Origin: Sulfuricurvum sp.
GTDB lineage: Bacteria; Campylobacterota; Campylobacteria; Campylobacterales; Sulfurimonadaceae
Assembly (NCBI RefSeq): GCF_028713855.1
Contig: NZ_JAQTNN010000002.1
Location: 124,001 to 188,000 of the forward strand
DNA: 64,000 bases
Reading direction: 5' to 3'
This document shows, in pieces, positions 1-64,000 of this stretch. Each line of letters begins with the position of its first letter. The first letter of the stretch is position 1. The position numbers and the translations under genes are program-made. The notes beneath the pieces were generated by a model. That model was given only the letters and a program-made list of their open reading frames with translations. It was not told the origin of the DNA and ran no database searches.

Positions 1-1
1 A

Positions 2-982
2 GGGTATAGTTATCGTGAACTTTTTTGGATTACAGGATTGCTTGCATTTTTTATCTCACCTATAGCGGATAATTTGACAACGGCACTCATCCTCTCTACC
101 GTTTTACTGACGATTGAGGGGAAAGATAAAGCATTTTTAGTCCCCAGTGCAATCAATGTTGTTGTTGCCGCCAATGCCGGTGGGGCTTGGAGCCCGTTTG
201 GAGACATTACGACGTTGATGGTATGGGCAGCGGGAAAAGGGGCATTTGTTGAATTTCTTTATCTTTTTCCGGCAGCATTTTTTGGATGGCTCATCACGGC
301 ATTTTTACTAAGCAGATATGTTCCCGATCTTGATCCGAATAAAGAGGGTGATCCTGATGCAGCTTCAAAAATTGAAATCCTCAAGGGGGGAGAAGTTATT
401 ATTGGAATTGGTGCTTTAACCATTGCATTAGCGGTTATTGGTAAGCAGGTAATGCATTTGCCTCCGATGTGGGGGATGCTTTTCGGACTCTCAATTTTGC
501 AGCTTTATATGTATCATCTCCAAAAAAAGTACAAGCAGGATGTTAGTATCTTTCAGGCGATGAGCAGAATAGAAAACAATACACTACTTTTCTTTTTCGG
601 TATTTTGGCTGCAGTCGGGGCTCTTCATTTCGTAGGTTTTTTAGCTTATGCCGCAAAGTTATATGAACTTTTCGATCCGACTGTCGTTAATATCGGCGTA
701 GGCTTCCTTTCGGCAATCGTAGATAACGTTCCCGTAATGTCGGCTGTTCTTAAAGCGAATCCGGCAATTGATCAGGCTCAATGGATGCTGGTGACGATGA
801 CCGCGGGTATAGGAGGATCATTGATCAGTTTCGGAAGTGCCGCAGGTGTCGGAGTGATGGGAAAAATGCCTGGGATTTATACGTTTGCATCCCATATAAA
901 ACTGGGATGGACCGTATTAGTAGGCTATGTTGTATCGATTGCAATATGGTATTTTCAATTCATGATATTAGGTCTTTATTAA
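2..982 (+). CDS. nhaD: NhaD-type sodium:proton antiporter, C-terminal part
   Basis: An open frame runs in from the left edge (in frame from base 2) with no start codon needed at residue 38-equivalents, so the gene is cut by the window. The protein is strongly hydrophobic with about nine membrane spans. The motif ADNLTTAL near the left edge and a second inverted-repeat motif, SAIVDNVPVMSA, are the paired half-membrane motifs of the ion transporter superfamily; with GSAAGVGVMG they fit NhaD. The family exchanges Na+ or Li+ for H+ across the inner membrane. A terminator-like hairpin follows the stop. Confidence 0.85.
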   Translation, partial: GYSYRELFWITGLLAFFISPIADNLTTALILSTVLLTIEGKDKAFLVPSAINVVVAANAGGAWSPFGDITTLMVWAAGKGAFVEFLYLFPAAFFGWLITAFLLSRYVPDLDPNKEGDPDAASKIEILKGGEVIIGIGALTIALAVIGKQVMHLPPMWGMLFGLSILQLYMYHLQKKYKQDVSIFQAMSRIENNTLLFFFGILAAVGALHFVGFLAYAAKLYELFDPTVVNIGVGFLSAIVDNVPVMSAVLKANPAIDQAQWMLVTMTAGIGGSLISFGSAAGVGVMGKMPGIYTFASHIKLGWTVLVGYVVSIAIWYFQFMILGLY

Positions 983-998
983 CTCCTAAATATCTTTA

Positions 999-1027
999 GA
1001 GTATCCTTTCATCACTAAAGGGTACTC
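999..1027 (+). terminator. Hairpin after the NhaD gene
   Basis: Bases 999-1009 pair with 1017-1027 (11 pairs, one G-T) around a 7-base loop. It lies between the antiporter stop and guaA. No T-run follows, so it may be a weak or factor-assisted terminator. Confidence 0.45.
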
Positions 1028-1064
1028 ATCCCCTCCTAATCATCTTACCCTTAAAGGCTTACCC

Positions 1065-2609
1065 GTGAAAGATGTCAGTATTATCGTCCTCGATTTCGGC
1101 TCTCAGTACACTCAGTTGATCGCTCGCCGTTTGCGCGAAGATAAAGTCTATTGCGAAGTTCTCCCTTATCACACAAAAATCGATGCGATCAAAGCAAAAA
1201 ATCCGCAAGGGATTATTCTCAGTGGCGGTCCTTCATCGGTTTACAATAAAGATGCGTATGAAGTGGATCAAGGGGTTTATGCCCTTGGTATTCCGGTTCT
1301 CGGTATTTGTTACGGTATGCAGCGTATTGCGGTCGATTTCGGCGGTTCGGTTATTCGAAGTGACCATCACGAATACGGTAAAGCGGAACTTACGATCGAT
1401 ATGACGCAACACTCTGTCCTTTTTGAGGGGTGTGAAGATGAGCGTGCCGTATGGATGAGCCACTCTGATAAAGTTGATGTGTTGCCGGAAGGTTTTGTCC
1501 CGATCGCCTATTCACCGAATTCTCCGTATGCGGCGATTGCGGATGAAGCGCGACAAGTGTATGCTATGCAGTATCACCCTGAGGTAAATCACTCCGAAGA
1601 GGGATATTTGATGCTTCGCAACTTTGCACGCAAAATTTGCGGTATTACGTCAAAATGGGATATGGGACATTTTCTCAAAGAACAAATCGTCAAAATCCGT
1701 GCCCAAGTGGGAGATGGGAAAGTTCTTTGTGCCCTCAGCGGAGGAGTCGATTCTTCGGTTGTTGCGGCATTGTTGTACGAAGCGATCGGCGATCAGTTGA
1801 TTCCGGTATTCGTTGACAATGGCTTACTCCGTAAGGGTGAACGTGAATCGGTTGAAAACATTTTCAAAGTTCACCTCAAAGTGCCTCTCGTTGTTGCGGA
1901 TGCTTCAGAAAATTTCCTCGGGAAACTTGCCGGTGTTACCGATCCGGAAACCAAGCGTAAAATTATTGGACACACGTTTATTGAAGTGTTTGAAGCCGAA
2001 GCGAAAAAACACGACGGGATCAAATTCTTGGCACAGGGGACATTGTATCCGGACGTTATCGAATCGGTTTCAGTCAACGGTCCATCGGTTACGATCAAAT
2101 CACATCATAACGTTGGTGGATTACCCGATTGGATGGATTTCGAGTTAATCGAACCTCTTCGTGATTTGTTTAAAGACGAAGTACGTAAACTCGGGCTTGA
2201 ACTAGGACTGCCGGATTCACTCGTTAACCGTCATCCGTTCCCGGGGCCGGGTCTTGGTATCCGTATTATGGGTGAAGTGAACAAACCGGATTTGAATCTT
2301 TTGCGCGAAGCGGATGCTATCTTGCTCGATGAGCTCAAAGTAAGCGGCTATTACACCAAAACATGGCAGGCGTTTGCCGTATTGCTCAACGTAAAATCGG
2401 TCGGGGTTATGGGTGATAACCGCACCTATGACAACACCGTGTGTGTCCGTGTCGTCGAAGCGGTAGATGGCATGACGGCAACATTTGCGCATCTTCCTCA
2501 CACATTGCTAGAGCGAATCAGCCGTCGTATCATCAACGAAGTAGACGGGATTAACCGCGTCGTATACGACATCAGCTCAAAACCGCCTGCAACGATCGAG
2601 TGGGAATAA
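1065..2609 (+). CDS. guaA: GMP synthase (glutamine-hydrolysing)
   Basis: Converts XMP, ATP and glutamine to GMP in the cytoplasm. The class I glutamine amidotransferase domain spans about residues 1-195, with nucleophile Cys82 in GICYGMQ and the His/Glu pair in [11 protein letters not shown]. The ATP-pyrophosphatase domain follows with the P-loop ALSGGVDSS, and the C-terminal dimerisation domain carries [12 protein letters not shown]. At 514 residues it has the normal length. The start is GTG, preceded by AAAGG at a fitting distance. hemD follows after 12 bases, so the two are probably co-transcribed. Confidence 0.98.
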
Positions 2610-2621
2610 GGGGTACGCGTT

Positions 2622-3272
2622 TTGCGCCCCATCTATCTTATCTCCAAAACTCCCTATGCGGGAGTGACTCACATCCCTATTCTCACCATTACTTTTTTAC
2701 ATCCTGTCATTGATTTTTCGAAATACGAAGGGGTTATCGTCACCTCAAAGCAAGCCCTTTTAGCCCTTCAAGAGTACACATTCGAATGGGGAAATCTTCA
2801 ATGTATCTGCGTATCGGAAGGTACGGCTGAAGCGGCACGGCAAGCGGGAGCTGAACAGATCGAAGTGGGTGATGGATACGGAAAATCGATTCCGGATGTG
2901 TTACGTACAAAAAAACGTCATGGAAAATGGCTTTATCTGCGTCCAAAAGTGATTGCATCTGAATGGATTGAGCGTGCACGGAGTGAAGGGTTTGAGATTG
3001 ATGAAGCGATTCTTTATGAGACAACGTGCAATAAAGAAGCTTCTCATTATACCATTGCCCAGGACGCTGTTTTAGTTTTTACGTCCCCCTCATCGATTGA
3101 ATGTTTTAATGCATCCTATCAGATACTCCCCTCCCATACTATTGTCACGATAGGTAAAACGACTCAGCGTGCGTTTCAAAGTGCGTATGAGGTCATTGTA
3201 AGCCCCCAAACCAGTGTTGCTTCGGCCGTAGAATTGGCACAAAAAATTGCCCAAACTCCTTCCCCCTTTTAA
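2622..3272 (+). CDS. hemD: Uroporphyrinogen-III synthase
   Basis: Closes hydroxymethylbilane to uroporphyrinogen III in haem synthesis. The 216-residue protein has the low-conservation two-domain HemD pattern: an N-terminal segment reading VIVTSKQAL, a middle segment with LYLRPK followed by the ILYET signature, and a C-terminal VFTSPSSIECF and TIGKTTQRAF, which are the most recognisable HemD features. The start is TTG, supported by AAGGGG 8 bases upstream just after the guaA stop. Confidence rests on these short motifs, since the family diverges widely. Confidence 0.85.
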   Translation: MRPIYLISKTPYAGVTHIPILTITFLHPVIDFSKYEGVIVTSKQALLALQEYTFEWGNLQCICVSEGTAEAARQAGAEQIEVGDGYGKSIPDVLRTKKRHGKWLYLRPKVIASEWIERARSEGFEIDEAILYETTCNKEASHYTIAQDAVLVFTSPSSIECFNASYQILPSHTIVTIGKTTQRAFQSAYEVIVSPQTSVASAVELAQKIAQTPSPF

Positions 3273-3284
3273 GCATTTTGAGGT

Positions 3285-3290
3285 TATAAT
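3285..3290 (+). promoter_or_regulatory. -10 box for the 6S-like RNA
   Basis: A perfect TATAAT sits about 7 bases before the base where the predicted RNA closing stem starts. There is no obvious -35, which is usual for the housekeeping promoters of this phylum. Confidence 0.6.
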
Positions 3291-3297
3291 TCTATTC

Positions 3298-3490
3298 TCT
3301 GGGCGCAGCGAGTAACCGCACTATGAGGGTTCTACATATACAACTAGTCACATCTGTAGACGTTTCGGTGTGTCGGGGGTCTTGTTTGAGCGCAAACGCG
3401 TGAGAGATTGCCGCCGGAAGAGACGCTCGATGTGGCGCAATTACAGCTTTGAAGAACCAAAGCTACTGCGAAACGCCCGCCCGGGCTTTT
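3298..3490 (+). ncRNA. ssrS: 6S RNA candidate
   Basis: A gene-free stretch of about 190 bases directly follows a TATAAT promoter and ends in a GC-rich hairpin (GCCC 3475-3478 with GGGC 3483-3486) and TTTT. GGGCG at 3301-3305 can pair with CGCCC at 3474-3478, giving a long rod closed at its ends. A strong local stem-loop lies at 3445-3464 (AGCTTT/AAAGCT). Length, terminal closing stem and location just upstream of purD match what I recall for 6S RNA in Campylobacterota. 6S RNA binds the housekeeping RNA polymerase and dampens transcription in stationary phase. No structure prediction was run. Confidence 0.7.
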
Positions 3491-3554
3491 ACCTTATTTG
3501 AGAGACGTTAACGTATTTCAGATAAGATAATTAAATTTTTTCTCAAGGTGATCT

Positions 3555-4823
3555 ATGCGAGTAATGGTAATCGGTAGCGGCGGGCGTGAATTTTCAATCG
3601 GAAGAGTATTAAAACAAGACGCTGAAGTCACTTCACTTTATTTTGCTCCGGGTAATGGCGCAACGTCGATACTGGGAACCAATGTTGAGATCAAAGATTA
3701 TGAAGAACTGGCGCAGTTTGCACTGCATAATGCTATCGATTTGACGATTGTAGGTCCTGAGGGACCCCTTAGTGACGGTGTTGTCGATGTGTTTAAAGCC
3801 AAAGGGTTGGTCATTTTCGGGCCATCCAAAGCCGCTGCACAGCTCGAAGGCTCAAAAGTCTATATGAAAAACTTTTTAGCCAAATACAACATCCCGACTG
3901 CTCGCTATATCGAGACTGATCATATCGGGGATGCGTTCAAGTTTATTGAGTCGTTAACCGCTCCGATCGTTGTCAAAGCGGATGGTTTGTGCGCCGGCAA
4001 GGGTGTGATTATCGCGATGAGCCATGAAGAGGCTAAAGTGGCCGTTTCAGAAATGCTTAGCGGAAAGTCATTCGGCGATGCCGGCAAGCGTGTTGTTGTT
4101 GAAGAGTTTCTTGACGGATATGAGCTGTCTATGTTTGCCCTTTGCGATGGAAAAGATTTTATCCTTCTCCCTGCAGCGCAAGATCATAAACGTCTTCTAG
4201 ATAATGATGAAGGTCCCAATACCGGCGGAATGGGGGCTTATGCACCGACCCCGTTGGTCGATGATGTGATTTACGAAAAAGTAAAAGATCGAATCGTCCG
4301 CCCAACGCTTAAAGGGATGCAGGAAGAGGGGGCACCGTTTGAGGGGGTTCTCTTTATCGGGTTGATGATTGTTAACGGCGAGCCGATTACGTTGGAGTTC
4401 AATGTCCGTTTTGGTGACCCTGAATGCGAAATTCTGATGCCGCTTCTTAAAACACCGGCGAGTGAACTTTTTTACAAAGCTGCAACCAAGCAGCTCGATA
4501 CTTTAAATGTTGAATTTCATGATAAATATGCTGTCGGCGTGGTGATGGCAAGCCGCAACTATCCGTATGACAACTCTGAACCCGCCGAGATTATCGTAGA
4601 TGATGTTCATCACGAAGAGATTGCACAAAACACCCATATCGCCTATGCCGGAGTGGCTGAAGAAGATGGAAAACTCTATGCTACGGGTGGACGTGTTCTA
4701 GTCTGTGTCGGTGTCGGGGATAGTATTAAACAAGCACGTGATCGTGCCTATATGCTCTGCGGACAAGTTCATTTTGCCGGTAAAAAACTTCGTACCGATA
4801 TTGCGTATCAAGCTTTGCGATAA
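3555..4823 (+). CDS. purD: Phosphoribosylamine-glycine ligase
   Basis: Joins glycine to phosphoribosylamine with ATP, the second step of de novo purine synthesis. The 422-residue protein starts with the family's [12 protein letters not shown], has the ATP-grasp loop at [16 protein letters not shown], and the strong signature [10 protein letters not shown] followed by [13 protein letters not shown], whose acidic residues bind Mg2+. SD-like AAGGTG lies just before the ATG. The stop codon overlaps the next start by one base, indicating translational coupling with the RDD gene. Confidence 0.98.
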
Positions 4824-5272
4824 TGGATGAACAAATCGATACGCTGATCCAGCGTGAGCATCTCGAACTTGCTTCGATTCGTCAACGTGCTGCGGCATTC
4901 GGGATTGACGAAGTCCTCCTATCGGTGTTATTGATGATCATTTTATGGGATACGATATCAAAAGCGCAAACGCTTGAATCGATGATTTCGGTTAGCAACA
5001 GCTTTCTCCTGGAATATATGAGCATTAAAATTATTTACCAAACCTTTTTTACGATGCAGTACGGCGGCACTATCGGTAAGATCATTATGAAAATTCGTGT
5101 CATTGAACTCTCTACCCTCTCCCACCCAAGTTTTCTCAGTTCATTTAATCGAAGTGTTTTTCGGGTTGTCAGCGAAATCCTTTTCTACTTTGGATTTATC
5201 TGGGCGATGTTGGACCCCTATCGACGCAGCTGGCATGATCGAACCGCGCGTACATTGGTGATTAATGCGTAA
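4823..5272 (+). CDS. RDD family membrane protein
   Basis: A 149-residue inner-membrane protein with about three hydrophobic spans (near residues 28-45, 58-75 and 105-130). The segment ASIRQRAAAFGIDEVLL carries the conserved R...A..ID pattern that names the RDD family, and the C-terminal WHDRTARTLVI is also typical. The exact function of the family is not settled; some members are proposed to be transport-related. It overlaps both purD (1 base) and lptD (8 bases), a tight coupling common in this group of bacteria. Confidence 0.8.
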   Translation: MDEQIDTLIQREHLELASIRQRAAAFGIDEVLLSVLLMIILWDTISKAQTLESMISVSNSFLLEYMSIKIIYQTFFTMQYGGTIGKIIMKIRVIELSTLSHPSFLSSFNRSVFRVVSEILFYFGFIWAMLDPYRRSWHDRTARTLVINA

Positions 5273-7400
5273 TATTTGCTGGATCAGTCTGATTGCATCG
5301 ACTATTTTATTGGGTAATGAACGGGTAGAACTCTATGGAACAACGGTCGATGCCAATGGATCTATCGTTACCGTTAGCGGTAATCCGGTTGCTTTATACC
5401 AAGATCAGATACTTAGTGCCGATGAATTCACGTATGATCGCAATGCCAGTATTATAGAGGCCAAAGGATCGGTTAACGTATTCAAGGCAAAGCAGTTTTA
5501 TGCTATCAGTGATTATTCACGGGTCAATCTTGCCGATGATACACGCTATTCGAAACCTTATTATATGTTTGATCAAAATTCCGGTTTATGGCTCAATACC
5601 GAAGAAGCGCAAACGTGTAAAAATGAAATTGATTTAGCCAGCGGTGCGGTGTCCGGATGTGATTCACGTGATCCTTTATGGAAAATACGTTTTAGTAGTG
5701 CCGATTATGATACCGATAATATGTGGATTAATCTCTACAATGCCCGATTGGTCGTGAATGATCTTCCGGTCTTTTATCTCCCTTATTTTGGATACCCTAC
5801 CGATCATACACGACGAAGCGGATTATTGATTCCAACATTTGGATTATCGAATACAGAAGGATTTTATTACGAACAGCCGATCTATTTTGCGCCGCAAAAC
5901 TGGTGGGATGCAGAATTGCGTCCTCAGATTCGTACCAATCGAGGAGAAGGGGTATACACTGACATTCGTTTTGTGGATACCCCATCTTCCCAGGGCTCCA
6001 TTGAAGCAGGATATTTTAAAGAGCAAGGTGATTATGCCTCTGCAAATGACCTAGCAAATCAGAAACATTATGGTTATGCCCTCAACTACCGACACAGTGC
6101 CCCTTTAAGAGAATGGTTTGATGCAAAGTTAGAGGGTGAATCGGGCTTGTATGTTGACGGTTCATGGATGAACGATGTCGATTATCTGAATCTTCAACAC
6201 AGCGATGAGACTCAAAATATCACTGATAATCAGGTGATGTCGAGAATTAACGCCTATTACAGCAGTGAAGACAACTATTTCGGTGCCTATGTTAAACATT
6301 ATCAGTATTTGGATCAAGCCAGCAATGCGCAAACGATCCAAACACTTCCAAGTCTCCATTATCATCGTTATTTGGAAAGTTTATTCGGGGATCACCTTAT
6401 TATTAGTGCCGATGCAACGGCAACTGATTTTTACAGAGCCGAAGGAAAGCGCGCACTGCAGGGTGATTTCACCGTTCCGATGACATTCCAGACAGCACTG
6501 TTTGATGAATATCTCGATCTCAGTTATACGGCTACAGCCTCTTCCAAAGTGATTGGTTTTTATGGCAATGCGCTTCCAACCGAAACAGGAAGTTTGTATA
6601 ACCACGGGCTGTATGCTTCACTCGACCATACCGTTTCTCTTTCTTCGACATTGATACACCCGTATGATTCCATGACCCATGTTATTTCTCCTTTTGTCAG
6701 CTATACCGCTGCCGGAAATCGATACTATAACGGGTATTACGATACCTATCATACAAACGGCGAATGTGTTGTGGGAAGTACGAATCCGGTGTGTGACTAT
6801 TACACTCTGAATGAGCCCAGTGATACTCTCTCGTTTGGATTAAGTAACTATGTATTCGAGGGGAATAATCAGCTTCTTGTGGATCGGCTTTCCCAAAATC
6901 TTCGTTACGACGATCAGGGGAGCTATTACGGTGAATTACAAAATGAGTTGGAATGGGAGATCAGCAGTGCCGTTTCGTATTACAACCAAACTGCTTATAA
7001 TCATGATCGTAATCGTATCACGAAAGAACAAAACACACTTCGCTATAATGACGGAATCGTAACAGCAGGTGTGAGTCATTATTATGCAGATGAAATACGC
7101 AACAATATTCCTGCATATGCCAGTTACTGGACGGCTGATGCGGCATATCAGTACAATCGCAATTACCGAATTTTCGGCCTCGTAGCGTATGACTATCATG
7201 AAGATTTGCTCAAACGGAGTGAAATTGGATTTTTACATACGCAACGATGTCTGGATTTCGGTATTCGATACGTTCAAAATCGACGTCCGATCTTGACCAA
7301 TGCAAACGGGAATGATTCGGTTGATGATTCGTATATTTTTATTACAATTATTCTCAAACCCATCGGTGGGTCTGAATTTAATTACAAACTGACCAACTAA
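5265..7400 (+). CDS. lptD: LPS-assembly outer-membrane protein LptD
   Basis: Outer-membrane barrel that inserts lipopolysaccharide into the outer leaflet. A short signal peptide is followed by an N-terminal OstA/jelly-roll region (about residues 25-110: LYGTTVDANGSIVTVSGNP, then GSVNVF) and then a long beta-rich barrel with many alternating aromatic strands. PVFYLPYFGYP is a recognisable LptD motif at the start of the barrel. Cysteines at CKNEID, SGCDSRD and near the end (QRCLDFG) could form the intermolecular-domain disulfides known for the family. At 711 residues it is within the usual range for this phylum. Confidence 0.92.
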   Translation: MRNICWISLIASTILLGNERVELYGTTVDANGSIVTVSGNPVALYQDQILSADEFTYDRNASIIEAKGSVNVFKAKQFYAISDYSRVNLADDTRYSKPYYMFDQNSGLWLNTEEAQTCKNEIDLASGAVSGCDSRDPLWKIRFSSADYDTDNMWINLYNARLVVNDLPVFYLPYFGYPTDHTRRSGLLIPTFGLSNTEGFYYEQPIYFAPQNWWDAELRPQIRTNRGEGVYTDIRFVDTPSSQGSIEAGYFKEQGDYASANDLANQKHYGYALNYRHSAPLREWFDAKLEGESGLYVDGSWMNDVDYLNLQHSDETQNITDNQVMSRINAYYSSEDNYFGAYVKHYQYLDQASNAQTIQTLPSLHYHRYLESLFGDHLIISADATATDFYRAEGKRALQGDFTVPMTFQTALFDEYLDLSYTATASSKVIGFYGNALPTETGSLYNHGLYASLDHTVSLSSTLIHPYDSMTHVISPFVSYTAAGNRYYNGYYDTYHTNGECVVGSTNPVCDYYTLNEPSDTLSFGLSNYVFEGNNQLLVDRLSQNLRYDDQGSYYGELQNELEWEISSAVSYYNQTAYNHDRNRITKEQNTLRYNDGIVTAGVSHYYADEIRNNIPAYASYWTADAAYQYNRNYRIFGLVAYDYHEDLLKRSEIGFLHTQRCLDFGIRYVQNRRPILTNANGNDSVDDSYIFITIILKPIGGSEFNYKLTN

Positions 7401-7412
7401 AGAAGGTAGTAC

Positions 7413-8813
7413 ATGAAACTGGAAGCGAAAATCGGTCTCTTTGTCGTTATGGTTTTGGGTGCGTTGTTGATCCTTTCAACGCAGGTAACATCACTGGGTA
7501 AATGGGGCAGTAATGGCTATATCATTCAAGCTTATATTGATGATGCTTCCGGCATAGAGAAACATACCCATGTCCTAATGAACGGGGTTACGGTTGGGGA
7601 TGTCGATAAAATAACGATTGAAGGCAAGCGGGTGAAATTAGCCCTGATGATCGATGAAGGGGTTAAAATTCCGGATGATTCATCGGTTATCGTTACTCAA
7701 GAATCGTTACTCGGTACCAAAGTGATCAACATTGTTGTGGGTGATTCTGCAAAAACACTTAGTGCTGAGGGGACACTTGCCCAAAGCAAGCGCTACGCAT
7801 CGTTTGATCAAACCAGTGATTCGGTAAATAATGCCGCAAAAGAGTTAGAATTACTTTTGCATGATTTGAGAGGAACTTTGGATGACGAACATCGTAAAGC
7901 GATTCAAGACGCCATTATTGCCTTCCGTAACGTAGGGACAAATCTCGATGGTGTTATTGTCGATAATCGCGCTGATCTGCATGAAGCAATTGCTAATTTT
8001 AGAGCAATGAGTGCCGGATTTGCGACAACGGCCAATACAGTGAATAAAGATTTACCTGAGATTATGGCACGCATTAATTCACTTTCAACACGCATGGATA
8101 ATATTAGCGGTTCATTGGAACACAAGCTTCCTGAAGCGGTTGATAAATTTACGCTGATCGAAGACAATGTCAGTACGATCTTGACCGAGAACCGAGCTTC
8201 TCTAAAAGATACAATCGCATCAGCCGGAGCCTTTTTCAAAGGGGGAGAAGAAGCCTTCAATAAAGTCGATGCTATTTTGGGTACGTTGACTACCAGTGAA
8301 TTGCAAGTGGCCATGCATACGGATTATATGGTGCGTGATCAGTACAGTAAGATTTATTTGGGAGTCAATTACCTCCCTAATCCTGAAACGTATTATATGT
8401 TTGATTTGATCAGTAAGGATGATTATTCCAGAGCGAATCAGCTCCCGGTAAAACATGAAAAAAGTGATACCCTTTATTCGCTCCAATACGGGAAACGTTT
8501 CGACAATACATTGCTTCGATTTGGAGCGATTGAATCGACCGGCGGTGTCGGTGTGGATTACTTTACCAATCATGACCGTTTGAAATTTAGCGCCGAAGCA
8601 TTTGATTTCAATGCGGTTAATGATAGCCGTGCAACACGTGCGCACCTAAAAGCACAAGCGCGTTATCAAATGCTTAAACATCTCGAAATGTACGGGGGAT
8701 GGGATGATTTCCTTAACCCCGGATCACAAAATGTCTATTTGGGTCTTGGTCTCCGATTTATCGATAACGATTTGAAATACGTTATCGGTGGTGCCTCTTC
8801 AATGAAACGATAA
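7413..8813 (+). CDS. MlaD/MCE-domain protein with beta-rich C-terminal domain
   Basis: An N-terminal membrane anchor (about residues 6-26) precedes one MCE domain (about 38-115, with GVTVGDVDKITI and SLLGTKVINI). A long helical stretch follows (about 130-290), as in needle-forming MCE proteins that carry lipids through the periplasm. The last 165 residues are different: they show repeated short alternating strands with aromatic ends (for example YLGVNYL, YSLQYGKRF, VYLGLGLRF), which resembles an outer-membrane barrel or barrel-associated sheet. It sits 12 bases after lptD with an AGAAGG ribosome site. A role in phospholipid or LPS traffic is inference. Confidence 0.8.
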   Translation: MKLEAKIGLFVVMVLGALLILSTQVTSLGKWGSNGYIIQAYIDDASGIEKHTHVLMNGVTVGDVDKITIEGKRVKLALMIDEGVKIPDDSSVIVTQESLLGTKVINIVVGDSAKTLSAEGTLAQSKRYASFDQTSDSVNNAAKELELLLHDLRGTLDDEHRKAIQDAIIAFRNVGTNLDGVIVDNRADLHEAIANFRAMSAGFATTANTVNKDLPEIMARINSLSTRMDNISGSLEHKLPEAVDKFTLIEDNVSTILTENRASLKDTIASAGAFFKGGEEAFNKVDAILGTLTTSELQVAMHTDYMVRDQYSKIYLGVNYLPNPETYYMFDLISKDDYSRANQLPVKHEKSDTLYSLQYGKRFDNTLLRFGAIESTGGVGVDYFTNHDRLKFSAEAFDFNAVNDSRATRAHLKAQARYQMLKHLEMYGGWDDFLNPGSQNVYLGLGLRFIDNDLKYVIGGASSMKR

Positions 8814-8828
8814 AAAAATGGAGAAATA

Positions 8829-11006
8829 ATGAAATACAATGTAGAACTGGATTTACGTAACAAACAAGAGGCATACGCATTCTCACAAGTAGCAGCGCAA
8901 GCAAACGGGGCTGCATGGCTTAAATGCGGCAATACGGTTATTTTGGCAACGGTTGTTATTGATGAAACTGATTTTGTAGACGAAGACTTTTTGCCGCTTA
9001 CCGTACAATACATCGAAAAAAGCTATGCTGCCGGAAAATTTCCGGGCGGGTTTATCAAACGTGAAACGAAACCGAGTGATTTTGAAACCCTTACATCACG
9101 TATTGTGGATCGCTCTCTTCGACCGCTCTTTCCAAAAGGATTTGCGAACCCGATTCAAATTACCGTAATGGTACTCAGTGCTGATGCCGAAGCCGATTTA
9201 CAGGTATTGGCACTGAATGCCGCATCAGCCGCATTGTATATTTCCGATGTTGATATCTTTAACTCGGTAAGTGCTGTTCGTGTGGGTAAAATCGACGGAG
9301 AGATCATTTTTAATCCGACACGCAGCCAGCTAGAAAACAGTACACTTGATTTGTATTTGGCCGGAAGCAAAGACGATATGCTGATGATCGAAATGCAGAC
9401 TCTCGGAACGGATGAGGTAGAAATTATCGATCTTGGTATGATTGAGCCGATGGTTGATCCGGTTATGAGTTCTACGGCTATCCCGGTTCGTACGAGCAAT
9501 GCGTTGGCTGAAGATGAATTGATTGATGTTTTGTCTCAGGCACAAGAAGCTCTTTTTGAAGCTAATACTGCTTATGAGAAGGCATTTAAACCGTTTGCAA
9601 GCGAACCGTTTGAACTTCAGTATGTCATCAGTGAGACCAATACAGAGATGATTGATTATGTACGTACAAATCACACGGATGATTTAAAACGAGGCATCAA
9701 TCAAATGGCCAAAACCGAGCGTAGCACGGCACTTCGTACGATCCGTAAAACGATTTTAAAAGAAAAGCCGGAGTGGAACGAACATGAACTCAAAAAAGCG
9801 ATTGAAGCGGTAAAACGTTCCATGGTGCGAGCACAAATTTTGGATGAAAAAGTACGTGCAGACGGACGTGGACTAAAAGAAGTACGTCCGATTCGTATCG
9901 AAACGAACGTATTGCCAAGTGCACATGCTTCTGCTCTCTTTACCCGTGGACAAACGCAGGCTTTGGTCATTTTGACTCTGGGCGGTGCTAAAGATGCCCA
10001 AATGTTTGAAAACCTTACCGACAGCGGAACGCAAAACGAAGCATTTATGGTTCATTATAACTTTCCGGGATTCAGTGTCGGTGAACCTTCCCCGATCGGA
10101 GCACCGCGTCGCCGCGAACTGGGGCACGGAAACTTGGCTAAACGGGCGTTAGAGGGCTCATGTGTTCGTAATGGACAAACGATTCGTCTGGTTTCTGAAA
10201 TTTTGGAATCGAACGGTTCATCATCAATGGCTACCGTATGTGGTGGTTACATGGCTCTACGTGCCGGAGATATAGAGATGGCTAATCCGATTGCCGGTGT
10301 GGCGATGGGGATGGTTTCCGAAGGGGATCGTCACGCAATTTTGACTGATATTATGGGGTTGGAAGATCATGACGGCGATTTGGATTTCAAAGTAGCAGGT
10401 TCGAAAGAGGGTATCACTGCAATGCAGATGGATATCAAACTCGGCGGTATCCGCCTCGACGTCCTTAAAGAAGCTCTTTATCAGGCGAAAGAAGCACGCG
10501 CACACATCATTGATATCATGCTCAGCAGTGAAGACAAAATCGAACTTAACGAAGGGACATTGCCAAGCAGCGATCTTTTCCACATCGATCCGAGTTTCAT
10601 CGGTGATATCATCGGACAAGCGGGTAAAACGATCCGAGAAATCATTGAGCGTTTTGATGTAACGATCGATATCGATAAGAAAAAAGGCTCCGTAAAACTG
10701 ACTGGTAAAAACCGTGAAGGACTTAAAGGGGCACGTGATCATATCGAAGGGATCGTGAGTGGTTCTACTGCAGTCGAAAAAGTGGAATACAAAGTAGGCG
10801 ATATCGTAAAAGGAAAAGTGAAAAAAATCGTTGATTTCGGAGCCTTTATCGAACTCCCAGGCGGAGTGGACGGATTGATTCATATTTCAAAACTATCGGA
10901 CGGTCATATCAGCCGCGTGAGCGATGTAGTGAGCGAAGGGGATGAATTGATGGTTGAGATCGTTGAATTCAAAGGAAATAAGATCGGATTAGGGCGAGCT
11001 AAGTAA
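8829..11006 (+). CDS. pnp: Polyribonucleotide nucleotidyltransferase (PNPase)
   Basis: Phosphorolytic 3'-5' exoribonuclease of the RNA degradosome type. Domains in order: RNase PH 1 (about 1-220), an all-helical linker (about 230-320), RNase PH 2 (about 330-560, with ADGRGLKEVRPI and GAPRRRELGHGNLA), a KH domain with IGQAGKTIREI (about 590-645), and an S1 domain with KKIVDFGAFIELPGGVDGL (about 655-725). The length of 725 is normal. AGAAATA precedes the start. A hairpin overlaps the stop codon. Confidence 0.98.
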   Translation: MKYNVELDLRNKQEAYAFSQVAAQANGAAWLKCGNTVILATVVIDETDFVDEDFLPLTVQYIEKSYAAGKFPGGFIKRETKPSDFETLTSRIVDRSLRPLFPKGFANPIQITVMVLSADAEADLQVLALNAASAALYISDVDIFNSVSAVRVGKIDGEIIFNPTRSQLENSTLDLYLAGSKDDMLMIEMQTLGTDEVEIIDLGMIEPMVDPVMSSTAIPVRTSNALAEDELIDVLSQAQEALFEANTAYEKAFKPFASEPFELQYVISETNTEMIDYVRTNHTDDLKRGINQMAKTERSTALRTIRKTILKEKPEWNEHELKKAIEAVKRSMVRAQILDEKVRADGRGLKEVRPIRIETNVLPSAHASALFTRGQTQALVILTLGGAKDAQMFENLTDSGTQNEAFMVHYNFPGFSVGEPSPIGAPRRRELGHGNLAKRALEGSCVRNGQTIRLVSEILESNGSSSMATVCGGYMALRAGDIEMANPIAGVAMGMVSEGDRHAILTDIMGLEDHDGDLDFKVAGSKEGITAMQMDIKLGGIRLDVLKEALYQAKEARAHIIDIMLSSEDKIELNEGTLPSSDLFHIDPSFIGDIIGQAGKTIREIIERFDVTIDIDKKKGSVKLTGKNREGLKGARDHIEGIVSGSTAVEKVEYKVGDIVKGKVKKIVDFGAFIELPGGVDGLIHISKLSDGHISRVSDVVSEGDELMVEIVEFKGNKIGLGRAK

Positions 11007-11017
11007 TTTTTTAGCTC
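10996..11017 (+). terminator. Hairpin at the end of pnp
   Basis: GAGCTAA (10996-11002) pairs with TTAGCTC (11011-11017) around an 8-base loop that contains the pnp stop codon region and five T. No T-run follows the stem, so termination strength is uncertain. Confidence 0.4.
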
Positions 11018-11078
11018 ATCCTCACTATACTTCCACCCACAAAGTGATAAGTAGGGACACTATCCGAACAGACTTTGA

Positions 11079-11084
11079 TATTAT
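11079..11084 (+). promoter_or_regulatory. -10 box for atpE
   Basis: TATTAT preceded by TTGA lies 21 bases before the atpE ATG; GGAG at 11089-11092 is the ribosome site. This gives atpE its own promoter and a leader of about 10 bases. Confidence 0.45.
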
Positions 11085-11099
11085 TCTCGGAGATTACTC

Positions 11100-11477
11100 A
11101 TGAAAAAAGTATTTTTTCTTTTACTCGCTCTTGTAGCTTCTGTATTCGGTGCTGACGAAGCGGCAGCGGTTGTTGAAACTGCTGTTGACGCTGCACCTGC
11201 TGTAGCTGCTGCTACTGCAGACGTTGCTAACCAAACATTGAAAGCGTATTCTATGATCGCTGCCGGTGTTGGTCTTGGTTTGGCTGCTCTTGGTGGAGCT
11301 ATCGGTATGGGTAGCACTGCTGCTGCAACTATCGCTGGTACTGCACGTAACCCAGGTCTTGGCGGAAAATTGATGACAACTATGTTCATCGCTCTTGCTA
11401 TGATCGAAGCACAAGTTATTTATACACTTGTTATCGCTCTTATCGCTCTTTACGCTAACCCATATTTGGCTGCGTAA
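11100..11477 (+). CDS. atpE: F1Fo ATP synthase subunit c, with N-terminal signal extension
   Basis: Forms the proton-driven c-ring of ATP synthase. The mature part (about residues 45-125) has the two helices of subunit c: the first is glycine/alanine rich (GVGLGLAALGGAIGMG), the polar loop is ARNPG, and the second has the ion-carrying Glu in ALAMIEAQVIYTLV. Residues 1-18 look like a cleavable signal peptide ending in VFGA, followed by an alanine-rich, acidic linker. Such long c subunits with a leader are known in Campylobacterota. It stands alone here, apart from the other atp genes, with its own promoter and terminator. Confidence 0.95.
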   Translation: MKKVFFLLLALVASVFGADEAAAVVETAVDAAPAVAAATADVANQTLKAYSMIAAGVGLGLAALGGAIGMGSTAAATIAGTARNPGLGGKLMTTMFIALAMIEAQVIYTLVIALIALYANPYLAA

Positions 11478-11491
11478 GTTTCGACCTCTTC

Positions 11492-11520
11492 CGGTCAGCT
11501 TCGGCTGATCGCTTTTTATT
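11492..11520 (+). terminator. Rho-independent terminator after atpE
   Basis: An 8-base-pair stem (11492-11499 with 11504-11511, one G-T pair) is closed by a UUCG tetraloop and followed by TTTTTATT. This is a textbook intrinsic terminator. Confidence 0.9.
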
Positions 11521-11526
11521 CTTTAC

Positions 11527-11611
11527 GCGGACGTGGTGGAACGGTAGACACACTACCTTGAGGTGGTAGCGCATTACGTGTGTGGGGGTTCAAATCCCCC
11601 CGTCCGCACCA
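11527..11611 (+). tRNA. tRNA-Leu (anticodon GAG)
   Basis: An 85-base class II tRNA: acceptor stem GCGGACG pairs with CGTCCGC, the anticodon stem CTACC/GGTAG encloses loop TTGAGGT with anticodon GAG, a long variable arm follows, then the T arm GGGGG-TTCAAAT-CCCCC. The CCA end is encoded (11608-11611 ACCA with discriminator A). It reads CUC and CUU leucine codons. Confidence 0.97.
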
Positions 11612-11701
11612 TCTATACTCTTTTCTTCTTTCAAACTTAAATCATTAAAATCTCACTTCAATCCAAGTACTCTTCTCGTATTAATCATTATTTTATTGGT
11701 G

Positions 11702-11707
11702 TATAAT
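11702..11707 (+). promoter_or_regulatory. -10 box for the CBS/GGDEF/EAL gene
   Basis: TATAAT preceded by GTG lies 30 bases before the ATG. A ribosome site, TTAGGAAAAG, falls between them. Confidence 0.55.
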
Positions 11708-11736
11708 CATCCTAATTTAGTTTAGGAAAAGACACA

Positions 11737-14565
11737 ATGTTACTCACTGATCTAGTCGCGTATAAAAATGATTCTATTCCTTCTGATGCGACATTGTATG
11801 ATGCCATTAACCAAATGGGCAAAGAGGGAATCAGCCATGTCATATTGGTTGAAAATAATACAGCTGTCGGGATATTGACGCTCAAAAATATTATTGAACT
11901 TTATCGCAATGGCATTGATGGAAAAAGAAAAGCAATAGAATATTCCAGTTATCCTGTAATATCGATACATTCGGATCGTCCTGTTGAAATGGCGATAGAA
12001 TTGATGATTGATTATGAAATACGAAGACTTGTATTAATCGACGAACAAAAAAAATATATTTCCACCCTTATTCAAAGCGATATCCTTTCGTATTATGAAA
12101 CCAAAGTTCATACGGCTCATGAAGTGTTCCAATGTTTGAACCGTCGCAATCGTGCGGTCATTATTCAGAAGGATGCCAGCGTCTATGATGCAATTACTCT
12201 TCTTCAACACGAAAGTCGGGATGTTCTTATTGTTACGGATCAAACCGGCCCCATCGGGATAGTAACGGAACAGGATATATTGGAATTAGCGTATAAGAAT
12301 ATTTCAAGCAGTGAAAGTATCTTACGTTATATGCATGCTCCAATCATTTCCGTTGAAATGAATGAAAAAATTCATTATGCAATCGATATTATGAAAGAGA
12401 GAGGGATCCATCATTTAATGGTGCAAAGTAGAGAAAATGAATTGTATCTCTTAACTGAAAAAGATCTGGTCCTCAATTATAACACCGCATTAGAAGTGAA
12501 ACTCGAATCAAAGCTTCGGGATACCAAAGCTACGTATAATTTATTAGGATTGGCATTTTGTGAAATCATTGATCTGGGAGAACAACAGATTATCAAATGG
12601 CTGAATGCCGAAGCGATGATGACGTTTCAGGTGAAAATTGATGATCCTGTTTCTAAAATGTTTCCGGACGAGATTTGGAAACACTTTTTACATATATTAC
12701 GGACACAGGGTGGTGTGGATAAAGAAAAGGTTGAGATTCAGGGTCGTATGTATGAAGTGACATTGATCGAAGCAGAGGTGAATAATCAACCTATTATGAA
12801 GCTTTTTTTAAATGATATCAGCGAATTGATCCGTTTGAGTGAAGAATTGCGTAAGACGTTGGAATATACGATTGAGCTGGAACAGGAAAAAAGCAGTCTT
12901 TATCTGGATGTCGCATCAGTTATGTTTTTAGCACTGAATCAAGAGGGAAAAGTTGATTTGATTAATCCTAAAGGATGTCAAATCTTAGGAATTAGCCAAG
13001 ATGAGGCAATAGGAAAGGATTGGTTTGAAACCTTCACTTACAGTGAAGATAGGGAGATGGCTAAAGTTTTATTTGAGGATATTATTTCTGGAAGGCGTGA
13101 AATAGTCGAATATTACGAAAATAAGGTGCATACTAAAGACGGAGACATCCGGGTGATTGCATGGCACAATGCGGTGTTAAAAGATCGTAACGGTGTAATT
13201 ACAGGGATGTTTTCCTCAGGAGAGGATATCACCAAAATCCGAGAATCGGAGCGTGAAATTGAACGAATAACGCATTACGACGTTTTGACCAATCTGCCGA
13301 ACCGATTACTTTTGGGGGCACGTTTAGAGCACTCCATGCATCGGGCAAAACGTGAGAAAACAAAGCTAGCCGTGTTGTATGTGGATATTGATAACTTTAA
13401 AGATATTAATGAATCGTATGGCTACAATATAGGGGATTTTGTTATCAAACGAATAGCTTTGGAGATGAGAACATTGATCCGTCATGAAGATACTATTGCA
13501 CGTATAGGGGGCGATGAGTTTGTTATTATACTTGAAGAGATTCAGGAAATTAATGAGTGTGAGCGAACACTGAAGCAGGTTATGAATCTTTTTAAAGATC
13601 CGATAGATACATCATCCGGCAATTTAAAATTGACGGCGAGTATCGGGATTACCATATTTCCTGACGATGCAGAGGATGGAGAAACACTCTTAAAGAATGC
13701 TGATATTGCCTTGCGTCGTGCTAAAGAGAGTGGACAAAACAGTTATTATTTTTATACTCAGGAGATGAGCGTTCAATTGTTTGAGAGAGTGCTTTTAGAA
13801 CGAGAACTTCATCGTGCGGTTGAAGAAAAGGAATTTATCGTTTACTATCAGCCGCAAATTGACCTTAAAAGCGGTAAGGTGATCGGTGCAGAGGCATTGG
13901 TGCGATGGCAACACCCGTCGATTGGGATCGTACGGCCAGATATGTTTATAGCCCTGGCGGAGTCCAATCGTCTAATCATCCCCATCGGTGAGCAAGTCTT
14001 AGCTCAAGCATGTGAGAATGTCAAGCACCTGATCGAAAAGGGACTGTTCAGGGGAAGGATATCGGTTAACGTATCGGGTAAACAGTTTGAGCGTCCCGAT
14101 GTTGTTGAAACGCTTCATCGCATCATCATGGACAGCGGGCTAAGTCCGGAGTTTGTTGAATTAGAGATTACAGAGAGTGTCTTAATGAGTGATCCGAAAG
14201 TATTCGGTGAAAAACTTATAGCCCTTAAGGCACTTGGAATTGAAGTAGCGATTGATGATTTTGGTACGGGGTATTCGAGTTTGAGCTATCTGAAAACTTT
14301 TCCGATCGATAAATTGAAAATAGACCAATCGTTTGTTCGGGGAATCCCGAATGATGAACAAGACAGTGCGATCGTGAATGCGATTATCGCAATGGCCAAT
14401 GCATTAGGGCTTAAAACGATTGCTGAGGGGATTGAAGAGGAAGTTCAGGCTGATGCATTAAAAAAATACGGATGCCAACAAGGACAGGGATATCTGTACG
14501 CAAGACCACTCAGTGAAGAAAAATTTGTCGAATTTTTAAAGTATAATGAGATATCCAAATCATAA
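11737..14565 (+). CDS. Four-CBS, PAS, GGDEF and EAL c-di-GMP enzyme
   Basis: Cytoplasmic protein of 942 residues with no membrane span. Two CBS pairs (about 1-125 and 130-250) probably bind an adenine nucleotide. A PAS-like region (about 260-360) and a clear PAS domain (about 385-510) follow. The GGDEF domain has an intact active site at 591-595 and an RxxD inhibitory site (RHED) five residues before it. The EAL domain keeps EAL at 719-721, the LEITES motif, DDFGTGYSS and the general base Glu897 in EGIE. Both synthesis and breakdown of c-di-GMP are therefore possible, presumably tuned by energy state and PAS ligand. It has its own promoter. Confidence 0.92.
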   Translation: MLLTDLVAYKNDSIPSDATLYDAINQMGKEGISHVILVENNTAVGILTLKNIIELYRNGIDGKRKAIEYSSYPVISIHSDRPVEMAIELMIDYEIRRLVLIDEQKKYISTLIQSDILSYYETKVHTAHEVFQCLNRRNRAVIIQKDASVYDAITLLQHESRDVLIVTDQTGPIGIVTEQDILELAYKNISSSESILRYMHAPIISVEMNEKIHYAIDIMKERGIHHLMVQSRENELYLLTEKDLVLNYNTALEVKLESKLRDTKATYNLLGLAFCEIIDLGEQQIIKWLNAEAMMTFQVKIDDPVSKMFPDEIWKHFLHILRTQGGVDKEKVEIQGRMYEVTLIEAEVNNQPIMKLFLNDISELIRLSEELRKTLEYTIELEQEKSSLYLDVASVMFLALNQEGKVDLINPKGCQILGISQDEAIGKDWFETFTYSEDREMAKVLFEDIISGRREIVEYYENKVHTKDGDIRVIAWHNAVLKDRNGVITGMFSSGEDITKIRESEREIERITHYDVLTNLPNRLLLGARLEHSMHRAKREKTKLAVLYVDIDNFKDINESYGYNIGDFVIKRIALEMRTLIRHEDTIARIGGDEFVIILEEIQEINECERTLKQVMNLFKDPIDTSSGNLKLTASIGITIFPDDAEDGETLLKNADIALRRAKESGQNSYYFYTQEMSVQLFERVLLERELHRAVEEKEFIVYYQPQIDLKSGKVIGAEALVRWQHPSIGIVRPDMFIALAESNRLIIPIGEQVLAQACENVKHLIEKGLFRGRISVNVSGKQFERPDVVETLHRIIMDSGLSPEFVELEITESVLMSDPKVFGEKLIALKALGIEVAIDDFGTGYSSLSYLKTFPIDKLKIDQSFVRGIPNDEQDSAIVNAIIAMANALGLKTIAEGIEEEVQADALKKYGCQQGQGYLYARPLSEEKFVEFLKYNEISKS

Positions 14566-14574
14566 GGATTGAAA

Positions 14575-14925
14575 ATGGCTTATATTGCACAATTAAAACA
14601 TTTGATTCAAAACGAGTTGATCCCCGATGTCGAGGATCATATTGACGATATTTTCGAATCTATAGCATCGCAAAAAGATGCAACTCCCCAAGAACGGGCC
14701 CAATTGGAAGACATGCAGGCTCTTCGTGATGAGTATAAAGAGCTTCTTGCAGAGATCCAAAGCGGTGATATTGACGAAGAAGAGGCTGAACAGCTCTATA
14801 CGGAACTCACTTCCATGCGCGAAGGCGAGGACGAAGAAGAGGATGATCTCTACGATGATGAAGAGGATGAAGACGAAGACGATTATGATGAGTTTGATAT
14901 TGATGCAGAAGACGATCAGTATTAA
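14575..14925 (+). CDS. Small highly acidic protein of unknown function
   Basis: A 116-residue protein. The first two thirds is helical with acid/base patterns, including a predicted coiled segment around QERAQLEDMQALRDEYKEL. The last 35 residues are almost only Asp, Glu and Tyr, a disordered acidic tail. I do not recognise a family. ATG at 14575 is chosen because AGGA lies 6 bases upstream; a TTG six bases earlier has no spacing for a ribosome site. The stop overlaps the start of the next gene by one base, so it is translated together with the ExoX-like nuclease. The tail could mimic nucleic acid, but that is only a guess. Confidence 0.7.
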   Translation: MAYIAQLKHLIQNELIPDVEDHIDDIFESIASQKDATPQERAQLEDMQALRDEYKELLAEIQSGDIDEEEAEQLYTELTSMREGEDEEEDDLYDDEEDEDEDDYDEFDIDAEDDQY

Positions 14926-15665
14926 TGGCAAAATACGTTTTACTCGACACTGAGACGACAGGTGCCGGGGATAGTGATCGGATCATTCAGCTTGGTTTTA
15001 TGGTATTAGATGGAAAAAACGTCGAAGTATACAATGACTTGTGCTTAGCTCCGCTTCCTATCGGATACGGAGCGATGGAGGTACACGGTATAACCCCTGA
15101 TATGGTCGAGGGGAAACCGCCGTGTATCGAAACGTCTGCATTTCAAGCGTTATGTGCGCTCAATACTCCTGATAATGTTCTTATTATCCATAATGCCCCG
15201 TTTGATCTTGGGATGTTGGCAAAGGAAGAGTTTACATCACAGATGCGTCTGATCGATACGCTTCGATGCGCTCGACATTTGTTTGATGACGAAGAAGCGC
15301 ATCGATTGCAATATTTTCGCTATCGATTGGGATTGTATAAAATCGAGCAGGCCGAAGCCGATGCTTTGGGAATCGAAGTGAAAGCCCATGATGCAATCGG
15401 AGACGTTCTCGTATTAAAACTCTTTTTGAGTGAACTGCGTAAACGGTTGCAGGAGCGGTTCGAGGGGGTCAATCCGATCGATAAAATGGTTGAATTGACT
15501 CAAACACCGGTATTTTACACACGACCTTTGAAATTCGGAAAGTATAAAGGAAAAACCCTCACCGAGATCGCCGAAGTGGACAAAGGATATCTCACGTGGA
15601 TGCTCGGCAATATGGATACCCTCGATGAGGATATGCGTTACAGTATCGGGCGGGTTTTAGGTTAA
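14925..15665 (+). CDS. ExoX-like DEDDh 3'-5' exonuclease with DUF3820 domain
   Basis: The N-terminal 165 residues are a DnaQ-like exonuclease: motif I LLDTETTG (Asp8 and Glu10), motif II HNAPFDLGML, and motif III HDAIGDVLVL with the His-x4-Asp of the DEDDh class. The C-terminal 60 residues (KFGKYKGKTL, then GYLTWML) match the DUF3820 module often joined to such exonucleases. This pairing occurs in exodeoxyribonuclease X relatives acting on DNA ends in repair. Exact substrate cannot be told from sequence. Its end overlaps the convergent Sel1 gene by four bases. Confidence 0.85.
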   Translation: MAKYVLLDTETTGAGDSDRIIQLGFMVLDGKNVEVYNDLCLAPLPIGYGAMEVHGITPDMVEGKPPCIETSAFQALCALNTPDNVLIIHNAPFDLGMLAKEEFTSQMRLIDTLRCARHLFDDEEAHRLQYFRYRLGLYKIEQAEADALGIEVKAHDAIGDVLVLKLFLSELRKRLQERFEGVNPIDKMVELTQTPVFYTRPLKFGKYKGKTLTEIAEVDKGYLTWMLGNMDTLDEDMRYSIGRVLG

Positions 15666-15922
15666 AAGGTTGTTTTTGTGGATGTAGCGATTTCGCTGAG
15701 GCGATACGCTGCATCGACATGACCGTTTTTCATCGCTTTTTTCCACCATTCCATCGCTTGGGGAATGTCTTTTTCAACCCCTTCGCCGTAAAAATAGATC
15801 ATTCCCATGTGAAATTGGGCTTCGGCATTGCGTTTGTAGGCGGCTAACGGGTAAAGAATCTCATACGCTTTTGTATAATCTCCCGCATCGTAGGCACTTA
15901 CCCCTTCATAGAGTTCACTCAT
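15662..15922 (-). CDS. Small Sel1/TPR repeat protein
   Basis: An 86-residue protein with an N-terminal TPR-like helix pair (YDAGDYTKAYEIL) and one clear Sel1 repeat: AEAQFHMGMIYFYGEGV, then DIPQAMEWWKKAMKNGH. No signal peptide is visible, so it is likely cytoplasmic. Sel1 repeats serve as protein-binding scaffolds; the partner is unknown. It is convergent with the exonuclease gene and divergent from the repeat-protein operon. Confidence 0.75.
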   Translation of the reverse strand: MSELYEGVSAYDAGDYTKAYEILYPLAAYKRNAEAQFHMGMIYFYGEGVEKDIPQAMEWWKKAMKNGHVDAAYRLSEIATSTKTTF

Positions 15923-15987
15923 CGTTAAAATCCTTTTAAACTATTGACGACATTATACCTCCGCTGTGTTTTTTTAGCCTGATGGAT

Positions 15988-15993
15988 TATAAT
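15988..15993 (+). promoter_or_regulatory. -10 box, leaderless geometry
   Basis: TATAAT ends 7 bases before ATG at 16000, so transcription would begin at or next to the start codon. No ribosome site is present. The same spacing is seen at 33378-33383. Confidence 0.5.
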
Positions 15994-15999
15994 GCGCGT

Positions 16000-17244
16000 A
16001 TGAATTATGGTGATCTTAATGGAAAATCGGTACTACTGTTGGGTAAAACCCGTTCATTAAACGGTGAAGAGTTTGAAACGCTTTTAAAACTTCACGGTAT
16101 CGCCCTGTGCAAAGTGTATGAAGAGGGTATTGCACTCATTATCGAGGGTCGGATGATGAATCCGCTTGAATCGCAAGAAGCTGAGCGTTTGTATGCGATA
16201 GATGTCGCCCCGATTGTCTCACTTGATCCGATAGAAAAATGGCTGTGCAGCTCCATCGAGCCCAATCGTCTCTTGATGAGTCTCAAACTTTCACGCGACC
16301 AGGAACGCCTCGTCGATTTTATCCAAAACCCCTACATCACCGATGAACTCTTTTTCAAACTGCTCAAACTCTACGATTGGAAAGGGGAGGGATTCTTTGA
16401 TAATGACAGTAATCGCGATGTTACTGCCGCTATCATCGGACGCTTTTATGAAGATTTAGCGCGGAATCATAATGTCCAGTACGCTATGAGCGGTTTGGCA
16501 CATTTGATCGAGCGGTATGGAAACGGTGAGCTGATCGATGCAATTGCACAACTTGCTCCTCTGTCTCGTGAGATTAAAAATCCTCAGAACAGTTCTCTAA
16601 ATGGAGTTTTGGATGCAATTGCTCTGCATCCCGATACACCTGAGCCGATCTTGCGGACATTAATGGCGCAGCGTTCCGAACTTTTGGTTCATCGCGTTCC
16701 CCTTTCCCTCGAAGCAGAGCTTTTAAAAGAGGAAAATTTGCATCCTCTTTTGGCACAAAACGAGAGTCTATCAAACGAGGGGGCATTGCTTTTGGAAGCA
16801 AAGCAGGGGCATATTCTTGCTGCACATATAGGGTTGAATGAAGAGTGGTTCGATCGCTTCTTTGGAGCATACTCTGTCGAACTCGCGTCCAATCCAACCC
16901 TTAGCGAGACAATGCAGGAGAAGCTGATGAGTATGGAAAATAAAGAGGTCTATCGTGCATTGGCGTCTAACGCTGTTTTGAACTTACAATGGTGTCAATA
17001 TCTCTATGATTTAGGAGAGTATAATACGCAACTTGCAGCAAATCCTTCATTGACTGACGAAATACTCGAAAAACTGTACCGAAGCGATGAACCTGCTGTT
17101 TTGAGCGCACTCGCGGCAAATCCTGCTACTTCGATCGATATACTCTATCAGCTTTCACTCGATCGTCGCTATGAACGGAGTGTCAAAACCAATCCGACGT
17201 TCGGAAATCATATTCAAACCCACAACATAGGATGGCAATCGTGA
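16000..17244 (+). CDS. Helical-repeat protein of a MoxR/VWA operon
   Basis: A 414-residue protein of unknown function. The first 90 residues (GKSVLLLGKTRSLNGEEF...) resemble a small alpha/beta domain of BRCT type. The rest is made of degenerate helical repeats; from about residue 200 the units carry the phrase LAANPSLTDEIL or LAANPATSIDIL, like the leucine-rich-repeat-variant or HEAT-like folds. An in-frame ATG at 15982 exists but lies upstream of the -10 box, so 16000 is preferred. It overlaps the MoxR gene by 13 bases, which points to a common complex. Homology naming is tentative. Confidence 0.65.
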   Translation: MNYGDLNGKSVLLLGKTRSLNGEEFETLLKLHGIALCKVYEEGIALIIEGRMMNPLESQEAERLYAIDVAPIVSLDPIEKWLCSSIEPNRLLMSLKLSRDQERLVDFIQNPYITDELFFKLLKLYDWKGEGFFDNDSNRDVTAAIIGRFYEDLARNHNVQYAMSGLAHLIERYGNGELIDAIAQLAPLSREIKNPQNSSLNGVLDAIALHPDTPEPILRTLMAQRSELLVHRVPLSLEAELLKEENLHPLLAQNESLSNEGALLLEAKQGHILAAHIGLNEEWFDRFFGAYSVELASNPTLSETMQEKLMSMENKEVYRALASNAVLNLQWCQYLYDLGEYNTQLAANPSLTDEILEKLYRSDEPAVLSALAANPATSIDILYQLSLDRRYERSVKTNPTFGNHIQTHNIGWQS

Positions 17245-18236
17245 GAACTTCGGAAACAATCGCGACGATGAGTGCAATGATCGGTGCAAAAATCCCTACC
17301 TTTTTATGGGGTCCTCCGGGGATCGGGAAATCGTCTATCATTAAACAGATTGCTCGTGATGAGGGGATTGAATGTATCGATTTGCGTTTATCTCTGATGG
17401 ATCCGACCGATCTCAAAGGGATTCCATTTTATGAGAAAGATACCCATACAGCATTGTGGGCACCACCGTCGTTTTTGCCGCGAGAGGGTCGGGGGATACT
17501 GTTTCTCGATGAACTGAATTCCGCCGCTCCCGCCGTACAAGCTTCGGCGTATCAGCTGATTTTGGATCGTAGAGTTGGTGAATATATTCTCCCTGATGGG
17601 TGGGCGATTGTTGCAGCCGGAAATCGTGAGGGGGATCGCGGGGTAGTGTACCGCCTCCCCTCACCGCTCTCAAATCGTTTTGTCCATGTCGAGATGGAGG
17701 TGAATGTCCAAGATTGGCGGGAATGGGCGATAAAACGGGGAGTGGATGCACGGATTGTCGCGTATATCGGATTTAAAAATGATGCCCTTTTTACATTTGA
17801 TCCGACCGCCAATGAACGGAGTTTTGCGACACCTAGAAGCTGGGAAGCGGTTCATCTGATCTTGCAAAGCACACTTGCCCAACCTTTGTTACTCGATACC
17901 ATTGCGGGTGCGGTAGGGAAAGCTAATGCGGTGGATTTCTTGGGATTTTGCAAGGTGATGAACCTTTTACCCGATATTGATGCCATTTTACGCGGAGAAA
18001 ATGCAGAATATCCGAGTGATATTTCAGCGTTGTATGCCCTCTCATCGACTCTGGTCGGGCGAATTTTGAGCAATCCGGATGAGATAAAAATCGATCATTT
18101 ACTGCGTTATACCCTAAATCTGCAAAGCGAGTTTGCGGTAATGATCGTCCAAGATTTACAGCGTCAGGGGATCCGTATGGACCATTTGAGTGGTTATGGC
18201 GAATGGGTCAATGCCTACGCCTATCTGTTATGTTAG
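17232..18236 (+). CDS. MoxR-type AAA+ ATPase
   Basis: A 334-residue AAA+ protein with Walker A GPPGIGKSS (about residues 28-36), Walker B GILFLDELN, sensor 1 VAAGNRE, and an arginine-rich segment before SPLSNRF. These features define the MoxR branch, which works as a chaperone-like ATPase with a VWA-domain partner. The next gene encodes such a partner, and both ends overlap neighbours (13 bases upstream, 7 bases downstream), giving a tight operon. Client protein unknown. Confidence 0.9.
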   Translation: MAIVRTSETIATMSAMIGAKIPTFLWGPPGIGKSSIIKQIARDEGIECIDLRLSLMDPTDLKGIPFYEKDTHTALWAPPSFLPREGRGILFLDELNSAAPAVQASAYQLILDRRVGEYILPDGWAIVAAGNREGDRGVVYRLPSPLSNRFVHVEMEVNVQDWREWAIKRGVDARIVAYIGFKNDALFTFDPTANERSFATPRSWEAVHLILQSTLAQPLLLDTIAGAVGKANAVDFLGFCKVMNLLPDIDAILRGENAEYPSDISALYALSSTLVGRILSNPDEIKIDHLLRYTLNLQSEFAVMIVQDLQRQGIRMDHLSGYGEWVNAYAYLLC

Positions 18237-19315
18237 ATTTTTCACGCGTTAAATCCAAGCTTTTGGTGGAACATCCCTATTTCGGAACACTCTGCAGTGC
18301 ACTTGAAATCGTAGTGAACGATAACATCGAGAGCTTTACTCTGCAGGGGAATCGTTTCGAGTACCGAGAAGACTTTTTCAACACCCTTAGCGATGATCAG
18401 GTGGCATTTTCCCTCTCTAATGCCGCTCTTCACACCGTACTCTCTCATCCTTACCGTATCGGAAACCGCTCTCCTTGGCTATGGTATACTGCCTGTGAAC
18501 ATGCGATCAATAACATGCTGATCGATAACGATTTCACCCCTCCCAGTAAAATCACCTACGATCCCCGCTTTCGAGGGCAATATGCCGAAGAGATTTATGA
18601 GTTTTTAAAAGATACGATCACCCGTGAAGATATGAACGATAAAGACAGCGATTCACGCCGCAGTGATGAAAGTCTGGATCAAAAACTCCAAGGCGCACAA
18701 AATGAACAAATAGCCCAAAGCGCACTCGAAAAAGCGCAAAGCATGGAGACCCTTCCCGAAGGGCTGGAGCGGCTCATCCCTATAGTCGGTCGTGGACAAA
18801 TCGATTGGCGCAGCGAGTTGCGCGATTGTATCGGCGGATATTACATCAGTGATTATGCGATGATGCCCCCTTCCAAAAAGCTTCTTTACAGCGGTATCTA
18901 TCTCCCCAGTGCCACCTCGCATCATTTAGAACTCGTCATTGCGATCGACAGTTCGGGGTCGGTGGATGAGGTGCTTCTGGCGCAGTTTATTGCCGAGATT
19001 GAGTCGATTACCGAGCTTTTCGGCTCTTACACGATCACCGTGATCGTATGCGATGATCGAGTACGTTCACATCAGAGCTTTACCAACGGAGAATCGATAG
19101 CGTATACCCTTATAGGCGGTGGGGGAACCGATTTTATTCCTGTTTTTGAGTTTATCGAAAAGCAATTAACTCCTCCGAAGATATTACTTTATTTCACCGA
19201 TTTGGACGGTAAATTTCCGCTGTACGAGCCTCACTATGAGACGTTATGGATTGCACCTTTGAAGGCTGAAGTGCCGTTTGGACGGGTAATACCACTAAAG
19301 GATGAGAATGGTTGA
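18230..19315 (+). CDS. DUF2201/VWA-like partner of the MoxR ATPase
   Basis: The 361-residue protein has an N-terminal helical region resembling the metallopeptidase-like half of DUF2201 (ALHTVLSHPYRIGNR, then WYTACEHAINNML). The usual HE before LH is NA here, so a zinc peptidase activity is doubtful. The C-terminal VWA domain has an intact MIDAS: DSSGS (IAIDSSGSVDE), the Thr in GGGTDF, and Asp in FTDLDG. ATG at 18230 overlaps the MoxR stop and is preferred over an in-frame ATG 27 bases earlier. Such pairs assemble or activate target complexes; the target is not identifiable here. Confidence 0.82.
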   Translation: MLDFSRVKSKLLVEHPYFGTLCSALEIVVNDNIESFTLQGNRFEYREDFFNTLSDDQVAFSLSNAALHTVLSHPYRIGNRSPWLWYTACEHAINNMLIDNDFTPPSKITYDPRFRGQYAEEIYEFLKDTITREDMNDKDSDSRRSDESLDQKLQGAQNEQIAQSALEKAQSMETLPEGLERLIPIVGRGQIDWRSELRDCIGGYYISDYAMMPPSKKLLYSGIYLPSATSHHLELVIAIDSSGSVDEVLLAQFIAEIESITELFGSYTITVIVCDDRVRSHQSFTNGESIAYTLIGGGGTDFIPVFEFIEKQLTPPKILLYFTDLDGKFPLYEPHYETLWIAPLKAEVPFGRVIPLKDENG

Positions 19316-20561
19316 AAACGCATTAAAAATTTTGGAACATTCAAACCTCTTTATCACCGGCGGTGCGGGATCGGGTAAAACGACACTGACTCGTGCGCTG
19401 ATCGAGGATGCGGTGCAAAAAGGTAAATCGGTTGCCCGTCTCGCCTCGACGGGGATGGCGGCGACCCTCATCGGGGGACAGACTCTCCACAGTTTTTTTG
19501 ATTTGGGGATTGCCAATTCCCAAGAGGAGTTGGAGCGTAACGGCAAACTCGACCCTTCCAAAAAGATCATCAAACTCATTCACTCTATGCAGATCATCGT
19601 CATCGACGAGATTTCGATGGTGGGGGCAGCGTTACTCGATATGATTCGTTTGCGTTTGTTGCAATCAGAGTTTACGGGGCGAGTGATTGTTGTTGGGGAT
19701 TTTTTACAGCTTCCACCCGTCGTGCGGGGGAATGAGCCGATCTATTTTGCGTTTGAATCTCCCAGCTGGGAGCGACTCGGATTTGAGACACTGCATTTAG
19801 AAGGGTCATACCGAACCCATGAAGCGGAGTTTTTGAGCTTGCTCGAAAAAGTACGTCATGCCCGTCTCGATGAAGAGGCTCATGAGGCGTTGGACGCATT
19901 GGTAAAACCGCTGAATGAGGATAAATCGACAATTACACTGCTGTACGGTAAAAATATCAGTGCTCAGAATCATAACCGCTCTCAGTTGGAACATCTAGGC
20001 GGAGAGAGCATAGACATCTCCACCTATGTCACGATTCATGATAAAAAGATGCAGGAGCGTGAAGTAGAGCGATTTATGAGTGAAAGCCGAATCGAACCGA
20101 CTTTAGTTCTCAAAGTAGGTGCCCCGATCCTCTTTACTCGAAACGCATGGAACTATTACAACGGGGAACGGGGACGAATCACCTCCATTGAAGAAGAGGT
20201 GATTTGGGTCAAAAAAGAGGACGGGGTGAGTGTCAAAGTAGAGCGTGTCGATACCACTAAAACACGGTGGGTAGAAAAAGGGAGTACGGCAAGCGAAGAG
20301 AAACTGATTACCCTTGGTCAGTTTCCGATTACATTGGCCTTTGCAATCACAATTCATAAATCGCAGGGGATGAGCTTGGCAGATTACGTCATCGAGACCA
20401 ATGAAATTTTCGCCCCTTCACAGTTTTATGTGGCGCTTTCCCGCTCCGTATCGGCACACCGTGTGACATTGATTCGTCCGAATCGAGGGTGGGAGAAGCT
20501 TTGTTTTGTCCATCCCAAAGCGAGAGTATTTACGGAGAAACAATTTTTTATTATGAGATAG
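19308..20561 (+). CDS. PIF1/RecD-like superfamily 1 helicase
   Basis: A 417-residue ATPase with the superfamily 1B helicase motifs in order: motif I GGAGSGKTTL (about residue 19), motif II VIDEISMVG, motif III GDFLQLPPV, motif IV region GSYRTHE, motif V AFAITIHKSQGMSL and motif VI YVALSRS. It probably moves 5'-3' on single-stranded DNA, acting in replication or repair. AAGGA lies 5 bases before ATG 19308, which is chosen over ATG 19302. It overlaps the VWA gene by 8 bases, so it belongs to the same transcript, an unusual partner for a MoxR/VWA pair. Confidence 0.88.
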   Translation: MVENALKILEHSNLFITGGAGSGKTTLTRALIEDAVQKGKSVARLASTGMAATLIGGQTLHSFFDLGIANSQEELERNGKLDPSKKIIKLIHSMQIIVIDEISMVGAALLDMIRLRLLQSEFTGRVIVVGDFLQLPPVVRGNEPIYFAFESPSWERLGFETLHLEGSYRTHEAEFLSLLEKVRHARLDEEAHEALDALVKPLNEDKSTITLLYGKNISAQNHNRSQLEHLGGESIDISTYVTIHDKKMQEREVERFMSESRIEPTLVLKVGAPILFTRNAWNYYNGERGRITSIEEEVIWVKKEDGVSVKVERVDTTKTRWVEKGSTASEEKLITLGQFPITLAFAITIHKSQGMSLADYVIETNEIFAPSQFYVALSRSVSAHRVTLIRPNRGWEKLCFVHPKARVFTEKQFFIMR

Positions 20562-20574
20562 AATCAAAACAAGG

Positions 20575-20580
20575 TATGAT
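20575..20580 (+). promoter_or_regulatory. Possible -10 box for the photosensory operon
   Basis: TATGAT lies 34 bases before the ATG of the first phytochrome gene. It matches the -10 consensus at five of six bases; no -35 is evident. Confidence 0.3.
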
Positions 20581-20613
20581 AAAACATAAGGTTTGAAAAA
20601 GAAAGATAATTTG

Positions 20614-22197
20614 ATGATTGATAAACTACTCACAACGTGTGATCAAGAGCCGATTCATATTCTCTCACGAATTCAACAGTCCGGTTTTGTATTTGTTGTC
20701 AGCTATGAAGATTTCAGTGTTCTTCAAGTAAGTGATAATTGTATAGATCTCATCCATTGTGATCCCGATTTTATTCTCAACAGACCGCTTCAAAACTTTT
20801 TTGATGATCTTTTTATGCAACGTATAAAAGATAATGTTACTTTGAGATTTTTCGAAAAACGTCACTTTAAAGCCTTTAGTGCAGTCAATAATTCCAAAAA
20901 ACTTTTTTGTGCTGTCCATTGTGAAGAAAGATTTATTATTCTTGAAATAAGTGTTGAAAATAGTGCATTGGATATGAGCACAGAAATGATGTTCACAAGA
21001 GCAGTTTCATACGATAACCCACAACTCCCATTAATTGATCTTCTCCATTCTATCGCTTCCACTGTTCAAGACATCAGCGATTTTGATCGTGTTTTGATTT
21101 ATAAATTTGATGAAGACAACAACGGTACTGTGTTGGCCCAAGTAGAAAAAACATTCAGTGAAAACTTTTTAGGTCACCATTTTCCGGCATCAGATATCCC
21201 GGTACAAGCGCGTGCTCTCTATTTGAAAAACCGGTTTCGCATTATCGAAAATGTTGAGGAAAGCAGTGCTGTTCTCATCCCGACCATTAACCCATTGACC
21301 AACACCCCGCTTGATATGACTTTTTGCTATTCTCGCAGTGTATCTCCTATTCACCTGCAATATCTAAAAAACATGGGTGTGAATTCTTCGATGTCTATAT
21401 CTTTGATTATTCAAAATAAATTATGGGGATTGGTAGTATGCCATCATCCGAGTCCAAAAAAAATACCGTACGGTTTATATGAAAGCTATTCTCTTTTAAG
21501 TACCGTTTTTTCATCTCAAATTGAACAAAAAGAACATCTTATCCGTTATCAAGAATCGTCTGAATTACGTTTAAAACGGGAACTTTTTCTCAATTCACTT
21601 GGTTCTAAAAGTGATCTAACTTTTGTAAGTGCACTTACTGAAGAAATTGCAGTTTTGGAAACAGTTCTACCGTGTGATATCGCGGCTGTATATTACGAGG
21701 AAGATTTTATTGCCAGCAATGCGAAAGTTCCCGGATCAGAGCTATTTGATCTGCTTAGAATTATAAAAAATAATTTTAATGGCCAGTGCTTTCAGACTTC
21801 TCGCTTAGGAATTGAATTTCCTCAAGTTGCCCATTTTTCAATACCATTAGGGGGAATAATCGCAATTGAAATTTCCAATATTAACAATGCTTATCTTATG
21901 TTTATCCGATTCGAACAAATTTCTACGATCGAATGGGCAGGAGAACCGACCAAACAGTTCAATACAGAGAAAGGTATTTCTGTCATTAACCCCCGAGCTT
22001 CGTTTGAAAGCTGGAAAGAGATTGTAACTGGAACATCTCTCCCATTTTCTAGCGAAGAGCTCGATTCGGCACGACAATTATCTGAAGACCTTTACCGCGT
22101 TTATAACCAATGCAGAGTATCAGAAGAAACACGACAACTGAAAGCATTGCACACTCAACTTTTCGAATTAATAGAATGCAATCCCGAAGAAATGTAA
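20614..22197 (+). CDS. Phytochrome photosensory core without output domain
   Basis: A 527-residue bacteriophytochrome core. Cys9 in CDQEPIHI is placed exactly like the biliverdin-linking Cys of bacterial phytochromes. The PAS domain covers about 10-115, GAF about 140-300 with PASDIP and SPIHLQYLKNMGV (chromophore-pocket Asp and His) and the second pocket His in VCHHP, and PHY about 310-500 with the tongue motifs WAGEP and PRASF. The usual PHG after the Cys motif is QSG. After PHY only about 30 helical residues remain, so no kinase, GGDEF or other output is fused. It probably signals by contact with another protein. ATG 20614 is preferred over a TTG 21 bases earlier. Confidence 0.88.
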   Translation: MIDKLLTTCDQEPIHILSRIQQSGFVFVVSYEDFSVLQVSDNCIDLIHCDPDFILNRPLQNFFDDLFMQRIKDNVTLRFFEKRHFKAFSAVNNSKKLFCAVHCEERFIILEISVENSALDMSTEMMFTRAVSYDNPQLPLIDLLHSIASTVQDISDFDRVLIYKFDEDNNGTVLAQVEKTFSENFLGHHFPASDIPVQARALYLKNRFRIIENVEESSAVLIPTINPLTNTPLDMTFCYSRSVSPIHLQYLKNMGVNSSMSISLIIQNKLWGLVVCHHPSPKKIPYGLYESYSLLSTVFSSQIEQKEHLIRYQESSELRLKRELFLNSLGSKSDLTFVSALTEEIAVLETVLPCDIAAVYYEEDFIASNAKVPGSELFDLLRIIKNNFNGQCFQTSRLGIEFPQVAHFSIPLGGIIAIEISNINNAYLMFIRFEQISTIEWAGEPTKQFNTEKGISVINPRASFESWKEIVTGTSLPFSSEELDSARQLSEDLYRVYNQCRVSEETRQLKALHTQLFELIECNPEEM

Positions 22198-22199
22198 AA

Positions 22200-22221
22200 A
22201 GGCACTTTTAAGGCACTTTTA
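22200..22221 (+). promoter_or_regulatory. Perfect tandem 11-bp direct repeat, candidate operator
   Basis: AGGCACTTTTA occurs twice head to tail (22200-22210 and 22211-22221) in the 31-base gap between the phytochrome core and the winged-helix/LOV gene. OmpR/PhoB-type winged-helix proteins classically bind direct repeats with an 11-bp period, and the next gene encodes a protein with that fold. Autoregulation is inference. Confidence 0.5.
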
Positions 22222-22224
22222 CAT

Positions 22225-22230
22225 TACAAT
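22225..22230 (+). promoter_or_regulatory. Possible internal -10 box before the LOV gene
   Basis: TACAAT lies directly after the tandem repeat and would start a transcript at about 22237, next to the in-frame ATG at 22238. There is no ribosome site, which suits a leaderless message. Confidence 0.35.
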
Positions 22231-22957
22231 GAGCTTTATGGATGCGAATCAACTCATTAAATTATCGGAAAATTGCTATTGGAGCCCTTCTGATGAAGCA
22301 ATAGTACAGGATAATATAACTGAACTTCTCCCTGTAACTATGACAAAATTGATAAAATTTTTTGTTGAAAATCATGACAGACCAATCAGCAGTGTCGATA
22401 TTTTCTTCGCTATATGGGATGACTATGAAAAAGAATATAACGCAAAAAATGTTCGCAATTTAATTAGTAGTCTCAGAAAAAAAATACCGCTTATAAATAT
22501 CAACAACTATTACGGCGGACGGTATGTACTCAAAAAATATCGTGATAACACCCCTGATATAAGCGATTATCTGATTGAAATTCTAGACCAAGCTAAAAAT
22601 GGGATGATTATTACCGATCCGAACATAAGTGATAATCCTATTGTATTTGTTAATGAAGCTTTTACGGAAATGTTTGGTTATTTGCCGGAGGAAGTCATCG
22701 GACGAAACAGCCGTTTTCTCCAAGGCGAAGACCGTGATCAACCTGCTCTTGATAAAATCCGAGCTGCGATCAAAGAAGAAAAAGATATTACGGTAACCGT
22801 GCGAAATTATACAAAAGAGGGGCAATTGGTTTACAATGAATTGTCCATTAGTCCTATTTTTGACAAAAAAACTGAAAGAATAAAATATTTTTTAGGAATT
22901 GAAAAAAATGTGACCGCTATCCAAGATATCATCAAAAAAATTAAAGCTATTGTCTGA
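22229..22957 (+). CDS. Winged-helix DNA-binding protein with cysteine-less LOV domain
   Basis: The first 105 residues look like an OmpR/PhoB-type winged helix (RPISSVDIFFAIWDDYE, NVRNLISSLRKKIPL, then the wing YYGGRYVL). A LOV-type PAS domain follows (about 118-240): NPIVFVNEAFTEMFGY, EEVIGRNSRFLQG, then TVTVRNYTKEG. In photoactive LOV domains the motif is NCRFLQ; here codon 22709-22711 is AGC, so the adduct-forming Cys is Ser161. FMN binding residues (N160, R162, Q165) are kept. No receiver domain is present. The order winged helix then LOV is the reverse of well-known LOV-HTH regulators. An alternative start is ATG 22238. Confidence 0.85.
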   Translation: MSFMDANQLIKLSENCYWSPSDEAIVQDNITELLPVTMTKLIKFFVENHDRPISSVDIFFAIWDDYEKEYNAKNVRNLISSLRKKIPLININNYYGGRYVLKKYRDNTPDISDYLIEILDQAKNGMIITDPNISDNPIVFVNEAFTEMFGYLPEEVIGRNSRFLQGEDRDQPALDKIRAAIKEEKDITVTVRNYTKEGQLVYNELSISPIFDKKTERIKYFLGIEKNVTAIQDIIKKIKAIV

Positions 22958-22960
22958 CGT

Positions 22961-24691
22961 ATGTTGAAACAGCCAATAGAAATAGTCAAAAATGATGAAG
23001 TTATACAGGCGATTATTGATCAAATTCCTGATCCGATACTCTATATAAAACCTGATTATACGGTTACATTGATGAACAAAGCAGCCAATAATTTAGATCT
23101 TTCGGTTTCCATCAATGATAGTGCAAAATGTTACAATCTTATTCATCATAGCCGATTTCCTTGCACCGAAGATATTGAATATTGTCCACTTGAGCATGTT
23201 CGTTCTACTAAAAAACCATCTATTTCTCGACATCAACGGATTGATAAAAAAGGTGATCTACACCATGTTGAAATTAGTGTCAGCCCAATGATGGATAATG
23301 AAGGTTCCATCATTGGCTATCTTGAGGTAATGCACGATATTACTGAACATCTCTCCATCCAGCATAAATTACTTCAAGAGGCACAAAGACTATCTCATAT
23401 ATCGATGCATGACCCGTTAACGATGCTGCCTAATCGAAAACTGCTAACCGATCGTATTGATCAAGCTATAGAGCATAAAAGCCGCTCGGGTGAAATGTTT
23501 GGCGTGTTTTTTGTCGATTTAGACCATTTTAAGAATATCAATGATTCTTTGGGACATTTAATGGGAGATAAGCTCCTTATTGAAGTGGCAAAACGGATGC
23601 GGCAAGTATGTCGAAAAGGAGATACCGTCTCTCGTATAGGAGGAGATGAATTTGTCCTTGTTATCGAAAATGGAATTTCTAATACTCATTTTGTCACGGT
23701 AGCCGCAAAAATACAGAGTCTTTTCAATGACCCTTTTATAATCGACGGAGAAAAGATATTCAGTACCTGCAGTATCGGTATAAGTGTTTTTCCTCAGGAT
23801 GGGACAACGACAGAAACACTGCTTAATAATGCGGACGTAGCAATGTACGCGTCAAAAAATGTCGGTCGAAATCAATTTCGTTTTTTCTCATCGGATATGA
23901 CGCAACAAGCCTACGCTTATCTTCAAATGGGGGACGATTTAAAAACTGCTATATTCAATGAAGAATTTGTTCTCCATTATCAACCGCTCTTCGATTTTCA
24001 TTCAAAAGTATGTTCAAGTATTGAAGTATTAATACGCTGGAATCATCCGCAAAAAGGGTTTATGCGTCCTGATGACTTTTTGCCGGTTGCTAAAAAAGCG
24101 GGGTTGATGAAAGAGATCGATTTGTGGGTAATTCAAAAAGCATTTGATACCTTTTCAGCATTGTTATCACGTAATATTGCACCTGATACGATTTCGGTCA
24201 ATATCACAACATCGACTTTGTTTCTCCCTGAATTTTTATCGGTGTTAGAAAAAATGATAGATAAAAGCCGTATTGATCCACATCGTATCGTATTTGAAAT
24301 TATTGAGAGTCAGCTTATCAAAGACGCCATCATTGCCCAAAATGTGATCAAAGAACTTCATAAAATCGGTATTCAGGTAGCTTTGGATAATTTTGGAACC
24401 GGATATTCATCCCTGAGTTATTTGATCGATTTTGGTATCAATACTCTTAAAATAGATCAGTCCTCTATCCATAATCTTAATGAAAAAGGGGCACTTTTGA
24501 TCAAAAGTATCGTATCACTTTCAAACACTATCGGGCTTAAAATGGTTGCTCAGGGTGTTGAAACAAAAGAGCAGCAAAGTTTTTTGATCGACAACGGTAT
24601 CAACACAATGCAAGGATATGTTATTACGAAACCGATGATTGCCAATGATTTAATCCAATTTTTAGAAAATACTTACCATAAAGCAGTATGA
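22961..24691 (+). CDS. PAS-GGDEF-EAL protein with degenerate EAL domain
   Basis: A soluble 576-residue protein. The PAS domain (about 12-130) has three cysteines in the pattern KCYNLIH, FPCTED, YCPLEH, seen in some PAS domains that may hold a metal or redox group. GGDEF is intact at 227-231 with an RxxD product site (RKGD) just before it, so it can probably make c-di-GMP. The EAL domain reads EVL at 355-357, has D476-N477 where active enzymes have two Asp, and Q531 in place of the general-base Glu of EGVE. It is therefore likely a poor or dead phosphodiesterase, perhaps a c-di-GMP sensor. The gene follows the LOV gene after three bases. Confidence 0.9.
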   Translation: MLKQPIEIVKNDEVIQAIIDQIPDPILYIKPDYTVTLMNKAANNLDLSVSINDSAKCYNLIHHSRFPCTEDIEYCPLEHVRSTKKPSISRHQRIDKKGDLHHVEISVSPMMDNEGSIIGYLEVMHDITEHLSIQHKLLQEAQRLSHISMHDPLTMLPNRKLLTDRIDQAIEHKSRSGEMFGVFFVDLDHFKNINDSLGHLMGDKLLIEVAKRMRQVCRKGDTVSRIGGDEFVLVIENGISNTHFVTVAAKIQSLFNDPFIIDGEKIFSTCSIGISVFPQDGTTTETLLNNADVAMYASKNVGRNQFRFFSSDMTQQAYAYLQMGDDLKTAIFNEEFVLHYQPLFDFHSKVCSSIEVLIRWNHPQKGFMRPDDFLPVAKKAGLMKEIDLWVIQKAFDTFSALLSRNIAPDTISVNITTSTLFLPEFLSVLEKMIDKSRIDPHRIVFEIIESQLIKDAIIAQNVIKELHKIGIQVALDNFGTGYSSLSYLIDFGINTLKIDQSSIHNLNEKGALLIKSIVSLSNTIGLKMVAQGVETKEQQSFLIDNGINTMQGYVITKPMIANDLIQFLENTYHKAV

Positions 24692-24719
24692 TGAGATATA
24701 CAACTCGAAGGAATTTTAT

Positions 24720-25301
24720 ATGACACTCCGTCAACGCCTTAAAGAATTAACCGCTCCATTTCATGCAGAACTCGAAAAAACACCCGTTGCAATTGCCCTT
24801 GCCGAGGGATCTATCACACGGGAAGACTATGCTATTTATCTAACCAAATTAGCTGCTATTCATCAAACTTTGGAACCGATTTTGATAGGAATGAGGGAAT
24901 GGGCACACTATGAAATTAATCCGGCTCTTCGTACGCGGTTTGCTTTATTAAAAGCTGATCTTGCTGCTTTGGAACAGGAAATTCCCTATACCGAATCAAC
25001 AGTTTTTATCGATACGCCTCCAACTTTTGAAACAGCTATCGGGATGATGTATGTTTTGGAAGGTTCTACCATGGGAGGGCAGATACTTTCTCGAAAACTA
25101 TCCCATATGATCGGTGCCGACGGAGTGCCTTGTACTCGATATTTTCAGGCTTATGGTGAAAATACCATGCGGTTATGGGGCGAATTTTGCCAATTTTTGG
25201 ATTGCTTTGAAGCGAAAAATCCCCTCTTAAGTGATCATGTGATTTTGGGCGCATGCGCTATGTTTTTAACTATTCAAAAAGATATGTATGAACTTAATTG
25301 A
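24720..25301 (+). CDS. bphO: Biliverdin-forming heme oxygenase
   Basis: Cleaves haem to biliverdin, CO and iron. The 193-residue protein has the proximal haem ligand in APFHAELE (His15-equivalent region) and the distal-helix signature GMMYVLEGSTMGG, followed by the C-terminal helices of the family. AAGGA precedes the start. It overlaps the second phytochrome by 14 bases, so both are translated together; biliverdin is the chromophore phytochromes need. An iron-acquisition role is less likely because no haem uptake genes are nearby. Confidence 0.93.
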   Translation: MTLRQRLKELTAPFHAELEKTPVAIALAEGSITREDYAIYLTKLAAIHQTLEPILIGMREWAHYEINPALRTRFALLKADLAALEQEIPYTESTVFIDTPPTFETAIGMMYVLEGSTMGGQILSRKLSHMIGADGVPCTRYFQAYGENTMRLWGEFCQFLDCFEAKNPLLSDHVILGACAMFLTIQKDMYELN

Positions 25302-27819
25302 TTTTAGCCTGTGTGAAAAAGAGCCTATACATATTCCAGGATTGATTCAACCGCACGGGATAGCTCTTTCATACGATATTGCCAGCCTTGTCATTACAGG
25401 AGTAAGCGAAAATTTCCCCAATGCTGAGAAGATTATCGGAGCATCACTGCATACCGTATTCCCCGATGAATTGATAGAAAAATTTTCTACCTTTGTTGAT
25501 GCACCATCCCAGAAACAGCAAATATTTCATAACCAAACCGTCAGTTTCATCAATGAGGCCTCTATCGATTTGATCCAATGTTGCAGTGATAACGAGATGA
25601 TTATTGAGATGGTGCCCTCTCCATCTTATGAGTATCTCAGTACCTCACAGCATAGCCTGGGAGAGATTACTAAACGGCTGCTCTCCCTTTCTTCAATTGA
25701 GCAAATGTGTGAGCAGGCTGCCATCGAGGTTGAGAAGATGACGGGCTATGATCGGGTAATGATTTACCGATTTGACAATGATTTTAACGGATCCGTTATT
25801 GCAGAAGCCAAACGAGATGATATGGAATCGTACCTTGGGCTTAACTATCCGGCATCGGATATTCCCTCTCAAGCACGGGAGCTTTTTCGAAAAAATTTAG
25901 TACGGTGTATTATTGATGTCGATTACCGTCCGATAGGATTCCTTCGTGAGCCCTCCAGGGTACCATTGGATATGACTTATAGCTATCTGCGAAGTGTATC
26001 TCCGGTCCACATAGAATATCTTAAAAACATGGGTGTTCAATCCACCATGACTATTTCTATTCTGATTGACGGTGAATTATGGGGGTTAATTGCATGTCAT
26101 CATAGACAAGCGCATAAACTTTCATTGAATTATTTGGAACTGGTCGAGAATTTTGGCAAAATTTTTGCAGGACTTATAAAAACCAGGATACAAGGAGAAG
26201 AACAGCGTCGAACGGTACAGCTTCATTCTACTCTGGAGGCAATTGCTGCGAGTATCCAGACGGATCGCAGCAACCAAGAGCTTATTTCACTGTTATCAAA
26301 CCATGCCCAACTCTTTTATTCACTCTTTGATGCAGATGGATTTGCATTGCTGATCGGCGAAGAGATAGTGAGCTATAACCATCAATATTCCAAAGAAGTA
26401 CTTTCGAAGATGATTCAATATATTCAGCCTTTTATGGAAAATGGATCATTTTTTACTTCACGGCTTATAACGGTTCTACCCGATTTTTCCGAACAATTTT
26501 TGAGAGAATGTTCAGGTTTAATCGTGATAGAAGTGCCTATGAATATCCCAAGCTATTGGCTATGGTTTAGACGTGAAAAAGCTCAAACGCTCACATGGGG
26601 CGGTAATCCGTATGAAAAAGCAACACTTAATGATCAGGGGGGAATCTCTCCACGTAAATCATTTGCGGCGTTTAAGGAAACGGTGCGTTATCAATCTGAT
26701 CCATGGCAGAGATCTGAAATTGCGTTTGGAAATCACTTTATCCCCATTATCACCCATCTGTATCAAGGGTTTGAATCCCAGAAAAAAGTGATTGTACAAC
26801 AACATCAGATCAAACAAATGGAAGATGAAAAACTGTTGCACTACAAACAGCTTTTAGAGAGTCTGGTGGACTTAATAGAGCAACGAGATGCCTACACGGC
26901 CGGTCACACTCGACGCGTTGCGGTTTATTGTGATTTGATTGCCAAAACTATCGGATTAACTGTCGATCAGCGGTCTCAACTCTACGAAGCGGCGATCTTG
27001 CATGACATTGGAAAAGTAGTCGTCCCTGATGCTATTTTGCTCAAGCCTGGTCGATTAGACAGCAGTGAGTATGAATTGATAAAATCTCATCTCAATACGG
27101 GATACCAAATGCTAAGCCGAATTTCGTATTATCGTCCTTTAGCCGACATAATTCGGTGTCATCATGAAAAGTACAATGGAACAGGTTATCCAAGAGGTCT
27201 TATGGGCGATGATATTCCTCTTGCCTCACATATTATGATTGTTGCCGATGCGATCGATGCGATGACTAGCAACCGTATTTATCAGCCACGTCGCTCTATG
27301 GCAGAATCGATTGAAGAGATTATCCGTTATCGAGGAATTTGGTATCATCCCCGTGTTGTCGATGCCGCTGTATTAGCCTTACAAACCTTAGATGGCGACG
27401 ATATTGCGTCACAAATTCCGATAACTCCGATAGAACGTGCCCGATTTTCATATTACTTTAAAGACCAGTTAACCGGTGTATACAATGAATCGTACCTGCA
27501 TATGATCATTCACAGTTTAGTCCCCGATGTTATATACCGTCATTATCTATTGGTTGAGATCAAAGGGATGTCAGATTACAATGCTAATCATGGATGGCAT
27601 GCCGGAAATACCTTGATACATACCATTTCTCAGCAATTACAATCTACGATTCCCGTTGAGCAGATCTTTCGTGTTTTTGGAGATGACTTCATTATCGGTA
27701 GCCATTCTTCAGATGAGCATACACTATACAAACAAACATTGTATCAATGTATGCATGATGTTAGCACTGTCATACAAGAAGTTGATATCGATGATTTGAT
27801 GAAGATGCTTGAAGAATAA
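25288..27819 (+). CDS. Bacteriophytochrome with HD-GYP and degenerate GGDEF output
   Basis: An 843-residue red/far-red photoreceptor. Cys9 in CEKEPIHIPGLIQPHG is the canonical biliverdin-linking site. PAS (about 10-115), GAF (about 135-300, with YPASDIP, SPVHIEYLKNMGV and ACHH) and PHY (about 310-500, with WGGNP and PRKSF) form the sensor. The output is HD-GYP (about 515-700): YTAGHTRR, H572-D573 in HDIGK, H625-H626 in HHEKYNGTGYP, and ADAIDAM, so the metal ligands are intact. The last 125 residues are GGDEF-like but read FGDDF (797-801) and are likely inactive. It should be a light-controlled c-di-GMP phosphodiesterase. It starts within bphO. Confidence 0.92.
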   Translation: MNLIDFSLCEKEPIHIPGLIQPHGIALSYDIASLVITGVSENFPNAEKIIGASLHTVFPDELIEKFSTFVDAPSQKQQIFHNQTVSFINEASIDLIQCCSDNEMIIEMVPSPSYEYLSTSQHSLGEITKRLLSLSSIEQMCEQAAIEVEKMTGYDRVMIYRFDNDFNGSVIAEAKRDDMESYLGLNYPASDIPSQARELFRKNLVRCIIDVDYRPIGFLREPSRVPLDMTYSYLRSVSPVHIEYLKNMGVQSTMTISILIDGELWGLIACHHRQAHKLSLNYLELVENFGKIFAGLIKTRIQGEEQRRTVQLHSTLEAIAASIQTDRSNQELISLLSNHAQLFYSLFDADGFALLIGEEIVSYNHQYSKEVLSKMIQYIQPFMENGSFFTSRLITVLPDFSEQFLRECSGLIVIEVPMNIPSYWLWFRREKAQTLTWGGNPYEKATLNDQGGISPRKSFAAFKETVRYQSDPWQRSEIAFGNHFIPIITHLYQGFESQKKVIVQQHQIKQMEDEKLLHYKQLLESLVDLIEQRDAYTAGHTRRVAVYCDLIAKTIGLTVDQRSQLYEAAILHDIGKVVVPDAILLKPGRLDSSEYELIKSHLNTGYQMLSRISYYRPLADIIRCHHEKYNGTGYPRGLMGDDIPLASHIMIVADAIDAMTSNRIYQPRRSMAESIEEIIRYRGIWYHPRVVDAAVLALQTLDGDDIASQIPITPIERARFSYYFKDQLTGVYNESYLHMIIHSLVPDVIYRHYLLVEIKGMSDYNANHGWHAGNTLIHTISQQLQSTIPVEQIFRVFGDDFIIGSHSSDEHTLYKQTLYQCMHDVSTVIQEVDIDDLMKMLEE

Positions 27820-27840
27820 GTAGTAGAGTTGACAGTATAA

Positions 27841-28575
27841 TTATTTAAAAATTGCTACAAATATATATTTATACGAAAACATCACGCTAAACACCGCTGC
27901 GAGCAACGCCACCGCCACCATCATATACATCACCGCGAGCTGATAGGAGATTGCTTTGAGCGGATCGGCACCCGCGAGAAGCATCCCCGTCGTAATACCG
28001 GGAATATGGATGATCCCGACTGTCTGGAGCATATTAAGCGTCGGAATCATGGACGCTTTGACGGACGCTTTGGAAGCAAAGGAGAGAGCTTCTTTGAGCG
28101 GTGCGCCCAGTGCCACCATCCCCTCGATCGTTTCTATCGTATTTTTTACCTCGGCGCGAAACCGCTCGATGCTTTGGGTATAAACATTGAGAGCATTTCC
28201 GATAATCATCCCCCCGATGGGGATCATCTCATGGGGAACCATGTGGATCACTCCGAACGCCATCATGGATAAAAATACGACCCCCGAAGAGGCTCCTAGC
28301 GTAAAAAAGGCGATTTTAAAACTGTGCTCTCCCAGAGGGGAGCGCTTTTTGGCGGTATAGGCACCGAAAGTGACCATCCCGAGCAAAACAAAAAACAGCA
28401 GAGACGGATGGGATATTTTAAAGAGATAAACGAGAGCATAGCCGAGCAGTCCAAGTTGAACCATCGCCAAAATCGAGTTCGTAAGGATGGTTTTCTCTAG
28501 ACCGAACTGTTCACGGCGTGAGTACCATAGGGCAAAAATGATGAGGAGATACGAGGCTAAAAAAGAGTATTGCAT
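27841..28575 (-). CDS. UPF0014/FetB-like ABC permease
   Basis: A 244-residue inner-membrane protein with about seven spans. The conserved segment IPGITTGMLLAGADPLKAISYQ (two pieces of the UPF0014 signature) and the preceding amphipathic helix of alternating small and charged residues match the FetB/YbbM family, whose E. coli member helps iron export. No FetA-like ATPase gene lies next to it, so its ATPase partner is elsewhere or its substrate differs. It is convergent with the phytochrome gene and lies 7 bases after the diguanylate cyclase stop-to-start direction. Confidence 0.8.
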   Translation of the reverse strand: MQYSFLASYLLIIFALWYSRREQFGLEKTILTNSILAMVQLGLLGYALVYLFKISHPSLLFFVLLGMVTFGAYTAKKRSPLGEHSFKIAFFTLGASSGVVFLSMMAFGVIHMVPHEMIPIGGMIIGNALNVYTQSIERFRAEVKNTIETIEGMVALGAPLKEALSFASKASVKASMIPTLNMLQTVGIIHIPGITTGMLLAGADPLKAISYQLAVMYMMVAVALLAAVFSVMFSYKYIFVAIFK

Positions 28576-28582
28576 GCTGCTG

Positions 28583-29839
28583 TTATGAACAGTTTTCGGC
28601 TAGAACAATCTTGTTCCGCCCTGTTCTTTTGGCTTGGTAGAGTGCATTGTCAGCTAGTTTGAGGATATCAGTGACATTATTGAGTATCCCACATTGAGGA
28701 TGATAGATACCGATACTAATCGTTATTCTAAATATAAGCTCATGATAGACAAATGGGTGGTCCTGAATGCGCTGACGGATTTTTTCACATTTAGTGACAG
28801 CCTGTTCTTGAGTGATACGGTTAAAGATAACGACAAACTCTTCACCGCCTGCACGATACACACTGTCTTGAGGACGAACTGATTCTAAAAAGATTTTGGC
28901 TAACTCGGTCAATACAAAATCTCCTGCATCATGTCCGTAAGTATCATTGATTTTTTTAAACCAGTCAATATCCAGCATTACAACTGCATAGCTGCTTTGG
29001 TATACGTGCTGATGATCGATCAACCCTTGTAGCTCTTTTTCCATGTTAAGACGATTTTTCAATCCGGTTAGTGGGTCGTGTGAAGCCAAATGGGCAAGTT
29101 TTTCATTCGCCAGAGTCAGTTTATTCGTTCGGATTTTAATCTCTTCTTGCAGGTTATGTTCATGCCAGACTATTTTTTGGAAAAGCGTTGCCATTTTATG
29201 TGCCATTGGTTGGAAGATAAAAATAATCTCGAGCAACAAGGTAATAATGGTTAGTATCCAGATCGTGAAAAGCATTGCCTGAATTTTTTCAATATTAGCA
29301 TTGCCTTCTTTTTGATACTGTAACCCTGCAGCATTTAAATCGTTCACGAGGGTATTGGAAGATGTGATTATCTTAGTTGTTATGATACTGGCTTCTTTAT
29401 ACGTTTTGGCATGTATTAATTTATCGATTAATACTAGATAATCATCTACCCGATTTTTGAGATGTTTTTGTCCAAAATAAAGTTCATAGATTTCGTACGA
29501 TAGTTCATGTTCGTCTCCATCATTTATCTTTCCGGATAACAGTTTCTCATTCGCATCACGCATTTCAAAGGAGGCTTTGGTCAATAATTCTCGAATTTTG
29601 GTGTGTTCATTGCTGTTTTTTGGATTCAATAAACTCAGATAATAGAGCTGTGAATACAATGCGATACGTTGCGAAAGCATTCTCTGATTTCCGGATAAAT
29701 TGACGATAAAGGCAGTGGATTCACTGCTTTTAAGAGTTGTTTTTAGGGCATAAAAAGCACTGCTTGAAAGGATTGCCAATATTACAATGGCGATGAGATA
29801 GTGTCGTGTAAAACTATATCTAATCTCTTTTGAGTGCAT
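28583..29839 (-). CDS. Membrane diguanylate cyclase with PilJ-type sensor
   Basis: A 418-residue protein with two membrane spans (about residues 10-30 and 185-205). The periplasmic part has NLSGNQRMLSQRIALYSQL, the signature of the PilJ/NarX-type helical sensor. A coiled linker leads to a GGDEF domain (about 250-418) with GGEEF in RAGGEEFVVIF, an allowed active variant. It should make c-di-GMP in response to an outside signal. ATG at 29839 has a GGAAAGAG ribosome site; an in-frame ATG 33 bases upstream has none. Confidence 0.9.
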   Translation of the reverse strand: MHSKEIRYSFTRHYLIAIVILAILSSSAFYALKTTLKSSESTAFIVNLSGNQRMLSQRIALYSQLYYLSLLNPKNSNEHTKIRELLTKASFEMRDANEKLLSGKINDGDEHELSYEIYELYFGQKHLKNRVDDYLVLIDKLIHAKTYKEASIITTKIITSSNTLVNDLNAAGLQYQKEGNANIEKIQAMLFTIWILTIITLLLEIIFIFQPMAHKMATLFQKIVWHEHNLQEEIKIRTNKLTLANEKLAHLASHDPLTGLKNRLNMEKELQGLIDHQHVYQSSYAVVMLDIDWFKKINDTYGHDAGDFVLTELAKIFLESVRPQDSVYRAGGEEFVVIFNRITQEQAVTKCEKIRQRIQDHPFVYHELIFRITISIGIYHPQCGILNNVTDILKLADNALYQAKRTGRNKIVLAENCS

Positions 29840-29971
29840 GTCTCTTTCCGTAATTTCTATATAATTAATCATATCACATTAGACGGTGGATTACTCAAAA
29901 ATGCGATTGAAGCGAAGTTATTTGAATGCTTTGGGAAAGAAAAAGAAGAAACCCCCGAAGGGGAAGGAAAA

Positions 29972-30568
29972 TTAAAGGCTATCAGAGTGTGCAGCAAGAT
30001 ACTCAGCAACACCCTCAGTACTAGCTTTCATACCTGCGTCACCTTTTGCCCAACCTGCAGGACAAACTTCACCGTGTTCGTTAGTGAACAACATCGCATC
30101 GATCATGCGAAGCATCTCATCAATGTTGCGTCCAAGTGGAAGATCGTTGATTACCGCGTGACGTACTGTTCCGTCTTTGTCGAGGAGGAATGAACCGCGA
30201 AGTGCTACAGAATCACCGAGCAATACATCGTAATCGCGTGAGATTTGTTTGGTAAGGTCTGCTACGAGTGGATAGCGAACTTGACCGATACCGCCTTGGT
30301 TTACCGGAGTGTTTTTCCATGCAAAGTGACTGAATTGTGAGTCAACCGATACACCGATAACGTTGATTCCGCGTTCTGTGAATGACTCTAAACGGTGATC
30401 AAATGCGATCAATTCAGACGGACATACGAAAGTAAAGTCCAACGGATAGAAGAACAATACGGCACCTTTTTCACCAAGGTTTTCATAGAGGTTGAAGTTA
30501 TCAACGATTTGGTTGTTTCCGAGGACAGTTGTCGCAGTAAAGTCAGGAGCTTTTTTAGTAACGAGCAT
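29972..30568 (-). CDS. Typical 2-Cys peroxiredoxin (AhpC/Prx1 class)
   Basis: Reduces peroxides in the cytoplasm. The 198-residue protein has the peroxidatic Cys in FYPLDFTFVCPSE (about residue 49) and the resolving Cys in EVCPAGW (about residue 170), the two-Cys layout of the AhpC/Tsa class. AAGGA lies 6 bases before ATG 30568, so that start is chosen over an in-frame one 48 bases upstream. A -10 box precedes it. No ahpF is nearby, so thioredoxin is the likely reductant. Confidence 0.95.
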   Translation of the reverse strand: MLVTKKAPDFTATTVLGNNQIVDNFNLYENLGEKGAVLFFYPLDFTFVCPSELIAFDHRLESFTERGINVIGVSVDSQFSHFAWKNTPVNQGGIGQVRYPLVADLTKQISRDYDVLLGDSVALRGSFLLDKDGTVRHAVINDLPLGRNIDEMLRMIDAMLFTNEHGEVCPAGWAKGDAGMKASTEGVAEYLAAHSDSL

Positions 30569-30604
30569 GGGATTTCCTTGTGTGGTTTTTAGTAATGTAG
30601 GGAA

Positions 30605-30610
30605 ATTGTA
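30605..30610 (-). promoter_or_regulatory. -10 box for the peroxiredoxin gene
   Basis: TACAAT on the minus strand, preceded by TGT, lies 37 bases before the peroxiredoxin ATG and gives a leader of about 30 bases with a good ribosome site. Confidence 0.45.
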
Positions 30611-30697
30611 ACACATGAAGATTAATTCAATTGAGACTCATAAAGTTAACTCGAAATTCTAAAGGATAATTTTTATTATTTAGAATCAAAGTTGCAG

Positions 30698-30715
30698 TCT
30701 CCCCGATAAGGGAGA
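30698..30715 (-). terminator. Hairpin after metE
   Basis: TCTCCC and GGGAGA form a 6-bp stem around a 6-base loop, just after the metE stop on the minus strand. No clear T-run follows, so strength is uncertain. Confidence 0.4.
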
Positions 30716-30719
30716 GATC

Positions 30720-32942
30720 TTATGCTGTAGCACGGACGGCTTTAGTTGCTTTGACCATATTTGCGAGTGCCGCTTCAGTCTCCTCCCAATTACGGGTTTT
30801 AAGTCCGCAATCGGGATTGATCCAGAGCTGATTTGTCGGAAGTACTTCGAGGAGTGTATGAATTTGTTGCTCCATTTCCTCTACACTCGGTACACGAGGT
30901 GAGTGGATATCGTACACCCCCGGACCTACTTCTTGCGTATATCCTACATCGGCAAATATGCGCAATAGCCGATTGCCGCTGCGTGAGGTTTCGATCGAGA
31001 TCACATCGGCATCCATCGCTTCGATGGTTTCGATGATATCGGTGAATTCGCTATAACACATGTGGGTATGAATTTGCGTATCATCTTCCGCAACCGCCGT
31101 ACTGAGCAAGAAACTTTGTAACGCCCATTGCTCGTATAAGCCGCGATGCTCACGACGTAGAGGATACCCCTCTTTGAACGCCGCTTCGTCGACTTGGATC
31201 ATCTTGATCCCTGCTCGCTGCAAATCATCCACTTCATCTCGAATAGCCAACGCGATTTGATATGCGGTGAGAGATCGGGGCTGATCGTCACGGACAAAAC
31301 TCCAGTTGAGGATCGTCACCGGTCCCGTGAGCATCCCTTTCATCGGTCGTGTTGTGAGACTTTGAGCATAGGTGCTCCACGTCACGGTCATTGCTTTTGG
31401 ACGGCTTACATCACCGTATAACAGGGGAGGTTTGACGCATCGGCTGCCGTAGCTTTGTACCCAGCCGTTAGTGCTAAATGCAAATCCATTAAGCTGTTCG
31501 CCGAAATATTCTACCATGTCGTTGCGCTCAAACTCACCGTGTACGAGAACGTCCAGATCGATCGATTCTTGAAAGTCGACGCAATGGGCAATGGCCTCTT
31601 TCATCGCATGGGTATACTCCGTTTGTGATATCCACCCTTTTTTAAACTCCTGACGCAGTTTGCGAATATTGGCAGTTTGGGGAAACGAACCGATAGTGGT
31701 CGTCGGCAGAAGCGGAAGTGTAAAATACTCTTGCTGCATAATCTGACGTTTGCTAAAAGAAGTAAGACGTTTGAAATCATTAGGAGTGAGGCTCTTGAGC
31801 CGTTGTTGCACAGCGCCATCTATAGCTGCTTTAGGATGTGTATTGACCGTAATCCCACTATTACTAAAAAAAGCTTTTGAGAGCACGGAGAGTTCGAGCA
31901 GCTTCTCCTCGGCAAAAGCTAACAGCTCCTGTACCTCCGCATTGAATCTGTTTTCGTGTTTGAGGTTGTAGGGGACATGTAACAGTGAGCAGGAGGTACT
32001 GAGATACAGCCGTTCTTTAGGAATATGGTTCGTGATTTCATTGAGTTGTTTTAGCGAAGATTGAAGATCATTTTTCCATACGTTGCGTCCATTGATAATT
32101 CCAATGGCGACGTGTTTATTACTTTTGCCCAATACTTCGAGTGACTGAATATTTTTTTCGCCGTAGACAAAATCGAGGTACAAACCGTGAATTGGCGTAT
32201 GAACCAAAACGGCCGTCGCTTCGTTGGAATGTTCAAAGTAGGTTGCTACCCAAAGTCTCCCCATTGTCCCCAGTTGGTCATAGGCAATTTTAAGAAGTGA
32301 CAAATCATTCGGTGTCGGATCGCATACCAAAGAGGGCTCATGAAAAACGATTTCGGCACCGAGAGGTTGCAGGGCTTCGAGTAATACGGTGTACTGATCC
32401 AAAAGAGGATCAAAGAGGGCAGACCGGACATCTTCGGAGCATTTTGAGAGGCTTAAAAATGTTATCGGCCCGATGAGATGGATAATTCCCTCAAAACCAT
32501 GCAATTGTGCTTCGCGGTACTCTTCTAAAATTTTATGAGGATTGATCGCACCGAATCGGAATCCTCCGTGAAGTTCAGGGACGAGGTAGTGGTAGTTGGT
32601 GTTAAACCATTTGGTCATCTCCATCGCGATATGAGTCTCATCTCCCCGTGCCATCGTAAAATAACGGCATGTTGGATCCTTAATATCGCTAAAGCGTTCC
32701 GGTTCGGCTCCGAGTGTGACCATAAGATCAAGCATATTGTCATAAAGACTAAAATCGTTAACGGCAACTGCTTCAATACCTGCACCGCGTTGAAGATTCC
32801 AATGTTTTAAGCGAAGTCCTGCCGCAATACTATTGAGTTCATTTAGGGAAATTTCCCCTTTCCAATAGCTTTCCAGGGCTATTTTTAATTCTCGTTTCTC
32901 ACCGATACGGGGAAATCCAAGCACTGTTATCTGGTTTGTCAT
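30720..32942 (-). CDS. metE: Cobalamin-independent methionine synthase
   Basis: Transfers a methyl group from 5-methyltetrahydropteroyl-triglutamate to homocysteine. The 740-residue protein has the duplicated barrel layout; the N-terminal half begins VLGFPRIGEKRELK and the C-terminal half begins LLPTTTIGSFPQT. Zinc ligands are in HTHMCYSEF and the late Cys in NPDCGLKTR; VDEAAFKEG helps bind homocysteine. AAAGG precedes the ATG. It is monocistronic on the minus strand, with a gene-poor region upstream. Confidence 0.98.
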   Translation of the reverse strand: MTNQITVLGFPRIGEKRELKIALESYWKGEISLNELNSIAAGLRLKHWNLQRGAGIEAVAVNDFSLYDNMLDLMVTLGAEPERFSDIKDPTCRYFTMARGDETHIAMEMTKWFNTNYHYLVPELHGGFRFGAINPHKILEEYREAQLHGFEGIIHLIGPITFLSLSKCSEDVRSALFDPLLDQYTVLLEALQPLGAEIVFHEPSLVCDPTPNDLSLLKIAYDQLGTMGRLWVATYFEHSNEATAVLVHTPIHGLYLDFVYGEKNIQSLEVLGKSNKHVAIGIINGRNVWKNDLQSSLKQLNEITNHIPKERLYLSTSCSLLHVPYNLKHENRFNAEVQELLAFAEEKLLELSVLSKAFFSNSGITVNTHPKAAIDGAVQQRLKSLTPNDFKRLTSFSKRQIMQQEYFTLPLLPTTTIGSFPQTANIRKLRQEFKKGWISQTEYTHAMKEAIAHCVDFQESIDLDVLVHGEFERNDMVEYFGEQLNGFAFSTNGWVQSYGSRCVKPPLLYGDVSRPKAMTVTWSTYAQSLTTRPMKGMLTGPVTILNWSFVRDDQPRSLTAYQIALAIRDEVDDLQRAGIKMIQVDEAAFKEGYPLRREHRGLYEQWALQSFLLSTAVAEDDTQIHTHMCYSEFTDIIETIEAMDADVISIETSRSGNRLLRIFADVGYTQEVGPGVYDIHSPRVPSVEEMEQQIHTLLEVLPTNQLWINPDCGLKTRNWEETEAALANMVKATKAVRATA

Positions 32943-32986
32943 TTTTAATACCTTTAAATTTTGTTTTAGAAAGAGTGAAAATAGGG

Positions 32987-33331
32987 TTATGACAGACGTA
33001 GCGGCGGCGAAGAATCAGTACGTAAATAACGGAATAAAAAACGGAGTTTCGGGACGAATGATGAGATATAGAGGGCGCACCGGGTGCGGCGTCGGAAAAA
33101 ACAGTTACAGTGGCACTGGCAGCGGGACACTTTCGGGGCAAACGGTTCGATTGCTTCTAAGAGCAGGTCGAGTTCATCCGGAGGGCTTTCATCGATACTC
33201 GTATCGCTCATATAAGAGCGGTAAGAATGGCAGGTGTGTGTACGAACAGCACGGTTATGCAGCGTCGTAGCATTGACGGTAGCGGTAATCGCTTGGAGTG
33301 AAAAGTAACGCCCCTTAAACCCTTTTGCCAT
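32987..33331 (-). CDS. Possible small cysteine-containing protein upstream of metE
   Basis: This is the only candidate in the 447-base gap between metE and the ABC exporter. A 114-codon frame has a good ribosome site (GAGGA, 5 bases before ATG) and a plausible start, MAKGFKGRYFSLQ, with an acidic middle (DESPPDELDLLLEAIEPF). After that the sequence changes character to a Cys/Arg-rich run (CQCHCNCFF) ending near metE, while an overlapping frame becomes Ser/Ala rich. This may be a real small gene, a frameshifted one, or a metE leader. I do not recognise it. Confidence 0.35.
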   Translation of the reverse strand: MAKGFKGRYFSLQAITATVNATTLHNRAVRTHTCHSYRSYMSDTSIDESPPDELDLLLEAIEPFAPKVSRCQCHCNCFFRRRTRCALYISSFVPKLRFLFRYLRTDSSPPLRLS

Positions 33332-33377
33332 AGTATCCTCATAAAAATATTGGTGGAATTATACATCAAGATATAGA

Positions 33378-33383
33378 TATAAT
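33378..33383 (+). promoter_or_regulatory. -10 box, leaderless geometry
   Basis: TATAAT ends 7 bases before the ABC exporter ATG at 33390, with no ribosome site between. Transcription should start at or within a base of the start codon. Confidence 0.5.
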
Positions 33384-33389
33384 CGCACT

Positions 33390-35156
33390 ATGGTAACCTT
33401 TAAAAATCTCTTCTCCATGATGCTCCAATACAAACGTTCCCTCTTATGGGGGAATATTATCGCAATACTCGCGACCCTTATTTCTATTCCGATCCCTTTG
33501 TTGATTCCGCTCATGGTCGATGAGGTAGTCCTAAAAAAAGGGGGAAAAGTCACAGAAGCAATCGATTGGCTCACCCCTGTCCACGAACCGCTCCTTTATA
33601 TCGGGATTGTGCTGGCGGTAACGGTTAGTTTGCGATTTGTTTTTTTCTTCCTTAGCGTCGTATCTCAGAAATTTTTTATTACCCTTTCGCAGGAGCTCAG
33701 TTTTGCGATACGTGTCCGAGCGTTGGAACACCTAAAACATGTTTCGATGAGCGCATATGAGCGTCTGGGAAGCGGCAAGGTGATTACCCATCTGATAACT
33801 GATATTGATACGATCGAGCAGTTTTTAGGAAGTGCCCTCTCCAAACTTATCGTTTCGGTTGCAACCCTTATCGGTGTTGCGGCAGTGCTAATCTGGATCA
33901 ATCCTCTCTTTGGGGTTCTCATCCTCATTTTTCAGCCCATGATTATGATAGTGACCCGTAAAATTTCCGGACGGGTAGGGGCGCTCAAAAAAGAACAAAA
34001 CCGTACCATCGGTGAGCTCTCCGATACCCTCACTCAGATGTGTGATCTCTTCGGTCAGATACGGGCTAGCAACAAAGAGGAGCGTTTTATTGAGAACGCA
34101 ATCGATCAATCGAAGCGTTTACGTCAAAGTGCGAGCGAATACGGTATTAAAGCGCTGATGGGGGAGAGATACTCGTATACCCTCTTTTTGAGCGGATTTG
34201 AGATTTTCCGTGCATTGGGACTGGTGATGGTTCTGTATTCGGATCTGAGTATCGGGCTCATGTTCGGTATCTTTGGCTATCTGTGGTTTATGATGACTCC
34301 GGTGCAGGATTTGCTTTCAATGCAGTACAGCTTTGCCAATGCTAAAAATGCTCTTGCACGGCTGAATGAACTCTTATCTCTTCCTACCGAACCGACTTTT
34401 AGCGGTTCTGAGACGTCATTGGAAAAAGTACGTGCCCTCTCTATTCAAACACGTGATTTGGTATTTGGATACAATGAGGATGAACCGGTCTTAAAGGGAC
34501 TTAATCTAGACATTCCATCAGGCAGCATTGTCGCCATCATTGGTGCAAGCGGAAGCGGTAAAAGTACTCTGTCTCAATTGCTGGTCGGATTTTATCCGCC
34601 GACATCGGGAGATATTCTCTATAACGGTGTGAGCGTAAATGAAATCGGTTTTTCAAAAGTACGTGATGAAGTATTCGTCGTCTTGCAACAGCCGCTGATG
34701 TTTAATGATACGCTCCGATTCAACCTCACTATGGGTGATCCGATCAGTGATGAAGATATACTCAAAGCATTAAACATCGCACAGCTCTCCGAGTTTGTCG
34801 GAGCGTTGCCGATGGGATTGGAAACGCAGGTGGGGAAATTCGGTATCCGATTGTCGGGCGGTCAGCGTCAGCGTCTCAGTATTGCTCGAATGGTATTGGC
34901 CAATCCCAAAGTAGTTATCTTTGATGAGTCCACTTCGGCGCTTGACGTTCATACGGAGAGTGCACTGTTTGAGGCATTGGAGGCATTTTTGGCAGAGAAA
35001 ACGGTGATTATCATCGCCCATCGACTCAGTACGGTAACGCGTGCCGATTACATTTATGTATTGGAAAACGGTATCATACTCGAAGAGGGAACAAGAGAAA
35101 TTTTAGAAGCCAAAGATGGCAGTTTTACTCGGTTTATCAACTCTCAACACGCCTAA
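33390..35156 (+). CDS. MsbA-like ABC exporter (fused permease and ATPase)
   Basis: A 588-residue half-transporter. The N-terminal 310 residues form six membrane spans of the type I exporter fold. The ATPase domain has Walker A GASGSGKST, Q-loop LQQPLMFND, signature LSGGQRQRLS, Walker B VVIFDESTSALD and the switch His in IAHRLSTV. It probably works as a homodimer, exporting lipid, peptide or drug-like molecules; sequence alone cannot say which. The message looks leaderless. The AI-2E-family gene follows after 10 bases. Confidence 0.9.
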   Translation: MVTFKNLFSMMLQYKRSLLWGNIIAILATLISIPIPLLIPLMVDEVVLKKGGKVTEAIDWLTPVHEPLLYIGIVLAVTVSLRFVFFFLSVVSQKFFITLSQELSFAIRVRALEHLKHVSMSAYERLGSGKVITHLITDIDTIEQFLGSALSKLIVSVATLIGVAAVLIWINPLFGVLILIFQPMIMIVTRKISGRVGALKKEQNRTIGELSDTLTQMCDLFGQIRASNKEERFIENAIDQSKRLRQSASEYGIKALMGERYSYTLFLSGFEIFRALGLVMVLYSDLSIGLMFGIFGYLWFMMTPVQDLLSMQYSFANAKNALARLNELLSLPTEPTFSGSETSLEKVRALSIQTRDLVFGYNEDEPVLKGLNLDIPSGSIVAIIGASGSGKSTLSQLLVGFYPPTSGDILYNGVSVNEIGFSKVRDEVFVVLQQPLMFNDTLRFNLTMGDPISDEDILKALNIAQLSEFVGALPMGLETQVGKFGIRLSGGQRQRLSIARMVLANPKVVIFDESTSALDVHTESALFEALEAFLAEKTVIIIAHRLSTVTRADYIYVLENGIILEEGTREILEAKDGSFTRFINSQHA

Positions 35157-35166
35157 GGATACAGTT

Positions 35167-36234
35167 ATGCGACAAAATAATTTTTTACGCTGGATCGGAA
35201 TCGGGGCATTTGTTCTTATCTTATGGTTGTTTTTGCCTTTTTTAAAAGGGTTTTTTGTCGCATTGCTCCTTGCAATGGCAGTTTCACCGCTCAATCAAAT
35301 ACTCAGGGATAAAATTGATAGCTATGAACGATTAAGAAATTTTGCTTCAGTGACATCAGCTGCCATTGTGACATTGGGGCTTGCTCTTATCATTTTTGTC
35401 CCTATTGCTTTGTTTCTATTTCAAGTGCTTGATAATCCTGCCAATACCATGGAACTTATTCGTACCTTTACGAATCAAGTGGATTCGATCAGCACTCATT
35501 TGCCTTCCTATCTTGCTTGGTTAAAAGATCCGCTTGATAATGTAATTGCTCTCTCTAAACAACACAAAGATGAGATCATTGCCTTTTTGGCAGGATGGAT
35601 GGGTAACGGTTTAAAAACATTTATGGCGATGCTCGGTGAGATGGCGATGATCGTAATATTCTTTTTCTTTTTAATGTGGTACGGTCGAAGTATTACCCTT
35701 TTCCTTCTCCCGATTATTCCACTAAAACGCTCCGTCAAACGGGAGTTCTTGGATGAAATGACGACTATGATCGCGGTAGTGTTTTATACGTTGATAGGGG
35801 TGATGATCGCTCAAGGATTGGCATTTGGAATTTTCATCGCTTTTTTTGAGGGGTACAATGCTTTGTTACTCGGTTTTTTAACCGGTATCGCATCGATTAT
35901 CCCGGTAGTGGGTACCGCATTGGTATGGATTCCGGTCGTAGTACATGAGTATTTTCAGGGAAACATTATGAATGTTCTTATCATTTCGATCTATTCGTAT
36001 GCAATGATGGCATTTTTTATCGACAATATAGTAAAGCTGGTAATTCTAAATTTTGTAAATCGTACACTCAGCCGCGGGAAACGTCGTATCAATGAGTTTG
36101 TGATCTTTTTTGCGATAGTGGGAGGATTGGCAACATTCGGGTTTTGGGGAATAATATTAGGACCGGCTATCGTCGCTTTTGCAGTGACAACATTGCGGAC
36201 AATGCGAAAGACTAATCGTATTATCCTCCCTTAA
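35167..36234 (+). CDS. AI-2E/PerM family membrane protein
   Basis: A 355-residue protein with about eight spans: a pair at the N-terminus, a polar central region (about 95-150), and a C-terminal bundle with the family motifs GFLTGIASIIPVVGTALVWIP and IDNIVKLVILNFVN in shorter pieces. Some members export autoinducer-2, others are Na+/H+ antiporters; the substrate is not predictable. ATG at 35167 has AAGGA 7 bases upstream and is preferred to an in-frame ATG inside the ABC gene. A perfect hairpin overlaps the stop. Confidence 0.85.
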   Translation: MRQNNFLRWIGIGAFVLILWLFLPFLKGFFVALLLAMAVSPLNQILRDKIDSYERLRNFASVTSAAIVTLGLALIIFVPIALFLFQVLDNPANTMELIRTFTNQVDSISTHLPSYLAWLKDPLDNVIALSKQHKDEIIAFLAGWMGNGLKTFMAMLGEMAMIVIFFFFLMWYGRSITLFLLPIIPLKRSVKREFLDEMTTMIAVVFYTLIGVMIAQGLAFGIFIAFFEGYNALLLGFLTGIASIIPVVGTALVWIPVVVHEYFQGNIMNVLIISIYSYAMMAFFIDNIVKLVILNFVNRTLSRGKRRINEFVIFFAIVGGLATFGFWGIILGPAIVAFAVTTLRTMRKTNRIILP

Positions 36235-36249
36235 AAAGAGAGGATAATA
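36219..36249. terminator. Inverted repeat between convergent genes
   Basis: TATTATCCTC (36219-36228) pairs perfectly with GAGGATAATA (36240-36249). The AI-2E gene stop codon lies in the 11-base loop. Placed between convergent genes, it could end transcription from both sides. Confidence 0.55.
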
Positions 36250-36255
36250 GCGAAT

Positions 36256-36573
36256 TTAAACCGCTTTGAGTGTCTGCATCTCTTGACGCAGTGCATTGAG
36301 CTCTTCCGTCAGACGCGCGATTTCATCTTCTTTTGATGGTTCTTCATTCGAAGAATGGGAATAGCGTTGAACAGCCGACTGGAAGGTGTGTGTCAGATGA
36401 TCGAGCTGGTCTTTTGCTTTCTCAATCCATTCGTGTTGATCGAAGTGGAGATTGTCTTCCATATCATTGATTTTTTCCAAAATCTCATCTTTGTGTTTAT
36501 ACGCATAATACGCAGCTGCACCGCCGATGGCAGCACCGAGTACGAAACTGAGAAGAGTGTTTTGCTGATTCAT
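36256..36573 (-). CDS. YtxH-like small membrane-anchored protein
   Basis: A 105-residue protein with one glycine/alanine-rich span at residues 9-24 (VLGAAIGGAAAYYAY), the hallmark of YtxH proteins, followed by a charged helical region and a C-terminal coiled coil (DEIARLTEELNALRQEM). It is encoded directly after a YtxG/DUF948-like protein, as in Bacillus where the two are stress-induced neighbours. Its molecular role is unknown. Confidence 0.7.
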   Translation of the reverse strand: MNQQNTLLSFVLGAAIGGAAAYYAYKHKDEILEKINDMEDNLHFDQHEWIEKAKDQLDHLTHTFQSAVQRYSHSSNEEPSKEDEIARLTEELNALRQEMQTLKAV

Positions 36574-36582
36574 TGTTAGTCC

Positions 36583-36987
36583 TTATTCGTTGGGTTTTTT
36601 CTTGAAAAACTGAGAAAGTGCACCGATAGCAAGTGTCCCTATCGTCACTTTGGCAATTCCGTTTGAAGCTTTAAGGGCAAGTGATTTTGTTTCATCATGA
36701 AGAAATGCGATCAAAGCGTGCAATTCGTGCAGAGACATTAATGATTTCTCGGTGACTGCACGTGTTTCACCTTTGAGATGACCGAGTAATTCACTTACAT
36801 CCTGTAATGTAACTACCGCCTTACCGGAGATAAAACTAAGTTCATTTTGGAGATGTGTGATAAATTCGTTCACTTTGCTCATTGTTTTGATCGAATTGAT
36901 TCCGATATAAACGATTACGACGGTGATGGTTACCATACATATCGCGATGATCCCGACAAATAAGGTAAGTAATTGTTGTTCGGTCAT
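36583..36987 (-). CDS. DUF948/YtxG-like membrane protein
   Basis: A 134-residue protein with an N-terminal membrane span (about residues 8-30), then heptad-like helices (about 35-105), and a short hydrophobic stretch near the end (KVTIGTLAIGALSQFF) before a basic tail. This matches the general layout of DUF948 proteins. It precedes the YtxH-like gene with a 9-base gap, suggesting a two-gene operon. Function unknown. Confidence 0.6.
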   Translation of the reverse strand: MTEQQLLTLFVGIIAICMVTITVVIVYIGINSIKTMSKVNEFITHLQNELSFISGKAVVTLQDVSELLGHLKGETRAVTEKSLMSLHELHALIAFLHDETKSLALKASNGIAKVTIGTLAIGALSQFFKKKPNE

Positions 36988-37026
36988 ACTAATTCCTTTC
37001 GCGATAATGTTTATTATACACCTCTT

Positions 37027-37134
37027 TTAGATAATTTAGTGAATCAATTTTTTATTTATACGGTTTATTGTGTTGATTACTTTAAGTATCTAAAGTATAT
37101 ACTTTTTATATTCTATAAATATCTAAGGTATATA
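37027..37134 (+). repeat. AT-rich direct repeats before the ParA-like gene (centromere candidate)
   Basis: TATCTAARGTATATA occurs at 37087-37101 and 37120-37134, 33 bp apart (three helical turns), and the inverse half-site TTAGATA is at 37027-37033. A related AT-rich block (GATATTTAAAATATATATA) lies between the two partition genes. Ribbon-helix-helix partition proteins bind such iterons. Confidence 0.5.
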
Positions 37135-37135
37135 T

Positions 37136-37780
37136 ATGACACTTACTCTATCGCATCAAAAAGGGGGCGTCGGAAAATCAACGGTTGCTTGGAATCTGGC
37201 TGTTAATTTTTCGAAAATTATTGACACCCGCATCATCGATCTTGATACCCAGCGCTCATTGACGGTTACCAATGCTCTCCGTCAGGAACATAATCTTTTA
37301 CCGATACAAATGCTCCATTTCAATACAGCCGAAGAATTAGCGGAATACGCTCAAAAAGATTCGGACGATATTTTGACTATTATTGATTCGGGAGGATTTG
37401 ATAGTGCCCATAATCGTGTTGCTATTATCGCTTCAGATTTATTGATTACACCAGTTAGTGATAAGCCATTCGATCTGATGGGATTGCAAAAGTATGAAGA
37501 AATACTTAAAAGTCTTTCGGATATTCAAGGTGAAATATTAAAAACTCACATTTTATTCAATAATATCAACCCGGCTATGAAACGCTTTGGAGATTTGATC
37601 GAGTTTATCTGTATGTCAGAACACTTTGAACTTCTTACGTCCGTTTTACGTCAACGGGTCGACATTGCTCATTCAGTCGGAGAGGGTAAAAGTATCAAAG
37701 AATATCGTATTTTTAGTCGTGCCGATCAGGAAATGGATGAACTGTTTCAAGAAGTAAAATCGATTTTAAATATCAAATAG
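37136..37780 (+). CDS. ParA/ParF-type partition ATPase
   Basis: A 214-residue Walker-type ATPase with the deviant Walker A KGGVGKST at residues 9-16, the Walker A' Asp in IIDLDTQRS, and the Walker B-like TIIDSGGFDS. Its short length and absence of an N-terminal DNA-binding domain match type Ib partition ATPases (ParF class). It is followed by a small ribbon-helix-helix-like gene and preceded by repeats, the standard layout of a plasmid partition cassette, although here it sits between chromosomal-type genes. A start at the window's ATG is preceded directly by the second repeat. Confidence 0.88.
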   Translation: MTLTLSHQKGGVGKSTVAWNLAVNFSKIIDTRIIDLDTQRSLTVTNALRQEHNLLPIQMLHFNTAEELAEYAQKDSDDILTIIDSGGFDSAHNRVAIIASDLLITPVSDKPFDLMGLQKYEEILKSLSDIQGEILKTHILFNNINPAMKRFGDLIEFICMSEHFELLTSVLRQRVDIAHSVGEGKSIKEYRIFSRADQEMDELFQEVKSILNIK

Positions 37781-37809
37781 ATATTTAAAATATATATAAA
37801 GGATATAAA

Positions 37810-38031
37810 ATGGTAAAAAAAAGCTTTCTCCAAAATATCGAAAAAGTCAAAAGTTCCGCCGCCATGAGTGAGAGGGAAGATCAGGTTAAAAGGGATAAAG
37901 AAAAGAAGAAAAAACTGATTACGATTCCCGTTGAATGGGAAGATAAAATCCGTGAGTTTCATGGGGGAACAGTAAGCGCATATATATTGATTGCATTACA
38001 AGAGAGGATGCAGAGAGACGGGTTACTTTAA
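37810..38031 (+). CDS. ParG-like ribbon-helix-helix protein
   Basis: A 73-residue protein with a basic, unstructured N-terminal half (KDKEKKKKL) and a C-terminal half that reads as a ribbon-helix-helix fold: strand LITIPVEW, helix EDKIREF, helix SAYILIALQERMQRD. Size and layout match ParG (76 residues), the centromere-binding partner of ParF. AAAGGA lies before the ATG. It probably binds the repeats upstream of parF and also represses the operon. Confidence 0.75.
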   Translation: MVKKSFLQNIEKVKSSAAMSEREDQVKRDKEKKKKLITIPVEWEDKIREFHGGTVSAYILIALQERMQRDGLL

Positions 38032-38076
38032 AGCCGAAAAATTTGGCATATTAGGAATAAATTTGTGTAAATACGT

Positions 38077-38082
38077 TATACT
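38077..38082 (+). promoter_or_regulatory. -10 box for the polysaccharide export operon
   Basis: TATACT preceded by GT lies 62 bases before the Wza-like gene, followed by a leader and a GAGGA ribosome site. Confidence 0.4.
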
Positions 38083-38144
38083 AATCGCCATATTTGAATA
38101 TTAAAATTGAGCGTAAAACAACAATAAAATAATGAGGATGAAGT

Positions 38145-38963
38145 ATGAAGAGTACATTCTGTTTGATAACTATAGCCGGTTTACTCTTTAGTGGGTGTTC
38201 GACAAAAACATTTAAATATTTTGATAATAATAGCAGTACTGCGATACGGAATGTGTCAGATACTGAATATACACAAGAAGCTGAATTTGAGTGGAAAATT
38301 GCCAAGGGAGATCGTGTTGAGATTATTGTTGTAAATCAATCGTCCAACGAAGGGGATCAACAGCTCAATCAAATTCTTAACACAGGCGGGCGAATGCAGG
38401 CAGCGTTGACTCGGGATGGGACAGAGGGATATTTGATCCCCAATGACGGTACAGTACGTCTTCCACTGGTAGGGGCTGTAAACATAGGTGGTTCGACTGA
38501 AAATAATGCATCAGAAAAGTTAACCAATGCCTATAAACAATATCTAAAAAATCCCTTTGTCACCGTAAAAATCCTCAACCAAAAGCTTTTTGTTTTAGGG
38601 GAAGTCAAAAAGCCCGGTGTGGTTCAAGTAACCAATGGAACAATGTCACTGTTTGAGGCACTTGCATATTCGGGGGATCTGACTGATGATGCAGAGCGAA
38701 CAAATCTGTATGTAATACGAGGAGGGTTGCGTAACCCGGAAGTTCGTGAAATTAATTTATCAGACCTCTCATCGATGAAGTTTACAAGTTTGATTCTTCA
38801 GCCAAATGATATTGTATACGTACAGCCTCGTGGTATGAAAGCTTACAATGTTGCATTTAAAGAGCAAATGCCATTCTTTGATATGCTGCATTCAATGTTA
38901 TTTCCTTTTGTTGACTATACACAAATTAAAAATGGGAAGGCTATTAATGTACTCTTCAAATAA
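38145..38963 (+). CDS. Wza-like polysaccharide export lipoprotein
   Basis: A 272-residue outer-membrane lipoprotein: the signal peptide ends in the lipobox LLFSGC. A polysaccharide biosynthesis/export domain follows (about 50-130: WKIAKGDRVEIIV, then NDGTVRLPLVGAVNIGG) and a SLBB domain (about 145-220: VLGEVKKPGVVQV). These build the channel that carries capsule or exopolysaccharide across the outer membrane. It overlaps the next gene, the Wzz-like protein, by 17 bases, the usual partner. Confidence 0.92.
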   Translation: MKSTFCLITIAGLLFSGCSTKTFKYFDNNSSTAIRNVSDTEYTQEAEFEWKIAKGDRVEIIVVNQSSNEGDQQLNQILNTGGRMQAALTRDGTEGYLIPNDGTVRLPLVGAVNIGGSTENNASEKLTNAYKQYLKNPFVTVKILNQKLFVLGEVKKPGVVQVTNGTMSLFEALAYSGDLTDDAERTNLYVIRGGLRNPEVREINLSDLSSMKFTSLILQPNDIVYVQPRGMKAYNVAFKEQMPFFDMLHSMLFPFVDYTQIKNGKAINVLFK

Positions 38964-41241
38964 TCAAACTAATATTTCTTCTTCACATGAAGAAGAAATC
39001 GACTTCAAGGAAATTATTGCAACTATAGGTCGATATAAGGTTTCGATTACAGCTATAACGGTAGTAGCCCTTTTTATTGGAATTCTATTTGCCTTATTTT
39101 CTCCAAATGTATATCGCGCAAGTTTATCAATGCAAGTGCAGCCTGAATCCCTGACTGGTGAGAATGGTGGAGATATGCTTGCTAGTGCATTAAACGGTCA
39201 AAAAGTTAATTTAGAAAATGAGTCGGTGATTTTAAAATCGAAGGCAGTCATCGGCAGAGCCCTTGAGAGTGTTCCTATGGAAGTGCGGTATTCCACTAAG
39301 GAAGGGATGCATTCAATAGAATTGTACAAAAATTCTCCGTTTACAGTTAATTGCAAAACAATATCCGATAGTGCATTAAGATATAAATTTCAACTTCATC
39401 CGGTGGATAGTCAACATTTTAGATTGACTATCGAGCCATCATTTATGATGAAATTAATGGGATTATTAAGAAGTGAAAAGTTAATTTCATTGTCAGAGAT
39501 ATATGAATATGCTCTTCCAATTCATAATCCATTGTTTGATATGACAATTAGTATGAATGGGGATATGAGTAATAAAGACTATTCGTTTACTATTATTCCA
39601 AATGAACAGACGATAGAGTCGGTTCAGGCATCTCTCAATGCTTCTCCGGCATCTGATAAAGCTTCAGTGTTAATCTTGACATATGAGGATAACTCCTTAG
39701 AACGAGCAGAGGATATGCTTAGTGCGATAGCGCATGCCTATCAAGAGCAAAATATTGCAAAAACAAGTGCCAGTGCACAAAAAACATTGAATTTTATTGA
39801 TAAGCAGTTAGGTGAAATAAACCAAAATCTTCAGAATTCAGCAGGCAGTTTAAAAGATTATAAATCGTCACACGCAGTTACGGTTGATTTAAGAGATAAA
39901 GCACTGGCTGAAACAACCAAGCTCAGTGAATTGGAGAAAGAACAGGATCAGCTTAATGTAGAGGAAGAAGTTTACAAAAAGTTACTATCCAATATCAAAG
40001 AGGGGAGTTCAGTTGCAGAGGTTGACCCAGGGTCTGCAGCGCTTGTCGGTTCCCCGTTGCTTATTCTAATTCAAAAGCTACAGGAAGCAGTTACTTTACG
40101 TGCAACATTGATCGTAGATTATACGGACAAACATCCTTCCGTGATAAAAGTTAATCAGCAGATCAGCTCACTAAAAAGTAGCATAAAAGGGAGTATTGAG
40201 AGCAATCTTCGCAGCATTCAACAGAGAAAAGATACACTCAATGGAATTATTCAAAAAAATAAGGGTGTTATAGCTGAAATTCCAGAAGAAGAAAAACAGT
40301 TGTCTAAGCTTTCAAATAGTTATGAAGTTAATAAAAATGTTTACGCATATCTTCTACAAAAAAGAGCGGAAACGACTATTCTGGAATCATCTACCGTTTC
40401 AGGTGATTGGATTCTTGATCATGCATATGCAGATAGAAACCCTGTAAAGCCTAATCAAGGTTTGATTGTTTTCTTAGGATTTCTTATTGGACTTATATTC
40501 GGTATCTTACAAGCATTAGCAAGAAATGCGCTGGCTGCAACGATTCAATCTGTTTCGGATGTTGAGAAGCGTACTGCATTACCGATATTTGCAGTATTGC
40601 CTTATTTTAAGAATAAAAAAAGTCTGTATCAAGATGCATTACGTGTACTTCTTACTAAATTTGAATATAGCTCGGATCAGCAGAAACCAAATATTATTAC
40701 CTTTACTTCATCTATGTGGGGGGAAGGGCGTGCTACAACAGCGATTGAATTCGGACGAGTTATGGCACAAAGTGGAAAAAAAGTTATTATTATAGATATG
40801 GACTTACGTCATCCTTCCGTTCATCAAAAATTTAATTTTGATAATAATAAGGGGATTAGTACACTCCTAAGCAATCAAAATGAATTTGGCGAAGTCCTTC
40901 ATCATACAGATCAGACTAATATGGATGTTGTCTGTAGCGGTTTAGCCGCAGTAAACCCATATGATATGATGATGTCTGCGGAGTTTAAAGATCTTCTTCA
41001 AAAGTTGAAAGAGACGTATGATTATATTTTATTTGTAGCTCCACCAGCTGGATTGGTTGCGGATGCCCTTGTGTTAATGCATCTTTCCGATCTTAATTTG
41101 GTCCTCTTTAGAGCGCAGTATTCTAAAAAAGATTTTGTTAATAGTATTGACCGTTTTGTAAAAGAACATCGATTTGAGAATATTGGAATTATATTGAATG
41201 CATTAGAATTGAAGAAAATTAGGTATTGGAAGAAAAAATGA
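38947..41241 (+). CDS. Wzz/tyrosine-kinase-like chain length protein with degraded kinase motifs
   Basis: A 764-residue inner-membrane co-polymerase. The first span (about residues 30-50) and second span (about 500-520) enclose a periplasmic Wzz region with long coiled coils. The C-terminal cytoplasmic domain resembles BY-kinases, but Walker A reads GEGRATT (592-598), with Arg595 for the catalytic Lys. Walker B reads ILFVAPP where IIDTPP is usual, and no tyrosine cluster ends the protein (KKIRYWKKK). Walker A' (VIIIDMDLRHPS) is kept. Kinase activity is doubtful. GAAGG lies 6 bases before ATG 38947, which is chosen over in-frame ATGs deep inside the upstream gene. Confidence 0.88.
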   Translation: MYSSNNQTNISSSHEEEIDFKEIIATIGRYKVSITAITVVALFIGILFALFSPNVYRASLSMQVQPESLTGENGGDMLASALNGQKVNLENESVILKSKAVIGRALESVPMEVRYSTKEGMHSIELYKNSPFTVNCKTISDSALRYKFQLHPVDSQHFRLTIEPSFMMKLMGLLRSEKLISLSEIYEYALPIHNPLFDMTISMNGDMSNKDYSFTIIPNEQTIESVQASLNASPASDKASVLILTYEDNSLERAEDMLSAIAHAYQEQNIAKTSASAQKTLNFIDKQLGEINQNLQNSAGSLKDYKSSHAVTVDLRDKALAETTKLSELEKEQDQLNVEEEVYKKLLSNIKEGSSVAEVDPGSAALVGSPLLILIQKLQEAVTLRATLIVDYTDKHPSVIKVNQQISSLKSSIKGSIESNLRSIQQRKDTLNGIIQKNKGVIAEIPEEEKQLSKLSNSYEVNKNVYAYLLQKRAETTILESSTVSGDWILDHAYADRNPVKPNQGLIVFLGFLIGLIFGILQALARNALAATIQSVSDVEKRTALPIFAVLPYFKNKKSLYQDALRVLLTKFEYSSDQQKPNIITFTSSMWGEGRATTAIEFGRVMAQSGKKVIIIDMDLRHPSVHQKFNFDNNKGISTLLSNQNEFGEVLHHTDQTNMDVVCSGLAAVNPYDMMMSAEFKDLLQKLKETYDYILFVAPPAGLVADALVLMHLSDLNLVLFRAQYSKKDFVNSIDRFVKEHRFENIGIILNALELKKIRYWKKK

Positions 41242-41261
41242 ATGAATGCATTTCTCTCTAA

Positions 41262-42332
41262 ATGGTCTTTTTAATGGCGAAGACTAGGATTAATGAAATT
41301 GATTTATTAAGATTTATGGCAGCATTTTCAGTTGTTCTTTTCCATTATACATTTAGAGGTTATGCTGCTGATTCAATGTCTGTCATACCTTATCCACTGC
41401 TGGCTCCTTATTCTAAATATGGGTATCTTGGTGTCGAATTGTTTTTTATGATAAGTGGTTTTGTAATCTTAATGAGTGCATCGGGCGGGAACATGAGACG
41501 TTTTGTCGTTTCAAGGTTTATTCGACTCTATCCAGCTTTTTGGGCGAGCTGTACAATCACTTTCATTGTTATCCTATTAATAGGTGAACCGAGGTATACA
41601 GCAACATTGAGCCAGTATTTAATCAATATGACAATGATAAGTGGTTATTTACATGTTCCATCTATTGATGGCGTTTACTGGACATTGTTTATCGAATTGC
41701 AGTTTTATTTTTTAATTGCCATCCTACTATTTATGAAAAAAATCTCTCATATAGAATCTTTTTTAACGCTTTGGATTATTCTCTCTATAATACTGGAATT
41801 ATTCCCCATTAAAATATTGAATTTTTTACTAATAGTGAATTTTTCTGCTTATTTTATTTCCGGTGCTATTTTTTATTTGATTTGGCTAAATGGACTTTCG
41901 TGGAGAAAGGTGGCAGTTTTATTTTTAGCATGGGGACTTTCCCTGCTGCAAGAAATACATTATATGGTTGAGTTTGAGCATCATTATAATACCGATTTAA
42001 ATGTATTTATTGTCGGAGGAATATTGACTTCTTTTTTTATTGTGATGTTGTTAATGGCTTTGAAGAAAACGGGTAAGCTCGGACAGAAACAATGGATTCT
42101 AGCTGGGTCGCTTACATATCCATTATATTTATTGCATCAAAATATAGGGTTTATGATTTTTAATTCTACCTATGGATTGTTGAGTCCTTTTTGGCTATTT
42201 TTTATGACATTAGGCAGCGTACTCTTACTAAGTTACATGGTGCATATTTTTATTGAGAAACAGTTTTCATCTCCTTTAAAGGTATTTGTGAATAATACGA
42301 TAGATGCTGTCTATCGTTTGAAAATAAAATAA
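41262..42332 (+). CDS. Acyltransferase family 3 membrane protein
   Basis: A 356-residue protein with about ten spans. INEIDLLRFMAAFSVVLFHY carries the LR and His of the family's N-terminal motif, followed by GVELFFMISGFV, another family signature, and later YPLYLLHQNIGF. These enzymes add acetyl or other acyl groups to sugars of surface polysaccharides at the inner membrane. No ribosome site is visible before ATG 41262 or the in-frame ATG 41274, so the start is uncertain by four residues. Confidence 0.9.
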   Translation: MVFLMAKTRINEIDLLRFMAAFSVVLFHYTFRGYAADSMSVIPYPLLAPYSKYGYLGVELFFMISGFVILMSASGGNMRRFVVSRFIRLYPAFWASCTITFIVILLIGEPRYTATLSQYLINMTMISGYLHVPSIDGVYWTLFIELQFYFLIAILLFMKKISHIESFLTLWIILSIILELFPIKILNFLLIVNFSAYFISGAIFYLIWLNGLSWRKVAVLFLAWGLSLLQEIHYMVEFEHHYNTDLNVFIVGGILTSFFIVMLLMALKKTGKLGQKQWILAGSLTYPLYLLHQNIGFMIFNSTYGLLSPFWLFFMTLGSVLLLSYMVHIFIEKQFSSPLKVFVNNTIDAVYRLKIK

Positions 42333-42378
42333 CTTGTTTTCTTCTGGTTAACAAAGTTTCTGCTATCATACATTTCAT

Positions 42379-42384
42379 TATAAT
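42379..42384 (+). promoter_or_regulatory. -10 box for the first beta-helix lipoprotein
   Basis: TATAAT lies about 22 bases before the TTG start at 42406, and AAGGG at 42395-42399 is a ribosome site with a 6-base spacer, which supports TTG over the later ATG at 42415. Confidence 0.5.
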
Positions 42385-42405
42385 TTAAGTAAATAAGGGT
42401 TATTT

Positions 42406-44664
42406 TTGATTCGTATGTTATTGAGATGCAAAAATAGTATATTTTTCTCTCGTCAAAAGTATTTATTCATTTTATTAACTATTGGTATTTTTCTAATCGG
42501 ATGTGGCGGCGGCGGTGGCGGCAGCACCAGCAGTACCAGCGACACGCTTAGCGGTGTCGGTAATTTGAGTACTGGCGATTCGTATCCAAGCAGTGTGGAT
42601 GGGACTGCAAATTATTATGTCACGGTATCGGATGATGTAATTGTCGGTGCTAGGCTTATCGGGATAAAAAGTATTACCGATACCTATGAGATAAGTCGGG
42701 ATACATCAATTTGTGAAAGTTTTACGGAGATGGGAAGCGGAGTTTATTCGCTCAATAACTGCAGTGTTAAACCCGCAAAAGTTATAGCAATCGGTGGTTT
42801 TATCGATTTAAACGGAGACGGTAAGTTCGATACCAACGAACCGACCCAAAACAGTCCGTTGGTCGTTGATACTACTGTATTGGCGGATGTAAATTTGACA
42901 ATTACCCCAATGAGTACATTAGCGGCAGCAAATTACACTATCAATCGCGGTACTTTGGCTACTAAACTTGGGTTTGCTAGCAGATCGGCGGCGTATACCG
43001 TTACCGCTGCCAACCAAGCGATGAATCGGATAGTGAATGCGGTCTTATCCGCAGCCAATAGCAGCGGATTTGATGTGACAGTTTTTAGTGCTGATTTGGT
43101 TCATCGCATTTTGCTAGCTGATGGTACTGGAATTGATAATCTTCGCGCGGCAATCAGCAGCTTGGTCAATGCCCCGGAGAGTAAAACTGCATACGGAGAT
43201 GCGAAGATACAAAGTTTTTGGAATGATTCAAGGGTTCAGGCTGTTATTAATGGAACGGATGCGATGAGTGCAATGCTCGCTAAAAAAGTTCCGAATGGAA
43301 AACTGCGTATTTCAGGGTTGGTGACAACGACTCCTACAGGGGCGAATATTGTAAGCGGTGCAGCACTCAGTGTGTATGTCGGAGGGAATAAAGTAGGTAA
43401 CGGAGTATCTGATAAATACGGGAAATACAGTATTGACGTAGATCAATCGACTATCCCTAAAGATACAACGCTTTCATTAAATGCGCAAACCGAAACGCTT
43501 AACCTTACATCATCAGTACCGACGAATGTCTTATTGAATAAAAGGGTAAACGGGCATATCAATTCGAGCTATATCGGTTCTTTGGCTATCTCTAATCTTA
43601 CCAGCCTTGTCGATAACTATACCAAATCCCCGGTGAGTACACCGTGCGACAATACTCATTACTATCGTATTCAAACCAAAGAGTGCTTACCTCTTGAAAA
43701 TCCTACATGGGGATTTCAAGGATTTACGGTACCTGCAGATAATGTCTATCCCTTACTAGAGTGTACGCAAAAAGCGTTACAAGGGCTCCTTAACGCTATT
43801 CCAGCAGAGGGCGGGAAGATCGTGATGCCGGCATGTACCATCAAGACAACAGATGGTATTGTAATTCCAGACAATGTGATTTTAGAAGGCTCGGGGATGG
43901 GAAAAACCATTCTTGAGAACAATATGACATCTTCAAATTCTCTTCCTTCCGCAGTGGATATTAGAGGTGAAAATATCATTGTTAGAAATTTTACGGTGGA
44001 TGGGAGTGGTACGACGGTGCTTGGTATCGGTGGTCCCACTGCAAAGGGGAATGTTCTCGTTGAGTTTATAGAGGCAAAAAACTTTAAACCCGATCAAGGG
44101 GCAGGGATCTCTTTTCGTAGAGATACGGCTTGGGATAATTCAAGAATTACGATTAGATATAGCCGTTCGTCAAACGGACTGCACGGTATTGTAAATAGAT
44201 TGTTGGCTCCGGCAAAAGTGCTCATTTATTCGAATGAGTCGTTCGGAAATGCAAACTACGGATTGGATTTAAGTACTAGTGACAGTATAGAGGTGGCAGG
44301 TAATTATTTACACAACAATGTTGCTGCCGGAGCAAAATCACCGGCTTCCACTAATATTATTTATCATCATAATGATATTAATTTCAATGGTACGACTAGC
44401 CTTGGTGCAGGATTGGTCTATATCGATTCAAATCCTAGTGCTATCATTACGGTTAAAGAGAATAATATCAGTAATAACGTCGGACCGGCCTTTACATCTT
44501 GGGGTGCAAATTTTTATCAATTGACCTTAATCAATAACAAGATTACAGGAAGTGCAGATGCCAACGGCTACAATATTCTTGGAACCGGAGTAACAAGAAT
44601 TGATATAACAGGGAATCATGGAAAACTTTGGACGGAAGGTACCACTACGGTTCTCTACCATTAA
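42406..44664 (+). CDS. Beta-helix lipoprotein, copy 1
   Basis: A 752-residue secreted lipoprotein: lipobox LIGC after a hydrophobic leader, then a glycine/serine linker. A calcium-loop-like motif DLNGDGKFDTNEP occurs near residue 140. Residues 300-350 read as a carboxypeptidase-regulatory-like domain (SGLVTTTPTGANIVSGAAL). From about 470 on, a right-handed parallel beta-helix of the pectate-lyase/NosD kind is apparent (NVILEGSGMGKTILENN, then NIIVRNFTVDGSG, SNESFGNANYGLDLS). It may cut or bind the polysaccharide. It is nearly identical to the next gene through residues 200-690. Confidence 0.8.
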   Translation: MIRMLLRCKNSIFFSRQKYLFILLTIGIFLIGCGGGGGGSTSSTSDTLSGVGNLSTGDSYPSSVDGTANYYVTVSDDVIVGARLIGIKSITDTYEISRDTSICESFTEMGSGVYSLNNCSVKPAKVIAIGGFIDLNGDGKFDTNEPTQNSPLVVDTTVLADVNLTITPMSTLAAANYTINRGTLATKLGFASRSAAYTVTAANQAMNRIVNAVLSAANSSGFDVTVFSADLVHRILLADGTGIDNLRAAISSLVNAPESKTAYGDAKIQSFWNDSRVQAVINGTDAMSAMLAKKVPNGKLRISGLVTTTPTGANIVSGAALSVYVGGNKVGNGVSDKYGKYSIDVDQSTIPKDTTLSLNAQTETLNLTSSVPTNVLLNKRVNGHINSSYIGSLAISNLTSLVDNYTKSPVSTPCDNTHYYRIQTKECLPLENPTWGFQGFTVPADNVYPLLECTQKALQGLLNAIPAEGGKIVMPACTIKTTDGIVIPDNVILEGSGMGKTILENNMTSSNSLPSAVDIRGENIIVRNFTVDGSGTTVLGIGGPTAKGNVLVEFIEAKNFKPDQGAGISFRRDTAWDNSRITIRYSRSSNGLHGIVNRLLAPAKVLIYSNESFGNANYGLDLSTSDSIEVAGNYLHNNVAAGAKSPASTNIIYHHNDINFNGTTSLGAGLVYIDSNPSAIITVKENNISNNVGPAFTSWGANFYQLTLINNKITGSADANGYNILGTGVTRIDITGNHGKLWTEGTTTVLYH
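42581..44489 (+). repeat. Long direct repeat, copy 1
   Basis: This 1,909-base segment aligns without gaps to 45004-46912 (offset 2,423). The first 380 bases have scattered substitutions; from 42964 to 44489 I see no differences. Confidence 0.9.
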
Positions 44665-44855
44665 CCATTTGGTTATCCTCGCTCTACATCTGCTGATTCA
44701 ATCCATTCATAATTTTATACTTTGCAATATAGCTAGTTTACGTAATATGATCAGGGCTTATTAATATTTTATGTACATTTATCGAGATAGTAAATTTACA
44801 TTAATTTAATAATTATGGAGTATATTAATAGATTATATAAATGAAGGGGCTGGAA

Positions 44856-47087
44856 ATGTTGAATATCAAAAACCAATTCTATATTCAGCCTATATTGTTG
44901 TTAATCTTTGTCAGCTATTTTATTTGTGGTTGTGGCAGTTCGGGAAGTAATAGTAGTAATGAAGCTCTTATGAGTGGGATAGGTAGTATGAGTACCGGTG
45001 ATACGTATCCAAGCAGCGTGGATGGGACTGCAAATTATTATGTCACGGTATCGGATGATGTAATTGTCGGTGCTAGGCTTATCGGAATAAAAAGTGTTAC
45101 TGATGCCTATAAAATTACTCGGGATACATCAATTTGTGAAAGTTTTACGGAGATGGGAAGCGGAGTTTATTCGCTCAATAACTGCAGTGTTAAACCTGCA
45201 AAAGTTATAGCAATCGGTGGTTTTATCGATTTAAACGGAGACGGTAAGTTCGATACCAACGAACCGACCCAAAACAGTCCGTTGGTCGTTGATACGGCCG
45301 TATTGTTAGATGTGAATTTTACGATTACCCCGATGAGTACGTTAGCCGCGGCAGATGGAACTGTCAATCGCGGTACTTTGGCTACCAAACTTGGGTTTGC
45401 TAGCAGATCGGCGGCGTATACCGTTACCGCTGCCAACCAAGCGATGAATCGGATAGTGAATGCGGTCTTATCCGCAGCCAATAGCAGCGGATTTGATGTG
45501 ACAGTTTTTAGTGCTGATTTGGTTCATCGCATTTTGCTAGCTGATGGTACTGGAATTGATAATCTTCGCGCGGCAATCAGCAGCTTGGTCAATGCCCCGG
45601 AGAGTAAAACTGCATACGGAGATGCGAAGATACAAAGTTTTTGGAATGATTCAAGGGTTCAGGCTGTTATTAATGGAACGGATGCGATGAGTGCAATGCT
45701 CGCTAAAAAAGTTCCGAATGGAAAACTGCGTATTTCAGGGTTGGTGACAACGACTCCTACAGGGGCGAATATTGTAAGCGGTGCAGCACTCAGTGTGTAT
45801 GTCGGAGGGAATAAAGTAGGTAACGGAGTATCTGATAAATACGGGAAATACAGTATTGACGTAGATCAATCGACTATCCCTAAAGATACAACGCTTTCAT
45901 TAAATGCGCAAACCGAAACGCTTAACCTTACATCATCAGTACCGACGAATGTCTTATTGAATAAAAGGGTAAACGGGCATATCAATTCGAGCTATATCGG
46001 TTCTTTGGCTATCTCTAATCTTACCAGCCTTGTCGATAACTATACCAAATCCCCGGTGAGTACACCGTGCGACAATACTCATTACTATCGTATTCAAACC
46101 AAAGAGTGCTTACCTCTTGAAAATCCTACATGGGGATTTCAAGGATTTACGGTACCTGCAGATAATGTCTATCCCTTACTAGAGTGTACGCAAAAAGCGT
46201 TACAAGGGCTCCTTAACGCTATTCCAGCAGAGGGCGGGAAGATCGTGATGCCGGCATGTACCATCAAGACAACAGATGGTATTGTAATTCCAGACAATGT
46301 GATTTTAGAAGGCTCGGGGATGGGAAAAACCATTCTTGAGAACAATATGACATCTTCAAATTCTCTTCCTTCCGCAGTGGATATTAGAGGTGAAAATATC
46401 ATTGTTAGAAATTTTACGGTGGATGGGAGTGGTACGACGGTGCTTGGTATCGGTGGTCCCACTGCAAAGGGGAATGTTCTCGTTGAGTTTATAGAGGCAA
46501 AAAACTTTAAACCCGATCAAGGGGCAGGGATCTCTTTTCGTAGAGATACGGCTTGGGATAATTCAAGAATTACGATTAGATATAGCCGTTCGTCAAACGG
46601 ACTGCACGGTATTGTAAATAGATTGTTGGCTCCGGCAAAAGTGCTCATTTATTCGAATGAGTCGTTCGGAAATGCAAACTACGGATTGGATTTAAGTACT
46701 AGTGACAGTATAGAGGTGGCAGGTAATTATTTACACAACAATGTTGCTGCCGGAGCAAAATCACCGGCTTCCACTAATATTATTTATCATCATAATGATA
46801 TTAATTTCAATGGTACGACTAGCCTTGGTGCAGGATTGGTCTATATCGATTCAAATCCTAGTGCTATCATTACGGTTAAAGAGAATAATATCAGTAATAA
46901 CGTCGGACCGGCTTATGCATGCTTTAATGCAACTTTTTATCAATTGATCCTAATCAATAACAATGTTACGGGAAGTACAGATGTCAACGGTTACAATATT
47001 ACTGCAACTGGAGTAACAAGAATAGACGTGACTGGAAATCATGGAAAAATTTGGACGAATGGTGCAAATACGATTTATTATCATTAA
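44856..47087 (+). CDS. Beta-helix lipoprotein, copy 2
   Basis: A 743-residue paralogue of the preceding gene, with its own signal peptide and lipobox (YFICGC). It shares the calcium-loop-like motif, the middle domain and the beta-helix. It differs in the first 45 residues, in scattered positions to about residue 170, and in the last 55 residues (AYACFNATFYQLILINNNV in place of AFTSWGANFYQLTLINNK). ATG 44856 has AAGGGG 6 bases upstream and is preferred to ATG 44841. The 176-base gap before it is unique AT-rich sequence with no gene. Confidence 0.8.
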   Translation: MLNIKNQFYIQPILLLIFVSYFICGCGSSGSNSSNEALMSGIGSMSTGDTYPSSVDGTANYYVTVSDDVIVGARLIGIKSVTDAYKITRDTSICESFTEMGSGVYSLNNCSVKPAKVIAIGGFIDLNGDGKFDTNEPTQNSPLVVDTAVLLDVNFTITPMSTLAAADGTVNRGTLATKLGFASRSAAYTVTAANQAMNRIVNAVLSAANSSGFDVTVFSADLVHRILLADGTGIDNLRAAISSLVNAPESKTAYGDAKIQSFWNDSRVQAVINGTDAMSAMLAKKVPNGKLRISGLVTTTPTGANIVSGAALSVYVGGNKVGNGVSDKYGKYSIDVDQSTIPKDTTLSLNAQTETLNLTSSVPTNVLLNKRVNGHINSSYIGSLAISNLTSLVDNYTKSPVSTPCDNTHYYRIQTKECLPLENPTWGFQGFTVPADNVYPLLECTQKALQGLLNAIPAEGGKIVMPACTIKTTDGIVIPDNVILEGSGMGKTILENNMTSSNSLPSAVDIRGENIIVRNFTVDGSGTTVLGIGGPTAKGNVLVEFIEAKNFKPDQGAGISFRRDTAWDNSRITIRYSRSSNGLHGIVNRLLAPAKVLIYSNESFGNANYGLDLSTSDSIEVAGNYLHNNVAAGAKSPASTNIIYHHNDINFNGTTSLGAGLVYIDSNPSAIITVKENNISNNVGPAYACFNATFYQLILINNNVTGSTDVNGYNITATGVTRIDVTGNHGKIWTNGANTIYYH
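45004..46912 (+). repeat. Long direct repeat, copy 2
   Basis: Partner of 42581-44489; same length, no insertions or deletions seen. The identical core is 45387-46912. Confidence 0.9.
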
Positions 47088-47091
47088 TTCC

Positions 47092-48309
47092 TTATTTATT
47101 GAAAAGGGAAGCTGTAAGAACTGAAAGCATCTGCTTAGCGAGAACTTTGCGGTTATATGCTTTAGCAAGTTTTTCACATCCTGATTGAAGATTTTGATAT
47201 ATTGAGTCGTTTTCTTTGAGTAAGATGACTTTTTCAATAAAATCTTTTTCATTTTCCGGTTCAAAACAGAGTCCGGCATTGTAGTATTCGATGATCTCTT
47301 GTGCTTGCCCTTCAACACCTAGTAGCGTCGGTTTTTGCATAGCTGATGCTTCGAAAATTTTGGAAGGGATAACGGTTTTAAAATTTTCTTCTTTTTTAAG
47401 AGGTGCAAGCGAAATATCACATAAAGAGAGATATTCGGGAACCAGATCTTTGGAAACAGGATCTAAAAAGGTTGCATTCTCAATCCCCAGTTCTTGCGCA
47501 ATAGTTAGAACAGTATTTTTCATCGCGCCATCGCCGACAAAAATAAAATGGATTTGAGGATCCTTTATTTTGGCAATCGATCGGACAATAAAATCGAGGC
47601 TGTGTGCCAATCCGTGTGTACCGATATAGCCGATAATAAATTTATTTTCCAATCCGTATCGTTTAAGCAGTTCCGGATTTTTAATTCTGGGATAAAACAG
47701 GTCGAGATTTGATCCGTTAGTAATAACATCTATCTTTTTGGCATCAATGCCACGTTTTATTAAATTTGTCTTAAATGCATCCGTAACGGCAACGACTCGT
47801 GTAGCATCACGATAGAGAGCAAGCTCTATTTTTTCTAAAATATCAATAGCAATACCTTGCTTCATAGCTCCGACTGTTTTAATCGATTCCGGCCATAAGT
47901 CTCTTAATTCAAATATCCACGGTTTTCTTCGAATTTTGGAGAGTCCCCATCCCGCCCATGTCGTAAAAAATTGCGGTGAGGTGGCAATGATAATATCATA
48001 TTTTTGAAATAGACCTATCCAAAAAGCCATGAAGGCAAAACTTACGTAATCCAATACCCGTTTAACAAAGCCGCTGTTAGCAGTGACATAGCTCCAGACT
48101 CGGATTACTTCGATACCATCCATATTTGTTTTTTGGTAGAGTTTATTTTTATAACCGTCATATATTTTTCCGTGAGGAAAGTTGGGTGCACAGGTGATAA
48201 TAGTTACTTCGGCACCATTTTTAATCCATTCCTGAGCATGCTCATAGGTGCGAGTCGCTGGAGCATTTACCTCTGGCGGGAAGTTATCTGTGAGAAAGAG
48301 AATTTTCAT
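47092..48309 (-). CDS. GT4-family glycosyltransferase (WbuB-like)
   Basis: A 405-residue GT-B enzyme. It starts MKILFLTDNFPPEVNAPATR, typical of WbuB-type transferases, has a central donor-binding region (FIIGYIGTHGLAHSLD) and the EX7E-like motif FEASAMQKPTLLGVEGQAQE. It probably adds a sugar to the lipid-linked repeat unit on the cytoplasmic side. It overlaps the heparinase-like gene by 4 bases (ATGA), so it is the last gene of the long minus-strand polysaccharide operon. Confidence 0.88.
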   Translation of the reverse strand: MKILFLTDNFPPEVNAPATRTYEHAQEWIKNGAEVTIITCAPNFPHGKIYDGYKNKLYQKTNMDGIEVIRVWSYVTANSGFVKRVLDYVSFAFMAFWIGLFQKYDIIIATSPQFFTTWAGWGLSKIRRKPWIFELRDLWPESIKTVGAMKQGIAIDILEKIELALYRDATRVVAVTDAFKTNLIKRGIDAKKIDVITNGSNLDLFYPRIKNPELLKRYGLENKFIIGYIGTHGLAHSLDFIVRSIAKIKDPQIHFIFVGDGAMKNTVLTIAQELGIENATFLDPVSKDLVPEYLSLCDISLAPLKKEENFKTVIPSKIFEASAMQKPTLLGVEGQAQEIIEYYNAGLCFEPENEKDFIEKVILLKENDSIYQNLQSGCEKLAKAYNRKVLAKQMLSVLTASLFNK

Positions 48310-49877
48310 AGGCTTATTTCCATTTTTAGGGTTTCGTTAAACATAATTTCAATAACAGTAGAGGGGATAAGAGTATTAAACTCTGGAGCATAGTTATAAG
48401 TATTTAGAGCTAATGAATTATGATTGAAGCAGGTAAGTTTGGCATTATTTATTTGTATTGCATTATCGTTGATAGTGACCGTGACATCCGGATGACAATG
48501 TAAATATGCGATGCATTGATGCAATTTTTTACCTTTAATCATATCTTCAATGGTAATTTTATGGGTATCAAATGAAAATTTACGGGTATGTAAAGCTCCG
48601 ATTTTTAGATAACCGTCATGGGTAGCTTCAATACTGTCGTGGTTTTCAATAAGGCGGATGACTTTAGCCCTTTTAGCTACTCGAAATCCACCCCACACTT
48701 CACTTTGTTCTTTTCTGTCAATCACAACAGTGTTGTGGGCTGCTGTGGAGCGTTCTGAAGTGCGCTGTATATTGGTTTCATAGGTGGAAAGTCCAGTATC
48801 AACAATTATTGCTTTTTCATCAATATGCAGTTCAAAGTTAAAGGTATCGCTGTGTGCATGTCCTGGGATGTAATCGGGTCCGATATTTCCTACATCTATA
48901 ATACATTCATAATGATCTTTGACAATTTTACGATATCCGGAGACTTGTAGGGGAAGTTTTGTCGAATAAATACCTTGCAGTAAGGCATATGCAAATAAAT
49001 CGTGAGATGTTGGAGCAATACCGTTAGTACTGTCATTAAGTAGAGGTATCGAACCATTGGCATAGGTAATTGTTTCAAGCCATCCTAACATGACGGATGC
49101 TTTACTCTCAAGCAGTGCTAAAAGTTCATCTGTTTTCCAGGAATTATTTTTGACAAGATTGATACAATCAAGTATACGAAATAGCATGGTTTGATGATAC
49201 ATTGGGCTCAATTCAAAATGGGCGCCATCTGAGAGAATTTGCTCTTTCAATTCAGCCGATAGAATTTTTTTAGCTGTTGTATAAAACCGTTCATCTTGAA
49301 AATAATAGGCCCCAAAGAGGAGGCTAAAGCCATTTTCGAGTAGGTGGTTTCCCAATAGATGATATTCCAGATTTTCCAGCAAAATGTGATATTGTGCAAA
49401 GAGTGAATCATTAATTCTGGAATCAATTATATTCTGATTGGCAAGAAATTTGACCCAGTTAATACCGCGTAAAGAGATTGGGAAAGGTTCAAGGGCATCA
49501 TTTAGGGTAGCGGATTGATCGATAAAATCGTGCATCAAGATCAATCCTTCCTTTTTAGTTATTGACTTTTGATGTAAAAAGTCAAAATAGGTGAGGTTAT
49601 AAGTCCAAAGTCTGCCGTATTCCGAAAAGTTCCAATCGATAGTTCCACGAAATGCTTTGGTACGATTTAAAAAGGTAAATTCGTTATTTTGATAGCAAGT
49701 ATAATGTTTGATTGAGCTTTCAAGTTTAATCGTGAATGATTTTGAACCTTTAACTTTTTTATAGTCAATAGCTGCATATTTTCTAAAGTTCATTTTGAAA
49801 AAATAAAAAAATCTGTAATAAAATTGTATCGGCTGTAGATATTTTATTGTATGGTAAAGTCTAATATATCTATTCAT
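48306..49877 (-). CDS. Heparinase II/III-like protein
   Basis: A 523-residue protein with an N-terminal alpha/alpha-toroid (about 60-300: WTYNLTYFDFLHQ, GNHLLENGFSL, LSPMYHQTMLFRI) and a C-terminal beta-sandwich with the family hallmark GHAHSDTFNFELH, then RSTAAHNTVVID. The Tyr and His residues expected for polysaccharide lyases are present. No signal peptide is evident. Such genes are common in exopolysaccharide loci and may trim or epimerise polymer; others of the family have no proven substrate. Confidence 0.85.
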   Translation of the reverse strand: MNRYIRLYHTIKYLQPIQFYYRFFYFFKMNFRKYAAIDYKKVKGSKSFTIKLESSIKHYTCYQNNEFTFLNRTKAFRGTIDWNFSEYGRLWTYNLTYFDFLHQKSITKKEGLILMHDFIDQSATLNDALEPFPISLRGINWVKFLANQNIIDSRINDSLFAQYHILLENLEYHLLGNHLLENGFSLLFGAYYFQDERFYTTAKKILSAELKEQILSDGAHFELSPMYHQTMLFRILDCINLVKNNSWKTDELLALLESKASVMLGWLETITYANGSIPLLNDSTNGIAPTSHDLFAYALLQGIYSTKLPLQVSGYRKIVKDHYECIIDVGNIGPDYIPGHAHSDTFNFELHIDEKAIIVDTGLSTYETNIQRTSERSTAAHNTVVIDRKEQSEVWGGFRVAKRAKVIRLIENHDSIEATHDGYLKIGALHTRKFSFDTHKITIEDMIKGKKLHQCIAYLHCHPDVTVTINDNAIQINNAKLTCFNHNSLALNTYNYAPEFNTLIPSTVIEIMFNETLKMEISL

Positions 49878-49910
49878 CCAACTGATTTTCCTTGAAAATG
49901 TATCATGTGT

Positions 49911-50885
49911 TTATTTATATTTACCAGACAGAATTTGATCAATGGGATCTTTATATTGAATACCTTTAATTTTGAAATAGATTTGTGAAACAATATTGAA
50001 TAACAAGTATTTCAAAGGATTAATAATAACTCGAAAAGTGTAACCTTCCTTTAGAGAAGCACCGAAATGGCTTTTGAATTTTTGAATATCAGCATATTTT
50101 GTTCCGGGCTTGACATTAATTCTTGCTCCCACAAAATCATATACAGTAGTTCCTTGATCACGTAAAATCTTCATAATTTCATAATGCATAAGATTGATAC
50201 TTCCATTGGATGGCTTTTCAATGCTTCCGGCATACATGGCATATCCTCTGACTCCATCATATATGACAACTGCCGCGCCCTGAGGTTGATTGTCTTTTTG
50301 TACGGTAAAAAACAAAGCATGTGTTTTGAGTTTTGACTGTAAAGTCTCAAGGTAATTTAGTGAAGGATAGTGAATGGAATTTTGACGGCTCAGGGTTTCT
50401 TTAATGATACGATAGACAAGGTTGATATCAGTAGTAGTCTGGACGTATGCACCTTCTTGTATCGCCTTGCGAATTCTATTTCGATGTTTACCGTCGAATG
50501 AGAGAAGAAGTTCTGTATCATCTTTATTGATATCAATTTCATGTGTTCCCCATGGTACTGATGTACTCTTGGTAGGAAACGTCGCGAATACGACATTCGA
50601 TTGCGCTTTTGAGATAAAGTCACAGACTTTTTCTTTTTGACAGTATTCAACCATTGCATCTAAAAACTGCTGCTGATCTTCTACTCCAGTGTTTTCGACT
50701 CTAGGAATAAGATCATAAGTAAAAACCATTCTTTTAAAGATCAACCGTTTATCAATAAAAAACGGCAAAATAAATTTTTCGGATACAAACCACCCATATC
50801 TACTGCTTTTTGCTGATAAATAGGATTCAGAAGATAAGACGGGGAGAGGATCGGTTATCTCAGTTTGTGTTTGAATAATTTTCAT
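49911..50885 (-). CDS. FemAB/GNAT-type aminoacyl or acyl transferase
   Basis: A 324-residue protein. The C-terminal half has a GNAT-like fold of the FemAB/peptidoglycan-bridge type: HRNRIRKAIQEGA, FFTVQKDNQPQGAAVVIYDG, then INLMHYEIMKILRDQGTTVYDFVGAR and ADIQKFKSHFGA, all matching FemAB-related proteins in polysaccharide clusters. ATG 50885 overlaps the upstream stop (ATGA), so it is chosen over one 51 bases earlier. It may attach an amino acid or acyl group to a sugar. Confidence 0.8.
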   Translation of the reverse strand: MKIIQTQTEITDPLPVLSSESYLSAKSSRYGWFVSEKFILPFFIDKRLIFKRMVFTYDLIPRVENTGVEDQQQFLDAMVEYCQKEKVCDFISKAQSNVVFATFPTKSTSVPWGTHEIDINKDDTELLLSFDGKHRNRIRKAIQEGAYVQTTTDINLVYRIIKETLSRQNSIHYPSLNYLETLQSKLKTHALFFTVQKDNQPQGAAVVIYDGVRGYAMYAGSIEKPSNGSINLMHYEIMKILRDQGTTVYDFVGARINVKPGTKYADIQKFKSHFGASLKEGYTFRVIINPLKYLLFNIVSQIYFKIKGIQYKDPIDQILSGKYK

Positions 50886-51967
50886 TTTGATGCTTTTTTT
50901 TGAAGTGCGTATTCTATTGCTTCTTGATAGGTCCAATATTGGACCGTTTCAGGGTAATGATCGTTCAGATAGCTGTAAAAAAGATGTAGGTCATCACACC
51001 CATAACTTACTTTAGGGTGACCTAAAAGCATCAAAGGGATAATGGAGTCAGTTTCATAAACTGTATCATCATGTATGGCTCGTTCCACCATTTCAATGAG
51101 GGTTTGATAGCTCATTGTATTAATATCTGCCATATAATAATCTCTCGACAATATTTTGTAAAGTTTTTTCCAAATGGAAAAATTTCTTTCGCAGATTTTA
51201 GTAGAGTATAATTTTTGAACAATATTTTTTGAAAGAAAGTATTTTGAATTGAAATATTTCAGAAATGCAAAAAAAGTTTTTATTGTATACGGCGGTATTT
51301 CAAAAAAGTTTGTTTGTCCATTATTAGATTGTTTTGAAATAAAGTTATCGACCATCCAATATTTATAATGGTGGGGGCAATTCTCATATTTAAAAGTAAC
51401 TTGTTCTGACTCAAATTTTGCATTAGGGACAACTGAACTGTCGGCATGAAAACCGCACGCTTTTAAAGCTTTGAGAAGTTTTGGCTCATCTCTTACTGCC
51501 CATGAACCGGATCTGAAGCCAATACATCTATAATTTGGATTTATAGGAGTAAGTAGATCCTCTAAAAATTTTTTGCCTTCTTTAAGTATTTCAACCATTG
51601 TTTGATAGTCCAAAGAGGTAAAATCGACATGATTTAAATCTACATCAAACGTGTGCATAATTGGATTATAGAGTGCTTTATACCATTGAGCATGATAATG
51701 GAGTTGAACATCATGCCCATTTTTAACCAAGTCAACTAATTGAGCCATTATTTGGGTATTTGAGATTTCGAAACTGTCGTTCCATTGTTTATTCTCTTCA
51801 AAAGCTTTAAATTGCCCATATTCAAAAAGGATTGAAAGCTTTGCACCATAGAGTGATGCAATGTTTTTTAAATGATCGGTAGGAAATATTTGCTCCCTAT
51901 CTACTCTTCCACTACTATCACCAAAAAGTTCATAATCAAGTGATGTTATGATTGCTATTTTATTCAT
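50882..51967 (-). CDS. Polysaccharide-deacetylase-like protein
   Basis: A 361-residue protein with a NodB-type layout: SLDYE gives the first acidic motif, NGHDVQLHYHAQW the HxH metal-binding motif, and GFRSGSWAV the arginine motif of the family. LGHPKVSYG near the end supplies the late His. It likely removes acetyl groups from N-acetyl sugars during assembly, here on the cytoplasmic side as no signal peptide is seen. It is tightly linked to the FemAB-like gene. Confidence 0.82.
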   Translation of the reverse strand: MNKIAIITSLDYELFGDSSGRVDREQIFPTDHLKNIASLYGAKLSILFEYGQFKAFEENKQWNDSFEISNTQIMAQLVDLVKNGHDVQLHYHAQWYKALYNPIMHTFDVDLNHVDFTSLDYQTMVEILKEGKKFLEDLLTPINPNYRCIGFRSGSWAVRDEPKLLKALKACGFHADSSVVPNAKFESEQVTFKYENCPHHYKYWMVDNFISKQSNNGQTNFFEIPPYTIKTFFAFLKYFNSKYFLSKNIVQKLYSTKICERNFSIWKKLYKILSRDYYMADINTMSYQTLIEMVERAIHDDTVYETDSIIPLMLLGHPKVSYGCDDLHLFYSYLNDHYPETVQYWTYQEAIEYALQKKASK

Positions 51968-51974
51968 AAAGTTA

Positions 51975-53288
51975 CTACAAATATTGTTGTAGGCATGGAT
52001 CTTGTATCAACAATATCATCTTGCCTCGCTGGCTTTTGATAATTTCATCTTCTTCTACAACTCTCACATTTACTTCAAACTCTTTTAGCTTGGATCTGAT
52101 TTCATCACTAAAAGTTTTACCTACACTTTCTGCTGATAAAAGACTGGTTGATTTTTGCAAGACACGTACCTCAATTTTCCCAAATTCTTTTTGGTGTATT
52201 TGATAATATACTATTTCACTTTGTATTTGAGAATGCAGATTTATAGCTGCTGTTGAAATCCTTTTATCCTTATTTAAATAAAGAAAATCTTTCCCCCATC
52301 TCCCCGTTAAGTTTTTTAGATAGAGATAATGTTCATCTTCAATCAGTTCGGCTCCGTCCCCTATCTTGTAGTTGATTAAAGGCATAGCCCGGTTGACGAA
52401 TGACGTTAGAATAAGTTCACCGCCAATAACTCTAGGGTACCCATACGATGTATATACCCTATGCATATCATTAGAGTCAATATCCACGGCTATTAAGGCT
52501 CGTTCAGACTGTCCATAAAAGGAGATTACTTTGCATTTGAAGAAATCAGCGATTAAACGCTTGTCTTCGACAGTTGCATTCTCACTTGCCAAAAAAATTC
52601 CTTTTAACTCCGACTTGTAATGATTTTTTTGAAAATAAACCATATACTCTTTCACAAGTGATGGATATCCATGTATGTATTTTATATCATATTTGATGAT
52701 TTCATCTAAAAGTTTGGCAAAATTGTTATGGTTGATTTTAAAAACATCAACCACCAGTTCATTGTACAATGGATTGTATTCTATGAGGTTATCACCGTTA
52801 AGACTTTTGCCGCGAAGTGTTAGCTTTATATCCCTTTGTCTATTGTATCCGGCATATGACCAAATATGATGGACATGAGCCCATTCAATGCCATAGAGTT
52901 CATTTGAAAGAAGGAGTGTTGTCGGATTTCTTCCTGTCCCTCCGGTTGTGGTTGTGTACGAATTCAGTCGGTTGAACTCATCAGATGTGTAATAATTCAA
53001 ATTCCTTGCTAAATCATCAGAAGTTGTGAGGGGAAGTGATTCTAGAATAGTACGTACTTCAGATATATCAAATTTTTTTGGTATGTGATCTTTGCCGTAT
53101 TGCGTGTGTTCTCGGGCATAATTCAGTGTATCGAACAAATTTTTATCAATGAGCGTTTTATCAAAGGATACTTTATTTTTCCATTCAATATACGATTTGC
53201 CAAATAATAATCGATCTGGAATATTTCGCAAAAATTTGAGATGTTTTTTCGGTAGGGAATCGTAAATTCGTTTCATTATTCCTAACAT
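51975..53288 (-). CDS. PaaK/CapK-like adenylate-forming enzyme 1
   Basis: A 437-residue member of the ANL superfamily related to phenylacetate-CoA ligase and CapK. Motifs seen: the phosphate loop TTTGGTGRNPTT (about 113-124), FYGQSERA in place of YGxTE, YKIGDGAEL with GD for ribose binding, the hinge GRWGKDFLYL, and the C-terminal catalytic-Lys motif QRGK. It probably activates an acid as an acyl-adenylate for transfer to CoA, a carrier or a sugar. It is the most downstream of three paralogues and ends 8 bases before the deacetylase gene. Confidence 0.85.
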   Translation of the reverse strand: MLGIMKRIYDSLPKKHLKFLRNIPDRLLFGKSYIEWKNKVSFDKTLIDKNLFDTLNYAREHTQYGKDHIPKKFDISEVRTILESLPLTTSDDLARNLNYYTSDEFNRLNSYTTTTGGTGRNPTTLLLSNELYGIEWAHVHHIWSYAGYNRQRDIKLTLRGKSLNGDNLIEYNPLYNELVVDVFKINHNNFAKLLDEIIKYDIKYIHGYPSLVKEYMVYFQKNHYKSELKGIFLASENATVEDKRLIADFFKCKVISFYGQSERALIAVDIDSNDMHRVYTSYGYPRVIGGELILTSFVNRAMPLINYKIGDGAELIEDEHYLYLKNLTGRWGKDFLYLNKDKRISTAAINLHSQIQSEIVYYQIHQKEFGKIEVRVLQKSTSLLSAESVGKTFSDEIRSKLKEFEVNVRVVEEDEIIKSQRGKMILLIQDPCLQQYL

Positions 53289-53314
53289 ACTCTCCCCTCC
53301 CTCTCTATTTTATG

Positions 53315-53390
53315 GATCATATAGTTAACTCCTGCATTAACAAAATCATTTTATCTTTCTGGCCCACTAACGATCTCAATATTTTTTTAC
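53315..53390 (-). pseudogene. 3'-end relic of a fourth PaaK/CapK-like gene
   Basis: On the minus strand a stop-terminated frame reads ...GQKDKMILLMQELTI, aligned with the C-termini of the paralogues (GKMILLVQELNV, GKLMILVQELKI). At base level the block 53326-53358 resembles the 3' end of the third paralogue (54928-54960) at about three quarters of positions. No further homologous sequence is apparent upstream. This is what remains after deletion or unequal recombination in the tandem array. The rest of the 218-base gap shows nothing. Confidence 0.65.
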
Positions 53391-53506
53391 TATTATATCG
53401 AAATATGTTATACTAATATTAAATATAATGTTAAATGTTTTTAATAGTTTTTGAAATGAGGTTGCTGTATTTGTTTTTTTCATAGCAATTACTAATCCTT
53501 TTAAGT

Positions 53507-54808
53507 TTATATTTTTAGTTCCTGCACCAGTATCATGAGTTTTCCGCGATGGCTTTTTACAATTTTAGTTTCTGAAACAATACGGATATCGATATCGAAA
53601 TCTTTTAATCTTTCTTTCATCTGATGACTGAAAGTGGTCGCTATTTCTTCTGCAGAAATAGGCGAAGTTATTTTCGGTACGATCCATATTTCAACTTTTC
53701 CGAATTCCTTTTGGTGAAATTGATAATAGAGAATTTCATTTTGAATAGAGGTATGGAGGCCCAAAGAGGTTGAAGCTATTTTTTTCTCTTTTGTGAGATA
53801 GATAAAATCTTTTCCTCTGCGGCTTGATAGATTTTTGAGATACAGACAATGTTCATCTTCGAATATTTCAGCACCGTCACCTATTTTATAGTTAACCAAC
53901 GGAAGGGCTCGATTGACAAAAGAGGTAATAACTAATTCACCATCGACAATACGGGGATATCCATATGAGGTATAAACTTTATAGATCCCATTTGCCTCAA
54001 AATCGGCTGCGATAAGGGCTCTTTCAGATTGTCCGTAAAAAGAGAGAACTTTGCATCCGAAAAAATCGGCTATCCATTTTTTATCTTCGATATTGACCCC
54101 TTCACTTGTCAATAGGATAGCTTTTAGTTTAGGGATATAGTTATGGAGTTTAAAATAGGTTGTATACTCTTTAACAAGAGATGGATACCCATGGATATAT
54201 TTGATATCATAAGATTTAATAGCTTCCAATAACTGCGGAAAGTTATTGGCATTGACTTTAAAAACGTCGACAACGAGTTCATTATAAACCGGATTGTATT
54301 CGACCAGTTTTTCCCCTTTTAGCATTTTCCCACGGAGGGTAAGCTTCGTATCTTTTTTGCGATCGTAGCCTACCGAAGACCATATATGGTGTACATGTGC
54401 CCACTCGATACCGTACAATGCATTTGATAAAATAATAGTAGTCGGATTTCCCCCTGTTCCTCCAGTAGTTGTGGAGTAGGAGTTAAATGAATTGTATTCA
54501 TCAGAGGTATAGTAGGAAAGATTAGTTGCCAGATCATATGAAGAAATTAAAGGGAGGGTTGCTAAGATATTTTTAGCATCCTTAAGTTCAAAAGTTTTTG
54601 GTATATGATCTTTGCCATATTGAGTGTGCTTTCTTACGTAATTTAATGTATCGTACAGATTTTGATCTATCAAGTGTTTATCAAAAGAGACTTTAGATTT
54701 CCACACAAAATATGATTTTCCAAAGAGGATGCAGTCGGGAATATATTGTAAGCATGTCAAATGTTTTTTATCTAGCAGGTCATAGAATTTTTTTAAATAA
54801 AACAGCAT
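53507..54808 (-). CDS. PaaK/CapK-like adenylate-forming enzyme 2
   Basis: A 433-residue paralogue of the flanking genes, alignable end to end. It has TTTGGTGGNPTT as phosphate loop, FYGQSERALIAAD, YKIGDGAEI, RRGKDFIYL and the C-terminal HRGK Lys motif, so all active-site motifs are kept. It has diverged by many substitutions from copies 1 and 3, consistent with different acid or acceptor specificity rather than a recent copy. The 114-base gap upstream (54809-54922) is AT-rich with no gene seen. Confidence 0.85.
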   Translation of the reverse strand: MLFYLKKFYDLLDKKHLTCLQYIPDCILFGKSYFVWKSKVSFDKHLIDQNLYDTLNYVRKHTQYGKDHIPKTFELKDAKNILATLPLISSYDLATNLSYYTSDEYNSFNSYSTTTGGTGGNPTTIILSNALYGIEWAHVHHIWSSVGYDRKKDTKLTLRGKMLKGEKLVEYNPVYNELVVDVFKVNANNFPQLLEAIKSYDIKYIHGYPSLVKEYTTYFKLHNYIPKLKAILLTSEGVNIEDKKWIADFFGCKVLSFYGQSERALIAADFEANGIYKVYTSYGYPRIVDGELVITSFVNRALPLVNYKIGDGAEIFEDEHCLYLKNLSSRRGKDFIYLTKEKKIASTSLGLHTSIQNEILYYQFHQKEFGKVEIWIVPKITSPISAEEIATTFSHQMKERLKDFDIDIRIVSETKIVKSHRGKLMILVQELKI

Positions 54809-54922
54809 TATAAACCTCTACTTTTTTAACAATGATATTAATATACTGATTCAATTGATTATTACTCTCAATTGAAATTAATTGTAGTAAAACAATAATG
54901 ATTATCTCTTGTGTTTCATTAA

Positions 54923-56224
54923 TTAAACATTTAATTCCTGAACCAATAAAATCATTTTACCTCTATAACTTTTAATAATCGCATCTTCTTTTACTATTCT
55001 GACAATAATTTCAAAATCAGGTATCTCAGTTTTGATTGCATTATTAAAAATGTTTGACAATTTATCAGGTGACATTGTGCTGTTGATTTTTTGTAATAAT
55101 CGGATTTCAACTTTTCCGAATTCTTTTTGGTGAAATTGATAATAGAGTATTTCGTTCTCAACATTGGTATGCATCGCAAGCAGTGTCAGAGGTATTTTTT
55201 TATCTCTGGTAAGATAGATAAAATCTTTCCCACGTCGACTGGAAGGATTTTTGAGATATAGATTGTACTTGTCTTCCACTATTTCTGCACCGTCACCTGT
55301 TTGATAATTGATTAGAGGCATAGCCCGATTTACAAATGACGTGGCGACAATCTCTCCATTTACAACTCTAGGATAGCCATAAGATGTATAAACTTTATGC
55401 ATTCCATTCGCTTCTGTATCGGCTGCAAAAGTCACTTTTTCTGTTTGGCCATACATGGATAAGACTTTTGCTTTGAAAAATATCGCCATTTTTTCTTTAT
55501 CTTCAACGCTGATTTCTTCACTAGAGAGCAAAATACCCTTTACGCGAGGAATATAATCGTATTTTTCAAAATAGGTCATATATTCTTTTATAAGTGACGG
55601 ATAGGCAAAAATATATTTAATATCAAACTTTTTGATTTCGGCAATGAATTGCTTAAAATTAGTATCATTTACTTTGTAGACATCAACGACAACTTCGTTA
55701 TAGATAGGATTGTACTCTATTAACTTATTATTTCGAAGACTTTTGCCTCGGAGAGTAAGTCTTGTATCTTTTTTCCGATCATAGTCTGCCAACGACCAAA
55801 AATGAAGACCATGTGCCCACTCGATTCCGTAGGCCTCATTGGAGAGCAGGACGGTTGTTGGATTTCTGCCTGTTCCACCTGTTGTTGTTGTATACGAATT
55901 AAATCGATTGAATTCATCGGAAATATAGTAATCAAAATTCGTTGACAGATCATAAGAGGAAACCATTGGTAAAGACTCAAGAATACTTCTAACTTCTAGA
56001 ATATCAAATTTTTCTGGAATATGATCTCTACCGTATTGTGTGTGTTGTCGTGCATAACATAAAGTATCAAATAAATTTTGATCAATTAGGTTCTTATCAA
56101 AAGATACTTTATTTCTCCACTCATTATACGATTTACCAAATAATAGTCGATCCGGAATGTAGCGTAAAAATGTGAGATACTCTTTTGGAAGAGAATCGTA
56201 AGTTTTTTTTATAATAGATAGCAC
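54923..56224 (-). CDS. PaaK/CapK-like adenylate-forming enzyme 3
   Basis: A 433-residue paralogue with TTTGGTGRNPTT, MYGQTEKVTFAAD (the most canonical YGxTE of the three), YQTGDGAEI, RRGKDFIYL and YRGK. The change from QSER to QTEK in the adenine-site motif sets it apart from the other two and may reflect a different substrate. It is the first of the three to be transcribed, 36 bases after a glycosyltransferase gene. Confidence 0.85.
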   Translation of the reverse strand: MLSIIKKTYDSLPKEYLTFLRYIPDRLLFGKSYNEWRNKVSFDKNLIDQNLFDTLCYARQHTQYGRDHIPEKFDILEVRSILESLPMVSSYDLSTNFDYYISDEFNRFNSYTTTTGGTGRNPTTVLLSNEAYGIEWAHGLHFWSLADYDRKKDTRLTLRGKSLRNNKLIEYNPIYNEVVVDVYKVNDTNFKQFIAEIKKFDIKYIFAYPSLIKEYMTYFEKYDYIPRVKGILLSSEEISVEDKEKMAIFFKAKVLSMYGQTEKVTFAADTEANGMHKVYTSYGYPRVVNGEIVATSFVNRAMPLINYQTGDGAEIVEDKYNLYLKNPSSRRGKDFIYLTRDKKIPLTLLAMHTNVENEILYYQFHQKEFGKVEIRLLQKINSTMSPDKLSNIFNNAIKTEIPDFEIIVRIVKEDAIIKSYRGKMILLVQELNV

Positions 56225-56260
56225 TGATACCCTTTTGTGTGTAGATGAGCTAACGTATTA

Positions 56261-57274
56261 TTACAAAAGACCAATATGTGCAAAAAATTGCTCAGTTTGA
56301 TGGCTGGTTTCAAATTGATTAAACTGTTTCAGTGCGGCTTCCGATCGTTCGATATAATTGGTTTCTGTAAATGACTCAATGGCTTGTTTTAGTTGGTCAA
56401 CATTTTTCGGTTCAATAAATACAGAGGAACGCTCATCTATCATCTCTCGAATCCCCTCTAAATTTGTTGCGATCACAGGAAGTCCGACGGAAAGAGCTTC
56501 TATAATTACTCCCGGGTATCCTTCAATATAAGAGGGAAGAACTAATACATCATACTCTCTGAGGGTATTAAGAACATCTGTGGCGGCCAAGGCTCGTTTG
56601 TATTTTGCTTTATAACCTTCAAAATTAAACGTTAAAAGATCGTCACCGATATACCCATATAAATCGATTATATAACTATTATCAAGCTGATTTGATGCTT
56701 CCAATAATTCTATGATTCCTTTTTCTTTTGTAACTTTTCCAAGAAAAATAAATCTTTTTTGAAATATACCCTGGCGAATCATATGAGGCTTTTCCCGAAC
56801 ATTTGGAAACCAGTAGGTGTTTTTGTTATAACGTGAAAAATAATCGACCAGATATTTGGTTTCGAAAAAATTTGCATCCGATTTTTTTAATGTCCAAGAT
56901 ACGACTGATTTTAATAAAAAGTTCATTGTGTCATATATTTCATAAAAACTGCCGGCAAACTTTCGTAAACTTACTGTTTTGCCAAACAATTTTGCAAGAA
57001 AAACGGCAACAGGAGCTATAAACATGTAATCATTGGCTGTTCCATGAAGTGAAACATGCGTACAGTGTCTCATTTTGATAAATAACATAAACCAGATACT
57101 TAAAAGGGCGGTTACTTTATTGGAGTAATGTGCTTTATTGGTATCGATCACAAAATAGTTAATATCATGTTTATCACATTGATGAAGTAAATCTGAAAAG
57201 AGAACAATAACCCCACCTGTTCTGGTAAGGTCATTTTTATTTTCCATGGGTCCTAGTAGCAATAATTTTTTCAT
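56261..57274 (-). CDS. GT4-family glycosyltransferase
   Basis: A 337-residue GT-B glycosyltransferase. It begins KKLLLLGPMENKNDLTRTGG, has the donor-site segment KRFIFLGKVTKEKGIIELLEA, and the C-terminal VIIEALSVGLPVIATNLEG that binds the nucleotide sugar. The ATG at 57274 is preferred to a GTG three codons upstream. Sugar specificity cannot be read from sequence. Confidence 0.88.
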   Translation of the reverse strand: MKKLLLLGPMENKNDLTRTGGVIVLFSDLLHQCDKHDINYFVIDTNKAHYSNKVTALLSIWFMLFIKMRHCTHVSLHGTANDYMFIAPVAVFLAKLFGKTVSLRKFAGSFYEIYDTMNFLLKSVVSWTLKKSDANFFETKYLVDYFSRYNKNTYWFPNVREKPHMIRQGIFQKRFIFLGKVTKEKGIIELLEASNQLDNSYIIDLYGYIGDDLLTFNFEGYKAKYKRALAATDVLNTLREYDVLVLPSYIEGYPGVIIEALSVGLPVIATNLEGIREMIDERSSVFIEPKNVDQLKQAIESFTETNYIERSEAALKQFNQFETSHQTEQFFAHIGLL

Positions 57275-57369
57275 TTCACACACTCACAATACGATAATCA
57301 AATTTATTTCTTGATGTGGCATCTAGTCTATTTTGAAAAAATTTCTCAATATTCAACATAATCATTCCT

Positions 57370-57900
57370 TTAAGAGATGTTATGTATATAGTTTGCTGAG
57401 CCAGTATTGGAAATTATTTTTGCTGGTATACCCCCAACTGAAACGCCATGAGGAATATCATTTATGACTACGGCATTTGCACCAATCGCCACATCATTTC
57501 CGATAGTTATATTACCAAAAATTTTTGCTCCGGGTCCGATGTATACTCTGTCACCGATTGTAGGAACGCCGGGGTGTTTGCCACCATTTGCTATACCAAT
57601 CGTTACACCTTGAGAAATGTTACAGTTTTCACCAATTTTTACATGCTTATTGATGACAATATTGCCCCAGTGCCCAATATAAAAACCTTTGCCTATATCT
57701 GTTTCCGGATAGATTTCTATTCCGTATTGAATCATCTTGCGATGCAGTAAATATTTCATAAACCCATTCTTGTATTTTGATGCTAAGCGAAACCAAACCA
57801 CATAGTTAAATCCGGGAGATAAAAAAAAGTTTTTGAGATACGATCGAAACGTGTGATTTGTACTTTGACGATAAAAATCATATTTCATAAATTCAATCAT
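57370..57900 (-). CDS. CysE-like hexapeptide O-acetyltransferase
   Basis: A 176-residue left-handed beta-helix enzyme. Hexapeptide repeats run through the second half: HVKIGENCNISQGVTIG, TIGDRVYIGPGAKIFGN, TIGNDVAIGANAVVIND, VSVGGIPAKII, as in serine acetyltransferases and polysaccharide O-acetyltransferases such as WcaB. The catalytic His is probably in GGKHPGVP. In this locus O-acetylation of a sugar is more likely than cysteine synthesis. AAGGA lies 7 bases before ATG 57900; upstream in-frame starts are inside the next gene. Confidence 0.88.
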   Translation of the reverse strand: MIEFMKYDFYRQSTNHTFRSYLKNFFLSPGFNYVVWFRLASKYKNGFMKYLLHRKMIQYGIEIYPETDIGKGFYIGHWGNIVINKHVKIGENCNISQGVTIGIANGGKHPGVPTIGDRVYIGPGAKIFGNITIGNDVAIGANAVVINDIPHGVSVGGIPAKIISNTGSANYIHNIS

Positions 57901-57904
57901 ATTC

Positions 57905-59002
57905 TTATCCTTTATTATAGAGATTAAGATATTTTTGTGCAGTAGAAGTGATGTCATAAGATTTTTTAAAATCTATCAACACATTATTGGAAAGGGTTGT
58001 TTTTACTTCTGCCGTTAATGATAAAAACTGTTTTATTTTTGCATAATAGGAGTCGCTAGAGAGATCGGTACTTAATAGTCCATTCTCCATGTCACGGATA
58101 ACATCAACAATACCTCCGGCAGGTGTACAAATGGGAATGACACCCAAAGACATTGCTTCTATCAGAGTGATTGGAAGTCCCTCGTAGAGTGATGAAAGAC
58201 AGAACGCATCGCTGCAAAGGAGATAATCGGAAACATTTTGCCGTTCACCTAAAAAATGAATTTCAGGTTTGGCTATTTGTAGTAATTGCTTCAGTAGCGG
58301 ATCACCTGCTTCAGTATCTTTGCCAATAATAAGTAAAAGAACATCCTCCCCTTCGACTAAAAGTTTATTAAATACATCGACCAGCATCTTGTGGTTTTTT
58401 TGATATGCAATACGCCCTATGGTTAAAAAGACTTTTGTTTTAAGGTTTTTTTTGTAGTTCTGAATTTCTTGACGAACGTATTCGATTTGATCCGTAGGTT
58501 CAAGTTGTTTGGTTCCATTATCAATTAGGGTATTAAATTGGTTTCCGTATTCAGTTTGGATGCTCTTGGATACTTTTGTTGAGATTCCTATGGGTGTAAC
58601 CTTAAAAAGTTTAAATAATATTTTGTAGATAAGTCGCTGGGATTTCCCTGTTTCTTCTTGCGCCATATTATGCACTGTATGGAAAAAATTTGTTTTATTG
58701 AACATAATTGCCAGAGCACTATAGAAGAGTCCTCGAAGATGAGTATTTACACTATCATAATTGCCAGTTCGTATGAGCTGGTGAATTTTAAAAAATATGC
58801 TCGTATCCAATCCAAGTTGCTTATGGAGAGTTATTAGCGTTATGGTTGGACTTAACGCTTTTGCCATAAACATATGCTCTTCGATATCAAAGAGAGAGCA
58901 AATGGTTACGTCGTGCTCTTTAGAGAGCTCATTACATAAATTGATACAAAATGTTTCGGCACCTCCACCATGTAAACCGGGGATAATATGTAATATTTTC
59001 AT
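57905..59002 (-). CDS. GT4-family glycosyltransferase
   Basis: A 365-residue GT-B enzyme starting MKILHIIPGLHGGGAETF, the classic acceptor-domain start. The donor domain has VFLTIGRIAYQKNHKMLVD and LSSLYEGLPITLIEAMSLG, the EX7E region. ATG 59002 overlaps the stop of the O-antigen polymerase gene (ATGA), so it is preferred to an ATG 63 bases upstream. Confidence 0.9.
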   Translation of the reverse strand: MKILHIIPGLHGGGAETFCINLCNELSKEHDVTICSLFDIEEHMFMAKALSPTITLITLHKQLGLDTSIFFKIHQLIRTGNYDSVNTHLRGLFYSALAIMFNKTNFFHTVHNMAQEETGKSQRLIYKILFKLFKVTPIGISTKVSKSIQTEYGNQFNTLIDNGTKQLEPTDQIEYVRQEIQNYKKNLKTKVFLTIGRIAYQKNHKMLVDVFNKLLVEGEDVLLLIIGKDTEAGDPLLKQLLQIAKPEIHFLGERQNVSDYLLCSDAFCLSSLYEGLPITLIEAMSLGVIPICTPAGGIVDVIRDMENGLLSTDLSSDSYYAKIKQFLSLTAEVKTTLSNNVLIDFKKSYDITSTAQKYLNLYNKG

Positions 59003-60171
59003 AATTTGCGGCCTTTTTGTTGTAATTGGTAATTGAGATTCATAATAAGGGCAATAGAAAGCCATAGATATTTATCGTACAATATTCCAAGTGTCAATCC
59101 CATCAAAAGAATTGAAAGAAGAGACATGAAAAGAAACCATTCATTTTGATAAAACAATGTTTTAAAATTTACTTTAATTATATATATGAGGAAGGTCATG
59201 AAGAGTAAAAAGGCAGGAATACCTGATTCCGCTATCAGCTTAATATAGATATTGTGAGGAGCAGGAGCACTTCCTACCATATGAAATTCTTCATAAAGCG
59301 GTTCATTTACGGCAAAAGCATCACCACCGACACCAATAAGAGGATGGGCCTCCGTCATATGCATACCGGCAATCCATGAGTGCATGCGGAAAAGTGCTGT
59401 ATCTGTATTTTTAGTTCGCCCAAGCATATTTTGAATAGCTTCTATTTTTGTGAAGTCAATTTGCGTCAAGATGATTAATAAGGTAAAAAGTAGAAGAAGC
59501 GCTTTTGCATTAAAGAAATAATTTGGTTTAATAATAAGGAATCGGATAAGACTGATCAAGCCTAGGCTGCCCAGTATCAAAAATGAAGTCATCGATCCTG
59601 CTTTAAAAAGACCATATGTAAAAAATACAACTGTCACTGCTAAGAATGTTTTACTTCGATTGTGTAGGTAAAGATAAATACTTCCAAATAAAAAGGCGAG
59701 TAGCTGTGTTGCAAATTCGTTGGGGTCTTCTGTCCCTCCCGATGTTCTAAAAGTCCATTCACTGAGTGGTTGGTTAAAATAGCATATAACTATCGAACCC
59801 ATCATCGCAAACCATATAAAGTAAAGGGCTTTATCGATGGAATAGCGATTAAAATAAATAAGCATTGAAATAATGGCTAGCAATGCCGATCCTGCAGGGG
59901 CAAAAGTAACATTCCAGTCGAGCAATAATTCAAGCAGTAATAAAGTAAATAAATATGCGAATAGCGCATAAATTAATTTGAATTGTGTTGTATTTGTAGT
60001 TTTAAAATTCCTAAAAATAGCAGAAGCGAAGAAGAGCCAGAAGAGGGGAAATATCACTTTAAAGCCTGACTCACCGAGAATGTGATCAGCTACGAAATTG
60101 TCATTATAAAAGCTAAAGATAAATAATAAGATATAAAGATTGCTTAACAGTAATAAAAATTTATTAAACAT
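58999..60171 (-). CDS. O-antigen polymerase/ligase-like membrane protein (Wzy/WaaL type)
   Basis: A 390-residue protein with about ten to twelve spans and one larger periplasmic loop (about 265-320) holding RMHSWIAGMHMTEAHPLIGVGGDAF and the His in SAPAPHNIYIKLIAESG, the signature of the Wzy_C family. In a locus with Wzx and Wzz it is most likely the polymerase that joins repeat units. It overlaps the Wzx-like gene by 8 bases. Confidence 0.85.
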   Translation of the reverse strand: MFNKFLLLLSNLYILLFIFSFYNDNFVADHILGESGFKVIFPLFWLFFASAIFRNFKTTNTTQFKLIYALFAYLFTLLLLELLLDWNVTFAPAGSALLAIISMLIYFNRYSIDKALYFIWFAMMGSIVICYFNQPLSEWTFRTSGGTEDPNEFATQLLAFLFGSIYLYLHNRSKTFLAVTVVFFTYGLFKAGSMTSFLILGSLGLISLIRFLIIKPNYFFNAKALLLLFTLLIILTQIDFTKIEAIQNMLGRTKNTDTALFRMHSWIAGMHMTEAHPLIGVGGDAFAVNEPLYEEFHMVGSAPAPHNIYIKLIAESGIPAFLLFMTFLIYIIKVNFKTLFYQNEWFLFMSLLSILLMGLTLGILYDKYLWLSIALIMNLNYQLQQKGRKL

Positions 60172-61423
60172 AATGCAACCTTTTTAAAATGATTTTTGCT
60201 AAGAATACTTCTCCCAATAATAATACCAAATTGATGAGTAAAAATCCTAAAAGAGGATTTTCTAAAAATATGAACCGTGTGATGATAACGGTCATTATCA
60301 GACGGATAAGATTGATGCTAATTTCCAGGGTATTGTAATTCATTGTTCGGGCTAAAAATGTAATAAGACTCATCAAAAAAATGATCCCATAGGTGACAGT
60401 CATAATAAATACGAAAATGGGTGCATTGATCGACAAATAATTAGGCATGATAAGATAGACCATAGCGCTAAGAAGTGCAGCAATAGTAATAGCGTAAAAA
60501 ACGAACAATTTCATTTGTCCAATATATTGATCCAAATGTAGGATAATTGAACTTTTGTCTCCTAAATGAAATTTAGCGACAAAAAAAGTTCTAAAGGATG
60601 CAGATGCGATTGACATTATTCCAAGAAATGTCATTGCATATCCCAAATCCGCTAGCATAGCTATCTGATGCATTTCAGTGAGATAAATAATCAAGTAGCG
60701 GCCTGAAAAAACATAAAGTACGCCGATAATAAAGGTCATAAAAGAAAATTTTATGAAACGTTTTAGATAAAACATAAATATTTTTTTCGTACGATTATAG
60801 TTGATAGTGTTATTTAACTGGGTTATGATTTCAATGCCGTTTGTAAGTAAAATGTAAAAGACCGGTATAAATGGAATGATGAACATTGTGATCAAAATAC
60901 TATTTATAAAGAGTGTTTCCTGAAAGAAAAGATATCCAAGTAAAATTCCCCGTATAAGAAGAATTAAGCCGGAGAGAATGAAAATATAAGTAAACCTGCG
61001 TTCTGTCAATAAAATATTTCTACTAAATGACCAACCCACTTGAGTAATAAGAGCTATAAAAAAGAGAGGGATACTTATTGTACTTTGCCCTAAATGAAAC
61101 CCTTTTAACAGAAGTGACCCTATGGGTGTAAATGTGGCAATTACTAACGTGATCAAAATTGTCATTTGTAAAACAGTATTGATTAAATAAGTAATTTTAT
61201 ACATTTGATAAAATCGTAAAAAACTTATCGGTATTCCAAATTCAAAAATACCGAGTAAAAGTATCAGGGCGTTGTAGACTGATGAAAATTCTGCCATCGA
61301 TTCTACGGTTAGCATATACGGTACGAGCAACATTACCAAGTAGGTGGATGCACTAAATACAATATTTGCCAATAAAAAGATACTTTGATCACTTGAAAAA
61401 AGTGAAAGAAGTTTTTGCCGCAT
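60164..61423 (-). CDS. Wzx-type repeat-unit flippase
   Basis: A 419-residue protein with about twelve membrane spans and few charged loops, as in polysaccharide transporters of the MOP superfamily. The start (IFLLANIVFSASTYLVMLLVPYML in two hydrophobic pieces) resembles Wzx N-termini. It would move lipid-linked repeat units across the inner membrane. It lies 3 bases after wecC and overlaps the polymerase gene. Confidence 0.82.
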   Translation of the reverse strand: MRQKLLSLFSSDQSIFLLANIVFSASTYLVMLLVPYMLTVESMAEFSSVYNALILLLGIFEFGIPISFLRFYQMYKITYLINTVLQMTILITLVIATFTPIGSLLLKGFHLGQSTISIPLFFIALITQVGWSFSRNILLTERRFTYIFILSGLILLIRGILLGYLFFQETLFINSILITMFIIPFIPVFYILLTNGIEIITQLNNTINYNRTKKIFMFYLKRFIKFSFMTFIIGVLYVFSGRYLIIYLTEMHQIAMLADLGYAMTFLGIMSIASASFRTFFVAKFHLGDKSSIILHLDQYIGQMKLFVFYAITIAALLSAMVYLIMPNYLSINAPIFVFIMTVTYGIIFLMSLITFLARTMNYNTLEISINLIRLIMTVIITRFIFLENPLLGFLLINLVLLLGEVFLAKIILKRLHYV

Positions 61424-61426
61424 TAA

Positions 61427-62647
61427 TTAGTTGTTAGTAACGTTACAAAAATCAAGTACAACTTTATTAGCAATCCTAAGTCCTTTGAACACTTTGTGTC
61501 CGACTAAGAATACAATAATATCGGCTTGGGCAATTGCCACTTTGAAATCTATGATATCGAATTCTTTGAACTTGTCAATATTTGGTTCCACTGCAAGTAC
61601 ATTTGTACCATCGGCTATCAAGCGACGTGTAATAAAGAGAGCCGGTGATTCACGCAGATCATCGATATCAGGTTTGAATGCCAATCCCATACAGGCGATT
61701 TTAGGTATTCTTCCATGCGTATTTTCAAAAGTAAGTGCCGTATTTTTTACTTTTTCTATTACCCATTCACTTTTGTAATCGTTAACACGACGAGCTGTTT
61801 CGATCAAACGGGCTGATCCACCTGCTGCATCGACAATAAACCACGGATCAACAGCGATACAATGTCCACCGACACCTGCTCCCGGCTGGAGGATATTGAC
61901 ACGCGGATGACGGTTGGCTAGAGCGATTAGATTCCATACGTCAATACCGAATTTATCACATAAAATCGAAAGTTCATTTGCAAAGGCAATATTAACATCG
62001 CGGAAGCTGTTTTCGGTCAATTTGGCCATTTCAGCTGTTTTTGCATCGGTTTCAAGCACTTCACCAGAGACAAATGTTCGGTAGAAGTCGGCGGTAGCTT
62101 TGGTTGCTTCTGCGGTAGTTCCTCCAACAATACGGTCATTTTCAACCAGTTCTCGCATGATATGACCAGGTAATACACGTTCCGGACAGTGTGCGATATG
62201 AACGAGTGATATGTCTACACCACTTTCAGCAAGTACCTCGGCTACTTTATCCGTTGTCCCTACGGGTGAAGTTGATTCGAGGATAACGATGTTTCCGGGG
62301 CGAACGTATGGTGCGATCGAACGAGTAGCTGCGATGACATAGTCAATATTGGGTGCAGGGCAGGCATGCAGGTCATCGTTATGATGAAACGGTGTGGGAA
62401 CGGCAAGAATAAAGCAATCGGCTTCAATCGGTTTGATGTCGGCTTTTAGGTTACCGGAGTTTACCGCGGAACGGACAAATGTATCAAGCTCGGGCTCAAC
62501 GATATGTATTTTGCCTTCATTGATCGTGTCAACAGTACTTTGTACGACATCCACACCGTGGACGTAATAATTTCGGTTGGCTAGAAGAGCAGCGGTAGGC
62601 AAGCCGATATAGCCTAGTCCTATGACACATACAGTTTTAATTTTCAT
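61427..62647 (-). CDS. wecC: UDP-N-acetyl-D-mannosamine dehydrogenase
   Basis: Oxidises UDP-ManNAc to UDP-ManNAcA. The 406-residue protein has the NAD site [14 protein letters not shown] at the N-terminus, AVPTPF, the Lys/Asn region [16 protein letters not shown], the catalytic Cys in [13 protein letters not shown], and the C-terminal UDP-binding [19 protein letters not shown] 62647 has AAGGA 5 bases upstream and overlaps wecB by 11 bases. With wecB upstream it predicts ManNAcA in the surface polysaccharide. Confidence 0.95.
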
Positions 62648-63782
62648 GGGTATCCTTAGATAAAAAATTGACGATTCGCTTACATGCTTTGCCATCGCCA
62701 TAAGGGTTATGAGCTTTGGCCATCGCCAGATATGCTTCGGGTGAATCTAAAAGCAATTGTGCTTCAGAGATGATCTTCCGGGTGTCGGTTCCGACCAGTT
62801 TAACGGTTCCTGCTTCAAGTGCTTCAGGGCGTTCGGTCGTATCGCGCATAACGAGTACAGGTTTACCTAGACTAGGCGCTTCTTCTTGTACACCGCCGCT
62901 GTCTGTGATGATGAAATACGATTGGTTCATTAGATAAAGGAATGTTTCGTATTGCAAAGGTTCAATCAAGAATACATTGGTAATCCCTGAGAGTATTTCA
63001 CGAACCGGTTTTTGGACATTTGGATTCAAATGAACGGGGTAAACAATATCAATATCGGGATTGTTTTCAGCTAATGTTTTGAGGGCACTGCAAATATTAA
63101 TAAATCCTTGCCCATGATTCTCTCTCCGATGACCTGTGACCAAAATGGTTTTTTTATCAGGACCATAAGGATAGAGATAGGTTAATTTGGTGATGATTTC
63201 CTGCTCAAGCTCAGGGTTGCTTTTGATTTTTTCAAGTGCTAAAAAGAGTGCATCGATAACGGTGTTTCCGGTAACAGCAATGTGAGAGGGATTGACATTT
63301 TCGCGTAAAAGGTTCGCTTCACTCGTAGATGTAGGGGCAAAATGGTAAGCGGTAATTTGAGTGGTGAGCTGACGATTTGCTTCTTCAGGCCAAGGGCTAT
63401 AAATATCACCCGTTCGCAGACCCGCCTCGATATGGGCTATTTTAATTTGCTGATAAAAAGCAGCCAGTGATGCAGCAAATGTGGTGGTCGTATCGCCGTG
63501 TACAAATACAACATTGGGTTTGAAGGCGTTAAGAACCTCTTTCATTCCCAAAAGAACGTTCGCAGTTATGTCGTAAAGGTCTTGTCCCGGTTTCATGATG
63601 TTTAGATCAAAGTCGGGAGTGATTTCGAAGAGAGAAAGAACTTGATCGAGCATTTCACGATGTTGAGCTGTGACACATACTTTGGTTTCAAAGAGATCGG
63701 GATGTTTTTGAAACTCTTTGACCAACGGGGCCATTTTGATCGCTTCGGGACGAGTTCCGAATACGATGAGGATTTTTTTCAT
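62637..63782 (-). CDS. wecB: UDP-N-acetylglucosamine 2-epimerase (non-hydrolysing)
   Basis: Interconverts UDP-GlcNAc and UDP-ManNAc. The 381-residue protein has [44 protein letters not shown] and [19 protein letters not shown], all family signatures. ATG 63782 overlaps the upstream galE stop (ATGA) and is chosen over a start 36 bases upstream. It supplies wecC. Confidence 0.97.
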
Positions 63783-64000
63783 ACGTAACCTTTTGGATTT
63801 TTGGATTGAAAATTCCACGCATCACGGCACATCGTCTCTAAGTCCCGTTTGGCACTCCATCCGATGATTGTTTTAGCGGAGGAAGGATCAGCATAGCATG
63901 CAGCGATATCTCCCTCCCGTCGAGGTGCAATAGTATAGGGGATGTTTTTACCGCTTGCTAAAGTAAAGGCATTTACGACATCCAAAACACTGTAGCCCGT
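63779..64000 (-). CDS. galE: UDP-glucose 4-epimerase, C-terminal end
   Basis: Only the last 73 residues are in the window; the frame is open to the right edge. [11 protein letters not shown], then [18 protein letters not shown] and LGW-like [11 protein letters not shown] are the characteristic end of GalE. It would supply UDP-galactose or UDP-GalNAc for the same polysaccharide and is the upstream member of the galE-wecB-wecC run. Confidence 0.92.

Follow-up and report, generated by a model that had tools for sequence, protein, structure and literature searches.

An inserted cassette in Sulfuricurvum: a probable red-light/c-di-GMP switch with two phytochromes and a putative autoregulator of LOV descent

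Why does a non-photosynthetic, sulfur-oxidising bacterium carry what appears to be a red-light switch for c-di-GMP? The question arises from a 64,000-nucleotide stretch of a Sulfuricurvum sp. contig (the window), in which a preliminary description had recognised, in a Campylobacterota-like genome, five same-strand genes for two phytochromes, a LOV-type regulator, a GGDEF/EAL protein and a heme oxygenase. The genome is indeed of the genus Sulfuricurvum, and the five plus-strand open reading frames were found within 20614-27819 (7.2 kb) as the genes had been placed, with successive intergenic gaps of 31, 3, 28 and -14 bases (Table 1). To our knowledge, light sensing is not generally linked with Campylobacterota. 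The rarity that had been presumed was borne out, as a PHY domain was present in 4 of 397 sampled genomes of the phylum, and a literature search found no paper describing phytochromes in Campylobacterota. We suggest that the locus is probably a red-light/c-di-GMP switch, in which the phytochrome PhyB would act against a diguanylate cyclase, and that it was acquired and placed under an autoregulator of LOV descent.

Table 1. Features of the phytochrome locus and its flanks (positions in the window).
Feature	Position	Strand	Basis
PIF1-like helicase, flank, core gene of the genus	19302..20561	+	domain search, congener comparison
Inserted cassette, ~7.3 kb	20562..27840	.	sits between convergent PIF1-helicase and UPF0014 genes
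PhyA, PAS2-GAF-PHY photosensory module of a bacteriophytochrome, standing alone without output domain	20614..22197	+	Pfam, pocket residues
Predicted tandem operator and promoter	22201..22230	+	conserved upstream of wHTH-LOV gene
wHTH-LOV regulator	22238..22957 (longest ORF from 22229)	+	Ser codon 22709-22711 at photoactive Cys site
PAS-GGDEF-EAL protein	22961..24691	+	GGDEF and I-site intact, EAL substituted, without the REC domain of relatives
Heme oxygenase (BphO type), predicted biliverdin source	24720..25301	+	PF01126, co-occurrence with phytochromes
PhyB, PAS2-GAF-PHY-HD-GYP with degenerate GGDEF	25288..27819	+	domain search, pocket residues, motif check
UPF0014 membrane protein, flank, core gene	27841..28575	-	domain search, congener comparison

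Both phytochromes carry Cys9, the PASDIP motif and the equivalents of His260 and His290, in agreement with the earlier claim, and both also keep the equivalents of Tyr176, Arg222, Arg254, Tyr263 and the Arg and Ser of the tongue PRxSF motif. The GAF-Cys site is occupied by Ile or Val, indicating the biliverdin rather than the phycocyanobilin type. With PAS2-GAF-PHY, the N-terminal Cys, PASDIP, the pocket His and a heme oxygenase partner gene, PhyA and PhyB have the characteristics of bacteriophytochromes, and both are predicted to bind biliverdin and to be photochemically active. The heme oxygenase was confirmed by a PF01126 match above the cut-off (E 3.6e-10), its match to PDB 1sk7 being weak; its product biliverdin would attach to Cys9 of PhyA and PhyB. 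The outputs of the two phytochromes had been overlooked. PhyA stops just past the PHY domain in the Pfam search, and the outputs of its relatives (38-50% identity) are HK-REC or PAS-GGDEF. PhyB carries two more domains, an HD-GYP and a GGDEF that is degenerate (FGDDF). The HD-GYP motifs HDIGK, SHLNTGY and HHEKYNGTGYP are present and the motif residues are intact in 7 of 7 PhyB family members, from which we infer a c-di-GMP phosphodiesterase. PAS2-GAF-PHY, the N-terminal Cys, biliverdin and c-di-GMP turnover are shared with bacteriophytochromes that have c-di-GMP outputs, such as BphG1 of Rhodobacter sphaeroides and the phytochrome-diguanylate cyclase of PDB 5llw, whereas the window protein has an HD-GYP plus pseudo-GGDEF output instead of GGDEF(-EAL), and lies in a Campylobacterota host within a wHTH-LOV module.

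The genes could have been unrelated neighbours by chance, the outcome named beforehand as refuting, and their distribution contradicts this. Of 228 family genomes, eight have a heme oxygenase, and these eight are among the nine with a phytochrome (p ~6e-14, uncorrected for shared ancestry). The heme oxygenase gene lies immediately upstream of the PhyB-type HD-GYP phytochrome in all seven members found, which span four genera and two families. The order wHTH-LOV ... GGDEF - heme oxygenase - PhyB is kept in three other genomes from three genera; the exact five-gene order of the window was seen in no relative compared, and PhyA-type phytochromes beside wHTH-LOV recur in two loci only (L041 and L048), with a different architecture.

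The PIF1 and UPF0014 genes directly adjoin each other in the ten Sulfuricurvum congeners examined, and here the pair is split by the 7.3-kb cassette. The cassette genes have a GC content of 34-41% (GC3 29-38%), compared with 47-48% in the two flanking genes; the low GC content supports horizontal acquisition by this Sulfuricurvum species, short of proving it. Rfam gave no match in 20000-30500. Clean insertion and low GC would also suit an ordinary Proteobacteria-type bacteriophytochrome/c-di-GMP operon that moved into Sulfuricurvum, with wHTH-LOV as an unimportant accessory PAS regulator. Elsewhere, c-di-GMP enzymes linked to bacteriophytochromes have been described, as have heme oxygenase genes next to phytochromes (PMC8846402), and in a Shinella plasmid record a heme oxygenase lies under the match. 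However, the donor search of genome contigs and plasmids yielded distant matches confined to the sensor part, the best at ~35% identity, and no near relative outside the phylum. Moreover, wHTH-LOV, operator and partner genes recur as a module across three families of the order, and we regard the transfer of an ordinary operon as unlikely.

The protein described as a LOV-type regulator has an OmpR-type winged helix N-terminal to the LOV domain. AlphaFold2 modelled residues 7-98 at pLDDT ~90 as a four-strand sheet, three helices and a C-terminal hairpin, which is the OmpR-type topology, and Pfam Trans_reg_C scored 25.9 bits on this region, slightly below the curated cut-off of 26.2. Since the LOV half was modelled poorly (pLDDT ~55), its identity was taken from sequence and not from a fold search. 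The closest solved LOV structures are of the YtvA family (4gcz/2pr5), which has LOV sequence and flavin-contact residues in common with the window protein (Asn449, Arg451, Gln454, Arg467, Asn482 and Asn492 are all kept), while the STAS output belongs to YtvA and the window copy is without Cys and Gln. Its motif reads GRNSRFLQG, with the adduct Cys replaced by Ser, and the active-site signalling residue Gln513 (AsLOV2 numbering) is Glu. Because both residues are lost, canonical blue-light sensing is not expected; the LOV assignment stood for the sequence, but not for a canonical LOV photoreceptor. Flavin-state sensing and DNA binding, which had been raised as possible roles, are strengthened as possibilities, the former by the retained flavin pocket and the latter by the winged-helix fold and a conserved tandem operator. 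The adduct Cys is kept in 29 of 33 wHTH-LOV members; L038 and L102 have Pro in its place and L113 has Ile. The relatives probably sense blue light, whereas the window copy, without Cys and Gln, would be no more than a sensor of flavin redox state or a weak sensor of light. Cys loss affects two of the four members linked to heme oxygenase-PhyB and two of the 29 others, L038 and L102 sharing one loss, and a tie to phytochrome linkage was dropped for too few independent events. None of the ten best matches in the same genome, besides the window protein itself, has a GXNxRF[LM]-type motif of a second canonical LOV. Cys-less LOV regulators are known (Yee et al. 2015, PMC4682037; RmcA PASd, PMC8846402) and likewise keep the flavin-pocket residues with the Cys replaced, but the window protein differs in the fusion of its LOV domain to an OmpR-type winged helix, in the additional loss of the active-site Gln and in having close relatives that retain the Cys. 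EL222 couples LOV to a LuxR-type HTH; wHTH-LOV differs in its order, with an N-terminal OmpR/PhoB-type winged helix, in its tandem 7-4-7 operator and in the lost Cys of the window copy.

Upstream of the wHTH-LOV gene we found a predicted internal promoter and operator that had been missed, consisting of two GGCACTT repeats (22201-22207 and 22212-22218) and a -10 box TACAAT (22225-22230). The ATG at 22229 overlaps the -10 box, so that translation probably starts at 22238 and the mRNA is probably leaderless. The consensus is GRYACTT-N4-GRYACTT-N6-TANAAT, 6-7 nt ahead of the ATG. Of 21 clade members, 20 carry the repeat ahead of wHTH-LOV, as do loci L048 and L181, which belong to two other families. 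The full promoter pattern with at most 3 mismatches was present in 17 of 21 clade members versus 0.0 in shuffles. When 20 genomes were scanned for the exact repeat, 12 of 16 sites preceded a wHTH-LOV gene; the four remaining sites are close to the reversed-pattern control (3), and a wider regulon is not claimed. In pho boxes of PhoB/OmpR-family promoters, 7-bp direct repeats with a 4-bp spacer lie just upstream of the -10 box. The window operator has the same 7-4-7 geometry over the -35 region, but its repeat is GRYACTT, its regulator has no receiver domain, and there is apparently one site per genome. We suggest that wHTH-LOV binds this direct repeat of 11-bp period, which covers the -35 region of the promoter ahead of its own gene, and that its own expression and that of the cyclase, heme oxygenase and PhyB would be set in this way. 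A conserved promoter separates PhyA from the LOV gene, so that transcription of all five genes as a single simple operon is improbable; the gene set and synteny behind the proposed single operon hold.

In the GGDEF/EAL protein, the diguanylate cyclase motifs RKGD...RIGGDEF (A-site and RxxD I-site) are intact, and the EAL residue set is incomplete, with DD changed to DN (Asn477) and AEG to AQG (Gln531). Both changes were seen in the window copy only among the compared relatives, and its EAL domain is probably dead. Many relatives share the module wHTH-LOV - CheB/CheR-HK - REC-PAS-GGDEF(-EAL), to which heme oxygenase-PhyB is added in L034 and L042. Neither this genome nor G551 has a full-length CheB/CheR-HK, and REC is missing from the cyclases of both. 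An older phosphorelay from the CheB/CheR-kinase to REC thus appears to have been removed at the window locus, and with the EAL domain probably dead, we propose that light input shifted to the phytochromes.

So many losses at one locus (Cys, Gln, REC, HK, two EAL residues and the PhyA output) could instead mark a decaying relic whose remaining parts are drifting, and the long wHTH-LOV branch in the tree (0.45 vs a median of 0.09) could reflect decay. This is quite improbable, in our judgement, considering that all five frames are open, that GGDEF, I-site, HD-GYP and operator are intact, and that both phytochromes keep their pocket residues on short to moderate branches. The LOV domain, 68-73% identical to its nearest relatives, is conserved no less than the wHTH.

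The sensors might also answer mainly to redox or oxygen, with the cassette tuning c-di-GMP where oxic and anoxic zones meet. Its hosts, sulfur-oxidising chemolithotrophs, live in redox gradients, and heme oxygenase requires O2. In addition, flavin reduction evokes a response in LOV-like proteins that have no Cys (PMC4682037). However, the photochemical pocket is kept in both phytochromes and the heme oxygenase that would serve it is found only with phytochromes, making this the least probable of the alternatives. In the red-light switch that we prefer, red/far-red light would switch PhyB, whose HD-GYP domain would degrade c-di-GMP and oppose the cyclase encoded two genes upstream. PhyA, lacking an output, may be a relic but would most likely influence the PAS-GGDEF protein in trans. 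A bolder form of this proposal, which we consider possible though rather doubtful, is that the phytochrome pair took over an ancestral LOV/two-component c-di-GMP module: wHTH-LOV, devoid of Cys and Gln, would regulate itself according to flavin redox state, and PhyA, acting in trans, would have taken the place of the lost relay from the CheB/CheR-kinase to REC in providing light input to the cyclase, in opposition to the PhyB HD-GYP.

The locus seems to be a naturally occurring replacement of one light sensor in a signalling module by another. It offers a compact system for studying how c-di-GMP networks swap sensors and what use a chemolithotroph would have for measuring red light. Across three families of the order, the conserved wHTH-LOV regulator is accompanied by a pho-box-like operator and is open to testing, and the two would form a ready-made pair for optogenetics.

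At L038, a 528-aa gene upstream of wHTH-LOV was considered as a degenerate PhyA and rejected, having no similarity to PhyA; the sequence of its product resembles a secreted or outer-membrane protein.

Five same-strand genes with gaps of at most 31 bases had been described for this region in the preliminary description, and all five ORFs were found in the positions and on the strand it gave, with gaps of 31, 3, 28 and -14 bases. Pfam searches bore out the five gene types, including wHTH-PAS/LOV as the second gene, PAS-GGDEF-EAL as the third and heme oxygenase (HO) as the fourth, but the earlier domain inventory had overlooked that PhyB carries an HD-GYP output, that PhyA has no output and that the LOV cysteine is lost. 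The ten congeners examined have PIF1 and UPF0014 side by side in convergent orientation, and in the window the cassette sits between the two. The GC content of the cassette genes is 34-41% (GC3 29-38%), and that of PIF1 and UPF0014 is 47.5% and 48.0%, respectively. Copies of the cassette genes in relatives have different neighbour genes. One contig (6 kb searched) of G362, a genome of the same genus Sulfuricurvum (Sulfurimonadaceae, Campylobacterota), is 100% identical to plasmid NC_014754.1 of Sulfuricurvum kujiense DSM 16994. The PilJ-like cyclase beyond UPF0014 has the same place in two congener loci (L188 and L189) and is missing there from other congeners.

Positions of the cassette, its flanks and other features
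Feature	Position	Strand	Remark
CBS-PAS-GGDEF-EAL protein	11737-14565	+	further c-di-GMP enzyme, ~6 kb upstream of cassette
PIF1	19302-20561	+	helicase
PhyA	20614-22197	+	
Predicted tandem operator and -10	22201-22230		starts three bases past PhyA stop codon
wHTH-LOV	22229 (22238)-22957	+	
LOV Cys to Ser codon	22709-22711		
PAS-GGDEF-EAL	22961-24691	+	
HO	24720-25301	+	
PhyB	25288-27819	+	
UPF0014	27841-28575	-	membrane protein
PilJ-like cyclase	28583-29872	-	extra diguanylate cyclase, PilJ-like N-terminus and GGDEF
Apparent polysaccharide biosynthesis cluster	38848-63818		Wzz/GNVR-AAA_31 protein, glycosyltransferase, UDP-GlcNAc 2-epimerase; low GC across ~49-61 kb
PhyA-type gene in another genome	L048:2501-5032	-	Cys and several pocket residues lost

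A PHY domain was found in 4 of 397 genomes of a phylum-wide sample and in 9 of the 228 family genomes. HO occurs in eight of the 228, every one with a phytochrome (hypergeometric p 6e-14, uncorrected for shared ancestry); no HO was found in the ninth, G415, whose assembly is 74% complete. The HO-PhyB pair is present in seven genomes, the window counted, and the order wHTH-LOV ... GGDEF-HO-PhyB is kept in three other loci (L034, L038 and L042). A CheB/CheR-histidine kinase lies between wHTH-LOV and the GGDEF gene in L034 and L042, where the GGDEF protein carries a receiver (REC) domain and a receiver-like N-terminus, respectively; kinase and REC domain are both missing from the window and L038, and a full-length CheB/CheR-kinase sought elsewhere in the window's genome and in G551 was found in neither. 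Many further genomes have the wHTH-LOV, CheB/CheR-kinase and REC-PAS-GGDEF(-EAL) set without phytochromes. Of the 228 family genomes, 33 have a member of the wHTH-LOV family, a few matched in the LOV part alone, and members also occur in two further families of the order. The gene after wHTH-LOV in the f10 genome again begins with CheB-CheR. Another locus, L194 (G327:C72), combines a CheB/CheR-kinase, a REC-PAS protein and a GGDEF-EAL gene in a genome where wHTH-LOV was not found. No report of phytochromes in Campylobacterota, Epsilonproteobacteria or Sulfuricurvum, or of LOV in Sulfurimonas, was found in the open-licence literature, hence weak evidence of absence; the sole candidate paper concerned Thiohalomonadales.

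PhyB consists of PAS2-GAF-PHY-HD_5 with a weak GGDEF match and was placed in an HD-GYP clade of seven (support 95/96). All seven clade members keep the HD-GYP residues as well as the degenerate GDDF domain. PhyA contains PAS2-GAF-PHY and nothing else; in its clade (support 100/100), the other members have an HK-REC or a PAS-GGDEF output, except where broken (L043). The pocket residues checked are all kept in both phytochromes, except for changes that relatives also show (Phe203 to Tyr, Tyr216 to Phe in PhyB). A stand-alone phytochrome sensor module recurs within the order: output-less phytochromes of 494-517 aa at L046, L039 and L044 form a separate clade, near CheB/CheR-PAS or GGDEF-EAL genes.

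The PAS-GGDEF-EAL protein has an intact A-site and I-site in its GGDEF domain, and its EAL domain has Asn477 and Gln531 in place of the Asp and Glu of seven aligned EAL-bearing relatives and MorA. A balance between the PAS-GGDEF cyclase and the PhyB phosphodiesterase is expected. Biliverdin would come from the cassette HO, and since PhyB is the sole cassette protein combining an intact light-sensor pocket with an intact c-di-GMP output, we suggest that light most likely works via its HD-GYP domain, opposing the cyclase. The weakest point of this scheme is PhyA, which would be either an in-trans effector on the cyclase or a relic. The polysaccharide cluster is a possible c-di-GMP-controlled output.

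The level of the unit is most likely governed by wHTH-LOV through its own predicted tandem operator. AlphaFold2 gave its N-terminal part as an OmpR-type winged helix (pLDDT ~90), and the LOV part matches the YtvA and phototropin LOV domains. In the window protein, which forms a long branch in the tree, the LOV Cys is Ser and Gln513 is Glu, with the remaining flavin contacts kept; the Cys is kept in 29 of 33 members. These losses are no proof of blindness, because signalling is still possible for LOV proteins that lack the Cys or the Gln (PMC4682037; PMC9098866). The LOV half is conserved no less than the wHTH half.

Upstream of the wHTH-LOV gene we observed GRYACTT-N4-GRYACTT-N6-TANAAT, followed after 6-7 nt by ATG. 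The ATG at 22229 shares bases with the -10 box, and therefore the start is probably 22238. The geometry of the tandem repeat matches that of the pho box. The repeat occurs at ≤2 mismatches in 20/21 clade members (the exception is L102), and likewise in L048 and L181, from two other families. With the -10 at fixed spacing and ≤3 mismatches, it was found in 17/21 related sequences, not a count of independent events, versus 0.0 in controls made by dinucleotide-block shuffling rather than an exact dinucleotide model. The exact pattern gave 16 matches in 20 genomes, 12 of them before wHTH-LOV. In L048, the wHTH-LOV gene with its conserved operator adjoins a PhyA-type phytochrome in which the Cys and several pocket residues are lost and the PASDIP Asp is Asn.
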